NCBI GenBank assembly: GCA_008330645.1
Contig: VLTN01000054.1
Coordinates: forward strand, 176,426-240,425
DNA length: 64,000 nucleotides
From: Cafeteria roenbergensis
Taxonomy: Eukaryota; Sar; Bigyra; Bicosoecida; Cafeteriaceae
Reading direction: 5' to 3'
Shown here: positions 1 to 64,000 of the stretch, piece by piece
How the letters are laid out: each line of letters begins with the position of its first letter
Position numbering within the stretch: position 1 is the stretch's first letter
Notes under the pieces: generated by a model
Databases searched by the model: none
Told to the model about the DNA's origin: nothing
Seen by the model: the letters and a program-made list of their open reading frames with translations, nothing else
Position numbers and translations under genes: made by a program

Positions 1-1170
1 GCGGTCGGTCCCCGCGCAGACGTCGAGCAGCTCTGCCATTTCCTTGTCCGGCAGAGCCGTCGCCACGGCCGTGAGGGCGTCGAGCTGCTCCCGAGCGTTG
101 AGGCCTCCCGTGGACGGCATCATGAGGGCGCGGTGGACCTCTGCCCGCGCTCGCGACTCGGGGGAGGCCCGAGGGGGTGCCCAGGTGAGGGCGGCAGAGC
201 CTCCGCGGGCGACCATCGCAGGCCCTCCCGCGAGGTTCGGGATCGAGGGGGCGCCCACCGTGGCGGCCCCGGTAGACGAGGTGCGCGGAATTGCAGCCGG
301 GGCCGGCGGCGGGGCTTGCTCCGGCAGCGGCTGCCGCAGGAGCGGCGCTGCCGCGTGGATGATGGTGGCGCTGAGCGGCAGCAAGTCCGCCACGCACAGC
401 AGCGCAGGGGCATGCCCCCCCAGCGCGAAAAAGCCGTCCCACAGAGCTACGATTTCGGCGAGGTCTGCATCCGACGTGGGGATGGCGTGAAGCGCGCAGA
501 GGCGGGACCACGCCCAGAACCGCGGCCAGCTCTCGCCCGCGGACATGGAGGCGTCAAGGGCGTCGTGCAGGCTGGGATCCAGCGCCGAGACGGCCATGCG
601 AACGCACTCGCATGCCTCCACGACGCCCTCGAGCCGCGGGCGCGACCAGGTGGCGGGCAGGAGCCTGCGTCGCAGAGCGCGCAAGCACCCGAAGGCCGCA
701 GCCTCCGGCATGACCAGCAGCAGAATGCCCGCCACGCGGTTCAGGCCCTGCGCGTACACCGTTAGGTTGGCCCCTGTCCCGACCCGGCCGTCAGCGGCGC
801 CGGGCCCGAGCTGGGCGAGAGCCTCGGCGAGCTCGCGGTGGTCGTGAGCGCTGGCCTGCAGCACGCGGCGTAGGCTGTCGTCGGGCACGAGCTTGGCGAA
901 GCTCCGGGCCGTCCGCAGGGTCCTAGGCACGTCGGTCGGGATGAGCTCCGCACCGGGGCAGGGCCCGAGCTCCGCGAGCCTGGCGAACTCGGCCTCCGAC
1001 TCGGCCGGCCGAGGGGCGCCCAGCAAAAGCGACCACACCTCGGCCCGAAGCCCGAGCGAGGGGGCGCACGCCGGCGACCATCGCGGCAGGCCTTCACAGA
1101 GCACGAGCCGCCGCAGCTTGGCCGAGCATGCCTCGTCTGCGGGAGGGCCGAGCGGCGAGAGCGGGCGCAT
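1..1170 (-). CDS. TBC-domain Rab GTPase-activating protein, cut by the left edge
   Basis: An open frame runs from an ATG at 1170 on the minus strand off the left edge, giving about 390 residues without a stop. Residues 30 to 160 match the start of a TBC (Tre-2/Bub2/Cdc16) domain: an R-x-x-x-W-x-x-L-L-G segment near residue 43, the arginine-finger motif IPTDVPRT (R83), and the glutamine-finger motif YAQG (Q141) followed by a hydrophobic helix. In the TBC family these two side chains complete the GTPase site of a bound Rab, so this copy looks catalytically intact. After about residue 250 the chain becomes Pro/Ala/Gly-rich and then helical again. The C-terminus is missing. The target Rab cannot be told from sequence; two Rab-like genes lie 28 to 34 kb away. 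Confidence 0.85.
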   Translation of the reverse strand, partial: MRPLSPLGPPADEACSAKLRRLVLCEGLPRWSPACAPSLGLRAEVWSLLLGAPRPAESEAEFARLAELGPCPGAELIPTDVPRTLRTARSFAKLVPDDSLRRVLQASAHDHRELAEALAQLGPGAADGRVGTGANLTVYAQGLNRVAGILLLVMPEAAAFGCLRALRRRLLPATWSRPRLEGVVEACECVRMAVSALDPSLHDALDASMSAGESWPRFWAWSRLCALHAIPTSDADLAEIVALWDGFFALGGHAPALLCVADLLPLSATIIHAAAPLLRQPLPEQAPPPAPAAIPRTSSTGAATVGAPSIPNLAGGPAMVARGGSAALTWAPPRASPESRARAEVHRALMMPSTGGLNAREQLDALTAVATALPDKEMAELLDVCAGTDR

Positions 1171-2246
1171 CGAGCGAAAGGTGACAGGTTTTCCTGGCTT
1201 TGACGCGGACGGTGGCAAGCTCGCCCGCTCGCGAGCCTGAGCGCGGGCATCGTGCGCGCGCCCAGCCCCGAGCCCCTGGGCCCTGGCGAGCGCTGGCGAG
1301 CGCCAGCAGGGTCGCAGCGGTGCCCCGCGCGGAGGGCGGGACGCGCCTTGCGGCCCTCAATCGGATTGCCTCACCCGCTGGCGCTTCGCGCAAGCGGCGG
1401 CACGCCGCTGCCACGCGCGCCACCACGTGGGCTTGCTTGCCTGGGTCGTCCACGGGTGCCGGCTCGCCAACGAGCCCAGCCCCTGCCATCCCCTCGCTCG
1501 CAGCGCAACGGGGTGCACGGCCCTACGCCGGCGAGTGCAGGCGAGAGCCGACCTACGTTGCAACCTCCCTCTGCAGAAGCGCCTGCCGAGACGGCGTAAC
1601 GTTTTTTAGTGTGTCCAGCTTGCGCGGGCCCACAGCCGCCAGCAGCCGCCTGTGGGGCTCCATACCGGCCCGGCGGGCCGGCGAGGCACCCGGGCACCCC
1701 AGGGGGCTCGGCCGCGGGCGGGCTCGAGTGTAGCCGCTCTCCAGAGCCCAACTGCAGTGGGGAAGCGCGATGCGAAAGCGCGAAAGGCCAGCTTGCCGGC
1801 GGTGGCCCAGGGCCTGTGCTGGCCTGGCAATTCAAGAGCGCAAGGCCCTGGAGCCTTTTCGCGGCCGAGGAGGGCAGATGGCGCCGGGGTCGCTGCAGCG
1901 CCGCCACGTGAGCCGGCCGTCGGCAACTTGCACTCGCAAGTCTCGGTCGCGGCAACGCCAGCAAGCAAGCAAGGCCTCTCGCCGCTCGAGCGGCACGGGC
2001 GCGCGCCCTCCCGCTCCGCACTCCCACACGCAGACTCCCCGGTCGCGGCTGTTTCCTTCGCTGTGGCCCGTGAGCCAACGGGCGAGCACACGGAATCGTC
2101 GTTGCATCCGTTGGGGCTCAAGGCTCCGCTCTCGCGGATCACTCGCTGCCCGCAGAAACGCAACCTGGGGCCGAGCAGCGCGCGCGTGCGCGCGGCACAC
2201 ACACACACACACACACACAAAGGCAATGGCGCAGCAGCGTCGTGAC
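1171..2246. other. Intergenic region with no supported gene
   Basis: This stretch holds the upstream flank of the TBC gene and the downstream flank of the PH/ankyrin/FYVE gene. Open frames here encode Arg/Ala/Pro-rich chains of the kind any GC-rich DNA gives, with no recognisable domain. The only structure I see is a (CA)n run at 2196-2219. Confidence 0.6.
2196..2219. repeat. (CA)12 microsatellite
   Basis: Uninterrupted CA dinucleotide run, preceded by a short alternating CG/TG purine-pyrimidine tract (2179-2195), a potential Z-DNA-forming stretch. It lies just past the stop codon of the minus-strand FYVE gene. Confidence 0.9.
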
Positions 2247-5200
2247 TCAGAACAAGCCAAACACGCGCTGCTTTTGCTGCGCCTCGAGTTGGCGAGCAGC
2301 TGCGGCGAAGTCAGCGCCAGTTGCAGCAAACGCCGCCGATTGGTCCGCCACCTCGCGCAGCCGTTCGCCCTGGGCCCGGAGCGCAGCGAGGTTGTCCTGC
2401 ATGACGTCCTGCACCTCGCTCAGCCCGCCAGCGGCCCCGCTGCCTGCGCCGCCGGCGCGGTCTTCGCTGCCGCGCATCAGCATTCCGCGCTCCGCAGCCT
2501 GCTCGCGCAGCTCGGCAGACTTGCGCGACGCCACTGCCGCCCGCGCTCGTTCCATGTCGCGCTGTCGCTCGCGCTTGCGGGCCTCCGCTGCCGCCCAGTC
2601 TGCCACGAACTTGCAGAAGCAGCCGTCGCAAACGCGGTGGCGCACGGACGCTTCGCTGGCAGGTCCCGCAGCCGCCGCTGGCCGGCCAGCGCGGCTCATC
2701 GCCTCACGGAGAGGGTCTGTGCCTGGGGCAAGCAGGGGGGCCGCCTTGGACGAGCAGTCCCCACAAACGACCGCGTTGCAGCTTCGGCAGTGGTGGCGCC
2801 GCTGGAACCACCCGAACTCGGCCCCGCAGCCCATGCAGCACAAGGCAGCCGAGTCGGGCAGGAAGGCCGCCTGCGCCAGGGCCACCGCGCACGGCGCCCG
2901 CATCATGCGGTGGCACACGCGGAGAGCGCCAGCCTGAGCTGCCGCGGGCGATGCCGAGGGCTGACGAGCGGCCTGCGCGGCAGGGGGCAGCGGCTCGGCG
3001 CCTGGCGCGACAGCGGGCCCGCCGAGCGTGGTGAGCGCCACTCCCTCGGGGGCGGGAAGCGACGAGAAGCGCGCCGCGGCCGCCTCGAGGTCCAGCCCTG
3101 CTGAGGCGAGCAGGGCCGTGGAGGCCGCCCCAGACCCGTCCACCACCGCGGGCCGGGCACCGGCTCCAAGCAAGGCCGCCACTGCCGCCGCGGCGGCAGG
3201 CCGGTCAAGGGGCGCGAGCTCTGCCGCCGCGGCAGGCCCCGTCGAGGCAAGAGCTCTGCCGATGAAGTGGAGCGGAGTGGAGCAGCCGGTGGAGGGCCCT
3301 GAGCGGAGATTGGGCTTGGCTCCGCACTTGAGCAGCAGGGCCACCGCAGCCGGACTCACGCTGCCGAGCCCGGGCGCCGCAGCGACCAAGGTCCCCGAGG
3401 AGGAATCAGCCACCCAGCCCTCCGCCACCGTGCGCAACAGCTGCGCGGTGGCGGCGTCGCCGGTAAGCCCCGCCCCGCACGCCAGGTGCAGGGCCGTCAG
3501 ACCGCCGCAGCCCCGACCAGGCACCACCTCTGCGCCCACGGGCAGCAGCAGCGCCGCGCGCTGGTGCTCCTCCGCCCGCCGCTGGGCCGCGTCCGCCGAT
3601 CCCGCCTTGGCTGCTGGCGGCGCCGCCGCTTCCGACGACGCTGTTGCTGCTGTCGTTGCTGCTGCCGCTGCTGCTGCCGCAACTGTCTCAAGGAGCGGCG
3701 AGTTGATGTCCACGCCTGCCGCCACCAGGCTGGGCAAGCAAGCCTCGAAGCCGCCGCCCCGCAACACTGCCCGGTGCGCCAGCGTGACGCCCTCGGCCGC
3801 GGAGCCGTCGTCGGCACGGGCCGTGGCGCCGGCAGACACCATCGCATCCACGATCTGGCAAGCCGCCCCAGCATCGGGCCCGGCAAAGGCCGCTTCCAGC
3901 GCGGTTTCACCGAGCAGGTCCGTCGCGCCGCGCCCGCTGACGGGCGACCCGTGCTGGACGAGGGTGGCCACGAGCGTGGCGTGGCCCTTTCGCGCCGCGA
4001 GGCTGACAGCGCAGCGCATGTCCGAGTTCACTGCGGCCACATCACACCCCATTCGGAGCAGCGCGCGTGCGCACTCCAGCTCGCCCGTCTCCGCGGCGAG
4101 CAGCAGAGCCGTGCGCTCTGCGCCGTCCTCGGCGTCGCAGTCCACTTTGCCCCCCAGAAGCGCCGCCTGTGCGCGTGAGGCGAACGCCTCCGCCCCGTCC
4201 ATGGCCACGCCGCCGACGACGCCGCCGGCGGCCGCCGCAGCCCCATCGCCGGCCCTCGAACCAGCACCGGCAGGGCCGGCCGCAGAGCGAGGCAGCGGCG
4301 CCGCCAGCCCAAAGCCCGCAGCGTCGTTCTCAGACGCTGCCCACGACCCCGACGAGGCGGCGGGCGCGTGCCCCGCCGCCGCCGCCGCCACGCCACCACG
4401 GGGCTTGTCTCCGGCTGCAAATGCCGCCACCAGCGCCAGCGCTTCGGCGGAACCCTCCGCCGACACCGAGTCGCTGGCGGCGGCTTCGAGCTCCCGGACC
4501 GACAGCTCCAGGGCCGCCACGAGGGAGGCCAGGAAGGGGTCGGCCGCTGCTGCAACCGTGGCTGGGGAGGAGCGAGCGGCCGCCGCCTCAGCAGGCGTCG
4601 GCTGGCCAGCGCCCGAGTCGCCGGACCGCTGAGGCGGTGCGTGCGGGTCCGCCAGCAGCGTCTCGGGGTCGAACACGCCGTGCCCCAGCTCGCCGGACGC
4701 ACGCCCGATGCCCTCCGCCGAGCACAGGCCCAAAACGTCCGCTCGGACAGCAGAACTGAGGGCGACCGCGGCGTGCAGCGTGTCGTCCCGAAAACGATGC
4801 GCAATCAGGCCCGCCACGTCGTGCGCGATGCGGGCCTCCAGGGGGCACGACGAGGCCAGGCACTTGGAGAGGTTGGCTACCCACCGGCGCTTCTCGGCGG
4901 CATTTTGAGCGCGCATGGTCAGCTCGCCGCTCGGCAAGCACAACCTGAACGAAAACGGCTGCGGTGCCGTTGCCGGCCCAGTCTCCCCGCGGAGAGCAGC
5001 GGCCCTGGCCTCGACGAAGGACAGGTCGCAGTCTTCCACCCGGACTGCCGGGGGGACGGCATGGATGGCGGGTCCCGCGGCGGCGAAGGCCTCGGCAAAG
5101 TCAACATGCTGCTTGACGGAGAGCAAGGTGCGATCGCGCTTGCAAACGAGCAGCGCGTCGTTGAGCAGGACGACCGCCCGAGCCTTGACGCCGCGGAACA

Positions 5201-5675
5201 CTCCCCCGCTTGCTGCGAGTGACATCAGCGAGCAACTCGGGCCGGGGGGGGCGGGGGGGGGAAAGGGTTGGCTCGCGTGGGGCAACGAGGCTGGGCGGTG
5301 CAACTGGGCGTGGAACTCCGGCCCGCAGGCAGCAGCCGGAGAGCGGCAAGCGCCGCGGTCGTGCTTGCCGCAAGTGCCTCGCTCCGAGGGGCGCTCACAG
5401 AAGTGCACTAGGCCCGCCATCACGACGCGGCGGCCCTTGCGGGCCGGGTCAAACCCCAGAGTGTTGCCGCTCGCCAACAGCTTGGAGAGGCGGGCCATCG
5501 CGGCCGCAGCCTCGGCCTCGTCCACCACATCGTCGCCATGGGACGCAAGCTCCGATATCATGTCCATGGCTCCAGGTCTTGGGTCGCTTGGGTCCCCTGG
5601 GCCACGATCTGGCAACCTCGGGGTGCCGAAACGTTGCGCAGGCCAGTGTTCGATTCGCATGTTTGCTTGAGACAT
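2247..5675 (-). CDS. PH - ankyrin - FYVE protein with a C-terminal SNARE-like segment
   Basis: Two exons, complement(2247..5212, 5399..5675), 1080 residues. The 186-base intron has a GTGAGC donor and CGCAG acceptor and splits the PH domain; joining restores a continuous PH strand (VHF then SSGGVFRG). The order is a short helix like the end of a RhoGEF DH domain (residues 37-70), PH (about 75-195), an Ala-rich linker, several ankyrin repeats (about 420-780), FYVE (about 875-960) and a coiled tail. The FYVE core RRHHCRSCNAVVCGDC and the last Cys pair RVCDGC are present, so PI3P binding on endosomes is expected. There is no DH domain upstream, so exchange activity is unlikely. Residues 1024-1070 follow an R-SNARE heptad pattern (see findings). 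The start ATG at 5675 is the first in frame after the divergent neighbour; the methionine at codon 37 is an alternative. Confidence 0.82.
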   Translation of the reverse strand: MSQANMRIEHWPAQRFGTPRLPDRGPGDPSDPRPGAMDMISELASHGDDVVDEAEAAAAMARLSKLLASGNTLGFDPARKGRRVVMAGLVHFCERPSERGTCGKHDRGACRSPAAACGPEFHAQLHRPASLPHASQPFPPPAPPGPSCSLMSLAASGGVFRGVKARAVVLLNDALLVCKRDRTLLSVKQHVDFAEAFAAAGPAIHAVPPAVRVEDCDLSFVEARAAALRGETGPATAPQPFSFRLCLPSGELTMRAQNAAEKRRWVANLSKCLASSCPLEARIAHDVAGLIAHRFRDDTLHAAVALSSAVRADVLGLCSAEGIGRASGELGHGVFDPETLLADPHAPPQRSGDSGAGQPTPAEAAAARSSPATVAAAADPFLASLVAALELSVRELEAAASDSVSAEGSAEALALVAAFAAGDKPRGGVAAAAAGHAPAASSGSWAASENDAAGFGLAAPLPRSAAGPAGAGSRAGDGAAAAAGGVVGGVAMDGAEAFASRAQAALLGGKVDCDAEDGAERTALLLAAETGELECARALLRMGCDVAAVNSDMRCAVSLAARKGHATLVATLVQHGSPVSGRGATDLLGETALEAAFAGPDAGAACQIVDAMVSAGATARADDGSAAEGVTLAHRAVLRGGGFEACLPSLVAAGVDINSPLLETVAAAAAAAATTAATASSEAAAPPAAKAGSADAAQRRAEEHQRAALLLPVGAEVVPGRGCGGLTALHLACGAGLTGDAATAQLLRTVAEGWVADSSSGTLVAAAPGLGSVSPAAVALLLKCGAKPNLRSGPSTGCSTPLHFIGRALASTGPAAAAELAPLDRPAAAAAVAALLGAGARPAVVDGSGAASTALLASAGLDLEAAAARFSSLPAPEGVALTTLGGPAVAPGAEPLPPAAQAARQPSASPAAAQAGALRVCHRMMRAPCAVALAQAAFLPDSAALCCMGCGAEFGWFQRRHHCRSCNAVVCGDCSSKAAPLLAPGTDPLREAMSRAGRPAAAAGPASEASVRHRVCDGCFCKFVADWAAAEARKRERQRDMERARAAVASRKSAELREQAAERGMLMRGSEDRAGGAGSGAAGGLSEVQDVMQDNLAALRAQGERLREVADQSAAFAATGADFAAAARQLEAQQKQRVFGLF

Positions 5676-5762
5676 GCATTGGCGAACAAGGCCGCCCAGG
5701 CGGGCCGCACACCGGCCAGGCTCCCGTCGCACCAGCTCCAAGAAGGAAGCACACGCGCCAAG
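5676..5762. promoter_or_regulatory. 87-base divergent promoter region (FYVE gene / PRXL2-like gene)
   Basis: Two ATGs face away from each other across 87 bases, so both promoters and 5' leaders must share this space or overlap the genes. No TATA-like element is visible. Confidence 0.5.
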
Positions 5763-6856
5763 ATGTCCCGGTCCGCCACTCGCGCGCTCACCTCCGTCCG
5801 AAGGCTCGGGTTCGTCGCGACGGCAGCCGCGGCAGCTGCGATGCCCTCGTTCGCCCACGCTGCTGCCGCCGGCTCTTCGCGCAGCGCTTCTTCTTCCGCT
5901 GCCAGCGCCACCCCCTTCGCGTGCGAGCGTAAGGACGTCGCCCCGGGCCGAAAAGTGGGCGCCACAGGGCTCCCGATGGACGGGCCCGACGGCAAGAACG
6001 CTGCTGACGTGTTGCAGTGAGATCAGGTTCCGCACGCAGGGTCCGTCACTGCCGGCCGGCCCGCCAGAGTCGCGCGTGCTTGCTGATGCAGCCAGCCGCA
6101 CTCAAACGGGATATTTCGTGATGGCCGGCGAGCCTCCTGGTGGCCGGGAGGGCGTCTGTCGGCAGGCTCGGCTGCGCGTCGCGCGGCGTGGCGTTGCTGA
6201 CCGCACGGCCGTCGCCCCCCTGCACCGCTTAGCTGTCTCGCAGCGACATCCGCGTGACGGACCCCGCAACCGGCAAGCAGACCGCGCCCCTTGGCGAGCT
6301 CATCGACGGAGGCGGCCCCGTGTTGCTGCACCTGGTCCGGCGATTCGGCTGCCCGCTCTGTCGCGAGGCCGCTGCCGATCTCAGCACCATGGCGGGCGAG
6401 GTCCAGGCCGCAGGCGGCCGCCTCGTTGCCATCGGCTGCCAGACCGAAGGGTTGGAGGAGTTCGTGGAAGGGTCCTTCTTCGCAGGCCCCGTGTGGGTCG
6501 ACGCGGACAAGCTGGCCTTCTCCGCCCTCAAGCTGCACCGCTCGGGCCTGCACGACGGATACGGCTTCCTGGACCCAGCCTCGTGGTCGGCCATGTGGCG
6601 CTCGTACCAGCGCGGGGTGCCGGGGGACCTCAAGGGTGATGGCTTCCAGATGGGCGGAACGTTCCTTTTCGTGGGAGGCCGCTGCGTGTACGACCACCGC
6701 ATGACGTCACACGGCGACAAGCCTGACGTCGACGAGATCGAGGCCGCGCTCAGGACAGCACTGGCCGCGTCCAAGGTGACGGCAGGGCCCGCTGCAGCCG
6801 CGTCCGGCGTCGCTGGGTCTGAGGCTGCCACGGCGGGCGACTCCCCGCGGGCATGA
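5763..6856 (+). CDS. PRXL2/AhpC-TSA-like thioredoxin-fold protein with N-terminal targeting peptide
   Basis: Two exons, 5763..6016 and 6244..6856, about 288 residues. The donor is GTGAGA and the acceptor TCGCAG; the split codon reads CAC. Residues 1-35 are rich in Ala, Ser and Arg with few acids, then a hydrophobic Ala stretch, as in a mitochondrial or secretory targeting peptide. The rest matches the peroxiredoxin-like 2 (FAM213/PRXL2, AhpC-TSA_2) family: a strand leading into the redox motif FGCPLCRE (CxxC), the later GGTFLFV strand, and a DVDEIEAAL helix. Members of this family are thiol-disulfide proteins, some reducing lipid peroxides or prostaglandin endoperoxides. The substrate here is unknown. 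The C-terminal 40 residues are Ala-rich and probably disordered. Confidence 0.82.
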
Positions 6857-7060
6857 GACCGCTTGCTCGCCGCGCCGCGGGCCAGGCGCCCACAGTCCCC
6901 CCAGGAGCCCCATCAACGCGGCAAAGCGTTCGTGGTTGAGTGCGAGCCTGGCGAGCGGTTCGGGCCCACCGTTGCCCCGGCCACAACTGGATATGCAAGC
7001 AGTGCGCAGCCTCGGAACACGCAAATGCGCCCCTGCAATCAAGCACCACACGGCCGCCAG

Positions 7061-9298
7061 TCAGTCCATCATCTCGATGTCGTCGTCTGCCGGCGAGACC
7101 GCCGCGCTGGCAGCCGCGTGAGCCGGCATGGGACCGGGGGGCGGGGCAGATGCCGCAGGCACCGCGCCGGACAGCCCAGCAGCGCCGCCTGCACTTGCAG
7201 CAGCGCCGCCTGCACTTGCAGCAGCGCCAGCTCCGGTCACCGCGCCTGCGCCTGAACTTGCAGCAGCGCCGCCTGCACTTGCAGCAGCGCCTGCGCCCGC
7301 GCCCGCGCCTGCGCCCGCGCCGCTGTCCCCGTCCCACTTTGCCGCGTCCCTGGCCGGGTCGAGGTGCGCCTTGTCCCCGCGGATGACGTCACGGAGGCGC
7401 TCCTCGCGCGCCGCCCGGAGAAACTCGCTCTCAGGCATGTCCGGGAGCGGCCCCGAGGAGGCCACGGACTCCGCGGCGCTGGCTGCGTCGGCGGTGCTGG
7501 CGCCGCCTGCGCCGGCTCTGCGCCCTGCGGCGGTTTCCAGGAACGCTCTTCGCCCGATCCCAGCGGGCGCCTGCGAGTAAGCCCGCACGGCCGCCTCGCT
7601 GCCGCTGCGGCAGGGCTCGAGCACGTGTTCGGCCTCGACGTCAGCGCCTGCGCGCAGGGTTCCGGGGCCGCTTGTGGCAGCCGGCGGCTCGCCGTCCGCC
7701 GCGCCTGCCAGCGGTGCGACCGCTCCAAGCGGGGCGGGAACAGCGGCGCTCAGCGGGGGGGAGTCCGCGGTCTTGCTCTCAGTCATGACCCCAGGCCTCG
7801 ATGTTGGCGTTGGCGCAGCAGCGCCACCGGCACCGGCAGCAGCGCCACCGGCACCGGCAGCAGCGCCACCGGCACCGGCAGCAGCACCACCGGCACCGGC
7901 AGCAGCGCTCGCTGCCGCTGCTCCCGCCGCCTCGGCGGCCCTGCTGGCCTGAACAAACGCCTCTGCAGGCAGCGGCGTCGTCTCCCATGGGAGGGCCCCC
8001 TCAGGGCCCCTGGCTTCCCGCTCCGCCGCAGTGGCGACTGCGGTAGCTGCCTCGGCTGACTCCAGGTACGCCTCTGTGCGGGCCTCCGTCTCCCCCGGAG
8101 CGGCGTGGCTGCGAACCATGGCCTCGAAGGCCCGAAAATTCCGCTCATCCGCCTCTCGCGCCCGCTGCTTCTGGGCGGCGATGGTTGCCCGCTCTCGCGC
8201 CGCCGCCTCCTTGGAGCCTCCCGCCTTCATCCCGGCCGCCCAAGCCGTCACCCTCTCCCTCTCCTCATCGAACACGGGCCTGTCGTCCAGGAAGCGAAGC
8301 CCCTCCAGCCTGGAGATGACCGTTTTGCGGTAGTGACGGATCCGCTTCACCACGGGGTTGCCCTGCAGGTACAGCACTCGGAGGGATGGCATCGCCGCCA
8401 GCACGTCCAGCACCGCGGGGTCGTCGATGATGTTGCCCTTGAGGTCGAGGCAGGCGAGCGCAGGCAAGTCCGCGACGGCGCGGATGTCCTCGGCCGTCTC
8501 GAGCTGGTTGTTGGCGATGGTGAGCGTCTGCGCGCACGGGACATGCAGCGAGGAAGCCAAAGGTATGTGCATGAGGGGGGAGGGGGCGGTAGGCGTCGCG
8601 GAAGCGGCCGGGTCGACGGGCAAGCGCGCAGCGGCGGGCGGCGCGGTTGCCTTGAAGCGCCGCTCGGCGCCAGGCTGACCTCGAGCTTGGTGAGCGGGCT
8701 CAGCCCCTCGATGCGGTCGATGCAGTTGTCCGACAGGTTCAGCTGGGTCAGGTCGACGAGGTGCTCGAGGTTCTCGATTCGGGCGATGGCATTTTCGTGC
8801 AGCATAAGGGCGCGCAGGGACGTTTGAGCCTCGAGCCCCTCGATTCGCCGCAGCCCATTGGCCTCCAGCCACAGGACCTGCGAGCACGAGTTTTCGCAAG
8901 CAATTCGCACGTAATACTTGACGGGAGGGGGCGCAGGAGGCGCTCGTGCTCGCAAACGCGCGCCTCGCAGAGCGGCAACCGACCCGTCAACGCTCGAATC
9001 GAATTCCGCCGACGCCGCTGTCCCGGAGGCGAACGCAAAGCACGACCCTCACCTTGAGGCCGGTGTACGGCTCCAGGTTTTCGATTTTTGCGAAGCCCTG
9101 CAGACAAGCGTGGGAAGCAGCGCCCGGGAGGCAGGTTGTCGGTGGTGCGGGAATGCACAGCGCGGAGCCTTTGGGCGCCGCTGCCCCGCCGCCGGAGCTC
9201 ACCTTGTGGTGCAGGTACAGCACATCGTTCAGGTATGCCGTGCCGTAGCCCTTGCAGTCTTGGCAGATTTTCTTGATCGCGCCCGGGGTCATCTCCAT
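7061..9298 (-). CDS. DNAAF1: Dynein axonemal assembly factor 1 (LRRC50/ODA7)
   Basis: Four exons, complement(7061..8527, 8680..8877, 9053..9097, 9203..9298), 601 residues. The exons join in phase, and the product follows the DNAAF1 order from a start helix with LNDVLYLHHK, through six leucine-rich repeats (for example GLEAQTSLRALMLHENAIAR) to the LRR cap with GNPVVKRIRHYRKT and FLDDRPVF, the family signature. DNAAF1 is a cytoplasmic factor needed to preassemble outer and inner dynein arms, so this organism should build motile cilia. The 45-base second exon encodes 15 residues of one LRR. The C-terminal half is an Ala/Gly-rich low-complexity tail, partly encoded by 21-base tandem repeats. It shares a 115-base divergent promoter with DNA ligase IV. 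Confidence 0.92.
7190..7320. repeat. Tandem 21-base repeats and Ala/Gly repeats in the DNAAF1 tail
   Basis: Near-perfect units of the form CAGCGCCGCCTGCACTTGCA recur with degenerate neighbours, encoding Ala/Gly-rich sequence on the minus strand. The length is a multiple of three per unit, so the frame is kept. Confidence 0.75.
7818..7901. repeat. Four 21-base tandem repeats in DNAAF1
   Basis: Four consecutive copies of a 21-base unit beginning CAGCGCCACCGGCACCGG (the fourth with one G-to-A change). On the minus strand they encode repeated Gly-Ala-Gly-Gly-Ala-Ala-Ala. Confidence 0.9.
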
Positions 9299-9413
9299 GG
9301 CTCCCGGCGCACGGTCTCCCCTAAGAGTGCCTCCCAGTGACCGTCCAATTACGGCTGCTCTGCCCGCTAGTCATTCCCAGTCGCAGCGCAGCTGCCGCTG
9401 CGCGGCACTTGGC
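9299..9413. promoter_or_regulatory. 115-base divergent promoter region (DNAAF1 / LIG4)
   Basis: The start codons of DNAAF1 (minus) and DNA ligase IV (plus) are 115 bases apart. No clear core promoter element could be picked out. Confidence 0.5.
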
Positions 9414-12400
9414 ATGGCCGCAGCTGCCGCCAGCTCGGCGACCGCCGCAACAGAGTCCCTGGGCACTGAATTCGAGGATGACTCCCGCCTGCAAAGCTCC
9501 GAATTGCGAGCTGCGCTCTCCCGGTTGCCGAGGCGCGAGCGCGGCGAGAGCCTCTGCGCGTTCATGCACCGCCTCTCTGCGACGCCCTCGTACATGAGGA
9601 CGCTCGAGGCAGTGACCCACGGCAAGAAAATCGAGGACCTTCCCTTCTCGCGGCTGTGCGATCGGCTCACCAAGTGCAGCACCGACGCCAGCCTCAGGCC
9701 TGGCACTCGGTTTGACGCGCTCGTCCCCAGGGACCTGGCGTACCTGTGGTACACCGGCCAAAGCCTCTTCCCGTTGTTTCGGCTAATCATGCCCCTGCAG
9801 GTGCGGCCGGCGGCAAGGCGATGGTGGCTGCGGGTGCCCGTGCTCCGGGATGCCTCCGCCTCCCTGCCCTGCAATGCAATGCTATGTGCCGCCCCCCCCA
9901 CCACCTCTGGCTTCCCTCGCTGGGTCGCAGGACGTGAACCGGCGGACCTACAACGTGAAGGAGAACCGGATCGCAAAGCTCTTCGCGGGCGTGCTCAAGG
10001 TGCCGACTTCCAGCTTCGGCATGACCCAGTACAAGGCGAGGTCGCAGGTGGGCGAGGCAGCGGGCGACTTCGGGGCAGCGGCGGAGCGGAGCTTGCAGGG
10101 CCGCACCCGCGTGCAGGACCCGCGCCCCGCTGGGAGCCCGGGGCCCACGATTTCGCAAGTCAACGCGATGCTGGACCGGCTGGCGGCAGCGGAGGGCGAC
10201 CTTGCCCAGCGGGCTGTTGTGCTGGAGCTTCTGCAACAGCTCACGCCCCGCGAGCACAAGTGGCTCCTCCGCATCGTCCTCAAAGACCTCAAGGCGCGCA
10301 TTCGTCACGAGAGCTTCCTGTCGGAGTTTCACGAGGTGAGCCCTCGCCCCGCGTTCCGCAGCACATTGGCGCTGGCTTGGCGCGGCTGGCACTCCCTCGT
10401 CGCCGGCCAGCCCCCCGGGGCCCCACCTCCCCCGGTGATCCGACCTGGCTGACCCCCCTCCCCCGCGGCGCGCTCGCACGCGTGGCTTCGGTGGGCTGCC
10501 CTGATGCCCCACGCTCGCAGTCTGCTCGGGAGATTTACAACAGCCGCAACGACCTCTCCACCATCTGCTCGGCCGACGACTTTCGGAAACCGGCCTCAGA
10601 GCACCTCAGCACAGGTATCTTGTTCGGCACAGCGTTCCACCCCATGCTGTGCGGGCGCTTTGACGCCAGCGGGCACGTGGTGAGCTCCTCGCGGCCGTGG
10701 CAGCGCGGGTGCGCCGACAAGCGGCTGGAAATTGGCGGGGGTGAACCCGCCACAGCGGTCTCGCCTGCTTCCCCAGCCCACCGCCCGCCCCCGCCCCGCG
10801 CGCGCCCCGACTCCTCGTCGCAGGGAATACGCGTCTGCGAGAAAATGGTGACCCCCGCGGGCCGGCCGGCCCCCTTTGCGATCGAGGACAAGCTCGACGG
10901 CGAGCGCTTGCTCGTGCACAAGGACGGCGCCACAATCACGTGCTTCACGCGCCGCACAACGGACTACACGGCCACGTACGAGCCTGTACTCCGCGAAGCC
11001 ATCGTCACCGGGGTCAAGGCGCACCGCGCCATTCTCGACGGCGAGATGCTTGCCTTCGACAGCACGACCGGCGAGTTCCTCAAGTTCGGGGAGAACCGGA
11101 CCGTGGCCGAGGAGGAGGCCAGGGGTGCGTCGGGGTCCAAAACGATGGTCAGTCACCGGCGTCTCGCAGGCGCCCGCTGTTGGCTCTGGCGGGTGCCTCG
11201 CTTGCATGGGGAGGGGGGGGGGGGGGGGGGGGGGTGCTCGGCAGTCGGCCCGGGCGTTCTGCCTCCTCCCCCGTGCCGCCCGCCGCTCGTGACGCTCTCT
11301 GCTCCCCGCTGCCGTTCTCGCGACGGACCCCGCATGTGACCCTGCCTGCCTTGTCACAAACTCGCAGTGCTTCGTGGTGTTCGACATTCTGTGGGTTCAG
11401 GGCCCGCAAGTGGGCGTCACACGCGAGGGCGACATCACCCGCCTGGCCCTCTCGGAGCGGCGCAAGCTTCTCGAGGCCATCATCCCGCCGGCCAGTAGGC
11501 GCCGCGGAAAGCTCGTCGTCCTGGACTCCGAGGTGGTGGGTGCGGACCGATCCGACCCCGAGCGTATCGAGGCCGTGGAGCGGCGTCTGGACGCGGCTGT
11601 CGAGAGCGGCAGCGAGGGGCTCGTGGTGAAGAACCTCGCCTCCCCGTACGTGTGCAACGCCCGCGAGCGCCAGCTGTGGATCAAGATCAAGCCCGAGTAC
11701 ATGGACGGGAGCTACGACACCATGGACGTGGTCATCGTGGCTGCCTACCTGGGGGAGGGGCGGCAAGACCGGATCAGGGCGGGCGGCATTTCCAAGTTTG
11801 CTGTGGCCGTGGCGGACCGAAGGCCAGACGAGGGCCCGGCAGGTCCGACGGCATCGGTGGCGGCCCGCTGGAAGACGATCGGAAAGGTTGGGACCGGGTA
11901 CTCCTTCGACCAGCTGCTGCGGCTGCGGGAGCTGCTGGTCCCGCACCTCAAGCCGATCAGCACGCTCGCTGACATTGCGGCCAAGGCCCCTTACATGCCG
12001 GAGTGGCGCCCGCAGCGGAAGGACTTGCCGGACTTCGTCGTCGACCACCCGCGCAACTCCATCGTCCTAGAGGTGTGCGCGGCAGAGCTGCAGCGGGCTC
12101 ACGTGTCGACGAGGCCGAGCTTCAGCGCCGGGGTGGCCCTACGCTTTCCCAGAGTGGAGCAGATTCGGCTGGACAAGCCGGTGCAGGAAACTGCGACCAT
12201 GTCGGACGTCGTCAGAATCATGGCGAATTCGGACGGGCGCCTGGCGCGACGGGGGGGCGACTCGATGATGCTGTCCCGCACAGTCGCCCGAGCGAGGAAG
12301 CGGGCGCGGGCGGGGGAGGACGGAACCGCCAAGCGACTGGCCCGGTCGCGCATGGCAAGACTGGACGGTGAGATCCGCGCTGCGCCACTGCCTGCTGTGA

Positions 12401-13799
12401 AAGCGCGCGCTCGTCGCTGGCCGCCTCGTCGAGCGCCGGCTGCCGCCCCCGAACCTCCCGGGCCCTCCCCTCTCGAGTCCGAACGAGCAACGCAGGCCGG
12501 TTCGTCGCGAGCGCTGCCGTGCGCGAGCAAGCCAAGGAGGTCGATTGCCTGGAGGGGCTGGAGGCTGTTGTGTACCACGGCTCCTTCACGGCAGCCGACC
12601 TGGACGCAGGCGACGACGAGGCCGCGCTTCCGCCTGGCGAGTCGCCCACGCAGTGGGTCCAGCTGCTTTTGCGCAAGCTGGGCGCGACCGTGTCGCAAAA
12701 CTGCCTTCCCAGCACGAGTCTCGCGGTCGCCGTTCGCGGCCGCCGCGTGGAGGCCCACAAGCTGTGGTGCGAGCGGAACAAGCTCGACATCGACGTTGTG
12801 AGAACCCCCCCCCCGCGCGCGCGCGCGCTTCCCGTAACAGCAGCGGCTGGCTGGCGCCGCCGACTGCAGGTCGGAATCGCGGCTGCGCTGCCGCTCGTTC
12901 CAGCCGAGTCGCCCACCCGCTCGCTCCTGGCTTGCCTTCCGCCGCAGGTCACCCCGCGGTACATCCAGGCGTGCCTTCGGGCCAAGGCTCGGCTTGACCC
13001 GCTCCCGCGAGAGCACCTTGTGTTCGCCGGAGCTGCAACGGCGGCCCGCCTGCCGGAGTACGCCGATGCGCTGGGGGACCACTACCTGCAACCTCTGACC
13101 GTGAGCGGACTGCCTGCCGTGGCCGCGATGGCTTTTTGCGATGCGCGCAAGGGTGTATTGCCGGCAAGCGCCATGAGGCCTTTGCGCTTGTGACTTGCCC
13201 TCGCTCGTGTGCAGGCGGAAAGGTTTGAAGCTATCGTTGCGGCGCTGGACGGAAACCCGAGCGTCGACGCACGGCGGGCTTTTTTGCCACCCGGCACGCC
13301 GTCGAGCCCGATGCGAGAAGGTGGACCGAGTGAAACGCATGGCAGTGGACGAACCGCCGCCCAAGCGGAGCCCGACACTGCTGTGGGCCAGGCCACCGGC
13401 GGCACGCGGCAGTCGCTGGAGGCTGGCACGAAGGCGCGAATGCCCTTGGCGAACGAGCTTGTGCTTGTCGTCTCCGGGCGGCAGGCGGCTGCCGGTCACC
13501 TGCTCGCTGCAGCCGTTTCGGCAATGGGAGGCAAGGCCGTTTTCAGGCCGTCGGAAGCCGTGTCGGTCGTTGCGGATGCAATCGGCACGACAGCGGCGCC
13601 GAGCGGCGCTGCCTCCAAGGCAGCAGCTCGGGTCGCGGCGCTGCGCTCCGCAGGCGCTGAACCGCCGCCTCGGGTGCTGTCTCGCCAGGCGATCCTTGGC
13701 TTGGCCGCTGGTCGGCATCCGCCGCCGGCCCCGTCGACGTCGTCTTCGCCCCCGTCCTCGCCCTTGGCGGCGGCAGCTGCAGCGCCCTGCCCGTCATAG
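9414..13799 (+). CDS. LIG4: DNA ligase IV (ATP-dependent, non-homologous end joining)
   Basis: Eight exons: 9414..9800, 9931..10335, 10521..10679, 10824..11147, 11368..12367, 12496..12797, 12948..13100, 13215..13799; 1104 residues, longer than the 911 of human LIG4. All junctions are GT-AG and keep phase. The protein has the N-terminal DNA-binding domain (LYPALRLI-like block, here LFPLFRLIMPLQ), the adenylation motif EDKLDGER with catalytic Lys340, motif III-like LDGEMLAFD, the CFVVFDILW strand, motif V in LWIKIKPEYMDG, then an OB-fold and two BRCT regions separated by the linker that binds XRCC4 in animals and yeast. Closest match by order and wording is LIG4 rather than LIG1 or LIG3. It seals double-strand breaks in the nucleus. 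Its stop overlaps the stop of the convergent LRR gene. Confidence 0.93.
11213..11234 (+). repeat. G22 homopolymer inside a LIG4 intron
   Basis: Twenty-two consecutive G residues in intron 4 (11148-11367), on the transcribed sense strand. Such a run can form a G-quadruplex in the pre-mRNA and is also prone to length error in sequencing. Confidence 0.9.
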
Positions 13800-16700
13800 T
13801 GCCGCTGCCATGCCCGACGCTACCGGGGCAGCAATGCTTGGATCCAGCGCTGAAAGCTTCTGCAACATTTCTGCGTCCCTGGAGACCAGAAACCGCCTGG
13901 AGAGCAGCACCCTGGCGCTCGCAATGACGGCGCAGCCGGGCTGGTGTGTGGTGTAGTCGAAGAGCACCTCCCCCTCGGCGGGGACGCTGTCGAGCCACTC
14001 CCCTGGGACGCGCCAGTTGGGGAGCCATGACCCGTGGACAGCCATGGCCTCCGCGGTGATGTTTGGCCCCGGCTCCGCCACAGCGAGGATTACAAGCGAC
14101 TGCGCCAGGCGGCGCTCGTCGTGGACAGACAAGTCCAAGTGATAGTACCCCTCGGCATGCATCGGGTTGATCACGTTGAGCCAGCCCAGCCTGCGGCAGG
14201 CTTCTCGCCGGTCTGGCCACTGGCCGAGCAAGGGAACCAGCCGCCTCCACACGGTGGAGATGTCCGTGAGTCGCGAAAAGACTGCCACGAGCATCTCGAC
14301 GCGAGCAAAGGCCATGTGCGGCGGGACAACTCGAATGAGGAGCTCCGCCTGCTCCGGCGTGACGTAGAGTCCGGCCGTCATGGCACGAATGTACCGGACC
14401 GCCAGGCGCGCTTGCTCGCGCTCTTCCGGCGTTGCAAACATCCTCGTGGACGCGGCTGCCCTTTCCCGCTCCGCAATCGTAACTCGCTGCGCGCGCTTCT
14501 TGGCAGCGGCGACGCCGCGAGCCACGAAGGCGCCGGCAGCATCCACTGCTGCTTCGGTCGTGACGCCGGGCACGTGCGCGACGAGCCGCTTCGGATCGCG
14601 GACACCGTCGGCGCTCGGCTTGGGCTGCGCGCGCAACACCGACAGGCTCGCGTCAGCTCGCGCCCCAACTTGGAGCGAGGACTCGCTGGCCGCGGCGTGA
14701 AGCCTGCCGAGGGGGCTCGTTCGCTTGAGCGTTGCTGGCTGCCGCCGGGTGGGCAGCTTGGGCTTGGCCGCAGGTGCCCCGCCGATGATCATTCCATCGT
14801 GCTCAAGGTGCGTTTCCGGTCCGGCACGCCCGTCCAGGCCTGGCGGAGGGGCGCCCCTTCCTTGGCCATCACCCTTGGCCTGAACGCGCATTGCCTCGTC
14901 TTGGCGAAATTTCTGAAGCACCCGCTGCGTCTCCGAGCTCGCAAGGCCCAGCCTCTCCAACGCTCGAAGCACCTCCGCTTCCCCTCCGGTTTCGGCAATG
15001 AATGGAATCGCGGAGGACGGCGCGCGAGGCTCCGGGCTCGAAGGTGGCGAGCACGGAAACGAAGCCTCTTCGTCCCCCCGGCTGGTATGCGGGGCAAGCG
15101 ACGACCCTCCCCAGGTGCTGGCTGGCGGAGAGTCGCCGAACGCTCCTCGCAGGCTCGAGACGCGGCGCATTTCGGGGGGCATCAAGTCTTTGGCAGACGA
15201 TGACGCGAAGAGGCGAGCAGGGGGCACGGCCACGGCGGCCCCTTCGAGCTTTGGGGTCAGCCCTTCGCCCAACGGGTCCGCGTCCGGCGAACTGGTCGCC
15301 GCCAAGCTGCCTTGGGCAGGCTGCTTGCCTCCGCGAGGCATGCTCCTCAGCAACGTCGGGTGCTGGCCCAAGCGAGGCGCCGACGGAACGCGAATCGCGG
15401 GCACCAAGGGAACGTCGGGGCCGTGCAAGTGGACGGACTCGCCCGGAGGGAGAGGCTGCCCGGGGCTCGGGAGGCCAGGGTCCGGGGGTGGGAAGCCTTC
15501 CCCGGCTTGTTCGAGCGCAGACGGGAGCTCGCCCTGCGTCGCCGGCTGGTCAGCCCGGCCAGGCGTGCTGCTGCCGTCGCCAACAACAAGCCCGTCCGCG
15601 AGGACGCTGGCGCCCGAGTGAGGCTCGGTCAAGTCGCTCGCGAGGCTGGAGTTTGTCGGCTGCCGGCGGGGAGGGCGCAGCTCCCCTGGCAGCAGGCCAA
15701 GCGCGAAGGGTGATCTCGGCGCCGACGGGCCGAGGACCAGGGGCACAGCAGAAGCTCGGCGCTCCGACGTCGATGCGGTGCCCTCAGACCGGGGCTTGGC
15801 CGCCCCAAAGCTGCTCTCAAACACTGTTCGATCGTCGTCGTCGTCCAGCAGCGATGGGACTTGCAGCAGCGAGAGCCTCCTTTGCTTGGCTGGCGCGGCT
15901 CGCTTGGAGAAGGCGTCTGCGACCGAGAGTGCGTCCTCGACAGATTGGACTCGCAGCGGGGCGAATGGGCCGCTGTCCGCCAGGATCGACGCTTCCTTGT
16001 CTGCAGGTGGTGGGGGCAGGCCACCGCCCAAGCCATCAGCCTGAAGGAGCGTCTTGACAGCCAAGTACGTTGGCTGAATGACTGGCCACGGGTTGACGTT
16101 GAACACGCCAGCCAGTCCGCGAATTATGCGTATCATATGCTCAGGGCGCAGCTTGGCCGCGCTGGCGCCGGGCCTTTGGGTCGAGGCGAAGTCGAATTCC
16201 AGCGAGCCTGCGTCAGGCACTTGCGTCGCACTGGTCAGGGCGATGGGCTTGTCGTTGAGCCGGGCGTTGCGGAATGCTTGCCAGTCCCCGTGTTGGCTGG
16301 TGTCTCCCAGGCCGCTGGATTTGCCGGACTGGGCCTCGAGCGCGTTGATTCTACGGAGCTGGCTCAGCAGCATTCGGTCATTTTCCACGCTGAGATCAAG
16401 GACGTAGTGGTCCGTTGGGTTGCTGGGCGAGAAGATGTGGTGCTGTCCGATCTCCTCAGCGAGGCGAGCCCGAGCGTCTGCCGACAAGGTCGTCTCCACG
16501 AACTTGCTTTGGCCTTGCGAGTCGACGATGCTGGACAGCAGAGACTTGGCCATGCCCATCCTGCTGAAGAGGTGCCCGCTCGCAGGGTTGTCCGTCAGGT
16601 GGGCCATGGACTCGTTGACGATGCTCGACGCTTGCTCGCCGGTCAGCGACATGTCGTCAGCTGCGAGACGCACCAGAACCGATCGCTCCTCTGAGGTCAA

Positions 16701-19358
16701 CGATTTTCGCTTCAGCATGCGGATCATCCCCTTCGCAGCTCTATTCGGGGCCTTGCGCCAGGGCTCCACGTCGTGCGCGGACGTGGACACGCTGAACGTG
16801 GCGGTGCCCATCGTTGGGAGCTCCCACTCCTCGTCAGGCTTCTCGTCGCTGCACACCGCTATGGTCGGCAGTGCGCCTGACGGTCTGTCTGGGCCGCCGG
16901 AAATTGTGCAGCGGCGCAGCGTAATTGTCTTGGAAGCGGAGTGCGGCACTGCGAGCGCCACTGGCTCAAGCTGCACGGCCTGGTTGTCTCTGAAGATGCG
17001 AAGCAGCTCAAACGCAACGGCGTGGCTGTATGGGTCGGAAAGATCGAGCGTGCGAGTTCCCGACGGGCGGGACGGATGAAACGCCGAGTCTGAGAAGTCG
17101 TCAACCTCCAAGTTTGTCTGAGCAAGCCCGATCTCCATGTGCCTGCTCTCGATGCCAGTGCGGATGAAAGCCCTGCCGCCGAGCTTCCCGAGCGTATTTC
17201 CTGACACGTCGATGCGCACCAGCGTCGAATTCGTCGCCAGGCAAGTCGCGAGGACCAGGGCCGCGTTGGGCATGATGGAGTTGTGTGCAAGATTGAGGTC
17301 CTCCAGCGTGACGTTGTCCGCAACAGCGGCCGCCATGGCGAACGCGCCCTGGCTAGCGAAGCCGTTGAACGCGCAGTTGACCTTGCGCACTTTTCGGTTC
17401 CCCTCCAGCGCGTCTGCGATTGCGACGGCCCCTTCGCCACGAAGCGAGTTCCAAGACAGGTCGTAGGACGTGAGGCTCTTGTGGCGAACCATGACCTCCG
17501 CCAGCGCCGTCGCAGACTTCTCACCGAGGCCGTTGTGCGAAAAGTCGACTGCCGAGAGCGGGCTGTTTCGCGACTTGATCAGCGCCCTTGCCAGAGTCGC
17601 GCCGCCAGAGTCGCCCAGCCCGCACCGAGAAAAGCGAATTGCCCGAAGCCGCCCAGAGCAGGCAACCAGCGCTGCTGCAGCATCCACAGCTTTGCCACGG
17701 ATTGCGTTTTGTGAAAGGTCAATCTCCTCGAGGCGCGAGTGGAGAGTCGCTGCCAGCAGCATGGCCGAGCCGCCCGACGCCGTCAGGCGATTGTCCGCCA
17801 AGTCAAGCACCCTCAGCGTCACGTCCGACGTTGCCAAGGCGCGTGACAAGGCGATGGCATGCGCATTGCCCAGGCCGTGGTGTGCGAGGTGCAGCTCCAT
17901 CAGGTCCCCCTCCCCGTTTGCGCTTCTCTGGATGGAAGCCAGCAACGGCTCCACAACGATGCCACGCGCGCGACAGGCTTGGACAAAGGAGGTCGTCGCA
18001 CTGTCCTTCGGGCGGCCTGGCGCAGCTTCGCTTGGCGTCACCGATGTGTCGGACGGGGTGCTCGAGACGCGCTTTCGCCTGTCCGAGCTGCGCGAGCGGC
18101 GACGCGTCACCACGGGGGAGTAGGCCAAGCTCGGCAGAGCATGCTGGTCGGCCGTTGCCGTTACCGTTGCCGCTGCCGTTGACGTTGACGCTGCTGCTGT
18201 TGTTTCTGCTGCTGCTGCTGCTGCTGCCGCTGCTGCGCCTAGGCGCATGGCATGGGCCCCGAGCGCCGAGCTCCTGGAGCTTGCTGCCTTGGGACTCGCG
18301 AGCGGCGTGATGCCCTCGCCGCGCATTGGCACGGCTTGAAGGAGGTATTCGCGCTCCCGAGCATCCTTCGGCCGAGCCGGCTCCTCGCCACTGCGAATCG
18401 CGTCGCGAAACCGTGCGGCGATGGCTCTCTGCTCAGACAGGCACGGGAGCTGGGCCTCCGAGGCCACGGTGTCGAGGAAGTCCTGCACCAGTGGGTCGGC
18501 TCCGGCAGCACCCGCTTGCCTGGGTCCGCTGACCGGCTGCCTGCGAGTGCGGCGCTGCGGAGCTGGTAGCGTGCTGCCCTTCATCAGGTGTGGCAACTCT
18601 GGCAAGCGCGGGACGGGCAAGGGCGGCGACCACTCGGTGCCCCTTCCGGAGGGCAAGCTGTGCGTGCGACGAGCCTCCGCGCATTGCCTCATCGCGGCGG
18701 CGAGGCTGCCGTCGGCGAAGACCGCGTCCCCGAGGGAGTGCGCCTTGTATGTCGGCGTGCTGAGGCCGCTCCTTCCCGAAGACTCGTCGGAGCTGCTCTC
18801 GCTCGGAGAGCCAGGGCTTACCAGCTGGCCGCGGCGACGCCTGGCACCGGGCGGAGCGGCTGCTTGGGCAGCTCGCCGGGCGGCCCTGCGGCCCGCAAAG
18901 TCGAGCGCGTGGTCAGGCCTGCCTGCAGGCTGTTCCTTGCACCCTTGGGTGCCAGCGTTGGCGGAGATTCGCTTGCAGCCGAAGCATGTCGCGTTGGCTT
19001 GGGCGAGCAGCGCCCCAGCTCGCAACAGGCTGTCCGCGTTTCCAATCGGCGTGGACCCCTCGCACCTGTTGGCGCGAATGGCTTTGAATCCCACCAGTGG
19101 CCGCATCAAGCCCGGCGGAAGCTTTGGGGCCAGCGGCGCATGCGTCGAAGAGCTGCCTGCCGGCGCCGCAGGCGCCGTCAGCCAGCGGTCGAACCAAGAG
19201 CCGTCTCCGTCTCCAAATCGAGAATGGCACAGTTGAGCGGCCTCGTGGGGCTTCCGCAGCAGCAACCCTGCGGCCAGGGGCTCAGAGACAGCGATAGAAA
19301 GCGAGACGGTGGTTGCGAAACGCGCGCAGGCAGCAAAGGCGGCGAACCCACCCCTCAT
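13794..19358 (-). CDS. Large leucine-rich-repeat protein with a duplicated C-terminal module
   Basis: Uninterrupted frame of 1854 residues. The N-terminal 420 residues are low in complexity. Around residues 480-760 lie about eight ribonuclease-inhibitor-type LRRs (for example LRVLDLADNRLTASGG). Further on, a module of roughly 170 to 200 residues occurs twice: near residues 860-1070 and at the C-terminus (about 1640-1830). Each copy has a helical EQA-containing segment, an NP(x)n-Y-x-LDLSV motif, then a WxxxR patch and an L-x-FDY/F-DFAST strand. The stretch between the copies is Pro/Ser/Ala-rich. Proteins of this kind occur in flagellated protists, but I cannot name the family. The start at 19358 is simply the first ATG in frame; a later methionine is possible. 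The last codons overlap the end of LIG4. Confidence 0.7.
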   Translation of the reverse strand: MRGGFAAFAACARFATTVSLSIAVSEPLAAGLLLRKPHEAAQLCHSRFGDGDGSWFDRWLTAPAAPAGSSSTHAPLAPKLPPGLMRPLVGFKAIRANRCEGSTPIGNADSLLRAGALLAQANATCFGCKRISANAGTQGCKEQPAGRPDHALDFAGRRAARRAAQAAAPPGARRRRGQLVSPGSPSESSSDESSGRSGLSTPTYKAHSLGDAVFADGSLAAAMRQCAEARRTHSLPSGRGTEWSPPLPVPRLPELPHLMKGSTLPAPQRRTRRQPVSGPRQAGAAGADPLVQDFLDTVASEAQLPCLSEQRAIAARFRDAIRSGEEPARPKDAREREYLLQAVPMRGEGITPLASPKAASSRSSALGAHAMRLGAAAAAAAAAAETTAAASTSTAAATVTATADQHALPSLAYSPVVTRRRSRSSDRRKRVSSTPSDTSVTPSEAAPGRPKDSATTSFVQACRARGIVVEPLLASIQRSANGEGDLMELHLAHHGLGNAHAIALSRALATSDVTLRVLDLADNRLTASGGSAMLLAATLHSRLEEIDLSQNAIRGKAVDAAAALVACSGRLRAIRFSRCGLGDSGGATLARALIKSRNSPLSAVDFSHNGLGEKSATALAEVMVRHKSLTSYDLSWNSLRGEGAVAIADALEGNRKVRKVNCAFNGFASQGAFAMAAAVADNVTLEDLNLAHNSIMPNAALVLATCLATNSTLVRIDVSGNTLGKLGGRAFIRTGIESRHMEIGLAQTNLEVDDFSDSAFHPSRPSGTRTLDLSDPYSHAVAFELLRIFRDNQAVQLEPVALAVPHSASKTITLRRCTISGGPDRPSGALPTIAVCSDEKPDEEWELPTMGTATFSVSTSAHDVEPWRKAPNRAAKGMIRMLKRKSLTSEERSVLVRLAADDMSLTGEQASSIVNESMAHLTDNPASGHLFSRMGMAKSLLSSIVDSQGQSKFVETTLSADARARLAEEIGQHHIFSPSNPTDHYVLDLSVENDRMLLSQLRRINALEAQSGKSSGLGDTSQHGDWQAFRNARLNDKPIALTSATQVPDAGSLEFDFASTQRPGASAAKLRPEHMIRIIRGLAGVFNVNPWPVIQPTYLAVKTLLQADGLGGGLPPPPADKEASILADSGPFAPLRVQSVEDALSVADAFSKRAAPAKQRRLSLLQVPSLLDDDDDRTVFESSFGAAKPRSEGTASTSERRASAVPLVLGPSAPRSPFALGLLPGELRPPRRQPTNSSLASDLTEPHSGASVLADGLVVGDGSSTPGRADQPATQGELPSALEQAGEGFPPPDPGLPSPGQPLPPGESVHLHGPDVPLVPAIRVPSAPRLGQHPTLLRSMPRGGKQPAQGSLAATSSPDADPLGEGLTPKLEGAAVAVPPARLFASSSAKDLMPPEMRRVSSLRGAFGDSPPASTWGGSSLAPHTSRGDEEASFPCSPPSSPEPRAPSSAIPFIAETGGEAEVLRALERLGLASSETQRVLQKFRQDEAMRVQAKGDGQGRGAPPPGLDGRAGPETHLEHDGMIIGGAPAAKPKLPTRRQPATLKRTSPLGRLHAAASESSLQVGARADASLSVLRAQPKPSADGVRDPKRLVAHVPGVTTEAAVDAAGAFVARGVAAAKKRAQRVTIAERERAAASTRMFATPEEREQARLAVRYIRAMTAGLYVTPEQAELLIRVVPPHMAFARVEMLVAVFSRLTDISTVWRRLVPLLGQWPDRREACRRLGWLNVINPMHAEGYYHLDLSVHDERRLAQSLVILAVAEPGPNITAEAMAVHGSWLPNWRVPGEWLDSVPAEGEVLFDYTTHQPGCAVIASARVLLSRRFLVSRDAEMLQKLSALDPSIAAPVASGMAAAL
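18160..18240. repeat. Degenerate hexamer/CTG trinucleotide tract
   Basis: GTTGCCGTTACC-type hexamers followed by CTGCTG runs, read in the LRR gene as Ala/Thr-rich sequence on the minus strand (a run of Ala then Thr-Ala-Thr). Confidence 0.75.
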
Positions 19359-19885
19359 CGGTGGCGCGAGCAGCCGTGCGGGCCTAGCTCGATTCGCCTT
19401 GTGCGCGCGGAGGCGCGCCCTCTCGCTAGCGGCGAAATCTTGTGAGGCAAGGCGCCAGTCGCGGCGAGTCGGCCAGCGCCGCGGGCGCGCCTAACCTTTG
19501 ACAGATTGAAACGCCTCCAACCCAGCGGGCCCGTCCGGACTGTCGCCCATGCTGTGGCTTCTGCCTATGGCCATGTCCTGGAGCCCCGGGCACAAGTGCG
19601 GCGCACCGGCACAGGTCTGGCAGAACGCACGGCTGCACAGGGCGCGGGGTTTCGGGCGCAATATTTGGTCAATTTTGGACTTCGCGTGGCGCAAGCCGGG
19701 GGGGGGGGGGGGGGAGAGAACACGATGCGATGTCACAGCAACCCTGAGGATTCCATGCGTGGGCGGAGGCGAGCTGCCGGCACGCGACGAATCCATGCTT
19801 GTTGGCTCAGAAACGAAAGGTGCAGGGCATGGCAGCCACACAAACCAGTTGCACATGCCACGAGCACATCGCCAGGCCTTCGCAG
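19359..19885. other. Intergenic region between two minus-strand genes
   Basis: Upstream flank of the LRR gene and 3' flank of the SPOC-like gene. It contains a G17 run at 19698-19714. A minus-strand frame crosses it but changes character and has no domain; I see no gene. Confidence 0.55.
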
Positions 19886-22047
19886 CTACCGCTTCGTTTC
19901 TTTTCCGTACACCATAGTGAGATGCGTCTTGTGCTGCGACGGCACAACCTTTTTGCGAAGCATATCGCGAGTTGGCGGGATGATGTGGAACACGTGGCTG
20001 CCATCGCCTGCCTCGATCGTGAGCGCGCGGTCTCGGTCGATTAGGTCCTGCATCAGCGCCTTGTAGGCAGAGCGCTCCGACTCGGAGGAAGGGTAGAGCC
20101 AAAAGTGCCTGCGAGAGTCCCTGCGTGGCCACCACGTGGACACCTTGTTGAGGTGCGCACGCGCGGACGCCTTGAACGATCCCGAGGGCGGGAACACGAT
20201 ACCCTTGAATGCCGCCGCCTCTGCCTGGCCCTCCACCTTGGACACTGGGTGCATGACCACCTGTGGCGTCATAGAGGGCCCGCTGGTGCCGGTGATGCGC
20301 CTCACAGGTCGGCCCTTGGAGTCCGTCTGCCCCGCGGCCGCGCCGGTCGAGTGCCCGCCAGCAGATCGGCGGCTCGCAGCCGAGGGGCTTGGCACTGGCG
20401 CCCGGCCTGCAGGCTGCGCCGGGGCTGCGCCAACGCCAAGCGACGGCCCCGCCGCCGACGGAGCCATGCCCCACCCGCCAGCCAAGTCGTCAGCCGCGGT
20501 GTGCGCAGGCGCTCCGCTGCTGGGCTCCGCGCCGAATGCAGAGAGCAGGTCGTCGGCCAGCGCCATGGCATCGGCATTGCGCACGGGGGCGGGGTAAGCG
20601 GGCTCCGAGGGCGCCGCGCCGAAGGGCTGGGCGCCAGACCGCGGGTCCTGGGATCCGGGCGCCTGGTGCGGGTGGCCGCCTGCGGCGCCGTGGCGAGGCG
20701 GGACGCCGAAGCCGTGACCAGGGACCGGGCCGCCGGGGCCGCCGGGGCCGGCTGCGGCAGGCGCGGCAGGCGCTGCCGACGGCATCGAATGGCCCGGGGC
20801 GGGGGGCGCCCTGCCCAGCAGGGATGGAGGCGGCCTTCCGAGGAGGGACCGGCCGGCGGCGGGAGGCGGGGCAGCTGCTTGCGGCGGTGGAGCATGGGAG
20901 GGGGGGAAGCGGCCTGCCCCTGCTTGCTGGGGGTGGGCTGGGGGATACGCCGTGGCGTACGGGTCGTCTGGCGCAGCCAGGGACGGGCTGGGGTGCTGCT
21001 GGTGGTGCTGGTGCTGCTGCTGGTGGTGGTGCTGCTGGTGCTGCTGTGGTGGTGGTGGGCCGGCGAGTGGGAAGCGGCCCCGGCAGGCGCAGCAGAAGCT
21101 GGGGACGAGCCGGCTGCGGAAGGCCGGGCGGCGGGAGGGGGGCCGCCGAGGAGCGACCCTTGCCCCGAACGCGTCGGGGCCGCCGAAGCGTGGGCTGCTG
21201 CCGATGCGGCGTGGGGCGCGGCTGCATGGGAGCCCGCCTGAGCCCACCGCGACGCGGCTGGCGGGGGCGCGGCCGCTCCAGCCGGAGCATACCCCGACGA
21301 CGGCGTCGAACGCGGCTGCGGCGGGGGGCCGTGCTGCAGAAGCGGGGTGCGTGGTGCTGCGGGAGCGGAGGCGGACTCGGACGCGCCCGGGCTTCCGGCT
21401 GGGAGGGACCCTGATGAGGAGGGAGCTAGTGCACCGTTGGCGGGCTGTGCGCCGGCCGCGGCTGCGGAGGACGGGGGCTGCGGCTCGGAGTCCTGCGCCT
21501 CCTTGTCCGCGGCCGCCTTGGCCTTCATCCACGCCGGAACCACGCGGTGCAGACCACGGCCCGGGGCGGCCGCGGGTGCCACCGCTGCCACGCGTGCAGC
21601 GTGAGCAAGGGCCACATGCTTGGCTGCCGGGCCGTCGGAGGCGCCAGGCTGTGCCGCCGCCGGCTGATCCATGGCGTCGAACGGGCGCTTCCTTCGAGAG
21701 GTGTCCAGGCCGTGCGCGGGGGGGCTGCCCATGCCACCCATTCCGGAGACCTGGTGCGGGGGCGCCGAGAAGCTGGGGCCGGCTCCGCCGGGCGGGCCTG
21801 CAAACCCGGCGTGCGCTTGCGTGGGATGGGCTCCCATGCCCGGTCCGGGCCCCATCCCGGCTCCCCCAGGGCGGCCCGGGCCTGGCTGCGGGCCGCCGAA
21901 CATGCCGTGCGCACCTGGCCCGGCCGCCACGGCGGCCATTGGGGCTGGCGCCGGGGCGGCGGGGCGCGCGCGGGGCGGGGCGGGCAGCTCTTCCTCCTCT
22001 GCGTCGTCTCCCCAGCCTCCGCCGGCCTCGGGGTCCTCGTCCGCCAT
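19886..22047 (-). CDS. Low-complexity, probably nuclear protein with a SPOC-like C-terminus
   Basis: Two reading frames must be joined. The 5' part starts at ATG 22047 (acidic MADEDPEAGGGWGDDAEEEE, then Pro/Gly/Ala-rich with a basic RRKRPFD segment like a nuclear localisation signal). The 3' part ends at 19886. A phase-correct intron with donor GTCCCC and acceptor CCCAG would be 20988-21106; the donor is poor and the region is a CAG/CAC repeat, so a sequence error is an alternative. The last 110 residues are the only ordered part: a strand FKGIVFPP, HFWLYPSSESERSAYKALMQ, then FHIIPP. That spacing recalls the end of a SPOC domain (SPEN/FPA families, RNA-linked transcription control), but the match is weak. 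The 5' part of the 770-residue alternative frame is Arg-rich and not coding-like. Confidence 0.55.
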
Positions 22048-22232
22048 CGTAGGACGGGCGGAGCGAGCGCAGGTGCGAGCGCGGGCCGAAGCGGGCGCGA
22101 GCGGCTGCCTCAGCGCGGCCTGTGGAGCGAGTCGGCCCGCTCGGCCCCCGGCAGAGGCGCGGCGCCACGGCCGCCACCCGGCATGGCAGCACTCGCACTC
22201 AAACAGCTCACCGTTTGTCGCCCCCTCACGGA
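22048..22232. promoter_or_regulatory. 185-base divergent promoter region (SPOC-like gene / PP2C)
   Basis: Head-to-head start codons 185 bases apart; no distinct motif seen. Confidence 0.45.
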
Positions 22233-24094
22233 ATGGCCTCCGCCAGCGAGGCTCCCTCCGCGGCCGCGGCCGCCAGCACTGCTCCGAGCAGCACGGAGCC
22301 CAGCACTGGCCCTGCGATCCGGACCAGCCACCGGCTTGGGAAGATCGGCAGGGTGAGCGCGCCGGACCCGCTGTCGCCGCTGCCCATGCCGCCCCTCGAG
22401 CGGCGCTGCGCGCAACCGGCAACGCTCCGCCCCCCCCACGCGCGTCCCCCGTGTTGTGTGTCGCAGCTGGAGCTCAGCACGTGCACGAAGATTGGGCGAC
22501 GCAAGACCCAGGAGGTGGGTCGCGACTGGTTCGCGCGCTTGCTGCGCGGAAGCGGTCGCCTTGCATCCCGCAACCGGCTGCCCAGCCCGACGCGGGGAGC
22601 CCGGGGCTTGTCGGCAGCGGATTCCGCTGTCGGCGCCGCCCACGTTGCGGCCATTGCGTGGGGGCGTGCTGCGGGAAGGCGCGCACGGCCGGGCTGGCGC
22701 GCTGGCCAGGGCTTCCAATCGCGCGAGCCAGGGGCGTTGCCGAATGACATGGCGAAGCCCTCCCTGTTCCCCCCCGTCGAGCCAGCGCCGCCCGCGTTGG
22801 CTGGCGTTCGCGCCCGCCCGCGTTCCCGCCCGCCCCGCCCCCCGCCAGAGGCCCGAGCCACTCGCTGCGCACGACTGGTGCCCTCTCGCCGCAATCCCCT
22901 CGCGCCGCGCGCTGTCCCGCCTCGGCCGCGCAGGACCGCTTGGTCGTTTGTCCGAAAATGCTGGGCCGGGAGGACGTTTCCCTGTTTTGCGTGTTTGACG
23001 GCACCGTGGGAGACCACGCTGCCGCGTTCTGCCATGACAAGTTTCCGGGGATCCTCGTGAAGAGGCCGAGCTTTGCCGCGGCCGTGGAAGCCATGGACGG
23101 GGGGGACGTAGCGGCTACCAAGACCAAGCTTGCAGCTGCGCTGCAGGAGGTGAGGCCGCGTCGCGCCCAGCGCCCCGTTTCTTGCGCCTCCGTACTCGCC
23201 GAGCCGCGGACCGGTCCCATGGCGCCCGCAATCGCTTGGCGCCAGCACCTGCTCTCCTGCCTCGCGACGTGGCGCAGGCGTTCGCGCAAACGGATGCCGA
23301 GCTGATCGAGTCGTGCAAGGCGGACAAGGTCCTGGACTACGTCTCCAGCACCGGCGTCGTCGCTGTTCTCATGGGAAAGGTTTTGAGCATCGCCCACGTG
23401 GGGGACAGCCGCGTGGCAGTGGGGCACATGGTGGATGGCAGTCTGCGCGGCGGGAACATGACCATCGACCACAAGCCGGACAAGCCCGCAGAGTTGCGGC
23501 GGATCGAAGCGGTGAGACGCGATGGCAGCTCCGGCTTCGGCCACTCGTGCTGCTCCTACCCCCCCCCCTTGTGTTTCCCCGCGGTGCGTGCACCGCTGTG
23601 CGCGCACCGCAATGCGTCGCCTTGAGCGCCGCGAGAATCGGGCGAGCGCGTGCAATGCTCTGCAAGCGGTTGCCGCCACTCCCGGTCCCCGCCCGCCCAC
23701 CCCCGCGCAGGCCGGAGGGTCGCTGACCTACCTGCACGGCGGCAAGCCCTTCATCCGTGGTGGCGATTTCACCGCCAGGCAAGCCCGCGGGGACCGACCC
23801 ATGCAGCTCAACTACAGCCGCGCGTTCGGCGGCAAGGACCTCAAGCCGTACGGGCTCAGCTGCCAGCCGTCCATCTCGCACGTGGACGTCACTGCCTCTG
23901 AGAAGATGGTCATCCTCGCCTCTGACGGGCTCTGGGACGTCATTTCGGCCGACTCGGCGGTGGGCGCTGCCCAAGCAGCGGCTTCGTCCGGCGCAGCCTC
24001 CGACCCCGCAGAGCACCTCGTGGACTCGGCGCTTGCCGCTCACGATGCCGCAGGCTCCGTGGACAACGTCACCGTGGTCGTGGCATTCTTCTGA
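22233..24094 (+). CDS. PP2C-family (PPM) Ser/Thr protein phosphatase
   Basis: Five exons: 22233..22352, 22467..22514, 22934..23149, 23278..23511, 23711..24094; 333 residues. All junctions are GT-AG and phase 0, with a 48-base second exon. PP2C motifs in order: GRRKTQEDR (motif 1, metal-binding Glu-Asp), LFCVFDGTVGD (motif 2), IAHVGDSRVAVG (motif 5/6), LASDGLWDV (motif 8) and a final VDNVTVVV with the last metal-binding Asp. The usual DGHGG of motif 2 is DGTVGD: the metal-binding Asp-Gly pair is kept but the His-Gly-Gly loop is changed. PP2C enzymes are Mn2+/Mg2+-dependent monomeric phosphatases; this one has no membrane segment or added domain, so it is probably cytosolic or nuclear. Confidence 0.9.
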
Positions 24095-25064
24095 GCGCGG
24101 GCCGGGCTGCCTCCTCCGCCCCTCCCAGACGCGCCCGCCAGCGCCGCCGTCGCCGGCTCTTTCGGGGCTCCCCTGCTCTGCAGCCCGGCCCCGTCAGCAG
24201 TGTTCCCCGTGGCCCGCCCATGATGCGACGGCTGCCCGCCCCTGCGTCCGCCCGCTGTCGTGCCTGCGCGCCAATCGGGGCGGAAGCCGCGCTCTGACAA
24301 GAATGGCGACCCAAGGCCATCTCTCAGCTGCGCGGGGCTGCGGCTGCGCGGGGCTGCGGCTGCGCGGGGCTGCGGCTGTGCGGGGCTGCGGCTGTGCGGG
24401 GCTGCGGCTGTGCGGGGCTGCGGCTGTGCGGGGCTGCGGCCTCTGCCCCCCATCGTGCGCCGCGGCGCCGCCACGCATGCTTCTTGTTTCGTGCTGCAGC
24501 GCCCGCGCCCATCCGGAGACGCATGTCCCCGTAGAGCGCCGTGGATTTCAACCTCTGTGGTTGGCTGTGCGAGCAGGGCCGGCGGGGGCTCTGTTGCCTG
24601 CCCAGCCCGCTTTCGCTGCCACCTCCACCCAACGTGGTTCGTGCGATCGCGCATTGCGTGTTTGCGTCAAGTCGAGTTCGTGGCCGCGTTGGCCTCAATT
24701 TGCGCTGCCACTCCCTGCACACTTCAACAACGTTGCCACGCAACCTCAAGGTGCAATGCACTCGAGAAATCCCTCCGGAATTCGGGGAATGACCCACACG
24801 CACGACTTCGCACATCGAATGCTAGCCTCGGTTTCCTTCCCTGCAAGCGCCGCATCGGCCGCCCCCCCGGCGCCAGGCCCGACAGAACAAGATTTTGAAT
24901 CCGTATTGCGGACCGTTGGCCCCATTTAGGGGCCACAGGGAGCGAGAAGCGGCCGCCTTGGCAGCGGGCTTCCCGCTCTGCCGCGCAGCAGAGGCGGCTT
25001 GATCGGTCTCTGAAGGCGGTAACTCTTGCACACACCGGAGCCAGGATCCTCTCCCCGGGCCGCG
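24095..25064. other. 970-base intergenic region with a 16-base tandem repeat
   Basis: 3' flank of PP2C and upstream region of the cation exchanger. The central feature is the tandem repeat at 24327-24440. Open frames here are repeat-driven and carry no domain. Confidence 0.55.
24327..24440. repeat. About seven tandem 16-base repeats
   Basis: Unit CTGCGGCTGCGCGGGG repeated about seven times head to tail. The first copies carry CTGCGCGGGG and the later ones CTGTGCGGGG, so one C-to-T variant has spread through the right half of the array. There are no spacers, so it is not a CRISPR. Confidence 0.85.
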
Positions 25065-27923
25065 ATGCTGTCGCCGCGCGCAGCGGTCACTGCGGTGCTC
25101 GTTTCGCTGACGATTGTCTATGGCGGCCTGCGCTGGCGCGGGGATCAGCCCATGACTCCCGAGCAGGCAGACCTTGCAGCCCGCGCTGGGCGTCAACTGC
25201 GAGGGGCTGACGTTGGCCCCCCAACTGTGGCATTCGTGCCTCGGCCCGCCACGTCCGCGCGCAAGGGTTGGCTTAGCGCGCCTTTGGCCATGCTGCAGGG
25301 CGCATCGGCGGGCATCTGGCCGGGTCACCTCAACCAAGGCGAGGTGGCTTCAACTTGGGTCACCGACAAGCGCAACCGGCAGCTTGAGGCGGCCGCGGTC
25401 GCGCCGGGCATCGAGGCGGTTTTCTTGGGAACTGAGGGCGAATCGTTGACCTGCGGCATGGAAGTTGCCATCAAGTTCGATTGCATCGAGGACATTGTGA
25501 ATGGCACCAAGGTTTACGACACCGGCTGCTCGTCCCAAGTGCAGGGCTTTGTCAACTACATCATGTTCCACGAGTGCACGATGAAGGACTTGCAGTGGCT
25601 CAGCTTCATTGCGCTCGTGGCCTGGCTGCTGTTCTTGCTGTACATGCTCGGGGACACCGCGGACGTGTACTTCTGCCCGACGCTGGACGTGATCGTCCTG
25701 GTGCTGAACCTGTCCCCGAACATCGCCGGCGTGACCTTCCTGTCCTTCGGCAACGGTGCCCCTGACGTGTTTGCCTCCATCGCCGCCACGCTGAGCGGCA
25801 ACCCGAACGTGGGCGTCTCGGCGATTCTTGGCGCTGGCGTGTTCATCACCACCATCATCGTCGGCGTGGTGTCCTTCGTGTCCGAAGTGGAGCTCGACCG
25901 CCGCCCCTTCCTGCGCGACATTGGCTTCTTCATCGCGTCCACCGGCTACCTACTCTACTGCTTCTCGGACTCCAAGGTCAGTCTCGGGGAGGCGGTCGGC
26001 TTTCTGGCCTTTTACGTCGTCTTCGCGGTCGTTGTCATCGTCGGCCGCTCCGTCTACCAGAGGTGGAAGAAGCAGGCCAAGGCTGCTCAGGGCGGCGAGG
26101 CCCTTCTTGACACTGACGGCCACGTGATGGTCGAGGCGGGCGGCGGCATGGACTCCTCGACGGGGCTGCTTGCCGGCACCAAGGACCCGCATCACCGTGA
26201 CCAGGGGGAGGACTTGGCCGCGCCCGACGCCCTCGTGTCCGCCCTTGGCGGCGGGGGCCGCCGCCCCTCTGGCATCAGCATGCAGCGCATGGGCACTGGC
26301 CCCGCCGGCTCCGCCGCAGGCCGCACCGCGTCCGGGCGCGCCGCCGCGGGGCAGCGCGCGCTGTCCATTGACTGGTTCCTCGCTGAGAGCCAAAAGGCTC
26401 AGATGGCCGTCATCGCCGAAGCTGGGGCAGGCACCGCGCCGTCCGATGCGGAGGGGGACAGCAAGGACGCGCCTGCAGCTGCTGCAGCTGCAGCGTCCGG
26501 AGCCCCCGCTGCCTCGCCGGGCCTGATCGCGTCCCGGCCCAGCAGGCGCGACCTCGCCATCGCCAGCGCCCGGCACCATGTCGCCGGCAAGCAGGGCCGG
26601 TCCGTCGCGGGCACCGGAAGCGCGACGGCCGCCGGGCAGGGCGAGCTGGCACTGGCCGCCTCCGCCTCCCGCCGGCTCAGCGACGGCGACGTCCGGCACC
26701 GGGCCCGCGCAGACACGGCGGGCAGCTTCTCGTGGCTGGAGCCCCTGCACATGCCGACGGGGGGACTCTTCACGTCCCACAAGCGGCGCACGCTCCGCTT
26801 CCTGCGGGCTGTTGGGTACGGCGCAGACGACGAGCACGCGGGCGAGGAGGGGCCCGCGAGCGTCGCAGCGTCCCTCAACCGCGGTCCTGACGGGACCAAG
26901 GGCCGGAGGCACCACCACCACCACGCCGGGGGACACCACCACAATCACATCCACCACCGGCCCGAGGGCGCAGACGACGATGAAGGCGGCGCCATCGAGT
27001 GCGCGGACAGCGAGGGGAGCTGCGAGGAGCCCCCTGGCATGTGCGACGCGTACCTTGGCCCTGAGACCACAATGGGTCGCATCCTGTCTTGGGTCCTGCT
27101 CCCGTCGGCGCTCATCAGGCGCATTTCGTCCCCGCTGGTCGGGGAGGAAGAGTATGTGTGGTACTGGGTAACGCTCACGCCGCTATTTGGCGTGCCCCTC
27201 ATCTTCGTGACAGCGTTTGCGTCCATCGGCAACCCGGCGGGCGTCCTTGACACCCTCGGCGGTGAGGAGGGCAGCACGGGGGGCTTCTGCTATCTTGTGC
27301 TTGCCTTCTTGCTGGGCCTTGTTGGGTCGGCCGCGAGCTTCTTCCTGCTGCCGCGGGACAAGCCACCTGAGGGCATCCTGCTCACAGTGTTTGTGCTTTT
27401 CGGCTTCCTGTCGTCCGTGTCCTGGATCATCAACATTGCTAACGAAATCGTGACTCTCCTTGTCGCCCTCGGCTTTGCCATGGACGTGTCCGCGGAGATC
27501 CTCGGACTGACCGTGCTTGCCTGGGGCAACTCCCTGGGAGACTTTGTGGCTGATGTCAGCGTGGCCCGGGCAGGGGCGCCCAAGATGGCGCTCGGCGCTT
27601 GCTTCGCCGGGCCCATGTTCAACCTGCTGCTCGGCCTCGGAATGTCGCTCACGATTCAGGCACTCAAGATGCCCGACGGCGTGGTGGACCTCACCAACCC
27701 GAGCGGGAACCAGCCGCTTGGGTGCCACCAGATGAACATCGTGTGGGCGTGCTTCGGCTTCCTTCTGCTGTCGCTCGTGGCTTCCATCATCATCATTCCC
27801 CTCGACGGGTTCAGGGTGCGGCGGCTCTGGGGCAGCATTCTCATCGGCCTGTACGTGGTCTACATTGCGACGTGCATGGTCTTGCAGTTCACTGACCTCG
27901 GCTGTTCGGCCGGCTCCTCGTGA
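25065..27923 (+). CDS. Cation/Ca2+ exchanger of the CCX (NCLX/NCKX6) type
   Basis: Single exon of 952 residues. The start is taken as ATG 25065; the frame is open a little further upstream but without ATG. After an N-terminal hydrophobic segment (residues 5-24) and a luminal region with Cys, two blocks of about five to six membrane helices flank a long cytosolic loop. The alpha-1 repeat has LSFGNGAPDVFAS (about residue 229) and alpha-2 has LAWGNSLGDFVADVSVARAG (about residue 820). This Asn/Asp pairing is typical of the CCX branch of the Na+/Ca2+ exchanger superfamily, which moves Ca2+ against Na+, K+ or H+ in organelle or plasma membranes. The loop is Ala/Ser-rich and includes a His cluster (about residues 615-634). 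No intron was needed, unlike most neighbours. Confidence 0.9.
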   Translation: MLSPRAAVTAVLVSLTIVYGGLRWRGDQPMTPEQADLAARAGRQLRGADVGPPTVAFVPRPATSARKGWLSAPLAMLQGASAGIWPGHLNQGEVASTWVTDKRNRQLEAAAVAPGIEAVFLGTEGESLTCGMEVAIKFDCIEDIVNGTKVYDTGCSSQVQGFVNYIMFHECTMKDLQWLSFIALVAWLLFLLYMLGDTADVYFCPTLDVIVLVLNLSPNIAGVTFLSFGNGAPDVFASIAATLSGNPNVGVSAILGAGVFITTIIVGVVSFVSEVELDRRPFLRDIGFFIASTGYLLYCFSDSKVSLGEAVGFLAFYVVFAVVVIVGRSVYQRWKKQAKAAQGGEALLDTDGHVMVEAGGGMDSSTGLLAGTKDPHHRDQGEDLAAPDALVSALGGGGRRPSGISMQRMGTGPAGSAAGRTASGRAAAGQRALSIDWFLAESQKAQMAVIAEAGAGTAPSDAEGDSKDAPAAAAAAASGAPAASPGLIASRPSRRDLAIASARHHVAGKQGRSVAGTGSATAAGQGELALAASASRRLSDGDVRHRARADTAGSFSWLEPLHMPTGGLFTSHKRRTLRFLRAVGYGADDEHAGEEGPASVAASLNRGPDGTKGRRHHHHHAGGHHHNHIHHRPEGADDDEGGAIECADSEGSCEEPPGMCDAYLGPETTMGRILSWVLLPSALIRRISSPLVGEEEYVWYWVTLTPLFGVPLIFVTAFASIGNPAGVLDTLGGEEGSTGGFCYLVLAFLLGLVGSAASFFLLPRDKPPEGILLTVFVLFGFLSSVSWIINIANEIVTLLVALGFAMDVSAEILGLTVLAWGNSLGDFVADVSVARAGAPKMALGACFAGPMFNLLLGLGMSLTIQALKMPDGVVDLTNPSGNQPLGCHQMNIVWACFGFLLLSLVASIIIIPLDGFRVRRLWGSILIGLYVVYIATCMVLQFTDLGCSAGSS

Positions 27924-28755
27924 CCGGCCTTCCGGACTGGCTGCTGAGTCCTGGGCCTGCAGCACACGGACTTGAGCGTTGCGGTCCTGCTGGTCGGACC
28001 GCTCAATCACGAAACGACGTTTGGGTGTGTATTTGATTGTTTTGCGAACAAGCGATTGTTTGTCACTCCTCCGGCCGCCCGCGCGGCGAACACTCGCTCG
28101 CCATGCATTGGAGACGTGCGCATGCCACATAAACCTCCACTTGTACCCCATCGGGCCTGCGCAATGACAGTCGCCCAATAAATAATCCATGCTCGGCAAA
28201 GACGTCACTGCAGCAGCGATGTTGCCCGCGACATTGGTCGCAATGCATCACGCGAGCGACTGGCCACGGGCAATGAAGAAAGTTAAGATGCAACGCGCGC
28301 ACACACACACACACACACTGCTGGCCACGCGACGCGGTGTGTGCGCGGCTTTTGGGCGCCAGCAGCAATCAACGATCAGGAAGCCATTGATGTCAATATG
28401 AAAGCTTGTCCCCTTCCTAAAAACAAAAAGCACATGCGCTGACGACTCCTTTGCTCTCATCACTGCCAGCAGGGTGCAACGGCCGTCTCCGACGGGCTGC
28501 CGATGGCAAGCGTTGCCAGGATGAACCGACTGTGTTTCGGAAGATGTTGGAGCGCGACGATTGTTTGCCGCGCGCATTCGCCCAGGCAGAGAGCGCCGGC
28601 CTTGGGTGAGAGCACACGCACAATAAAACACGCATCCGCAAGCAGTACTCGCGCACCACGTAGTCTCGCTGACCGAGGCACTCGGACGCGCGCCAAGCAC
28701 GGCAGGACAAGCGCTGGCAGTCGCCACAAGTGAGGCAGCAGCCTGCTCGATCTCT
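27924..28755. other. AT-richer intergenic region between convergent genes
   Basis: 3' flanks of the CCX exchanger (plus) and a Rab-like gene (minus). Base composition is clearly less GC-rich than the rest of the window. AATAAA occurs at about 28178 and again near 28622 on the plus strand; either could serve as a polyadenylation signal for the exchanger. A (CA)n run is at 28300-28318. No gene seen. Confidence 0.6.
28300..28318. repeat. (CA)n microsatellite
   Basis: Nine to ten CA units next to an alternating CGCGCG tract, similar in context to the run at 2196-2219. Confidence 0.9.
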
Positions 28756-29695
28756 CTAGCTGCAGCAGTATGCGCTGGGGCCAGAGCCGCTCTCGAGCGT
28801 CACGTGCGATGGGTGGTCCACCCTGCCCGTCCGCATCGGCAAGCCCAGGTCGCGGCGAGTGCCTAGCACTGCTCGCACGACCTCTCCTGGCAATTCCGCC
28901 AAGCGATCACCTCGAACCGCGCTCGTCTCCAGGAAGAGCGGAGCAGTCGCCATGGAGGATGTTAGCTCCAACACCCGCTCCTGCATCGTTGCAAGTGCCT
29001 CCGTGAGCAACTCGGGGCGCTCGTCAGGCTCCGTCGGCACGAGGTCCAGCTTGTTGCCGACCACAACGAACACTGCCCTCTCCGGCGCACACTCGACGCA
29101 GGCCGGGACCCACTTCTCGTGAATGTCTGCACATGCACACCGGCAATTCAAGGGCGCGATGAGGCGCTCACAGTCACAGCTGCCGGCGCATCGGGCCGCG
29201 CCGAACGGCAACACACACTCCCACGCTCACCTCGAATGCTGCCAAGGTCGGCGAGGCTGTACACGAGGAGGTATGCGTCCCGCTCCCGCAGGAAAGCCTG
29301 CGTGGTGGACATGAAGCGCTCCTCGCCTGCAACCGGGGAGGGCAGGCGGGGGAGTCGCAGGGAACGCCGGAGGCGCAAGCAGGGAGCGTTGGTCGAAGCT
29401 GCGCTCGCTCGGGTGTGGACGCCCCCCGCACTGCCCGCGCCCCTCCCCACGCGCGCACAGCGCCAAGAACGGCGCCCCGATGCTCACCAGACGTGTCGAA
29501 CACGCTCATTCGATGGTTTTGTCCGCCGGACTTGACGAGCACGCTGGCGGTCTCGACGCCGATGGTGCTCTCGCAAGCCGTGCCGTCCGCCGCTGGGCGG
29601 CCTCGCTGGAGAGCGAGGACGAGGGTGGTCTTCCCAACCGCCGCCCGCCCAGCGGTGGCGATGGTCATGGTGGAGTCGACGCCTTCGGCGGCCAT
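28756..29695 (-). CDS. Rab-like small GTPase
   Basis: Three exons, complement(28756..29126, 29231..29326, 29488..29695), 224 residues. GTPase motifs: P-loop GRAAVGKT (residues 16-23), switch II DTSGEERF, base-binding NKLD, and ETSA. The first intron falls in phase 1 exactly between DTSG and EERF. The chain ends in CCS, a CCX-type signal that Rab geranylgeranyl transferase can use, so membrane attachment is likely. Rab proteins usually have DTAGQE in switch II; DTSGEE here and in the gene at 33929 marks a divergent pair. Effector loop residues are too changed to assign a Rab class. It shares a 161-base divergent promoter with the protease gene. Confidence 0.85.
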
Positions 29696-29856
29696 GGCGT
29701 TGCTGTTCGGGTGGCCCGGCTCGTGTTCCGCAATCGGCCGGAGAACCGGCCGTCTGCTGGCCGGCGCTGCGCGGAAAGCGGCGATCGACGAACGTGCAGA
29801 GCGCGATCTGCCGAGCGCGGCGTCGATGGAAGCACTCTCTGATCAATAGGAGAAGC
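29696..29856. promoter_or_regulatory. 161-base divergent promoter region (Rab-like gene / cathepsin)
   Basis: Head-to-head start codons. A short GATCAATAGGAGAAGC sequence precedes the protease ATG; no canonical element identified. Confidence 0.45.
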
Positions 29857-31306
29857 ATGCGCGTTATCGCCGGCATCCTTGCCCTTGCGGCGGCCGCTTC
29901 GGCCATGACGCTCAACCACGAGCGCATCTTCGGCGACTGGAAGCGCCAGTTCGGCCGCGCCTACGGCACCACCGGTGAGACCGAGCTTTCGGGCTTCAGG
30001 CCGCGCGCCAATCGAAAGGCGCCAAGTTCAACAAACCATCCCCGCCTAGCCCGCGGGGCCTGCAGCCTTCCAAGCCGCATCTGCGGGTCTTCCGCAACCC
30101 CTCCGATCCCTTCAGGGCGCCCGGGGCGCGCGGGGACCGGCGGGTGGGGACTGCGCCGCAGCGCTAGTCGCCGCCGAGGCATCCTGCCAAAGATCGCGCG
30201 AGCTTTCCGCGTGCCTTGCCCGGGCGGCTACGGCGGCCAGCCCCGGCCGCCTCAGCCAGCGCGAAGCTCCTGCCCGGTCGCCTGTCCGGGCCGGGCCGCA
30301 CGAGCGGGCCGCGGGGAAGGGCGCGATCCGCAGGATCGGGGCCACGGGTCCGTCCTCGCTTCAACTTGGCGCTGCAGAGCCCACAATCAATCGAACGTTT
30401 TCGTCGCTCCATTGTTCCCAAACTGTTCCTTGCTTCGCAGAGGAGGAGACCATGCGCTTCAACGTGTTCCGCCAGAACGCCGCGAAGGTGGTCGCCCACA
30501 ACTCCAAGGGCCTCTCTTGGACCATGGGCCTCAACCAGTTCGCCGACCTCACCGAGGAGGAGTTTGCCGCCAAGTACATCGGCGGCTTCCGCCCCTCCAC
30601 CGGTCCCAAGAACTACGAGCTCTCGCACCTCCGCGCCGTGGACCTCCCGTCCTCCATCGACTGGAGCACCAAGGGCGCCGTGACCCCCATCAAGAACCAG
30701 GGCCAGTGCGGCTCCTGCTGGGCGTTCTCCACCACCGGCTCGACTGAGGGCATCTCCTTCATCTCCACCGGCAAGCTCCCCAGCCTCTCCGAGCAGCAGC
30801 TCGTGGACTGCTCCGGCAGCTACGGCAACCAGGGCTGCAACGGCGGCCTCATGGACAACGCCTTCCAGTACATCATCGCCAACGGCGGCCTTTGCTCCGA
30901 GGAGGCGTACCCGTACGAGGCCCAGGACGGCACCTGCCGCTCCAGCTCGTGCAAGTCTGTGGCCACCATCTCCGGCTACAAGGATGTCCCCCAGGACTCT
31001 GACAACGCTATGATGTCCGCCGTGGCCCAGCAGCCGGTGTCCGTCGCCATCGAGGCCGACCAGTCCAGCTTCCAGTTCTACACCGGCGGTGTGCTCACCT
31101 CCAACAACTGCGGTACCGCCCTTGACCACGGTGTGCTCGTCGTCGGCTACGGCAGCGAGTCTGGCTCCGACTTCTACAAGGTGAAGAACTCGTGGGGCGC
31201 CTCTTGGGGCCTCAAGGGCTACATCCTCCTCGGCCGCGGCTCCAGCTACAACGGTGGCAAGGGCCAGTGCGGTGTGCTCATGCAGCCGTCTTACCCCACC
31301 AAGTGA
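29857..31306 (+). CDS. Papain-family cysteine protease, cathepsin L-like
   Basis: Two exons, 29857..29974 and 30441..31306, 327 residues; the 466-base intron is long for this window. Residues 1-16 form a signal peptide. An inhibitor_I29 prodomain follows, with an ERFNIN-like helix (EEETMRFNVFRQNAAK) and GLNQFADLTEEEF. The mature enzyme starts near LPSSIDWSTKG. Catalytic residues are visible: the oxyanion Gln and Cys132 in GQCGSCWAF, His in LDHGVLVVGYG, Asn in VKNSWGASWG. The length and lack of a C-terminal granulin or extension fit a lysosomal or digestive cathepsin L. Codon use is strongly biased to C-ending codons, more than in neighbours, which suggests high expression. Confidence 0.95.
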
Positions 31307-31787
31307 GTTGCCTAGCAGCAACCTCGCTTTCTCGTCCCTCCGGACGGGGCGCCAGGCCAGGCCTGCCGACGATCGGCGCCTCCTGGGGTCGCCCTCGCCG
31401 CTGCTCGCGGCACCTAGGACGCTCTCCCGCTATGGTGGGCACCAGGTGCGCTGCTGAGCGCGGCAGTGCTATGCCCAGAGGCGTACGGCGCCGGGCTTCG
31501 GATGCTTGGCGTGAGGCGACGCTTGTTGAGTGAACGCTGTGACTTTGGCAGCGACAACGAGCGACCCTCCCATGTGCAGCATCGCGCCACAGCCGCACAC
31601 ATCTCACGCATCACAGAACCGCGTGGGGGGGACAGCCACAGTGCTTGGTGCGAGGCCCGCATGCTTGATTCGCAGGCGGCAGATTCACACATCGGTGTTT
31701 CGCTCTCGAGCACACAGGGGGTTGCGGCACAGCCTGCCGGACGCTCCTCCCGCCAAGGCGGCCCCCCTCCGCGCATCGCCTGTTCGG
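31307..31787. other. Intergenic region between convergent genes
   Basis: 3' flanks of the protease and of the histone-doublet gene. I see no coding sequence, repeat or RNA. Confidence 0.55.
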
Positions 31788-32591
31788 CTACATGAAGTCT
31801 GCGATCTTGGCCAGCTGGTCCTGCGTGAGGCCGTTGAGCCGGCGCGCGAGGTCGATGTCCCCGCCGCTGATGCTCCTCGTCGGCACCGTGGGCGGCTCCG
31901 TTGCCACGTGCGCAGCCCTGGCCAGCGAGCTGGCGGTCGCGCTGGAGCGGGCCGCAGCTGCCCAGTTGAAGTGGTGTCCAGTTCTGCGGAGGTCCTCGTT
32001 GGCGTTGATTGCTGCAAGCAGGTCCTCGCGGGACACCGCAGCGCGCCCCCCGTCCCTGGCTTTGTTTCCGCCAAGCTCCACGAGCTCCGCAGCCACGTGC
32101 TCCACGGCAGCTGCGAGCGCTAGGCCAGACGCTTCCGTGAGGAGGCGCTCTGGAACCAGCGCCGAGATGGCTGCAATGAATGACTCCACATTGACCACGA
32201 GCCCCGCCCTCTCCCCCAAGGGGCCGCCCGCCGGGGCGGACACAAGCTTGGAAACCGCCCGGGCGCCTTCGCTGCAAGCTTGCTTGGCGAGCTCGCCGCT
32301 CATGGCGCTGGCCATTGCTCCCTGCGTGGCAGCCAATGCGTCCGCGCCCTTGTCGGATGCCAGGCTTTCCAGCACGCACGCCATGAGCCCCTCAACGTAC
32401 TGGCGGACTAGCTCAATGCCATCCGTGCCAACCTCGAGATCGGGGTGGACCTTGAGGCCCAGCGAGCGGAGTCCGGGCTCAAGGCACGAGAGGGTCACCG
32501 AGCAGGCGTCAGTCGGCTCCCACGGCCCCGCATTCGTGCCCCCGGAGGCAGCCGCTGCTGCAGCTTTCGATGCCGCTGGAAGGGCGGCCAT
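31788..32591 (-). CDS. H2B-H2A histone doublet-like protein
   Basis: Single exon, 267 residues from ATG 32591; an in-frame stop lies a few codons further upstream. Two histone folds occur in one chain. Residues 39-121 follow H2B: LKVHPD at the alpha-1/loop position, a central helix, and the alpha-C signature SGELAKQACSEGARAVSKL, nearly identical to the universal PGELAKHAVSEGTKAV. Residues 129-204 follow H2A: AGLVVNVE at the alpha-N start, VEHVAAELVELGGNKARD (alpha-2 and loop 2) and AINANEDLRR (alpha-3 end). Acidic-patch positions are kept (three Glu in H2A alpha-2, Glu-Asp at its end, both Glu of H2B). The N-terminal tail is Ala-rich rather than Lys-rich, the H2A alpha-N arginines are lost and there is no docking domain. 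The last 60 residues are unrelated, ending in an LTQDQLAKIADFM helix. Function unknown; see findings. Confidence 0.85.
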   Translation of the reverse strand: MAALPAASKAAAAAASGGTNAGPWEPTDACSVTLSCLEPGLRSLGLKVHPDLEVGTDGIELVRQYVEGLMACVLESLASDKGADALAATQGAMASAMSGELAKQACSEGARAVSKLVSAPAGGPLGERAGLVVNVESFIAAISALVPERLLTEASGLALAAAVEHVAAELVELGGNKARDGGRAAVSREDLLAAINANEDLRRTGHHFNWAAAARSSATASSLARAAHVATEPPTVPTRSISGGDIDLARRLNGLTQDQLAKIADFM

Positions 32592-32955
32592 GGCCGAGCC
32601 GGAAGCGGCGCTCGTCCCCCCGCCCTGCTCCCCTGGTGCCACGACAAGTGTCGATGCCGGTTGCTATTTCTCGGAATGGCGCAAGCAGAGCGACCACGGC
32701 GACCCGTGCGCGACGGGCCGGCCCCAAGCGAGGTGTCGTCGGCGTGGGTGCTGAAATGGGACCGCGTGCGTCATGGTGTGCACCCGCGGCCCCACGCGTG
32801 CGGCGGGGCCCGTGATCCGCAGCCGCGTTCGGGTCAGCTCGCGCGGCGCAGCAGGCGCTTGCGGCCGCCTCTGGCGCGCCCGCCGCACGCGGTAGCGCCA
32901 CGCAAGATCGGCGCAAGCAGCAGTGTGGCCATGCCACTGGCGGCCACGCGTGCCG
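32592..32955. promoter_or_regulatory. Upstream region of the histone-doublet gene
   Basis: 364 bases between the doublet ATG and the stop of the upstream, same-strand EF-hand gene. It must hold the doublet promoter and the EF-hand 3' end. No histone-type promoter element or stem-loop was recognised. Confidence 0.4.
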
Positions 32956-33702
32956 CTATCGGCCTCGTGCCAGGATGGGCAAGAAGACGCCGTGGCAGAG
33001 TCCAAGCCACTGCACGTGGGAGACTCGGTACTCCTTCCGAATGGCATCCAGCGCGTCCCGAAACTCGGACCGGTTGCACTTGCCGTCCATGTTCACGTCC
33101 ACAGCGCGCAGCAGGCGCGCGGCCTCCGCCTTGCCGTCGACGTCGGCACCAGCGCGTGCGTACAGCGTGGGGATCACACACTCGCGCAGCAGCCGCTCGA
33201 GCTCGGCCCCGCCGATGCGGCCGTCGCTGTCCGCATCGCACTGCTCGAACAGCGCGTCCTGCGTGGCCCTCGCGGTGCGCGCCAGGCTTGCGTCCGTGGG
33301 GAACCCGGCGCCCAAGGCGGCGAGGGCGTGGCGGCAGCTGTCAGTCACGAGCACGAACTGCTGGGCCGCGATTGCGTTCATGAAGTCGGGGATGTCCGGG
33401 ACGATGCGGGACACAAATGCTGCCACAAACTCTGACACCGACAGGGCGCCGTCGTGGTCAAGGTCGGCGGAATCGAGCGCCGCCTGCGCCACGCGAGTCG
33501 CCTCGGCTCGGGTCAGCATGGGCCTGCCGTCCGCCTTGGTAACCACCGCAAAGTACCGGGCGAGCTCAGACACGCGCAGCGCCGTGTCCCCGTCCTCGTC
33601 GATCTCTCGGAAGCACCTGCGCGCCGCAGCGCGCACGGCGAACTCCACGTCCGTGCGGCTCAGAATCGGGACCTCGAGCTCCTCCGGCGCGGCTGCGGCC
33701 AT
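32956..33702 (-). CDS. Four-EF-hand calcium-binding protein
   Basis: Single exon, 248 residues from ATG 33702. Four canonical 12-residue EF-hand loops are visible: residues 35-46 (DEDGDTALRVSE), 80-91 (DLDHDGALSVSE), 156-167 (DADSDGRIGGAE) and 202-213 (DVNMDGKCNRSE). Each has Asp at positions 1, 3 (or Asn) and 5 and Glu at 12, so all four should bind Ca2+. The two pairs are separated by a 65-residue helical linker, longer than in calmodulin (149 residues). There is no membrane segment or myristoylation glycine at position 2. It resembles the calcineurin B/calmodulin superfamily broadly, with no specific assignment. It shares a 226-base divergent promoter with the next GTPase. Confidence 0.88.
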   Translation of the reverse strand: MAAAAPEELEVPILSRTDVEFAVRAAARRCFREIDEDGDTALRVSELARYFAVVTKADGRPMLTRAEATRVAQAALDSADLDHDGALSVSEFVAAFVSRIVPDIPDFMNAIAAQQFVLVTDSCRHALAALGAGFPTDASLARTARATQDALFEQCDADSDGRIGGAELERLLRECVIPTLYARAGADVDGKAEAARLLRAVDVNMDGKCNRSEFRDALDAIRKEYRVSHVQWLGLCHGVFLPILARGR

Positions 33703-33928
33703 TTCTGGCGGGCCTCCTCTGGGGCCAGCTGACAAAGCACGACGAAGCCGACTCCGGGGCCGACGGCAAGCGCTGCTGCCCTTGCTGTTCGCGAATCAGG
33801 ACGCACGGTGACTGTTCGGGGCCGTTTCCAAGTTGTCTGGGGCAGCGCGAGCCGCTCTGCTCGGCCGGCAAGCGTGGAATGCGAGCCCGACGGCCACTCC
33901 GGAGCCCGCCTGCTCGGCCCCCGGCAGC
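33703..33928. promoter_or_regulatory. 226-base divergent promoter region (EF-hand gene / Rab-like GTPase)
   Basis: Head-to-head start codons; no recognisable motif. Confidence 0.4.
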
Positions 33929-34773
33929 ATGGCAGCGGCGGAGCCGCCCCACTCTTCTTCCAGCGGCGGCGACCACCGCCTGCCAACGATTGCTGTGACG
34001 TTTGTCGGAGCCCTTGGCGCGGGCAAGACCTCGCTTGTGGTGCGAATTTCCAGCGGCACATTTGCCGTCGCGTACCGCCCGACCCTCTCGCTGGACTTTG
34101 AGTTCGCAACGCGGGTGAAATCCGGTCAAACTTTCAGTCTGGGCCTGCGGGACACGTCGGGTGAGCCTTGGCGCCCTCAGCTTCTGCCGCGATCCGCCAA
34201 GTGTTGCGCGATGCGCCGACTGGCCCCCCACCGCGGACGTGGTGCATGCTTTTGCTCCCGGTGCGCGGCAGCACGATGTCTCGCGCGCTCCTGTGCTGCC
34301 GCTCCTGTGTCCCGGGCTCAGGGGAGGAGCGCTTCGCGTCAATGATCCCGACGGTGGTTCGCGGGTGCCGCGTGCTCGTGCTCGTCTACGACGTCACGGA
34401 CCCGAGGACCGTTGACGACATGATGGACCGCTTCGTCAAGGACTGCGAGCCGCAGCTGTCGGAGCACCTTGCCCTCGTCGCCGTGGTCGCGAACAAGGTG
34501 GACACGCTCGACGACGCTGGCAGGGCGGAGGCACAGGCCACGGTGGACGAGAAGGTTCGTTCCATTGAGCAGAGGCTGCACGACGCGGAGCGCGCAGCCG
34601 CAGTGCACGGCTTTCTGACGTCTGCCAAGTCAGGGGAGGGCGTGGAGGCGCTGCTGGAAAGAGCGATCGACGAGGCAGGCCCGGCCGCCGCGGAGGCGGC
34701 TGCCGTGCCGCCCCTCGTGACCGACGCTCCCAGGGGCAGCTCCGGGGGCTCCGGGTGGTTCGCGCGCTGCTAG
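33929..34773 (+). CDS. Second Rab-like small GTPase
   Basis: Two exons, 33929..34160 and 34322..34773, 227 residues. Motifs: P-loop GALGAGKTS, switch II DTSGEERF, NKVD, and TSAKSG. The intron is in phase 1 between DTSG and EERF, the same codon position as the first intron of the GTPase at 28756-29695, so the two genes are probably paralogues. The residues after the P-loop (RISSGTFAVAYRPTLS) fit a Rab switch I with an effector threonine (RPT). The tail is Ala/Gly/Ser-rich and ends in WFARC: one terminal Cys only, so standard double geranylgeranylation is not assured. Confidence 0.85.
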
Positions 34774-35029
34774 AGGCCTCGTCCTTTGCGGCCGCGCGCG
34801 TGAAGCGGGGCGCAAGGGCGCTTGGCCGCATTTGGCCTCCCGGCGAGAGCGCGAAGCTGGAGCGTCGCGCCGACCCGAGCTACGGTCGCTCAGCGATCAC
34901 CTATGCGCGTGGCTACATGTGTGTGTGTGCGTGTGTGTATGTACATGTTGGTGTGTGTCTGAGTGCAACCGAAGGGCCGCCCTCCGGTGCGAGCGCCGCT
35001 GCTGCGAGACCCGCAGCTCGGCGGTGACC

Positions 35030-35086
<57 letters not shown>

Positions 35087-35259
35087 AGGGGCGAGCCAGC
35101 TTGACGCGAATGGCGTGGTGGTGGGGGGACGCAGACACACGCACCAGAAGATTGCAGGGTCCTGTGGCCGCGCAGGGCGGGGCCGGGCACACGCACGGGC
35201 GCACCGGACGCGGGCAGAGCTCGGCCAGGTCAGGCGGCGCCCTGCCCGCGGTGGCGTGT
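34774..35259. other. Intergenic region between convergent genes, with simple repeats
   Basis: 3' flanks of the second Rab-like gene and of UTP18. It contains a (TG)-rich run at 34915-34956 and the CAG array at 35031-35084; I see no gene. Confidence 0.6.
35031..35084. repeat. CAG trinucleotide array, (CAG)11-TAG-(CAG)6
   Basis: Eighteen triplets with one TAG interruption. It lies between two stop codons, so it is probably in a 3' UTR or intergenic rather than encoding polyglutamine. Confidence 0.92.
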
Positions 35260-37184
35260 CTAGGCTTGGGCGAAGTGGTCGAGCTTGAGGAGGAGCACGC
35301 GGCCGCGGTCGTTGCCGATGGCAAGGCGGTCGCCTGTGGGCGAGAAGGCCAGGGAGTTGACGAAGTGGAGGGGCGTGCGGGCAGTGGGCCAGTTCCCGAA
35401 CACGGTCATCGAGGACGCGTGCACAAGGCGAAGCTTGTCCCGAAGGGTGTGGGACGCCATGGCGAGGATACTGCCGTCGTGGTTGTAGACGACGTCGCTG
35501 ATGCGCGTGGAGAGCTGGGTCAGCACCTTGGACGGGGCCAGGGTGGCAGCGCGAGAGATGGACGAGGCGGCGGGGCCGGCAGCGGTTTCGCGCTCCGCCA
35601 CCCCTGCAGCAGCAGCAGCAGCAGCAGCTGGTGCTTGGGAGCGGGACGAGGACGTTGCGGAGATGGAATGGGTGTTCTCCGGCAGGCAGCGGTCCACCGC
35701 CGACCAGTCGTACACGTTGACGATGCCCGCGTCGCTCCCCACGGCAAGCGCCTCTCCCCCCGGGGCCAGCGCGAGGGAGGACGTCGCCTGCATGCCCTCG
35801 TCCACGAAGCGGCCCCTGAGCCGCTGCATGCGCAGGTCCCACACGTGGACCATGCCGTCGTCGCCGGAGGACACGAGAGAGCGGCCGTCGGCCGTGAATG
35901 CCGCGGCGCGGGCGGGGGCGGACGCGCGGACCACGCCCACCGGCTGCCTGGTGGCCGTGGAGGCCAGCACGATGTCCCCGTCCTTGACCAGGAACGCGAG
36001 GAGCGAGGCGCCGGGCTGCGGGGACACCGCGAAGGACTCGAGCGAGGCGTCGGCGCGGCCCTCGAGCCGGGGCACGCGCGTGGCCGTGGCGGAGGGGATG
36101 TCGTACGTGTAGTAGTGCGGCCGGCGCCCGACCGCAAAGGCCATCATTCCATCACCGCTCAGTCGTGCGTCCATCACCGGCATGTCAGGGAAGTGCACAG
36201 CTGCGACCTTGCGGTTGCGGGAGCCGTCCGCCTCGAAGAAGCGGATGCGGTTGTCCATGGAGGCCGCCATGAGGAGGGCGCCGGTGGGGTGGAACTGCAG
36301 GGCGGAGACGACGCCCTTGGCGGTCTCCTTGGCGTTTGCGTCGCGAACGCGGCGGATCGAGACGCGGCCGCTGGGGAGGGCGCCGCTGCCCACCGTGACG
36401 GGCGCGGTGGAGCGTTCGAGGCGGCGCCGCAGCCCCTCCGACCGGGTTGCGCCACCCGCCCCCGCGCCGAGGCCGGTTGCATCGTCCCCGTCGTCGTCCG
36501 AGTCGGAGCCGCTGCCGGAGCCTGCGCGGCGCCTGTCCTCTGGGAGCGCGGCCCAGTCGGTGGAGCTCTGGCCCTCGACAAGCCTGCGGACGGGTGGCAG
36601 GGCGAGGCGGCGCCACAGCGCGCAGGGCGGGAGGAGGGCAAAACGGGGTCGAGGGGAGTCAGGGGCGCAACGGAGACACACTGTCGGGGCGCGTGAACAC
36701 TGGCCGCAGGCCTCTGGGCCCGCGACCTGAAGCGCGATTCCCTGCGAGCCGCAAAGCTCGCAGCACGTGCGAGCAGCGAGGCGCTCGCACCGCGCGCAAG
36801 CCCTCCGCACCTGGAACGCAGCCTCCGCTGGTACTCGGCCCCGTCTACCACGTCATCCTCCTCGTCCGTGCGCAGTTTGCGGAGCCGGTTGGTGCCGGCA
36901 AGGCTGACTGCTACGGCGTCGTCGTCCTCGTCGACCCAAGCAGCGCTCGGCCGGGGCCGCTTGCCCGCCCGCTTGCCCTTCTTGCTGCTGGCACGGCCTG
37001 CGCCAGCAGCGGCGCCTGCACCCACTGCCGTGGCCTCGCCGATGGCGGCACCGGTGCCCGCCTCGTTCGCGGCGCGGCCAAAAACCAGGCGCTCAAGTCC
37101 ATGCTCGCGCTCCGCCTCCTCCGCGCGCTTTGACTTGGACACAATGCGCGCTGCGCGAGGCTTGGAACCCCTGCGGCCCGACAT
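35260..37184 (-). CDS. UTP18: U3 snoRNA-associated protein UTP18 (SSU processome)
   Basis: Two exons, complement(35260..36583, 36811..37184), 565 residues; donor GTGCGG, acceptor CGCAG, split codon AGG. The N-terminal part has the UTP18 conserved run: LERLVFG, AAWVDEDDDAV, RLRKLRT and GAEYQRRLR. The second exon is a WD40 propeller with family-specific blocks: VVSALQFHP, NRKVAAVHFPDMPV, GMQATSSLALAPGGEALAVG, VFGNWPTARTPLHFV and LAIGNDRGRVLLL. UTP18 is part of the UTP-B subcomplex that binds nascent pre-18S rRNA in the nucleolus and recruits the exosome helper MTR4 through an N-terminal motif. A (CAG)-type Ala run occurs inside the propeller near residue 460. Confidence 0.95.
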
Positions 37185-37572
37185 GGCGGCCCCCGCGGCG
37201 GCCTCAAAGTGGTCGCGCTGCTTGGCAGAGCCTGCTCGCCCCGCTCGCCGGTTGCCCTCTGCCCGCGCGGCTTGCGTCGCGTTCCCCGGCATTCCCAAGC
37301 TCCACTGTTGCCGCGCGACAAAGCATTGACCACCCCCCACATATTTTAAGCACGTTTGCTGGTTTGCATGCCGTGTGATGCGGGTAAGCGTCGACTTCCG
37401 CAAGAATCTGGGGTTTTCGAGATGCAACGCCACGCCACGCCGGACGGCTCACACATTGGAATGGCGTCGATACCCGGCACGCCGAGGGAGCGCACGCCCC
37501 TGCCCTGGCTGTCGCGACCACCACTTCCCTCGCCAGTCCAGGCGAGCGCAAGGCGCTCCATGCGGCGCTTGA

Positions 37573-38378
37573 TCACGCAGAGCCGCGGCCGGCAGCAGCG
37601 TCGTCCTCGTCGTCCGCAGCAGCCTGCGGAGAGCATTGGAGTCACCGGGCGCGTGTGGTCGCAAGGCAAGAGGGCGGGGACAACGAGGAGTCTGGCTCCC
37701 TCCCACTGTGTTTCGGGCTGGAGGGGGGGGGGGGGACAGGGCGGGCGCTTTGCACGAGCGCTGGGGCGGCGCCGCGGCCTGCCGCTTACCTGGTCCATCA
37801 GGTCCGCCACGGTGCGCTCAAGCTCGTCGATGCGTCCGCCCATGGCGTCAATCTTGGAGATGATGGTCTCGCTCATGGTCTGGAAGCGAGATTGCTGCGT
37901 TGGGGGGGGGGAGGGGGGCGTGGGGCTGGCGGTGGGGGTTGCGGGCAACTGCGGCGAACGACCCTGTCACAGCAGCGCACTCCCAGGCACAATGCGCTAA
38001 ACGCAACTATGCAAAGCCGTGGCTGGCGTCCAGTCGCAGAACGCGCCGACCTGGGGGAGCGGGGGGGAGGGTGGGGAGGCGGCAGTTGCAGCGCGCGGAG
38101 CGAGCTGCAGCCTTGCCACCTCACCATCTGGGTGAGCAGTTCTTGCACCTGCGGTGGAGTGGCAATTCCAGGAACGGCAACTGGCGCTGCTGTGTGGGAT
38201 AGCGCCGTTTCAGCAAGGGAGCTCCGCTCTCCTCGGTCAGCAGGGTGCTTTGGAACTCGTGCCACCAGGCAGCCCTTACAAACGCCGTGATATCCTCGCT
38301 GCCAGCTGCATCGGCGGCCGGTCCCGGCTCCGCACGAACCACACCAGCTGCGCTCTCGCCGGACGCCTTGGAATCAGC
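37573..38378 (-). CDS. HSBP1: Heat shock factor-binding protein 1 (first exon not found)
   Basis: Four exons placed: complement(37573..37623, 37790..37894, 38125..38148, 38280..38378). They give DITAF + VQELLTQM + QSRFQTMSETII + GGRIDELERTVADLMDQ + AAADDEDD, matching HSBP1 from its coiled-coil start to the acidic end; all junctions are GT-AG in phase 0. The third listed exon from the 3' side is only 24 bases and encodes eight residues. HSBP1 is a small trimeric coiled coil that binds the HSF1 trimerisation region and also supports WASH complex assembly. No in-frame ATG lies in the 38280-38378 exon; an initiating exon further upstream (38,379-38,600) is required but I could not identify it. 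Confidence 0.88.
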
Positions 38379-38685
38379 CTGCGAATCGGCAGCCGAGGCC
38401 GCAAAGTCACAATGGCTCTCAAGCAGGCAAGCTGGCCTGGCAGGTTCCCACGCACTGCACGTCCCGCCGCCTTCCGGAGCGGGGGGAAGGGCGCACTAGC
38501 AAGGGCTCTTCATGCACACAGCCCGGCCAGGGCTGACCATTTCGCCGTGGGGAGTGCTCCCGGGCGTGGAGCAGCTCAACTCGGCCAAACGGCGGCTGCT
38601 CTGTCGAGCACGTGCCCGCGACCCCCGCGGCCTGACACCCCTTCTCCGCAGCGGCTGCCAGTTGCTCCCAGCCGACGCTATCACC
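38379..38685. promoter_or_regulatory. Divergent region between HSBP1 and LZTFL1
   Basis: Contains the missing first exon of HSBP1 and the LZTFL1 promoter. Short minus-strand ATG frames exist (for example around 38511-38540) but none joins HSBP1 in phase with a good donor. Confidence 0.4.
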
Positions 38686-40969
38686 ATGGCGGCAGCAGCT
38701 CCCGACTCGGATGGCAAGCCCGACCGGTCCATGCTCCAGGTGCGGAAGCACAATGAGTGGCAGTCAGCGGCGCGAGGCGAGTTCGCCCCTCGGCCATGCC
38801 TGCGCCCACCCCGCGTCCCCCGTGCCCGCTCGGCCGCAGTTGCGCGACTTCTTGAAGTTCTTTGCGACGAAGCGGGAGGTCTTCGACACCGAGATCGCGG
38901 CGCAATTTCGCGACGTGGAGGCAGCCAGGTGAGGCTGCACGGCTGAGACTCGGGCGGTGTTTTCTTTCCCGCTTGTTCCCGTCGGCCCGCCATTGCTCGC
39001 ACGGGCGCAAGAGTCCTGCTTCGCCCTCGCCGCAGGCTTGGCGACGCCATGTACTCGATCGACGACGTCCGGTCGATCTTGGAGGACGCCAAGGAGGGAG
39101 TCAAGGTGCGAGCTGCTCAGCGCCGGTGCGTCGCGTGCCTGCTAGCGTGGCGCCGCTTGCCTGGGCCAACTTGCCATCGCCTTATTCGGGGCCGGGCGCG
39201 TGCTCCCCCGCAGGAGACTGCCCTGCGCGAGCTCGAGAAGCACGCGAACATGGCCGGCCTAGTGCTCGAGCAGGTGTTTGCGGCCTCCATCATCGGCGGG
39301 CTCGAGCTCAACATCGACCTGTCCCGCACGGAAGATGCAGGTAAGCCGGTTGCCACAGCATGCCGGAATTCGTAGCCCCACGACGCGGCGGTGAACCGTG
39401 CTGCGGTCTCTGTGTTCCGCGAGCAGTTGCGCTTGGCGCGACGCCACTGCATCTGGATACCGTCCGCAGCCGCGCTGGAGCGCGTGGGCAAGCTCAAGCT
39501 CTTGGACCGCAAGGCCCTCGAGGACACCAAGCGCATGGCAGCGGCACAGCTTGATTCCCTCAACGCGCAGCACCTGAAGCTGATGAAGCGCGTAAAGGTA
39601 TGCCGTCGTCGCCGGGCACTTGCCAACCCGCATGCAGAGGCACGCTCGCGATGCGGACGCCCGTCCCCCGGCTCATACCCGCGCGGCTCCCGCTCGCGTC
39701 GTCCACTTGTCTACCCGCCCCGTCCCCCATCCCGTCCCCACTCTCCCACTCCAACCGCAGGAGCTGGAGGCGGCTCAAGAGGCGCGCATGCTCGAAGCGG
39801 CCAAGGCCAACGCCGAGGCGGACCGGCTTCGCGCCGACCACGGGGACCTGGTCCGGCGCCTAGAGGCCGCAGAGGCGGCGGCAGAGGCCGCTGCAGGGTG
39901 AGGCCGGGCGGTCTGCCTCGTCAGCCACCCCGTGCGGGAGCTGGGCGGCGGAAGGGGCAGCCAGGAGGGTGGTCGAGGGGCGTCGCTCGTGCTAGGGCCG
40001 GCAGCTGCTGCTGGGGCTCCTCGCCTCACCTGATGGTGTTGTTGTTGTTGGTGGTGTTGTTGGTGGTGGTGGTGGAGGGGGCACCACGCGCACGCTGTAC
40101 AGGGGGACGGCGCGCCGGCTGGGGCCCGCCTTCTGCTGAACCGCACCTCCTGCACCTGCTGCGGGTGTGCCCTCCGGGCTGCTTGCCGATGTGCTCAACC
40201 GCGTCCCCCCTTGCCGTCGCGACATCGCATGCGTGTCTTGCACCCTCGCAGAGCCTCGGCAGCGGCGCCCGCCGCAGCCCCGGCTGCCCCCAGCGCCCCT
40301 GCACCAGCAGCGACGGCATCGCTCAGCGCCGAGCGCGACTCCCTCCGCGAGCGGAACGCCTCTCTCGTCACCGAGCTCGAGGACCTCAAGGTGAGCGAGG
40401 GGGCGCCTCGTGCCAGCCCCGCGAGCAGCCACGCCCGTTCGTCTTGCCCTCTCCTCGCTGACCCCCGCCACGCTGCCCCCGCCACGCTGCCCCCGCTGCC
40501 GCAGGCGGAGCTCGCGGCGTGCCAGGCTGCAGGGCGCGGAAGCGACGCCGACGGCGGCGCGGAGGACACCGAGGCATCCCCGGCATCGGGCGCCGCCGCC
40601 CCCCGCATCACGAAGCAGTTCCAGCGCATGCGCGAGATGCTCAAGGCAAAGACCCAGCAGGTGAAGAGTGAGAGACGCGCGCGTTGGCAGCTCCCAGCCT
40701 CAGCTCGAGCACCTGATCCAACTCTCGCGCCTTCTGTGCCACGCGCATGCTCTCGGCAGCGCGCCCTCGTCCGCTCCCGCTGTCCTCCGTGCAGTCCGCA
40801 ATCGCTCCTGCCGCTGCCGCTGCCAAGCCATGGCCTGCATGCCCCATCCCCCCCACCCCCCCCCGCCTTGCCCGCAGCGCTGCGTACGCGGCTGTCCAAG
40901 TACGAGCCAGACGACGTCAAGGTGGTGGATGAGGCGGACGAGACGCCGCTTGTTCCCAAGCTGGGCTGA
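38686..40969 (+). CDS. LZTFL1: LZTFL1, BBSome regulator
   Basis: Nine exons: 38686..38739, 38840..38928, 39036..39105, 39214..39340, 39470..39597, 39761..39897, 40252..40390, 40505..40667, 40878..40969; 332 residues, all junctions GT-AG and in phase. The start of the conserved part, LRDFLKFFATKREVF, then YSIDDVRSILEDAKEGV, a helix with EQVFAA and the closing REMLKAKTQQVKTLRTRL followed by SKYEPDD, match human LZTFL1 (299 residues) at both ends; the middle is a long coiled coil broken by an Ala/Pro insert. LZTFL1 is a cytoplasmic adaptor that controls entry of the BBSome and its cargo into cilia. This is the most intron-rich gene of the window. Confidence 0.9.
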
Positions 40970-41264
40970 GCCGAGCGCATGCGTGCTTTCCAGCTGCCGG
41001 CCCCTGCCTCGCCAGCTGGAATGGCGTGGCTGCGTGACGGATTTGAGTGTGACAGTCCAACGGAGAATGCACCGCCCCCATTGGCGAACGATGCGTCGCG
41101 CTCGCGTGCGTGCAAACAGCCTCACACAATCACACGCGCAGCGCGCAAGCAGCGCCGCTGCGCGCCCCGCTCTGGCGGCCATACACGGCCTCGATGTTGC
41201 CGTGTCCCCAGCCGTCAGCCAATGCCCACAAGCGAGTGCGATGCCAAATCGTCCGGGGCATGCT
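40970..41264. other. Short convergent intergenic region
   Basis: 3' flanks of LZTFL1 and QCR9; nothing else seen. Confidence 0.5.
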
Positions 41265-41793
41265 TCACTCGTCATCCTCGTCCTCGTCCTCCTCGTCCTC
41301 AAGGGGGCTCCGGAACTTGGACCAGTCCACGGTCTCGTACGTCTTCTGCGGGCGGGGAGCGGCAAGGTGGATTCGATCGTCTGGGGCAGCCGGTGAGATG
41401 CGACGCGCCAGTCGCCGCTGCACCAGAAGTGCTTGCGCAAGAGCGAGCCTCGCGGATCCCCCGGCGAACTGGACTGCCCAGTGTGCGCGAACAGCATCAA
41501 AGGGCGGGTGCTGAGCGCGGGGAGCTCACGCCGTGGTTGAGGGCGGACCAGAGAGTGTTGCCGATGCCGCCGGTGACGGTCTCGGTGACCACAGCGCCGG
41601 CGATGATGAACATGATGAAGTTGAAGTTCTTCTTGAGCACGATGTGGTACATCTGCTCAAGCGCGCCCTCGGGGGCACGGCCGGTGTAGGCGCGTGCAGG
41701 GGCGGCGGCGCGAGCCGGGGCGGCGGCGCGGGCCACGGGGGCGGCCGCGCGGGCCGCAAGGCCGACGCGGGTGATGGCGCGGGTTGCCTGCAT
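41265..41793 (-). CDS. QCR9: Cytochrome bc1 complex subunit 9-like (QCR9/UQCR10)
   Basis: Two exons, complement(41265..41345, 41530..41793), 114 residues. Residues 1-37 are Ala/Arg-rich without acids, a typical mitochondrial presequence. Then comes the UCR_9 pattern: a YHIVLKKN start, one membrane helix (FNFIMFIIAGAVVTETVTGG) and LWSALNHGKTYETVDWSKF, comparable to the LWDSVNKGKLW of known subunits. It is a small single-span subunit of respiratory complex III in the inner membrane. Unusually the protein ends in an 11-residue run of Glu and Asp only, which standard QCR9 lacks. Identification is by spacing and helix; identity is moderate. Confidence 0.78.
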
Positions 41794-42724
41794 GGTGGGT
41801 ATGGACCTGCGAGGTCCACGGGCGGGCGGGCGGGCGGGGCGGGTGGTGCATAGGTGCGACGGTCGCACCGGCGCGAGCGTCCCGCGCGGGGGCGAGACCA
41901 TTGGCGGCGCAACTCGTGGCCCCGGGGCTCGCGCGAGGCCCGCTCGCGAGGAAAGCGCGGCCCAGGCACCGCAGATCTCCGCTGCACTGGGAACCGCCAC
42001 CGCGCCCACCAGCGCGCGGCCTCGGCAGCAGTGGGCAAGGCCCGCAGGCAAGCAGGGCTCAGCTGGCAAGGCTCTTGCCCGCACGTCCGCGCCGGCGCCC
42101 AGCACGGGCTTCGCCCATGCCGCCCGGTGTACCCCCTCTCCCCGCTGCGCTAAAACCGGGGGCGCGAGGCGCGCGCAGGGGCAGTCCTCACGGCGTCCAC
42201 AGGGCAGTGGAAAGCGTCCAGCGCCATCCCGCGAAAATCAGCACCCGCCGCTTGGCCCATCGTCGCCTCGACGTCGGCAAGCTCTGCCGGGCTTGACGGC
42301 TGGGCGCTTCGGGCCTCGCGCGCCGCCGCCAACCGGGCACCGCTTCCAGGTTAAGAGGTGAGGCCGCGCTCGATGCTCCGAGGCGGCAGCCGAACGCCCA
42401 GGGGGTCGCCGAGCGGCGCCATTGTCCGGGCGGTCCCTGTGGGAGGCACCAGGGCAGGCCCGGCCGCTTTGGGCGAGCCCGCGCGCGGAGGCCGGCAACC
42501 TTGCGCTCCAACAGGCGGGGCCGACGGGGGCTGCCGGCCCTGGGCAGGGCTGCGCCGGTCACGCTTTGCAAGTCGGGGCCGCGCTCGCGTCTTGGGAGGG
42601 CGAAGCGCCGCGCGATTGCCTTTCCGAGACGCCAAGGCCATCCGCGCTTGTTTCTTCGCCGCCCGCTCCCGGTGTTCGCAGTGCCTTCCGAAGGTAGGAC
42701 GCATTCTTCCCAAGCCCAGGAATA
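41794..42724. promoter_or_regulatory. 931-base divergent region (QCR9 / ubiquitin-like-S27a)
   Basis: Upstream of two housekeeping genes. Open frames are long on both strands but have skewed composition and no domain. Non-coding 5' exons could lie here; I see no firm motif. Confidence 0.45.
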
Positions 42725-43180
42725 ATGCAGATCTTCGTCAAGGCACTTTCGGGCAAGACCCTCGCTCTCGAGGTTGCCGGCGATGCGGACGCTCGCGTGG
42801 TCAAGGCCGCCGTGCAGGACGTTGAGGGCGTGCCCATGGGCATGCAGACCCTCATGGCCGGCGGCCGCGCCCTTGTGGACGGCACCACCCTCTCCGAGGC
42901 TGGCCTCACCGCCGAGGCGACCATCGAGGTCTTCGTCGCCCTCGACGGTGGCGTGAAGAAGCGCAAGAAGAAGGTGTACACCACCCCCAAGGTGATCAAG
43001 CGCAAGCACAAGTCCGAGAAGCTCGCCACCCTCAAGTTCTACAAGGTGGACGACGATGGCAAGATCGTGAAGCAGCGCCTCGAGTGCCCGTCCTGCGGCG
43101 TCGGCGTCTTCATGGCCCTGCACCACAACCGCCACTACTGCGGCCGGTGCGGCCGCACCGCCCCCCGCGAGGAGGCTTGA
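42725..43180 (+). CDS. RPS27A: Ubiquitin-like / ribosomal protein eS31 (S27a) fusion with degenerate ubiquitin
   Basis: Single exon, 151 residues. Residues 77-151 are eS31: basic [27 protein letters not shown], and the C4 zinc finger CPSC...CGRC. Residues 1-76 are a ubiquitin fold but with many changes at functional positions: Lys29, Lys33 and Lys63 are lost, Lys48 is Arg, Ile44 is Met, Arg42 is Thr, Arg72 is Ala, Arg74 is Asp; Lys6, Lys11 and Lys27 and the final Gly-Gly remain. In the family the fused ubiquitin acts as a folding chaperone and is cut off after Gly-Gly. Arg72 is needed for E1 activation, so this copy probably cannot feed the ubiquitin pool, as in the known diverged fusions (C. 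elegans UBL-1, animal FUBI-S30). C-ending codon bias is extreme, as expected of a ribosomal protein gene. Confidence 0.95.
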
Positions 43181-43666
43181 GTGTGCGAGCTTCGGCCGTG
43201 GCAGCCTGCACACAACGGGTCAGATGCGGGCCTTCTAGGTCCCTTCAATCCTGGAATGGGCAGCGCTGCCGCGCGACCTCCGGGATTGCGTCTTCGTTTC
43301 GGCGTGCGCAATAACCTCGAGAGCGGCCCACCAGCGCCTCGCCGAGCACCGCTGGGCGTGCAAGCAGTCCACACACACTCTCTCTCTCTCTCTCAGCGGA
43401 AAGCCGCAGCGGTTCTGCCGCCTGATCGGGTTCCCATCATCGACGTGGTGGTTCACTCGCACCGGCCCTTGGTCCGGCGCGCCGGCCGTCACACCGAAGA
43501 GGGGCCTTGGGTTGCGGTTGCCCGGCGAGCTTGGCGACGCAGCACTGCGGAAACCGGGCCAGCATGCCCGGCAGAGTCTTTGTGGGGGGAGGCGGCGAAA
43601 TTGCGAGCGTCGCCAAATTCGCAATCCGGCACACGACACGGCCAGCCAGGCTACCGCGCGCCTGGC
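43181..43666. other. Intergenic region with CA/CT microsatellite
   Basis: Between two plus-strand genes. It contains a short (CA) then (CT)8 run at 43370-43394. No gene seen. Confidence 0.5.
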
Positions 43667-46387
43667 ATGACCGACCCGGCAGGCGGGGAGTCGAGTGCTG
43701 AGGCGCACGAAAGCGCGTGGGAGCAGGTGCTGCTGTTCGGCAGGTCTCTCTTGGCGTTTTGCCTCATCGCGGTGGCAAGTTACTATGTCGGCAAAATCGG
43801 GCGCAAGCGCGTTGGCCTGCCGGTGATCACGGGAAACCTCTTCGTCGGGGCGCTGGCAGGCCCGTATGTTGCAGGTGAGTGCCACCGGGCCCCGGTTTGC
43901 GCTCGCGGCGGCTGCGCACACGCGAGAGACGCGGCAGCCAACGTCGGACATGCACGACCGTGGCCCTTCGCCGTTCCGGCCGCCGAACCGGGCCAACTGC
44001 AGCGCGCGCCTCCTAGCGCGAGGCCTACCGTGCGTTCTCCTGGGCTATCCCGCTGCTCCGTGCGCCTTGAAGGCGCCGCTCGCAGGCTGCCTCACGCAAG
44101 TGGAGACAAAGGCACTGGAGCCAATCAGCACTCTGGCTTTGGCGTTCATTGCGGTCGCCGCCGGGGCCGAGATGGTTCTCCAAGAGCTGCGCCCCATCAT
44201 CGGGTCCATCGTTAAGGTGCGACGCGCGCGCGTGGCGGGCCGCTTGGGCCGCCCTGCGCCCCGCGGCGGACTCGGCTGCGACTCGCTGCAAGCGACTCCG
44301 GCACACTCGATTCGCGCCACTTCCAAGCCTCGGCCTCTCATGCCCACGTGCTCGCGCTGCCCCTTGCCCGCGCAGGTGACCGTCATGCAGATGCTCTGGG
44401 GCCTGGGAGGGGCTGTCGGCCTGTTGCTGGCCGTGGCGGAGTTCACGCTGCCCTCGCTCTCGCTCGCGCAGCGCATTGCCGTGGCCGTCGTGACTGCCAT
44501 CATCATGTCGGCGCGCTCGCCCTCGTCCGCCATCGCCATTGTGGGCGAGCTTCGGTGAGCCCGCTCCTCGCTCTACTGGGCGCCCGCTCCCCAGCGTTGC
44601 CGCGGGGCACGAGCCGGTCGCGCCCCCAGCCCGCGCGGCCCCCCCCCGTCGTCTCCACGCCGTCAGCGCCTCGCTCGCGAGCCGCGATGCCGCGTCGCAG
44701 CTCCGCCACCGCCTCGCTCTCGTCTCTCGTTCCACGCCTGCCCGTCCGCCCGTCCGCCCGCTGCAGAGCCAAGGGCCCGTTCACCCAGATCTGCCTGGGC
44801 GTGACCATGCTGCGAGACGTCATCGTCGTGGTGGCGTTCGGCGTCGCGCTCGAGGTCGCGGCGCTGACGTTCTTCCCCTCCGAGGAGGGCTTCGACCCGG
44901 CCACGCTGGGGTTCCTGGTGGCCGAGATCCTCTCATCCTTCGTGCTGGGCGCCGCCGTGGCGGGGCTGCTGCTGCTCCTGTGCTGGGCAGACGGCACATC
45001 GCTCGGGGCGTGCCTCAAGGCGCGCCTGCCTTGGCTCCACGGCCGCGTCTGGGCGCCGCTTCTGGCGCCGCACGAGAGCGCCATCCGCGGCGCGGGCGTC
45101 GTCCTCCTGGGCTTCTCAGTGTTCCAGAGCGCGGATGCCCTCGAGGCGGCCACGGAGTTCAAGCTGGAGCCGCTGCTCGCCCTCATGACCGCCTCCTTCG
45201 TCGTGGTCAACTTCACCTCCGGGGCGGAGCACCTCGAGCACGCGCTGCACGCCGTGGCCCTGCCTGCCACCCTTACCTTCTTCACCCTCACGGGGGCCTC
45301 CATGAACCTCGAGGTCCTCGTCCGAGTCTTCCCGTGGGCCATGGCGTACTTCGCGTTCCGCATGGTGACCGTCGTGCTCGGCTCGTGGACCGGCGGCCTC
45401 TGGGCGGGGGAGCTACCCAGGAACCGGAATATAAGCTGGGCGACGTACATCACGCAGGCAGGCGTGGCCCTCGCGCTGGTGGAGGAGACGAAGCACGCCC
45501 TGGGGCCGGCGGAGGCCAGGCACAGAGGGCTGCCCGTGGACGCCTTCCTGGTGGACGGCGTGTCGTGGGCCGACGCATGGGCGACCACCGTGATCGGCAG
45601 CATCGTCATCGCCCAGCTGGTGGGCCCCGTGGCGTTCAAGTTCGCCATCAGGCACGTGGGGGAGGACGGCAAGGCGGCCAAGGACGACGAGCAGATTGCC
45701 AGGCAGCTGCAGCGGTGCAACACTGGCGTGTTCAACGACGCCGAGAGCAGCGATATCATAGCCGCTGTGGAGGCCAAGCACGCGCACCAGGCCCAGCGCG
45801 AGCAGGCCGACTCAGCACCCAGTGCGGTCGTGCCGCGGGAGCCCGACAGCCCGCCGCCTCCAGGCCTCAAGCCGGGCTCCGACGCCCACCGCTGGGCGAC
45901 GCGCGCCTCGGCAAAGGAGGTGGCGCACGCCCGCCTGCAAAGCTCGGGATCGCCGTCCACTTCGTCCATTGGCTCCGTGAGCCGGCTGCTCCCGTCGGTC
46001 GGCAGCTCCGTGGGCGCTCCGATCGGGCAGCGCAAGGCCCACGTTTTTCACGCGTTCGGGCCGGCTGCCGGCCACTTGCAGGGGCCTGTGCAGCCGATCG
46101 CACGGCCAGGAGCGCGCTTTCCGGCGCCAGGGGCGTCGTCTGCCGTGGTGTGCGCCACTTGTGCAGCAGACGCCTCGTCAAGCTTGGGGCGCGCGGCGGC
46201 ACGCGAGGCCTCACCGACTGCGGCGGGTGCTGGCAGCGGGGCAGCCTCGCCACTGTCCAACCCGGCCTCGCCCTTTTCCCCGCGCAACCCCGCGGGTGGT
46301 GCTGCGACCAATTCGGCGACCGATGCGTCCGTCTCCCGCGTGCGTGCGGTGCAAGACGGCGCTGGAGGCGCCAGTGACTCCGAGTGA
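43667..46387 (+). CDS. CPA-type cation/H+ antiporter (Na+ or K+/H+ exchanger)
   Basis: Four exons, 43667..43874, 44086..44216, 44376..44554, 44767..46387; 712 residues with in-phase GT-AG junctions. The first 440 residues form about 12 hydrophobic segments of the Na_H_Exchanger fold. Recognisable are VGLPVITGNLFVGALAGPYV (helix 2, typical G-x-x-x-x-GP), LALAFIAVAAGAEM (the AG(x)E motif of helix 4), ARSPSSAIAIVGE (the S-P-S-S... E of the ion site region) and KGPFTQICLGVTMLRDVIV. This wording is closer to the bacterial/algal CPA2-like exchangers than to animal NHEs. The remaining 230 residues are a cytosolic Ser/Pro/Ala-rich tail without a CNMP or RCK domain. Substrate and membrane are unknown. 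Confidence 0.87.
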
Positions 46388-47321
46388 CCGGGCGGGCGAC
46401 GGCCGCGGGCGGCGACTGCCCCCCCGCGCAACCTTGCTCGCTCAAAGACATTTGATTTGAGCGGCGCCATTGCAGACGGCGCACTTTTAGGCTTGTGCTT
46501 GAGCGCTTTTCTGTGCGGCCCGGTCTGGCCAGCATCAGGCAGCTCAGCGACCTCCCTCGCTGGTGTTGCTGCTGGCGTGACCGGGCGTCGATTGGCGAGT
46601 GCCTGAGCGGCCGCTGCGAGACCAGCTTGGATTGTGTGCGCCATGCAGCTGTTGGCTTGAACAGCGCAGCGTGTCGTCTTGGCGCAGGGCAGAGCGTGGC
46701 AAAAATGCCTCCTGACGACGACGAGCCTGGGTGCTTCTGTCGGTTTGCACGGCGGCATCGTACCTGCGCCCAGCCGGCTTGGCCAGACCCGCCTCCGGCA
46801 GCGTCTCCGATGGACAGCGCAGAGCGCCCGGACACGGCGACCGGTGAGCTGCCTTGGGCTGCAGGCGGCTGCGGGGCAGCGCTGGCCCGCTCTGACAATG
46901 CCTGCTGGGCCGGCCTTGGCTGACGGACAAGCGCCCCTCAGCGCCGCGCGCCCCAGGCGAAAGCTGGGCGTTGCGACGCTCGCCACACGAGCCACACTTG
47001 CCTGTCGGAGCCCGCCGCGTCCAGTGTCCCGCTTCTGGCCGCCCGGCGTCCCCCTCTCGCTGTGTTTGCGCCGCAGAGGACGCTGACCCGACCACGGCAA
47101 CCGGCTGCAGCAGCATCAACCGGCAAGCCTCAGGCAGTCCGTCACTGGGTCCTCTGTCCCCCGGGCGACCCTGCACGCCTGACGGCCCTGTTGTCAGCTC
47201 GCAGGGGACGCCTGTGCCAGGCATCGCAGCGCCGGGGCGCCCGCAGGGGCCTCGCCCGCAGTTGGACTCGAAGCTTGCGCCGTCACAGTCGGCGTCGCAA
47301 GCCCCCAGGGCAGCGCCACAA
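46388..47321. other. Intergenic region upstream of the polycystin-like gene
   Basis: 934 bases between two plus-strand genes. Frames crossing it lack domains. The 5' exon boundary of the channel gene is uncertain, so part of this may be coding or leader. Confidence 0.45.
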
Positions 47322-48880
47322 ATGGATGCGTCGCCGCAGCTGCTTCGTCCGCACTCCGCCGCTGCGGCCCGGCCTCATGGGAGCGTGGCGGAGCCGTTGG
47401 GCGCAGCTCCGGCACTCGGCCTAACGTCCGACCAGCATGGCGGCGCCCGCCCCCGCCCCCCTCCTCCCTCTGGGCGCCCAACGCCCTCGGCAATGGCCGC
47501 CCGCCCTCCGCCGCGAGCAGTTTGGGCCGGTCGCCCCGGTCCGCGACCGGCACGGCGCCCGTCGGCCGCCCGCACGCCTCCCCGCTCGCGCGCCCCCCCC
47601 AGCAGAGCCACCGGAGGCATCGACCTTTCCGGCAGGCCAGTGGGGTACTACCCCGGTGCGCATGCGGAGGCAGAGGCGTGGCAGCAGCCGTGGCAGCAGC
47701 CGTCGCTGTCGGGACACGCCGACCCGCGGCGGTTCGGCACCCCGCCCCCTGCCACGCTGTCCCCCTGGGCCAGGCCCGGCCGCCCTGCAGCTCCCGGCTG
47801 GCGGGCCAGCTACGGCAGTGGCCACCCCGCGCAGCGCGGAGGCGCGCTCATGCCCTCCCCCTTCGGGCCGGGCCCGCCCTCCGCGACATCGGGCCTGCGA
47901 AGCGGGTACGGGACCCCGCCGTCTACACCGGCCGTCACGGCGTTTCAGCTGGCCGCAGCGGCGCACGAGCGGGCCAAGAACCGCCGCAGGCGGGCAGTGG
48001 CCGCCGGGCATCCGGCCGCGGAAACCCTGGGCACGCCTGCGAGCGGGCTTCTGAAACACCTCGCCTCCGCCACCTCCCTCTCCTCCTCTGCTGCCGCAGC
48101 TGCTGGTGCTGGCCCTGGCACTAGTGGTGGTGCTGGGATGGGCGGCCGGCCCCACGCATGGGGATACCCGGAGGGAGGAGGCGCCGGCGACGCGGGCGAC
48201 GGGGAGGCCGGTCCCGGCCAGGCCGGCGGCTGGCCGGCGAGCCACAGCGCAGCCGCCTCTCCCACGGGCCGCGGAGCCGCAGGCCAGGGCGAGGCCGCAT
48301 GGTCCCCGAGCCACAGGGACTCGATCCCGGGGGCGGAGGCCGACGGCGGGGCAGGGCTGGAGGAGAGCGTCGGGCCTGGGGCTCGCTCGGAGGGCGGACA
48401 CGACGAGACGTCCCCGCGCGAGGAAGACAACGAGCCCGACAATGCCTTTGAGTCAACCCGGGCGGTCAAGGCGCGCGAGCGCGTCGCCCTGGGCACCCTG
48501 AATTTTTTCATGCGACGATTCGTCGCCTTTCACCAGTCGCGGATCCACGCCGAGGTGCGCGCCGTCAAGACTCGCTTCATCGAGGTGGCTGTGTACATCG
48601 TGTTCTGCCTTGCAGTCGTGTTTTCGTCCGTGGTCAACCGGCAGGACCAGGTGAGGCGGTGTGTGCGCGCGCGCGTGCGCTTGCCGGGCAGCGGCGCGTT
48701 GGCCGGTCCTGCGAGTCATGAACGGGCACGACCGCTCTGCTCATGGCGGGAAACGGACGCGCGCTGGTTCGTGATTTTGGTTGGTATGAGTGGCGCGCGT
48801 CGTGGCGGCGCCGCCGGTCAGCGTCGCGTCGTTTCGCGACAGCACCGCTGGAGCGCGCCAGAACCCCCCCCCCCCCCCAC

Positions 48881-48919
<39 letters not shown>

Positions 48920-51844
48920 TCGCTCTCTACCTCCTCCTTCCGCGAGGACAGGACTACTACTGGCTCGGCGCGGGGATCAAGCGCCAGCTCATGCAGGAGG
49001 AGTTCCCTCGGGAACAGACAGACTGGGTCAAGACGTTCACCGACATTGAAAACGTCGAAGACATATGGGTGTGGGCGACTGGCCCCCTGTACACCACGCT
49101 CTACGACTCTGACTCGACGTTTTGGGGGAGTTTCGCGCCCAACAATGCCGCGGCCACGGCCTCGTCGAGGAGGGGAATCCTCTTCGGCTCCAGCGTGTTG
49201 CTCGGCGGAGTGCGCGTCAGCCAGCTCCGCTCCGCACCCAGGCCAGCCGAGTGCGTATCCTTCGCCTTCATGGACTCGGCGATGCGCGTGCAGTGCCTCG
49301 CCCACGACTCTGAGCTCTTCACCACGGACGACGAGACGCAGGAGCCCGCGGGCACCGGCGGCGAGTACCCGTGGGCGGGAAGCAACCTATCGCTCACGCA
49401 GTCGAGCGTCGAGAACGAGCGCTCGTACGCCGTGAGCGCGGCCTTCCGGTCGTCTTCCGGGCGGTCGTACCCTGCGCCCGCCTACTCGGTGATCCTGCCG
49501 CACTCAAACGCGACCGAGGCGGCCGCCATCCTCGAGGGTCTGTGGCGCCACGGGTACATTGACGAGCAGACGCGCGTCTTCGCAGTGAGCTTCACCGTGT
49601 ACAACCCCAACATCGACCTCTACACGATGTTTGACGCGGTCATTGAGCTGACCAAGGTCGGCACGATCACCGTGGGCGTAGAAACGACCACCGCGCGACT
49701 GGGCACCGTGTGGGAGTCCCGGGACACAACAACACTGGTGCTGGAGGTTGTTGTGATTCTGTTCTACTGCTACTACACCTTCATTGAGCTGCGGCGAACC
49801 TTTACCCTGGGGTTCCGGCGGCTGCAGCGCTTTTCGGCCATCGCCCACGACCTGAACATTTTCACGTACATCACCTACTGGACGTTCAAGCTGCTTGCGG
49901 CAGTGTCCGTGCCCGACGGGGTGGTGGTCGACTCGGATGAGTTCTTTGACTTTCGGCTGGCAATTCGGCTTCGGGAGATTGCCAGGCTGTCTCTCAGCTG
50001 CACGGTGTTCATCGTCTTCTTCAAGCTGCTCGCCTACAGCGCGATCATCCCGTCCTTCGGCCTGCTCACGCGCACCATCGGCAACGCCGTCGGCCCCACC
50101 GTCACGTTCCTGCTCATCTCCGCGCTGATGCTGTACAGCTTCTCGGCGTCGTACATGATCGCGCTGGGACCGCGGGCCTTTCACTATCGCAACCTTGCGA
50201 CATCGGCCACGACGCTGCTCAGGGCGTTACTTGGCGACTTCGACTACGAGGAGATTCGCACCGGCCACTTCCTGGTCGGCCCGATCTTGTTCATCCTGTG
50301 AGTGCGGAATCCCGCAGCTCCGGCACCGGCGCCAAGACTGGTCGGCCGGATGGGAGGGAGTCGGCCAGCGCCCAGCCGTTGCCGGCCACGGGCGCATGCC
50401 GACTGAACGGGTTGCCAGCCTCTGCTCCCCTCCCCCCCCCCCCTCACACATACCCCGCTTTCTCCCCCCCGCCCGCTTCCCTCCCTCCGCTTGTTCGCCC
50501 AGGTTTGTGTTCCTGGGAGTTGTGGTGCTGCTCAACGTGGTCATCGCTATCGTGTCTGCGGCTTGGGACGCCGCCACTTCTGACGTGGACGTGGCCGACG
50601 ACGCGCGCATCGCACGGCTCTTCGCGCAGCATGCCTGGGCGGTCGTGTCTGGGGTGCCCTTCATCGGCAGTGCGTTGCAGACCTGCCAGCAGCGCCGACG
50701 CGAAGCCAAGGAGGAGTGGGTGAGCCGAACCGCGCGCGCTGTCACGGAGCTGCCGGTCTCCCGCATGCTGAAGCTGCAGCCGTGGCAGCGCATCAGGAGG
50801 GCAGCCACTGGCAGTCGCAAGGGCAACGCCGCGGATTTCATGGCAGGGGCCATCAGCGGATTCGACTTCCGCGAGCACAAGCTGCACGAGGCTGCTTCGC
50901 CGTTTGTGAGGGACGAAAAGAGCGACGGGGCTGCTGCAGCGGCCGCCGGAAAGCGTGACGGCACTGCCGGGACCATGGGCGAGGCGGCCGCGACCCTGTC
51001 GGGGGAGGGCGACCCGACAGGGTTCTTGCCAGGCAGCGCCAAAGCAGCCAAGACGTCTGACGGCGATGCGCGTGCCGCGGATGCGCAGCCGCTGGGCGAA
51101 GCGCCCGCGGCGGGAGGGTCGCCTGCCCCGGCCACACCGGCAGGCGAGGACGGCGATGCCGGCGCGGGGCCTTGCACCTCCGCGGGGTGCTGCAGCCAAA
51201 GCTGCTGTCGCTGCTGCTGCTGCAGCTGTGACTGGTGGGTCGCGCCAGCCCCGGGACTCTCTTCCAAGGCCAGACACTTCCCTGGCGTGTATCGCCGGGC
51301 GGCTGCTGCGGTCATGTCCACCGGACTTGACAAGATCAAGCATGGCGACGGGCTGGACCCCACGCGGGCAAGCGGGCCGTACGCGACCCCGCTTGCCCTT
51401 GAGATCAACACCCGCATTGCACTGAAGCGCCAGCTCCTTGGAAAGAACGTGTACCGCGATCTAGTGAGGCAGCGCGTGCAGGAGTCTGTTGAGGCCCTCA
51501 TCCGGGACTCTTGGCACCACGTCGCTGCCAGAGTGCGGACAGTCGACGCCTCCCAAGTAGAGATGTACGCAAACTCTGACCTGGCAAGTGCTCGCGGCGA
51601 GGACGCTCCCTGGTACGCTCACCAAATGGCTCCCGGTGGCGGCGGCCTCTGGCCATTCGGAACGTACCAGCTCCGCCAACGTCGCCCGTCCGGCGCTTCC
51701 AGCAGCCTGCCATTGGCCGAGCGGCCCGGTTCGGCTCACCCCGACTGGGTGCCATCGGAACCCCTTCCTGTGCCCGTTCCGGGGGCCGCAGGCGAAGGGG
51801 CTTCGGCAAAAGTGCAGCCCTGGCGAGAGGAGCCTGCGCAGTGA
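47322..51844 (+). CDS. Polycystin-2-like (PKD/TRPP) cation channel
   Basis: Three exons, 47322..48650, 48952..50297, 50503..51844; 1338 residues. The first 380 residues are Pro/Gly/Ala-rich cytosolic sequence; the ATG at 47322 is a choice among several. S1 is VAVYIVFCLAVVFSSVV. A 260-residue extracellular TOP-type domain follows, with NLS and NAT glycosylation sites. S2 is near residue 705, S4 near 805, S5 near 835. The pore reads LLRALLGDFDYEEI, matching the LGD filter of PKD2, and S6 is FVFLGVVVLLNVVIAIVSAAW (split by intron 2). The C-tail has a striking Cys cluster (about residues 1112-1135). PKD2 channels act in cilia and ER and conduct Ca2+ and monovalent cations. No EF-hand or coiled coil like the animal C-tail is evident. 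Confidence 0.88.
48864..48917. repeat. C15 run and (CT)18 tract in the first polycystin intron
   Basis: Poly-C at 48864-48878 followed by CT repeats at 48882-48917, just upstream of the acceptor. It may serve as an extended polypyrimidine tract. Confidence 0.9.
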
Positions 51845-52058
51845 GCAGAGGGGTGCTGCCCTCTCGATCGCCTTTGCCATCGCATCGGCCACGGTGCTTG
51901 ATGTGCTGCCGTAATGTGCGTCTTGTGTGGCGCAAGTCTCGTAAGCGGGAATGGCTCTGTGCCGCAAGGGCAGCACGCCAGGCCGGCAGACAGAAATCAC
52001 TCAGGAAACGCCCACCCTCCTCTGCGGGGGCGCCATGGCCAGCATCGCGGAGCTCTTG
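51845..52058. other. 214-base convergent intergenic region
   Basis: Separates the stop codons of the channel and of the peroxidase fusion gene. No clear poly(A) signal seen. Confidence 0.5.
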
Positions 52059-55000
52059 CTAGACAACGGACACAAGGCCCCTTGGCAGACCCATCTCCAC
52101 GTATTGGTCGGAAATTTGCCTTGAGAAGGCACTTGTGCCGCATATGCTGACAAAGAGCAAGTCTTTGGGGGGCAGCACCCCCGCAAGTGTGGATTCCGAC
52201 AGGTATCCAATAGTTGCACGCTTGAACTTGCGCAGGGCCACTCCACCTCGATTAGCCCGCTTCACGTTCACGTGCAGGTCGATGTTTGGCGACATTTGGC
52301 TGCACTTATTCAGCCAATCGCCTTCCAAAATGTCGTCCTCGTCGGCAAAGCAAGCGACCAGCACTAGTTTGAGTTGCAAGGGCGGCCGCTCTCTGGGTGT
52401 CGATCCGCCGAGCGGTGCTCCAGCGCAACCATGGGGGGCTCGATCGGCGCCTGTGGCAGAAGCCGCGTCGTCGAAGCGAGCGTGCTCCGCCCTTGCTTCA
52501 CGCGCAGGCGCGACTGACTCCGCCGCATCCTGCGTGCTGGCAGTTGAGCTCCACCCCTCAACCTGGCCAACTGCAAGTTCAATCTCCGACGAGAAAGGTT
52601 TGAGCGACCTTGATTGTCCGTCAACAGATTCGGCGTCTTCGGCGTGTGCGAACCTGTGCCGGACAGGGTCCATCTCTACGGCTGGTGCGGCTTTGGAGTC
52701 TTCCAAGGCCACGTCCGAGTCGGGGTCGTCAGGTTTGGCTGTCCGGGGCTTGAACCGGGGCCGTTCGCTAGCTGGAGGCTGCGCAGCCGCACGCCCGTGA
52801 CCGTCATGCGTCTCAGAGCGCCAGTCGGTAGTTCCATGCAGGGGAGCCCGCGGCGGATGGGTTGGTGCGAGAGGAGGACGGCGCGAGGGACCGCTTTGGG
52901 AGTACGATTGCTTCCCCTGCATCCCTCGTGGGAGGAGTTCGCCGTCCAGCTCGAATCCCGCGGCCATGCTCTGCAAGCTGGGAGCTACAGCAACTGCGCT
53001 AGCCCCGTGGCCCGCCCGCGTGTCGACCCAAGCACGAGCACGTTGCCTTGGAACCACCGACTTTGTCTGGAACGAGTCTGCCGCCGAGATGCTTGTGAAC
53101 GACATGGTCTTCACAGGGCCTGGGTCAAGCGTGTGCTCTTGACGGGCTGCAAATGCCTTGTCTGCCTCGAGGATGTAGCTGATGAGGTCGAAGTAGGTAA
53201 AAATCGCAGTTCCCTGGGCAATGGCGACGACGATTCCCTCCGAGTCATCGTCCAGGTGGATTCCCACGCCTTTGGGGCCCAGTACCTGAACGCTGTCAGT
53301 GGGCGCAAGCTGGTGCACAAGAGGTGACACCTCGCCCTGCGGGTATTTTCGAACGTACAAATCAAAGCCCTCTCGGTTGTGTCTCCTGACAATTGTGTAA
53401 GGCCGCTCCACGAACGGCAAGCTCTGGTCCGTCCTGGAAATAATTTCCACAACCGAGGCGCGGCGCTTTTTGGCGCGCACGCTGCTACGTGCTGAGCCGC
53501 TTGGCGTGGCAGCGGGGGCGACTCCCTCGACAGGGAATCGAAGAAGCATGTAGCGGCCAAAGGTTGAGGGCCTCCAAGCCAACGCAGGCAGCCCGCTGCA
53601 CTGCCCGTGGAACATTCGGAGCTTCACCACCTGCCGAGACGACCCTGGATTCAGAATTTCTCGAGACAGGACCTTCCATGTTTTGGCATCCTCCGGCCGG
53701 TCACCGCTTGTGTGGTCGGACCAGTGCCCGAACGTCCCGCCCGTGGCCGTCGACTTGAGCACGCCCACGCACATACTGCGGAGCAGGTTGTGGGCTCGCT
53801 GGGAGTGGACGCGCTTGCCAACAATCTCCGAAAAAGCGTCCCGCCCGAAGAAGAACTGCCCGATGTCCGTGCCGATGCTCTTGTCAATCAAGTAGGCCCC
53901 CCCCGGGTGGTTGAATATGAAGTTGGACACGTCGAACACCCACCCGTCGAGCAAGACCCACTTGTTCCCGGCGCGAACCGCCATCTTGACGTCGTGCATC
54001 GTGAGCGACTGGTGCGACTCGGCGATGAACGAGCGGTCGAGCTTGCCGTCCGTCGTGCTGCGGAAAAGATTCGGAGAGCTGAGCGAGTCTTTCGTGATCT
54101 CGTCGTAGGCAGCCAGAATGATGAAGGCAACCGTAATGATGACGAAGAACCCGAGCACGTAGTACTTGATAACGGGCAGAAGCTCCGCAACACCCAGATA
54201 GCAGTTCACCATGCCCGAGGTGGTGAGCACCCAGCCGAAGCCGCGGTGGAACCACTTGGTCCAAAAGAAACTCATGGGCGGTACCTTGGATCCCCTCATG
54301 TACTGCCTCATGAGAGTGCCGGCGACGATTTCGATGATCAGCGTGACGGCCACGGACATGCCAATGTACTGATGCGCGATGGCGGTGCCTCCCGCAGCCG
54401 ACGCCAGCGCGGCCCCGGCCGCTGGGACGGTCAGCGATGCTGCCAGCATCATGGACCACCTGTGAAACGCCTGCCAATTCTTCAGGTGCTTGGCGAAGCG
54501 CACGGTGAAGACGCCGACGGGCACGAGGCAGCCCCACGTCGCGAACATGGACAGACCATGGAAGCCGTACGCTGCCAGCTTGGCGCTTTGAAGTTGCGCC
54601 TCGAAGTCAAGTTGCGCGAACCCACCACCCGCAGCAGTCCCGTTGCCACTTGCTCCGCCGCTCAGGAAGTCCACGCTCAGGCCGGCAACGCGATTGGCGC
54701 CGTGGGTGGCATAGGCATCAGATGCAACGTCCCATGCGACTATGACATCGTTGGCTCCAGCTGTGATTGGCCTGTCGCCGGCAGCGTCGCCTGTGTCGAG
54801 CTTGCGACGGAACGTCACAGTGCTCACGCCACCGCTCTCGCTCCCAGACACCAGCTTCGTGTCCTGGCTGCTGTCCGGCGCCGGCAGCATGTACCCACCG
54901 GCCTTGGCATCTAGCACTTCGGGCGTGCCGCCCTGGACTCGCATCATGATGACGTCGGCGTCTCGCATGCCCTGCCCCAGCCCGATTGCGAACCAGCCGG

Positions 55001-57109
55001 TTCCCTTGAGGGTGGCTGTGATTTCAATCTCATCAGCCCCCGCCGCGGGTGGCACCCATTCGATCGACAGAACTGGCCCCAGGGCCTGGGTGCGTTTTGC
55101 TGCAGAGGCAGATCCCGAGCCACTTCCGCCGCCCGTCCCGCCAGAGGAGCCGGAGCCGCTCCCGCCAGAGCTGCCGCCATCCGTGGCACCGGCCTGCACC
55201 CACTCCTTGGGCACCCGCATGACAGAGTCCGGGATGCTCTTCGCGTCCGTGTTGCGCCGGATGATGTCGGCCATCGTGGTGCCCCGGATCTCGTCCCGCT
55301 CCTCCTCGCTCAGGTAGGGCACGAACTTGCCGCCCTCGTAGTGGCCCAGCTGGTCGTTCTCGAACCAGAAGCGGTCGCCGTCCCGCGTGCGGATGAACTG
55401 CTCGCGGATGATGGCTTTGAAGGTCGGGCCGACGAAGGCGCCAGACGTCGCCTGCTCTGCAAGGCCGCCCACCCACAGGTCCACCTTGGTCACGTCGCCG
55501 CCGTACAGCTGGCTGAGAACTGCAGCAATCTGAGTGTTGGATGTGATGTCGGCAAACGTGCTGGGCGGCTGCAGGCCGTACACCTGGCGCGCGCGAGAGA
55601 AGGAGGGGATCCCTGCGTCGCGACCCCTCAGGACATCCACCGCGGCGAGGTCGTTGCGGATGCCCTCGAGGAAGTTGCGCACATCGTCCACCATGACCGT
55701 GTCGATGGCGGACTCGGGCTGCAGGATGGACCCGCGAAGGTAGTGCGCGATGGTCGTGTACTCGAGGTAGCGCGGGTTGAAGTACACGTCGCGGAGGAGC
55801 AGGTTGCCCGACGCGCAAGTGGTGCCGTCCTCCTCCGCGCACCAGTACATGGAGTTGATGCCCGAGTGGCCGTAGCGGTACGCGGCGACGGCGAAGGCGA
55901 TGTCCACGGACGCGTCCACGGTCGGGTCGTACCCTGCGTACTCGGGCAGTCCCTCGCCGAGGAGGAGCGGCACGTACTCCTTGTACACGACATTCTGCAG
56001 GAGGGCCATGACGCGCTTGCGCGCCTCCTGGAACAGGCGCTCGTCGTCCCACGCGGAGTTGGCCTCGGCGAGCTTGCGTGCCTGGTAGTTGTGCTCGAGG
56101 ACGAAGACGGCGTGCAGGCACAGCAGGCCCGGGTTCACGTTGGCGCGCGGGTCGCCCGCGAAGCGCTGGGCGGCCGAGTTGCGCAGCGGCCCGCCCATGG
56201 GCACGGCATCGCCCGTGTTGCGCGGCAGGCCATTGACGGGGTCGGCGATGAGGAGGCCGCCGTTGAATGTTCGGAGCAGCCGCACGCGGTCGTCGCTCGA
56301 GCCGTAGATGGCGCTGGCGTCGAGGAAGTGCGTCTGGCCGTTGACGGGAGCTCGCGGGTTTCCCTGCGAGGTCCCGCTCGTGGGGTCGTACTGGAGGCGC
56401 TTGAAGCTGATGCGCTGCGTGCCGGTTCCCGCAGGGTCCATGTCCTTGTCTCCTCGAGGCACAGTGATGTTCAGCACCTCGCCGGGCCGGTCGTCCCCCA
56501 TCGTCATGATCACTGCGGAGGCCTTGCAAAGACACGCTTGCGGCTCGTGCATGAGAGCAGCTGCGCTGCGCAGCGTGATTGGCCTCCGCCGCTGCGCTGT
56601 TTCCCAAGCTGTCACTGCCGCTGCTCACTGTCATGCGCCACGAACTGTCCCATAAACGCCGCGAAGAAGCTGACCTCGTGCCTGAGAGGTTTGCAAAAAC
56701 ACAACGCGGCCGAGAGGGCGTGGTAGGCGCACGCCAAGCGAGCTCGGCAAGGCGAGGGCGAGCGCGGAACTCTGGCAGCAGTGCCGTGTCCGACAAGCCT
56801 TTCATGACACCCCCCCCGGCAAACGACACACCCAGCCCTGCCAGGCTTGCGCGACCAGGCTCACTGGTTGTAGCGGAACGGGGGCTGCCCGAACAGGACG
56901 TTCGAGACCACTCGCGGCGCAGGCAGCGTCTCGTCGATGGACGACTTGCCGTCCGCGTAGAAGGCGAGTCCCAGGCGTCGGGAAAACCTGGAGCCCACCG
57001 TCCCCCTCCGAGTCTCCAGGAGGTTGTTCTGGCTGCCGTCGATCGGGGCGAAGAGCTGGGTGGCCGCGGCGCTGACGGCCGCCACGGCCAGCAAGGCAAG
57101 CGCTGCCAT
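52059..57109 (-). CDS. Heme peroxidase - DOMON - cytochrome b561 - cytochrome b5 - FAD/NAD reductase fusion
   Basis: Three exons, complement(52059..56512, 56629..56681, 56865..57109), 1583 residues; the 53-base middle exon carries the distal heme site. Domains in order: signal peptide (1-18); animal-type heme peroxidase (about 20-520) with FAPIDGSQNN, distal FMGQFVAHD, FLDASAIYGSSDDR and proximal-His AAYRYGHSGIN; Ser/Gly linker; DOMON (about 575-720); cytochrome b561 (about 745-900) with histidines in YGFHG, AFHRW, AHQYIG and FHRGFGW; cytochrome b5 (about 935-1015) with NHPGG; FAD/NAD module with RPYTIV, GPKGVG, GTAIFTYFD and a final VSICGTSAF. The peroxidase and DOMON should be outside, b5 and reductase in the cytosol. 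Electrons could pass from NAD(P)H through b5 and b561 to the outside. A low-complexity insert of about 260 residues splits the NAD lobe. Confidence 0.88.
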
Positions 57110-57665
57110 CTCCAGCCCACGCACGTGTCCTCCCCGCAGACGTGCGCGCGGCCACAGGGCTGAGCGGTGACGCAATATTTGCCTGCCGGGACTCTGCCGG
57201 GTGCACTGGCTCCCCTGCGTCGTGCAAGCGACACCAGCCCTGTGCCCAGCACAAGCGAAGGCGCGCCGGTGGATTCGCCAGACGCCGAGTGTGCGCCCCC
57301 CCTGGCGCGCAGGCTTGCACTTTGGGACGGGCGTGGCCAGCTCCGGCTGCAGCCCGCCGGCTGCAGGCGTCGCATTGGAGGCCTGTGCGGGGCGCCATCT
57401 GACAGTCCGCCAGTGAAGCGCAGACGCGTGCCGAGCGCCGACGCGAGAGCCAGCGGCTTTTTCTTCTTCTCAACGTCGCACGAGCTGGCGAGCACAGCTG
57501 GATGGCAGAGTTCGCGCTGCTGGGTAGCAGCGTTCGCCGGCGCCTCGCCTCCCTCCGGCTCTGCGCAGCAGTTTCCGGCCGGCTTGCCGGGCAGTGCCGC
57601 CAAAGCCTGTCGCCCCGCACTCTGGCCTTCAGCAGGGTGCTTGCGCTCGAGGGGCAGACCATGCT
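57110..57665. promoter_or_regulatory. 556-base divergent region (peroxidase fusion / unrecognised gene)
   Basis: Separates head-to-head start codons. No motif identified. Confidence 0.4.
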
Positions 57666-59039
57666 ATGGAGGTGAACGCGGACGCGAAAGCCGCCGTGCT
57701 TGCTTGCCTCTCTGGCAGCCTCGCTCGCCTGCCTCCCGAGTGGACCCGTGAGGTGATCTCGGCGCCCGTGCCCGTGGACACAGACATGCTTGAGGCTTGC
57801 TCCCGCTTGTGTATAGAGCAGAGCGGTAGCACCCTCGACGTGGTTTCGGCATGCACGCTGCGAGGCCGCCTGGACTTGAGTGCCGAGGCGCGGAGGCGGC
57901 TGAAGGCGCCTCTGTCCCGAGACGACCGCGACTCGGACCTCCTCGAAGCGCGGCCTGTGGATTCCAGGGGCAACAATCTGTCGATCCCTCTTGCGCATGC
58001 TGGTGCCGGCGGTCCGGGTGGGAGGCTTGGGGCGAGAGCGGCCGAGGCGCCAGAGCCCGAGGAGCACATCCCAACTTGCAGCCACGAAGCCGGGGCATGT
58101 GCCGCCGTCGACTGCGCCCACCGCATTCGCCACTGGACACCTTCTTGGCTGCGCCCAGCGGGGCGCGGCCGCAGCGCAAGCTTCGGCTGCTGCGCAGTGC
58201 TGCTCCTGCTGGGCCACGGTGACGATGATGAATCCGCTGCTGCTGTCGATGGAGCGGTGTGGGCCGTCGCGTCTGCTCTGAGCGCAGCGCGGCTGTCTGC
58301 CTGCCGGGGAGCGGTGCCGGTCGACGGCGCTTGCGCGCCGAGGCAAGATTGCGGCGGCCACGCCGAGCGACACGGCGCCGTTACGGCTGGCCCACAGCTG
58401 CCCGCTTCGTCATCCACAGACGGGGCGCGGATCCCTGAGCTGCACGGCACGCTGAGGCCCTTTGCAAGCCCGGGGGGGCCTGGGATGGGGAGGCAGCCTG
58501 GCCGATCTCAGAGCGGGCAGTTGCCCGCCATACGCAGGGAAGCCAGGCTGGCGAGGCACCGCTTCAGCATTGCCAGGGCGTCGCCATCGGGGTCGGTGTT
58601 CGAGCAGCCGGTGCCCTCGCTGGCTGCTGCCGCTGCGTCTCTGCGCGCGCGGCCGGGCGTGTTGCTGGTGCTCAACGCCGACTGCCTCGACGCCGGCGCG
58701 GCGAGGCAGCTCGCACGCAGCGTCAGGGGAGAGGCAGATGCACGACTGCCTGACCTCAGCGCCAGTGCGGTGGTGCTTGTCCCACGTGGGCTGGCCGCGC
58801 CGCCGAGCAATGGCGCAGCGTCACCGGTCTGCCAGTGGCACGAGGCTGCGTACACGCGGCTGCCAGCGCACCTGCCTGCGCGCGCAGCGCGGCAGCTCCA
58901 GCGGGAGCGAGCAGTCGCGGCGCTGAGACGGTGGGAGCCGCCGGCGCGGTCCGGCGACGGGACGCACGGCGGGGCAGTTGGCCGGTTGCTCGCTGTGTGT
59001 GTGACGGATGTGATCGTTTTGCCAGCTGCCCCGGCTTGA
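57666..59039 (+). CDS. Unrecognised protein, possible gene
   Basis: Open frame of 457 residues from ATG 57666. The first 90 residues look protein-like (AAVLACLSGSLARLPPEW, then a DMLEACSRLCIE helix and a DLSAEARRRL segment). The middle is Ala/Ser/Gly-rich. Residues 350-400 include a LLVLNADCLDAGAARQLARS segment with a strand-Asp-helix look and a later strand VVLVPRGL. No family is recognised. Acidic and basic residues are balanced, unlike most spurious frames in this GC-rich window. The opposite strand has a shorter open frame with Ser/Arg-rich composition. An undetected intron is possible. Confidence 0.4.
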   Translation: MEVNADAKAAVLACLSGSLARLPPEWTREVISAPVPVDTDMLEACSRLCIEQSGSTLDVVSACTLRGRLDLSAEARRRLKAPLSRDDRDSDLLEARPVDSRGNNLSIPLAHAGAGGPGGRLGARAAEAPEPEEHIPTCSHEAGACAAVDCAHRIRHWTPSWLRPAGRGRSASFGCCAVLLLLGHGDDDESAAAVDGAVWAVASALSAARLSACRGAVPVDGACAPRQDCGGHAERHGAVTAGPQLPASSSTDGARIPELHGTLRPFASPGGPGMGRQPGRSQSGQLPAIRREARLARHRFSIARASPSGSVFEQPVPSLAAAAASLRARPGVLLVLNADCLDAGAARQLARSVRGEADARLPDLSASAVVLVPRGLAAPPSNGAASPVCQWHEAAYTRLPAHLPARAARQLQRERAVAALRRWEPPARSGDGTHGGAVGRLLAVCVTDVIVLPAAPA

Positions 59040-59221
59040 GTGCGCGTGTGGACCGGCCCAGACAACCCCTTTCGGAGTGTACGCGCCCTTGTGGGCGCCC
59101 ACTCACGCGGCATGCGCACAAAGTTGTGAGCCAAGCCCTAAACTCTGGCGGTTGCGGCACAGAGCTGGTCGGAGTGGCTGTCCGCGAGTTCCGCGCCGCC
59201 CAGCGCCACTCCTTGCCGGCG

Positions 59222-62199
59222 ATGCAGGCCGCAGCTGCGGCAGCCGCCGGCTTCGCGGCGGCTGCCGATACCAGAAAGGGCCTGGGCGGCGGCAGCTCCA
59301 AGCATGGAGGCCGTCAGTGCCTCCTCTGCGAGCGGGCACGCTACGACAGGTGCGACAGCGCCAGCCGCATGGCCGTGGCCGAGCTCCTGCCCCACGGCTC
59401 CCACCAAGGCCACAAGCGCTGCTTCGGTGCGATGCGACCGTGCACTGGGCAGCCGAGGGAGCGCTGCGAATCGGCACGCGCGAGTGCAGCGGGCCCCACG
59501 CGCGAATTTCTGCTCTCTTGCTGCTCGCAGCACGGACGCCCAGTTCCGAGACTGGACGACGCGGCACCGCCACGAGTGCTCGTTCGGCCTTTCGCCCCAA
59601 GGTGCGGCTGCGACGTCGTTCTCTGCGGCCCCTGCCGCGCCGAGTCGGCGTGCGTTCTGCTGGTCATCGAGCTCGCCGTTGGCTCGACCGCGCTTGCCCC
59701 TGCGCCGCTCCCACGACTGGCCTGTCGCAGACCAAGCACATGCATCACAGCTCGCCCCTGCAGCACTCAGGCATGAGGCCCAACTCGCGCTGAACGACCA
59801 GCAGCCCCGGCGAGCGCTGGCGCTGGCAATGTTGAGTCTGCACAAGTCTGCGCCTTCCGGAGCGGCCTCGCTGGACCCCAGCGCGCTCGAACTCCAAGGT
59901 GGGCCACCCTGCTGGGGTCGCCGTCGCGCCAGGCCCGTCGTTGTGCGCAATGGGGCCTGAAGTCTCTTGGCCAAACTCGACCGCCCGCTTCGCACGCCCC
60001 CGCACCGCAGACGTGATCTTGGTCGGGACCATTCTGGCATCCCCCGTGCGACAGCCAGGAGAGGCGCCGACCGCTGCGCATCCCCGCTTTGACCCGGCCG
60101 GGGCGGCGTGGTTTCTCAAGACCGCGGCCGGAATCGTGCGCGCTCGCCCGTTCGCCGGCTTCGGGCGGAGCAAAGCAGTTTTGCGGTTCGTGGCGCGCAT
60201 GCTGGAGGAGATCGGGGCCGTTCGGGCCGCGATTGAGGTGCAACGTTCCCTCATTGCCGAGATCGGTGCCCGCTTCGGTCCCGGACAGGAGGATGCAGGC
60301 GACGCATGGGCAGAAATCGTTCGGCTCGAGCTGAGAAGGCAGAACCTTGCGGGGGCGCTGGACGCGTCAGAGGAGGCACTGGCCGTTGCCAAGCACTCCT
60401 TTCGCCGCGGCGACGAGCGCCTCACGGTCCGTACGCACACACTAGCGATGCTCCACGACAAGTGCCGAAACCTCGGCAGAGCAGCAGAGCTCTATGGCGA
60501 GGCGAGAGAGAGCGCGCAGGCGTCGGGCGCCAGCGCAGTGCAGGTGCTGGCCCGTCTGGACCTCAAGGCTGGCGAGGCGCTTCGCAGGGCGGGCAGCCTG
60601 TCCGAGGCTGCCGAGGCGTATCGCTCCGCGCTGCGCATCCTCACCCAGTACCTGGGGGCGGGGCACCGGGCCACCCGCATGACTGCTGCTCGCCTGAGGC
60701 TCGTGCTGCGGCTGCTGGAGGCGCAGCAAGACTCGCAGTCCGAATCAGATTCTGGCGACGACAGGAGCGACGCCAGCGGAAGCCTGACTGGCAGCAGCAT
60801 CAGTGGCAGAGGCTCCTCCCAGTCGAGCGATTTCTCCTCTCAGTCGGGGCGCGGCTCCTCGCGCAGCGCGGGCGGGTCGGAGTCCAGCCGCAGCTCGTCA
60901 GCCAGCGACGCCGGGACCGCGTCCACGGCGCGATCCGGGTCGGGCGAAAGCCAGCCGGCCGGCCGTGGCGTGCCGCGGTCCTCGTCCGGATCGCGATCGC
61001 GGGGCTCGGGGCGGTCCTCCGCATCCGCCGACGGGTCCTTCGACAGTCTTGGGGGGGGGTCGCAGCGCCCTCGATGGCGAAGGGGGGGGTTGCCGGAATC
61101 GCCGCTGCCTTCGAGGCGAGGGCGGCAAGTGCGCGTTTGGCGGGCCCTGGGACGGCGGGCGGGCCGGGAGGCGGCACGGGGCGAGGAAGAGTTCGGTTTG
61201 GGGGCGTGGCGGCCGAGCTTGGCGACGGAGAGGCTGACGACGAGGACGATGAGGAGGAGGAGGAGGAGGACAGCGACTTGAGCGATGTCGACGACATGAT
61301 GGAGCTCGGGGGAGGTGGAGGGCGTGGTGCCTCTGGCATGGGCGGGGGCGGCGGAGGCATGGGCGGGGGCGGGGGCGGTGGCGGCGGGGGGGCGGTGGCG
61401 GCGGGGGCATGGGCGGGGGCAGTGGCGGCGGGGGCATAGGCGGGGCGGGTTTGACGACTTCGGGTCAAGCGCCGGAGATGGGTTGGCCGGTGCTGGCCCG
61501 GCCAGTTGGACGGGTTTGGCGCCGGACCTGGTGGCTACTCTGGCGATTCGATTGGCGGCGCTGTTGGCGACGCGACAACCTTCGACGACTACGGCGGGGG
61601 TCCGGGCGGCGGTGGTCTGGCGGATTCGTTCGCTGGCTACGGGGGTGGTTTGGGTTCGGTCGACGGAGCTGGAGGGTTCGACGGCTACGACGACGACGAA
61701 GCCGGCCCGCTCAACGGGTTCGAAGACGAGGTCTCCGGGCCTGCTGCTGCTGGGTGGGGCGGGCGGGCTGGAGGAGGCGGCCCGGCTGGTGGCAGGCCCG
61801 ACGCCGGCGGAGGCATTGGCGGGCAGGGTCCAGGCACGGGCGGCTTTGGTGGCGGTGGCGGCCCGAGCGGACCCAGCGACCCCGCAGGGCTCAGCAGCGG
61901 AGGAGCGCTCGGGGACATGGGATCAGCCGCGCTGGGGGACTTCGGCGCTGGGCCAGCGGGCGCGGGCGACGGCGCGGACGGTGGCTTTGACGGTGGCATG
62001 GGCGGCGGCGGCCTTGACGGTGGCATGGGCGGCGGCGGCGGCGGCATGGGCGGCATGGGCGGCGGCCTTGACGGTGGCATGGGTGGCGGCGGCGGCGGCA
62101 TGGGCGGCATGGGCGGCGGCGTTGACGGTGGCATGGGCGGCGGCGGCGGCATGGGCGGCATGGGCGGCGGCTTTGACGGTGGCATGGGCGGCGGCTTTG

Positions 62200-62242
<43 letters not shown>

Positions 62243-64000
62243 TGGCGGCTTGACGGTGGCATGGGCGGCGGCGGCGGCATGGGCGGCATGGGCGGCGGCT
62301 TTGACGGTGGCATGGGCGGCGGCTTTGACGGTGGCATGGGCGGCGGCGGCATGGGCGGCGGCTTTGACGGTGGCATGGGCGGCGGCCCCAGCGACGGGCT
62401 GCCAGCCGGGCTGTCCGTCTCCACTGACAACGCCAGCCCTGCTGCTGGCAGCGCGGCGGCACCTGCCCGTACACGCTCAGCTGCCGCGGCTGCCCGCCTG
62501 GTCGCCAGCCTGCGGATAATGGCATCGAGCTCGCCCCAGGGCCGCCGAGCCGTGGCCGCCGCCTCGGCAGCCGCCAGCCCCGGCCTGGGCTGGGGCCAAG
62601 GCTTCTCGGAAGAGGTGATGACGCTTGACGCCGACATTGTGGCTGCTGCCTCCGCGGCTATGCAAGCATACGGCGACATGTCCCCCTGGCCCGACACGCC
62701 TGTGGCGGGCGAATCGGGCGCCGCCCCGCCAGCCTCGCAGGCCAGTCCGTGGCCGGGCAGAATGGGCGAGTCGAGCGGCGCTGCTGCTGGCGCTGACAGC
62801 AGCGGCTGGGGTGCTGCCGGAGGGGACGATTTCCAGCCTGCAGCTGGCAGCCTCAGCGGTCCCGACCCCGCGGCCGTCGGACCGGCGACGGAAGGCGGCG
62901 CGGGCGGCTTCCCGGCCAGTGCTCTACCGGGCGAGGCCGAAGGGGCGCCGGTCGCAGGCGCGTTTGGCGCCGCCGCGGTGGGTGCCGGGGGCGGCCATGA
63001 GGCGCAGGAGGGGGGCTTCGCGAGCCCGCCGCAGGAGGGGGCAGGGGAACAGACCGGGTACTGGGAAGGCGAGGCGTACGCCGGCGGCGAGCAGGTCGAC
63101 TACGGCAGCCCAGCTCAGGCCGAGGGGTGGATCGCTGGCGGCCACCCGGCTGGCGGGAGCGCGGCCTACGTGGAGGGCGTGACTCCGGGATATATGGGGA
63201 CACATCAGGCGCGGCAGGCGGCGCAACGGGGCTTGGCATGGCAGAGATGCAGAGCGACGGGCGAGCCCGCTTCCCCAACCTGGCCCTCGTGGACGAAGAC
63301 GATGTGCTTGGCTGGTCACTGCGCTTCGATGACGCAGAGCAGGCGCTGGGGGCGCTCAAGCACGTGTCCGAGGAGCTAGTGGAGAGCGTCGCGTCTCTCA
63401 CGCGGCTGGCCGACAAGCGGGCGGCCAGGGGCGGCGGGTCGGCTGACGAGTCTGAGCCATGGGCAGAGGACGGCGCGGCCCTGGACGCCGCGCCGAGCAT
63501 CGCAGCGCGCGTGGAGGCCGCGCTGGGAGCCAGCATCCAGGCGCTTGCAGCAACTGACGGCGAGAGCGCCGCCTCCAACCCCGACGTCGTCCGGATGCGG
63601 AACGTGCTGTTTCAAATCGTCAGCCGCGTGCGTGGCGACGTCAGGCGGGCCCTGGAGGACGCGGAGATCTCCGAGGAAGACCTGGCCGCGGTGGAGGCGC
63701 TGGAGGAGCAGCAGGAGGCAGCTGCAGCCGCAGCTGCGGCCTCGGGCCGCATCCTCACCGCTGCCCAGCGGCAGGTCTTCGGCTCGCAACAGCATCGCGG
63801 CTGGAAGCAGAAAGCGCCTTGGCTCGGAGGAGGCCTCCCCCACTGTGGGCTTGAGTGCCCATGCGAAGGCGCGCCTCCTCCATTCGGGAGGCTGCTCGCC
63901 AACCCCCTGCTCACAGGCGCTTCGCCTGACGCAGGCACGCCGGGACCAGCGGCCCCACGTCGCCCGCGCTGGGCGCGAATCCGGCGACGGAGACGCGCGC
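59222..64000 (+). CDS. MYND-like / TPR / glycine-rich protein with several frame breaks, cut by the right edge
   Basis: Placed exons are 59222..59349, 59531..59898 and 60011 onward; junctions are GT-AG and in phase. The first has CLLCER, the second FRDWTTRHRHEC, together the two ends of a MYND-type zinc finger; the middle Cys pairs are missing and may lie on an unplaced small exon. After a HEAQLALNDQQPRRALALAM helix pair, exon 3 encodes TPR-like helices (about 60160-60720, for example GSLSEAAEAYRSALRIL), then Ser-rich, then acidic, then a long Gly-Met repeat. The frame changes at least five times: in G-runs near 61056 and 61088, near 61400-61450, near 61503, at 62251 and near 63190. After 63240 an acidic helical region is again clearly coding and open to the edge. 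Probably one gene with sequence errors; a decayed gene is the alternative. Confidence 0.55.
61975..62395 (+). repeat. GGMGG / GGFDGGMGG-encoding tandem repeats
   Basis: Imperfect repeats built from GGCATGGGCGGCGGC and GGCTTTGACGGT blocks (about 20 copies). They encode Gly-Gly-Met-Gly and Gly-Phe-Asp-Gly. At 62251 one block has GGCTTGACGG instead of GGCTTTGACGG, which shifts the frame. Confidence 0.9.

Follow-up and report, generated by a model that had tools for sequence, protein, structure and literature searches.

A single-exon stramenopile gene encoding an H2B-H2A double histone fold protein, probably for protein binding rather than DNA packaging

A single-exon gene in the window (the whole 64 kb stretch of DNA analysed here, with a GC content of 69.2%) encodes P0001, a protein of 267 residues that is almost certainly an H2B-H2A double histone fold. 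This histone look-alike probably serves to bind proteins, not to package DNA, and the scores favour eukaryotic core histones as its source, as far as sequence comparison can tell.

Gene structure and fold of P0001

The P0001 gene lies on the minus strand (31788..32591), where its frame runs without interruption from the ATG at 32591 to a TAG at 31788-31790; frame 1 of the plus strand contains stops over the same interval. Two relatives, P0002 and P0003, were found, which are 50% and 47% identical to P0001 and have the same layout, and the alignment of the three members showed that all of them stop at the same last residue. These three proteins, related to one another, make up the family described below.

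The sequence-only reading had placed an H2B fold and then an H2A fold in this one chain, and profile searches agreed with it. An H2B HMM matched the N-terminal half and an H2A HMM the C-terminal half, in that order, in all three members. The H2B HMM gave 18.6-21.4 bits and the H2A HMM 18.4-41.1 bits, well above the best of 900 shuffled sequences (8.0 bits) and the best shuffle (8.7 bits), respectively; the H3 and H4 HMMs reached no more than 1.5 bits. Divergence was greatest in the H2A half of P0001, which scored 18.4 bits and matched over residues 156-202 only, and Pfam-A, but not the tandem HMMs, passed P0001 over (0 families). Searches of P0001, P0002 and P0003 against Pfam, NCBIfam and PHROGs returned just weak histone-family matches in P0003 and sub-threshold chance matches. 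P0003 was the only member to pass PF00125, and barely so (26.8 bits, cut-off 26.4), and its matches to PF00808 and NF043032 stayed under their cut-offs. In a phmmer search of PDB sequences, residues 47-203 of P0001 matched single-chain H2B-H2A chimeras (E 8.6e-12), and the three-member family profile matched PDB H2B-H2A single chains with E 3.4e-25. As a lone query in its own genome (36,303,456 bases on 167 contigs), P0001 matched host H2B with E 4.6e-6 and host H2A with just E 0.18; a weak match on contig C3 (E 0.07) was also noted. Judged by these comparisons, the homology of the P0001 family to core histones H2A and H2B is significant and specific.

The features of the protein, all on the minus strand, were placed as follows. 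The chain begins with a low-complexity stretch (residues 1-32, 32496..32591; pLDDT 30-38 per block), which is missing or shorter in P0002 and P0003 and has no basic histone tail, as the sequence-only reading had remarked. The H2B-like fold covers about residues 39-119 (32235..32477), with an H2B HMM match of 20.0 bits over 47-119 and predicted helices at 35-48, 56-78, 85-96 and 99-118. An inter-fold linker of about 8 residues, placed by alignments (120-127, 32211..32234), leads to the H2A-like fold at about residues 128-204 (31980..32210), which aligned without gaps to host H2A 20-96, matched the H2A HMM over 156-202 and has predicted helices at 135-142, 153-180 and 188-197. A variable linker (205-236, 31884..31979) is followed by a nearly invariant C-terminal tail (237-267, 31791..31883) with two predicted short helices (pLDDT 30-55 per block). 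The presence of two histone folds in one chain was supported by the tandem HMM matches together with the secondary structure of two models, and the modelling supports an intramolecular pairing of the two folds into an H2A-H2B pseudodimer.

Retained nucleosome face and altered DNA edge

Conservation was compared at 142 positions (H2A 18-95, H2B 44-75 and 90-121, in human histone numbering) with the host histones as reference, and H2B 76-89 were excluded because of a deletion in the family. The lists of acidic-patch and DNA-contact positions are presumed to be correct. The eight acidic-patch positions were acidic in 22/24 cells (7 in P0001, 8 in P0002 and 7 in P0003), whereas the other host acids, four positions, were acidic in 2/12 cells. 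The nearly complete patch of the sequence-only reading was thus recovered; P0001 has N instead of the acidic D90, and P0003 is without E91. Six of the 8 patch positions were acidic in all three members, compared with 0/4 of the others (Fisher p 0.03), and 5/8 were identical to the host in all three, compared with 21/134 elsewhere (p 0.005); these p-values are a guide only, because the rows are related, and the control for patch retention is just the four non-patch host acids. The tests are small, with three members, related rows and presumed position lists, and part of the retention may reflect upkeep of the fold or H2A-H2B pairing.

Within the H2A half, alpha2 (residues 153-180, 32052..32135) carries the acidic-patch residues E164, E169 and E172, equivalent to H2A E56, E61 and E64, which match host H2A in all three members. 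The H2B alphaC helix (residues 99-118, 32238..32297) adds E100 and E108, equivalent to human H2B E105 and E113, and also K103 (K108), S107 (S112), R111 (K116) and K115 (K120). Along this helix E105, L106, K108, A110, S112, E113, A117, V118 and K120 were kept in 3/3 members, and position 116 was basic in every one. The K120 position is the usual site of H2B ubiquitination.

The DNA edge showed the opposite picture. The sequence-only reading had considered the DNA contacts gone, and this held for most of them, but H2A positions 20 and 75 are still basic. Host K/R positions remained basic in 7, 7 and 9 of 22 cases in the three members; the rest were mostly neutralised, with 1-2/22 per member turned acidic. 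H2B K57 became D, D and E, and H2A R29, R35 and R77 were absent from all three members. The fold core had a net charge of -8, -7 and -5 in the three members, where the combined H2B and H2A folds of the host reach +13, and its pI was 4.8-5.35; no long acidic run was seen in the P0001 sequence. The H2B half is also shortened in its alpha2-L2-alpha3 region (residues 78-85, 32337..32360), where 5-6 residues are missing in 3/3 members: the distance from the HP motif to alphaC (GELAK), 55 in host H2B, is 50, 49 and 50 in the three members, a shortening of 5, 6 and 5 residues. The H2A docking segment for H3-H4 (96-108) was mostly diverged, with just 93 and 103 host-like in all three members among 12 positions listed at 93-108, so that its loss, also claimed from the sequence, was confirmed, and the variable linker stands in its place.

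The C-terminal tail was strongly conserved in the family. Twenty-six of its 31 columns (237-267) were invariant, compared with 50/167 in residues 39-205 and 6/31 in the linker (206-236). A search of the host genome with the tail matched P0001 itself and nothing else, and the best PDB match of a tail profile had E 0.11. We also considered the tail as half of a BET/ET domain, which it seemed to resemble, and rejected this, since its score to one BET domain of the genome was reached by 482/500 shuffles.

Compared with the core H2A-H2B dimer, P0001 has both folds, the acidic patch and the H2B alphaC face in common, and differs in being one chain with an extra tail, without basic tails, without the docking segment and without the majority of the DNA contacts. 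The minus-strand frame, the near-invariant tail, the shared H2B deletion, the full alphaC face and the eukaryotic double-fold precedents discussed below go beyond the sequence-only reading.

Proposed function and competing explanations

We propose that P0001 is a docking platform, a soluble display of the nucleosome face without DNA that is coupled by the tail to a second partner, and we put the probability of this mechanism at roughly 0.45. Core eukaryotic H2B and core H2A would have been joined head to tail, and the fused chain would then have left DNA packaging: it lost the docking segment, a portion of H2B alpha2-L2 and the majority of the basic residues at DNA contacts, and its core turned acidic. 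It has retained the outer face that nucleosome readers use, namely the acidic patch with the adjoining H2B alphaC surface, K120 position included. Proteins that hold the nucleosome by its acidic patch, the H2B-ubiquitin machinery or H2A-H2B chaperones may be the binders of P0001, and the near-invariant tail may recruit, or be read by, a second fixed partner. In such a way P0001 could bridge, titrate or pre-load chromatin factors away from DNA. More tentatively, it might be the cell's own nucleosome-face mimic, which would titrate or switch the H2B-ubiquitin machinery or the readers of the acidic patch, or bridge them to another complex through the tail. The decoy for acidic-patch binders that the sequence-only reading preferred is one possible version of the broader docking-platform reading.

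A different function would follow if the pseudodimer were a structural interaction domain, perhaps cytoplasmic, as in SOS (Son of Sevenless); histone ancestry would then be irrelevant, the acids would be there for folding or for some other partner, and the work would be done by the tail. We regard this as unlikely, while taking it seriously. SOS is a multidomain exchange factor of animals and Capsaspora with an N-terminal H domain, which is followed by DH-PH and Ras exchanger domains, whereas P0001 is free-standing, with 267 residues, no Pfam domain and a tail of its own. The SOS H domain showed 18% identity to P0001 in a structural alignment, and the P0001 family keeps core-histone signatures. 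The significant family match to core H2B-H2A and the retention of the nucleosome-face acids, with the other host acids lost, argue against an SOS-like scaffold.

An acidic histone buffer or chaperone, in which the patch and the acidic core would bind basic histone tails or H1 and store or deliver histones, would fit the low pI, the negative fold core and the kept acidic patch. We consider it improbable, as the net charge is modest, there is no long acidic run, and the host basics were mostly neutralised rather than made acidic.

It is more doubtful still that P0001 is a nucleosome variant, replacing the H2A-H2B dimer in special chromatin or capping half-assembled nucleosomes. The model does predict the overall H2B-H2A geometry, and a reduced Melbournevirus H2B-H2A variant is described as still forming particles (PMC12297534), but all three members have an acidic core and have lost the docking segment, a portion of the H2B L2 region and the majority of the DNA contacts.

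Origin, genomic setting and known double histone folds

The sequence-only reading had linked the doublet to Marseilleviridae, whose doublets (Melbournevirus 7n8n and 9cvt) form nucleosome-like particles with DNA. In that case a virus of the host with histone doublets would have been the source of the gene, which may still have a part in defence against viruses; such an origin is compatible with any function. The H2B-H2A order is that of the viral doublets; klosneuvirus doublets, in the reversed order, are reported to have a shortened H2B alpha2-L2-alpha3 as well (PMC9145170); and P0002 and P0003 lie on short contigs, for which a viral source may be considered. The scores did not bear out the link, however. 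With the family profile, eukaryotic H2B-H2A chains scored as high as 92.3 bits and the Melbournevirus doublet 7n8n 49.6 bits, in a score test with one viral doublet in which a fast-evolving viral protein would score low regardless. Five scans of viral contigs found no relative of P0001, a weak negative because the scans are insensitive and host H2A/H2B queries likewise matched no viral histone in three of them. The nearest flanks are host-type genes, as the earlier reading had noted, namely a papain protease (30452-31303, plus strand) and an EF-hand protein (32959-33735, minus strand). Among 18 other frames of the window, 9 matched a Pfam family, none of them viral. Taken together, a viral capture is unlikely. 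GTDB genomes contained no relative of P0001, and a search for light-harvesting genes gave no match.

Two further frames of the window, both on the minus strand, were recorded. The one at 52062-56615 (1518 residues) combines animal haem peroxidase, DOMON, cytochrome b5 and FAD-binding domains and looks like an unusual redox fusion; the one at 2250-6101 (1284 residues) has ankyrin repeats, a FYVE finger and a weak synaptobrevin-like C-terminus under the Pfam cut-off.

An assembly artefact of histone genes or a decaying pseudogene, to which the third-position GC of 0.79 (0.93 in the neighbouring protease) and the few relatives might point, is hardly credible given the single uninterrupted exon, a 90% cluster of 6 member sequences on 3 contigs and two diverged relatives with the same layout and last residue.

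A recent copy of host H2A was rejected, as the shared-residue counts gave no sign of recent duplication. Over 78 H2A positions, the number of residues shared by P0001 was 18 for the host, 22 for Xenopus and 23 for C. elegans; for P0002 and P0003 it was 27, 26 and 27. The family is not clearly nearer to host H2A than to animal H2A, and the fusion is therefore old or fast-evolving; its two halves are short and long-branched. Its identity to the host histones was 24-35% for H2A and 27-33% for H2B.

The host genome also has ordinary core histone clusters, and its translations further point to a second H2B gene, an H3 gene split by an intron, an H2A.Z-like gene and a candidate for the centromeric H3. 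With these other histone genes present, the doublet supplements the set rather than replacing a member. A search for an H4-H3 doublet, which the sequence-only reading had called for, found none among the 14 H4 matches and the 40 histone matches listed. The centromeric-H3 candidate (L025:579-1142, at C5:435578-436141, minus strand) is a divergent H3 with an unusual N-tail, whose two matched stretches lie separated within a single open frame, and a divergent H4-like gene (G000:C98:9090-9410, plus strand) is 66% identical to the main H4.

A hairpin, GGTGTT-CATTC-AACACC or its complement, was present at 17/17 host core histone cluster loci (L001-L008, L010-L016, L022 and L023). At L010, where the strand was examined, the sense strand carries it 3' of both genes, H2A and H2B, in the form CCCCGGTGTTCATTCAACACCACC; the copies at L010:2606 and L010:1374 have a 6-bp stem and a loop of 5 nt, one more than the 4 nt usual in histone hairpins. 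The Rfam library gave no histone hairpin on L010 at E up to 1, and the hairpin-binding protein family SLBP had two matches in the host genome. The hairpin is possibly a variant histone stem-loop. Allowing up to 3 mismatches, no copy was found in all 64 kb of the window, and the doublet gene is therefore not built like the clustered histone genes. The hairpin was also absent from 5/6 other histone-fold loci (L024, L025 and L027-L029) and present at the intron-split H3 locus L026, so its lack alone does not set the doublet apart and is compatible both with a variant gene and with a non-histone role.

Eukaryotic double histone folds, as covered in a 2026 review, include SOS, ABTB2/Cca3S, SPT3 and the animal HSIH-DHF proteins (PMC13088155, which gives Miyake et al. 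2026 as the source for HSIH-DHF). HSIH-DHF proteins are described there as likewise single-domain, some in the H2B-H2A order, with at least 60% identity to nucleosomal histones, and are listed for animals; the P0001 family, at 24-35%, falls below this and has lost most DNA contacts. ABTB2/Cca3 and Cca3S are presented as divergent H2B/H2A-like pseudodimers of animals, ABTB2 with ankyrin and BTB domains and Cca3S single-domain (PMC13088155), and on this description P0001 differs from them. P0001 belongs to the double histone folds and lacks the features tested for SOS and HSIH-DHF. No earlier report of the P0001 protein was found in searches of open-access papers.

Fused histones are described as rare in eukaryotes in a 2024 paper (PMC11222145), and present-day eukaryotes as a rule without them in a 2024 review (PMC10919886). 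According to a 2022 review, there were no confirmed eukaryotic fused doublets, and the cases investigated looked like annotation errors (PMC9145170). Against this view stands a single-exon doublet with two diverged relatives in a stramenopile, far from animals. It bears on how eukaryotic fusions relate to viral doublets, which is debated in connection with the origin of the eukaryotic nucleosome. The doublet could also serve to test which nucleosome functions live on the outer face alone, because its DNA edge is largely erased and its face kept. Viral peptides seize the nucleosome acidic patch; if the nucleosome-face mimic reading is true, P0001 would be their cellular counterpart, from the other side.
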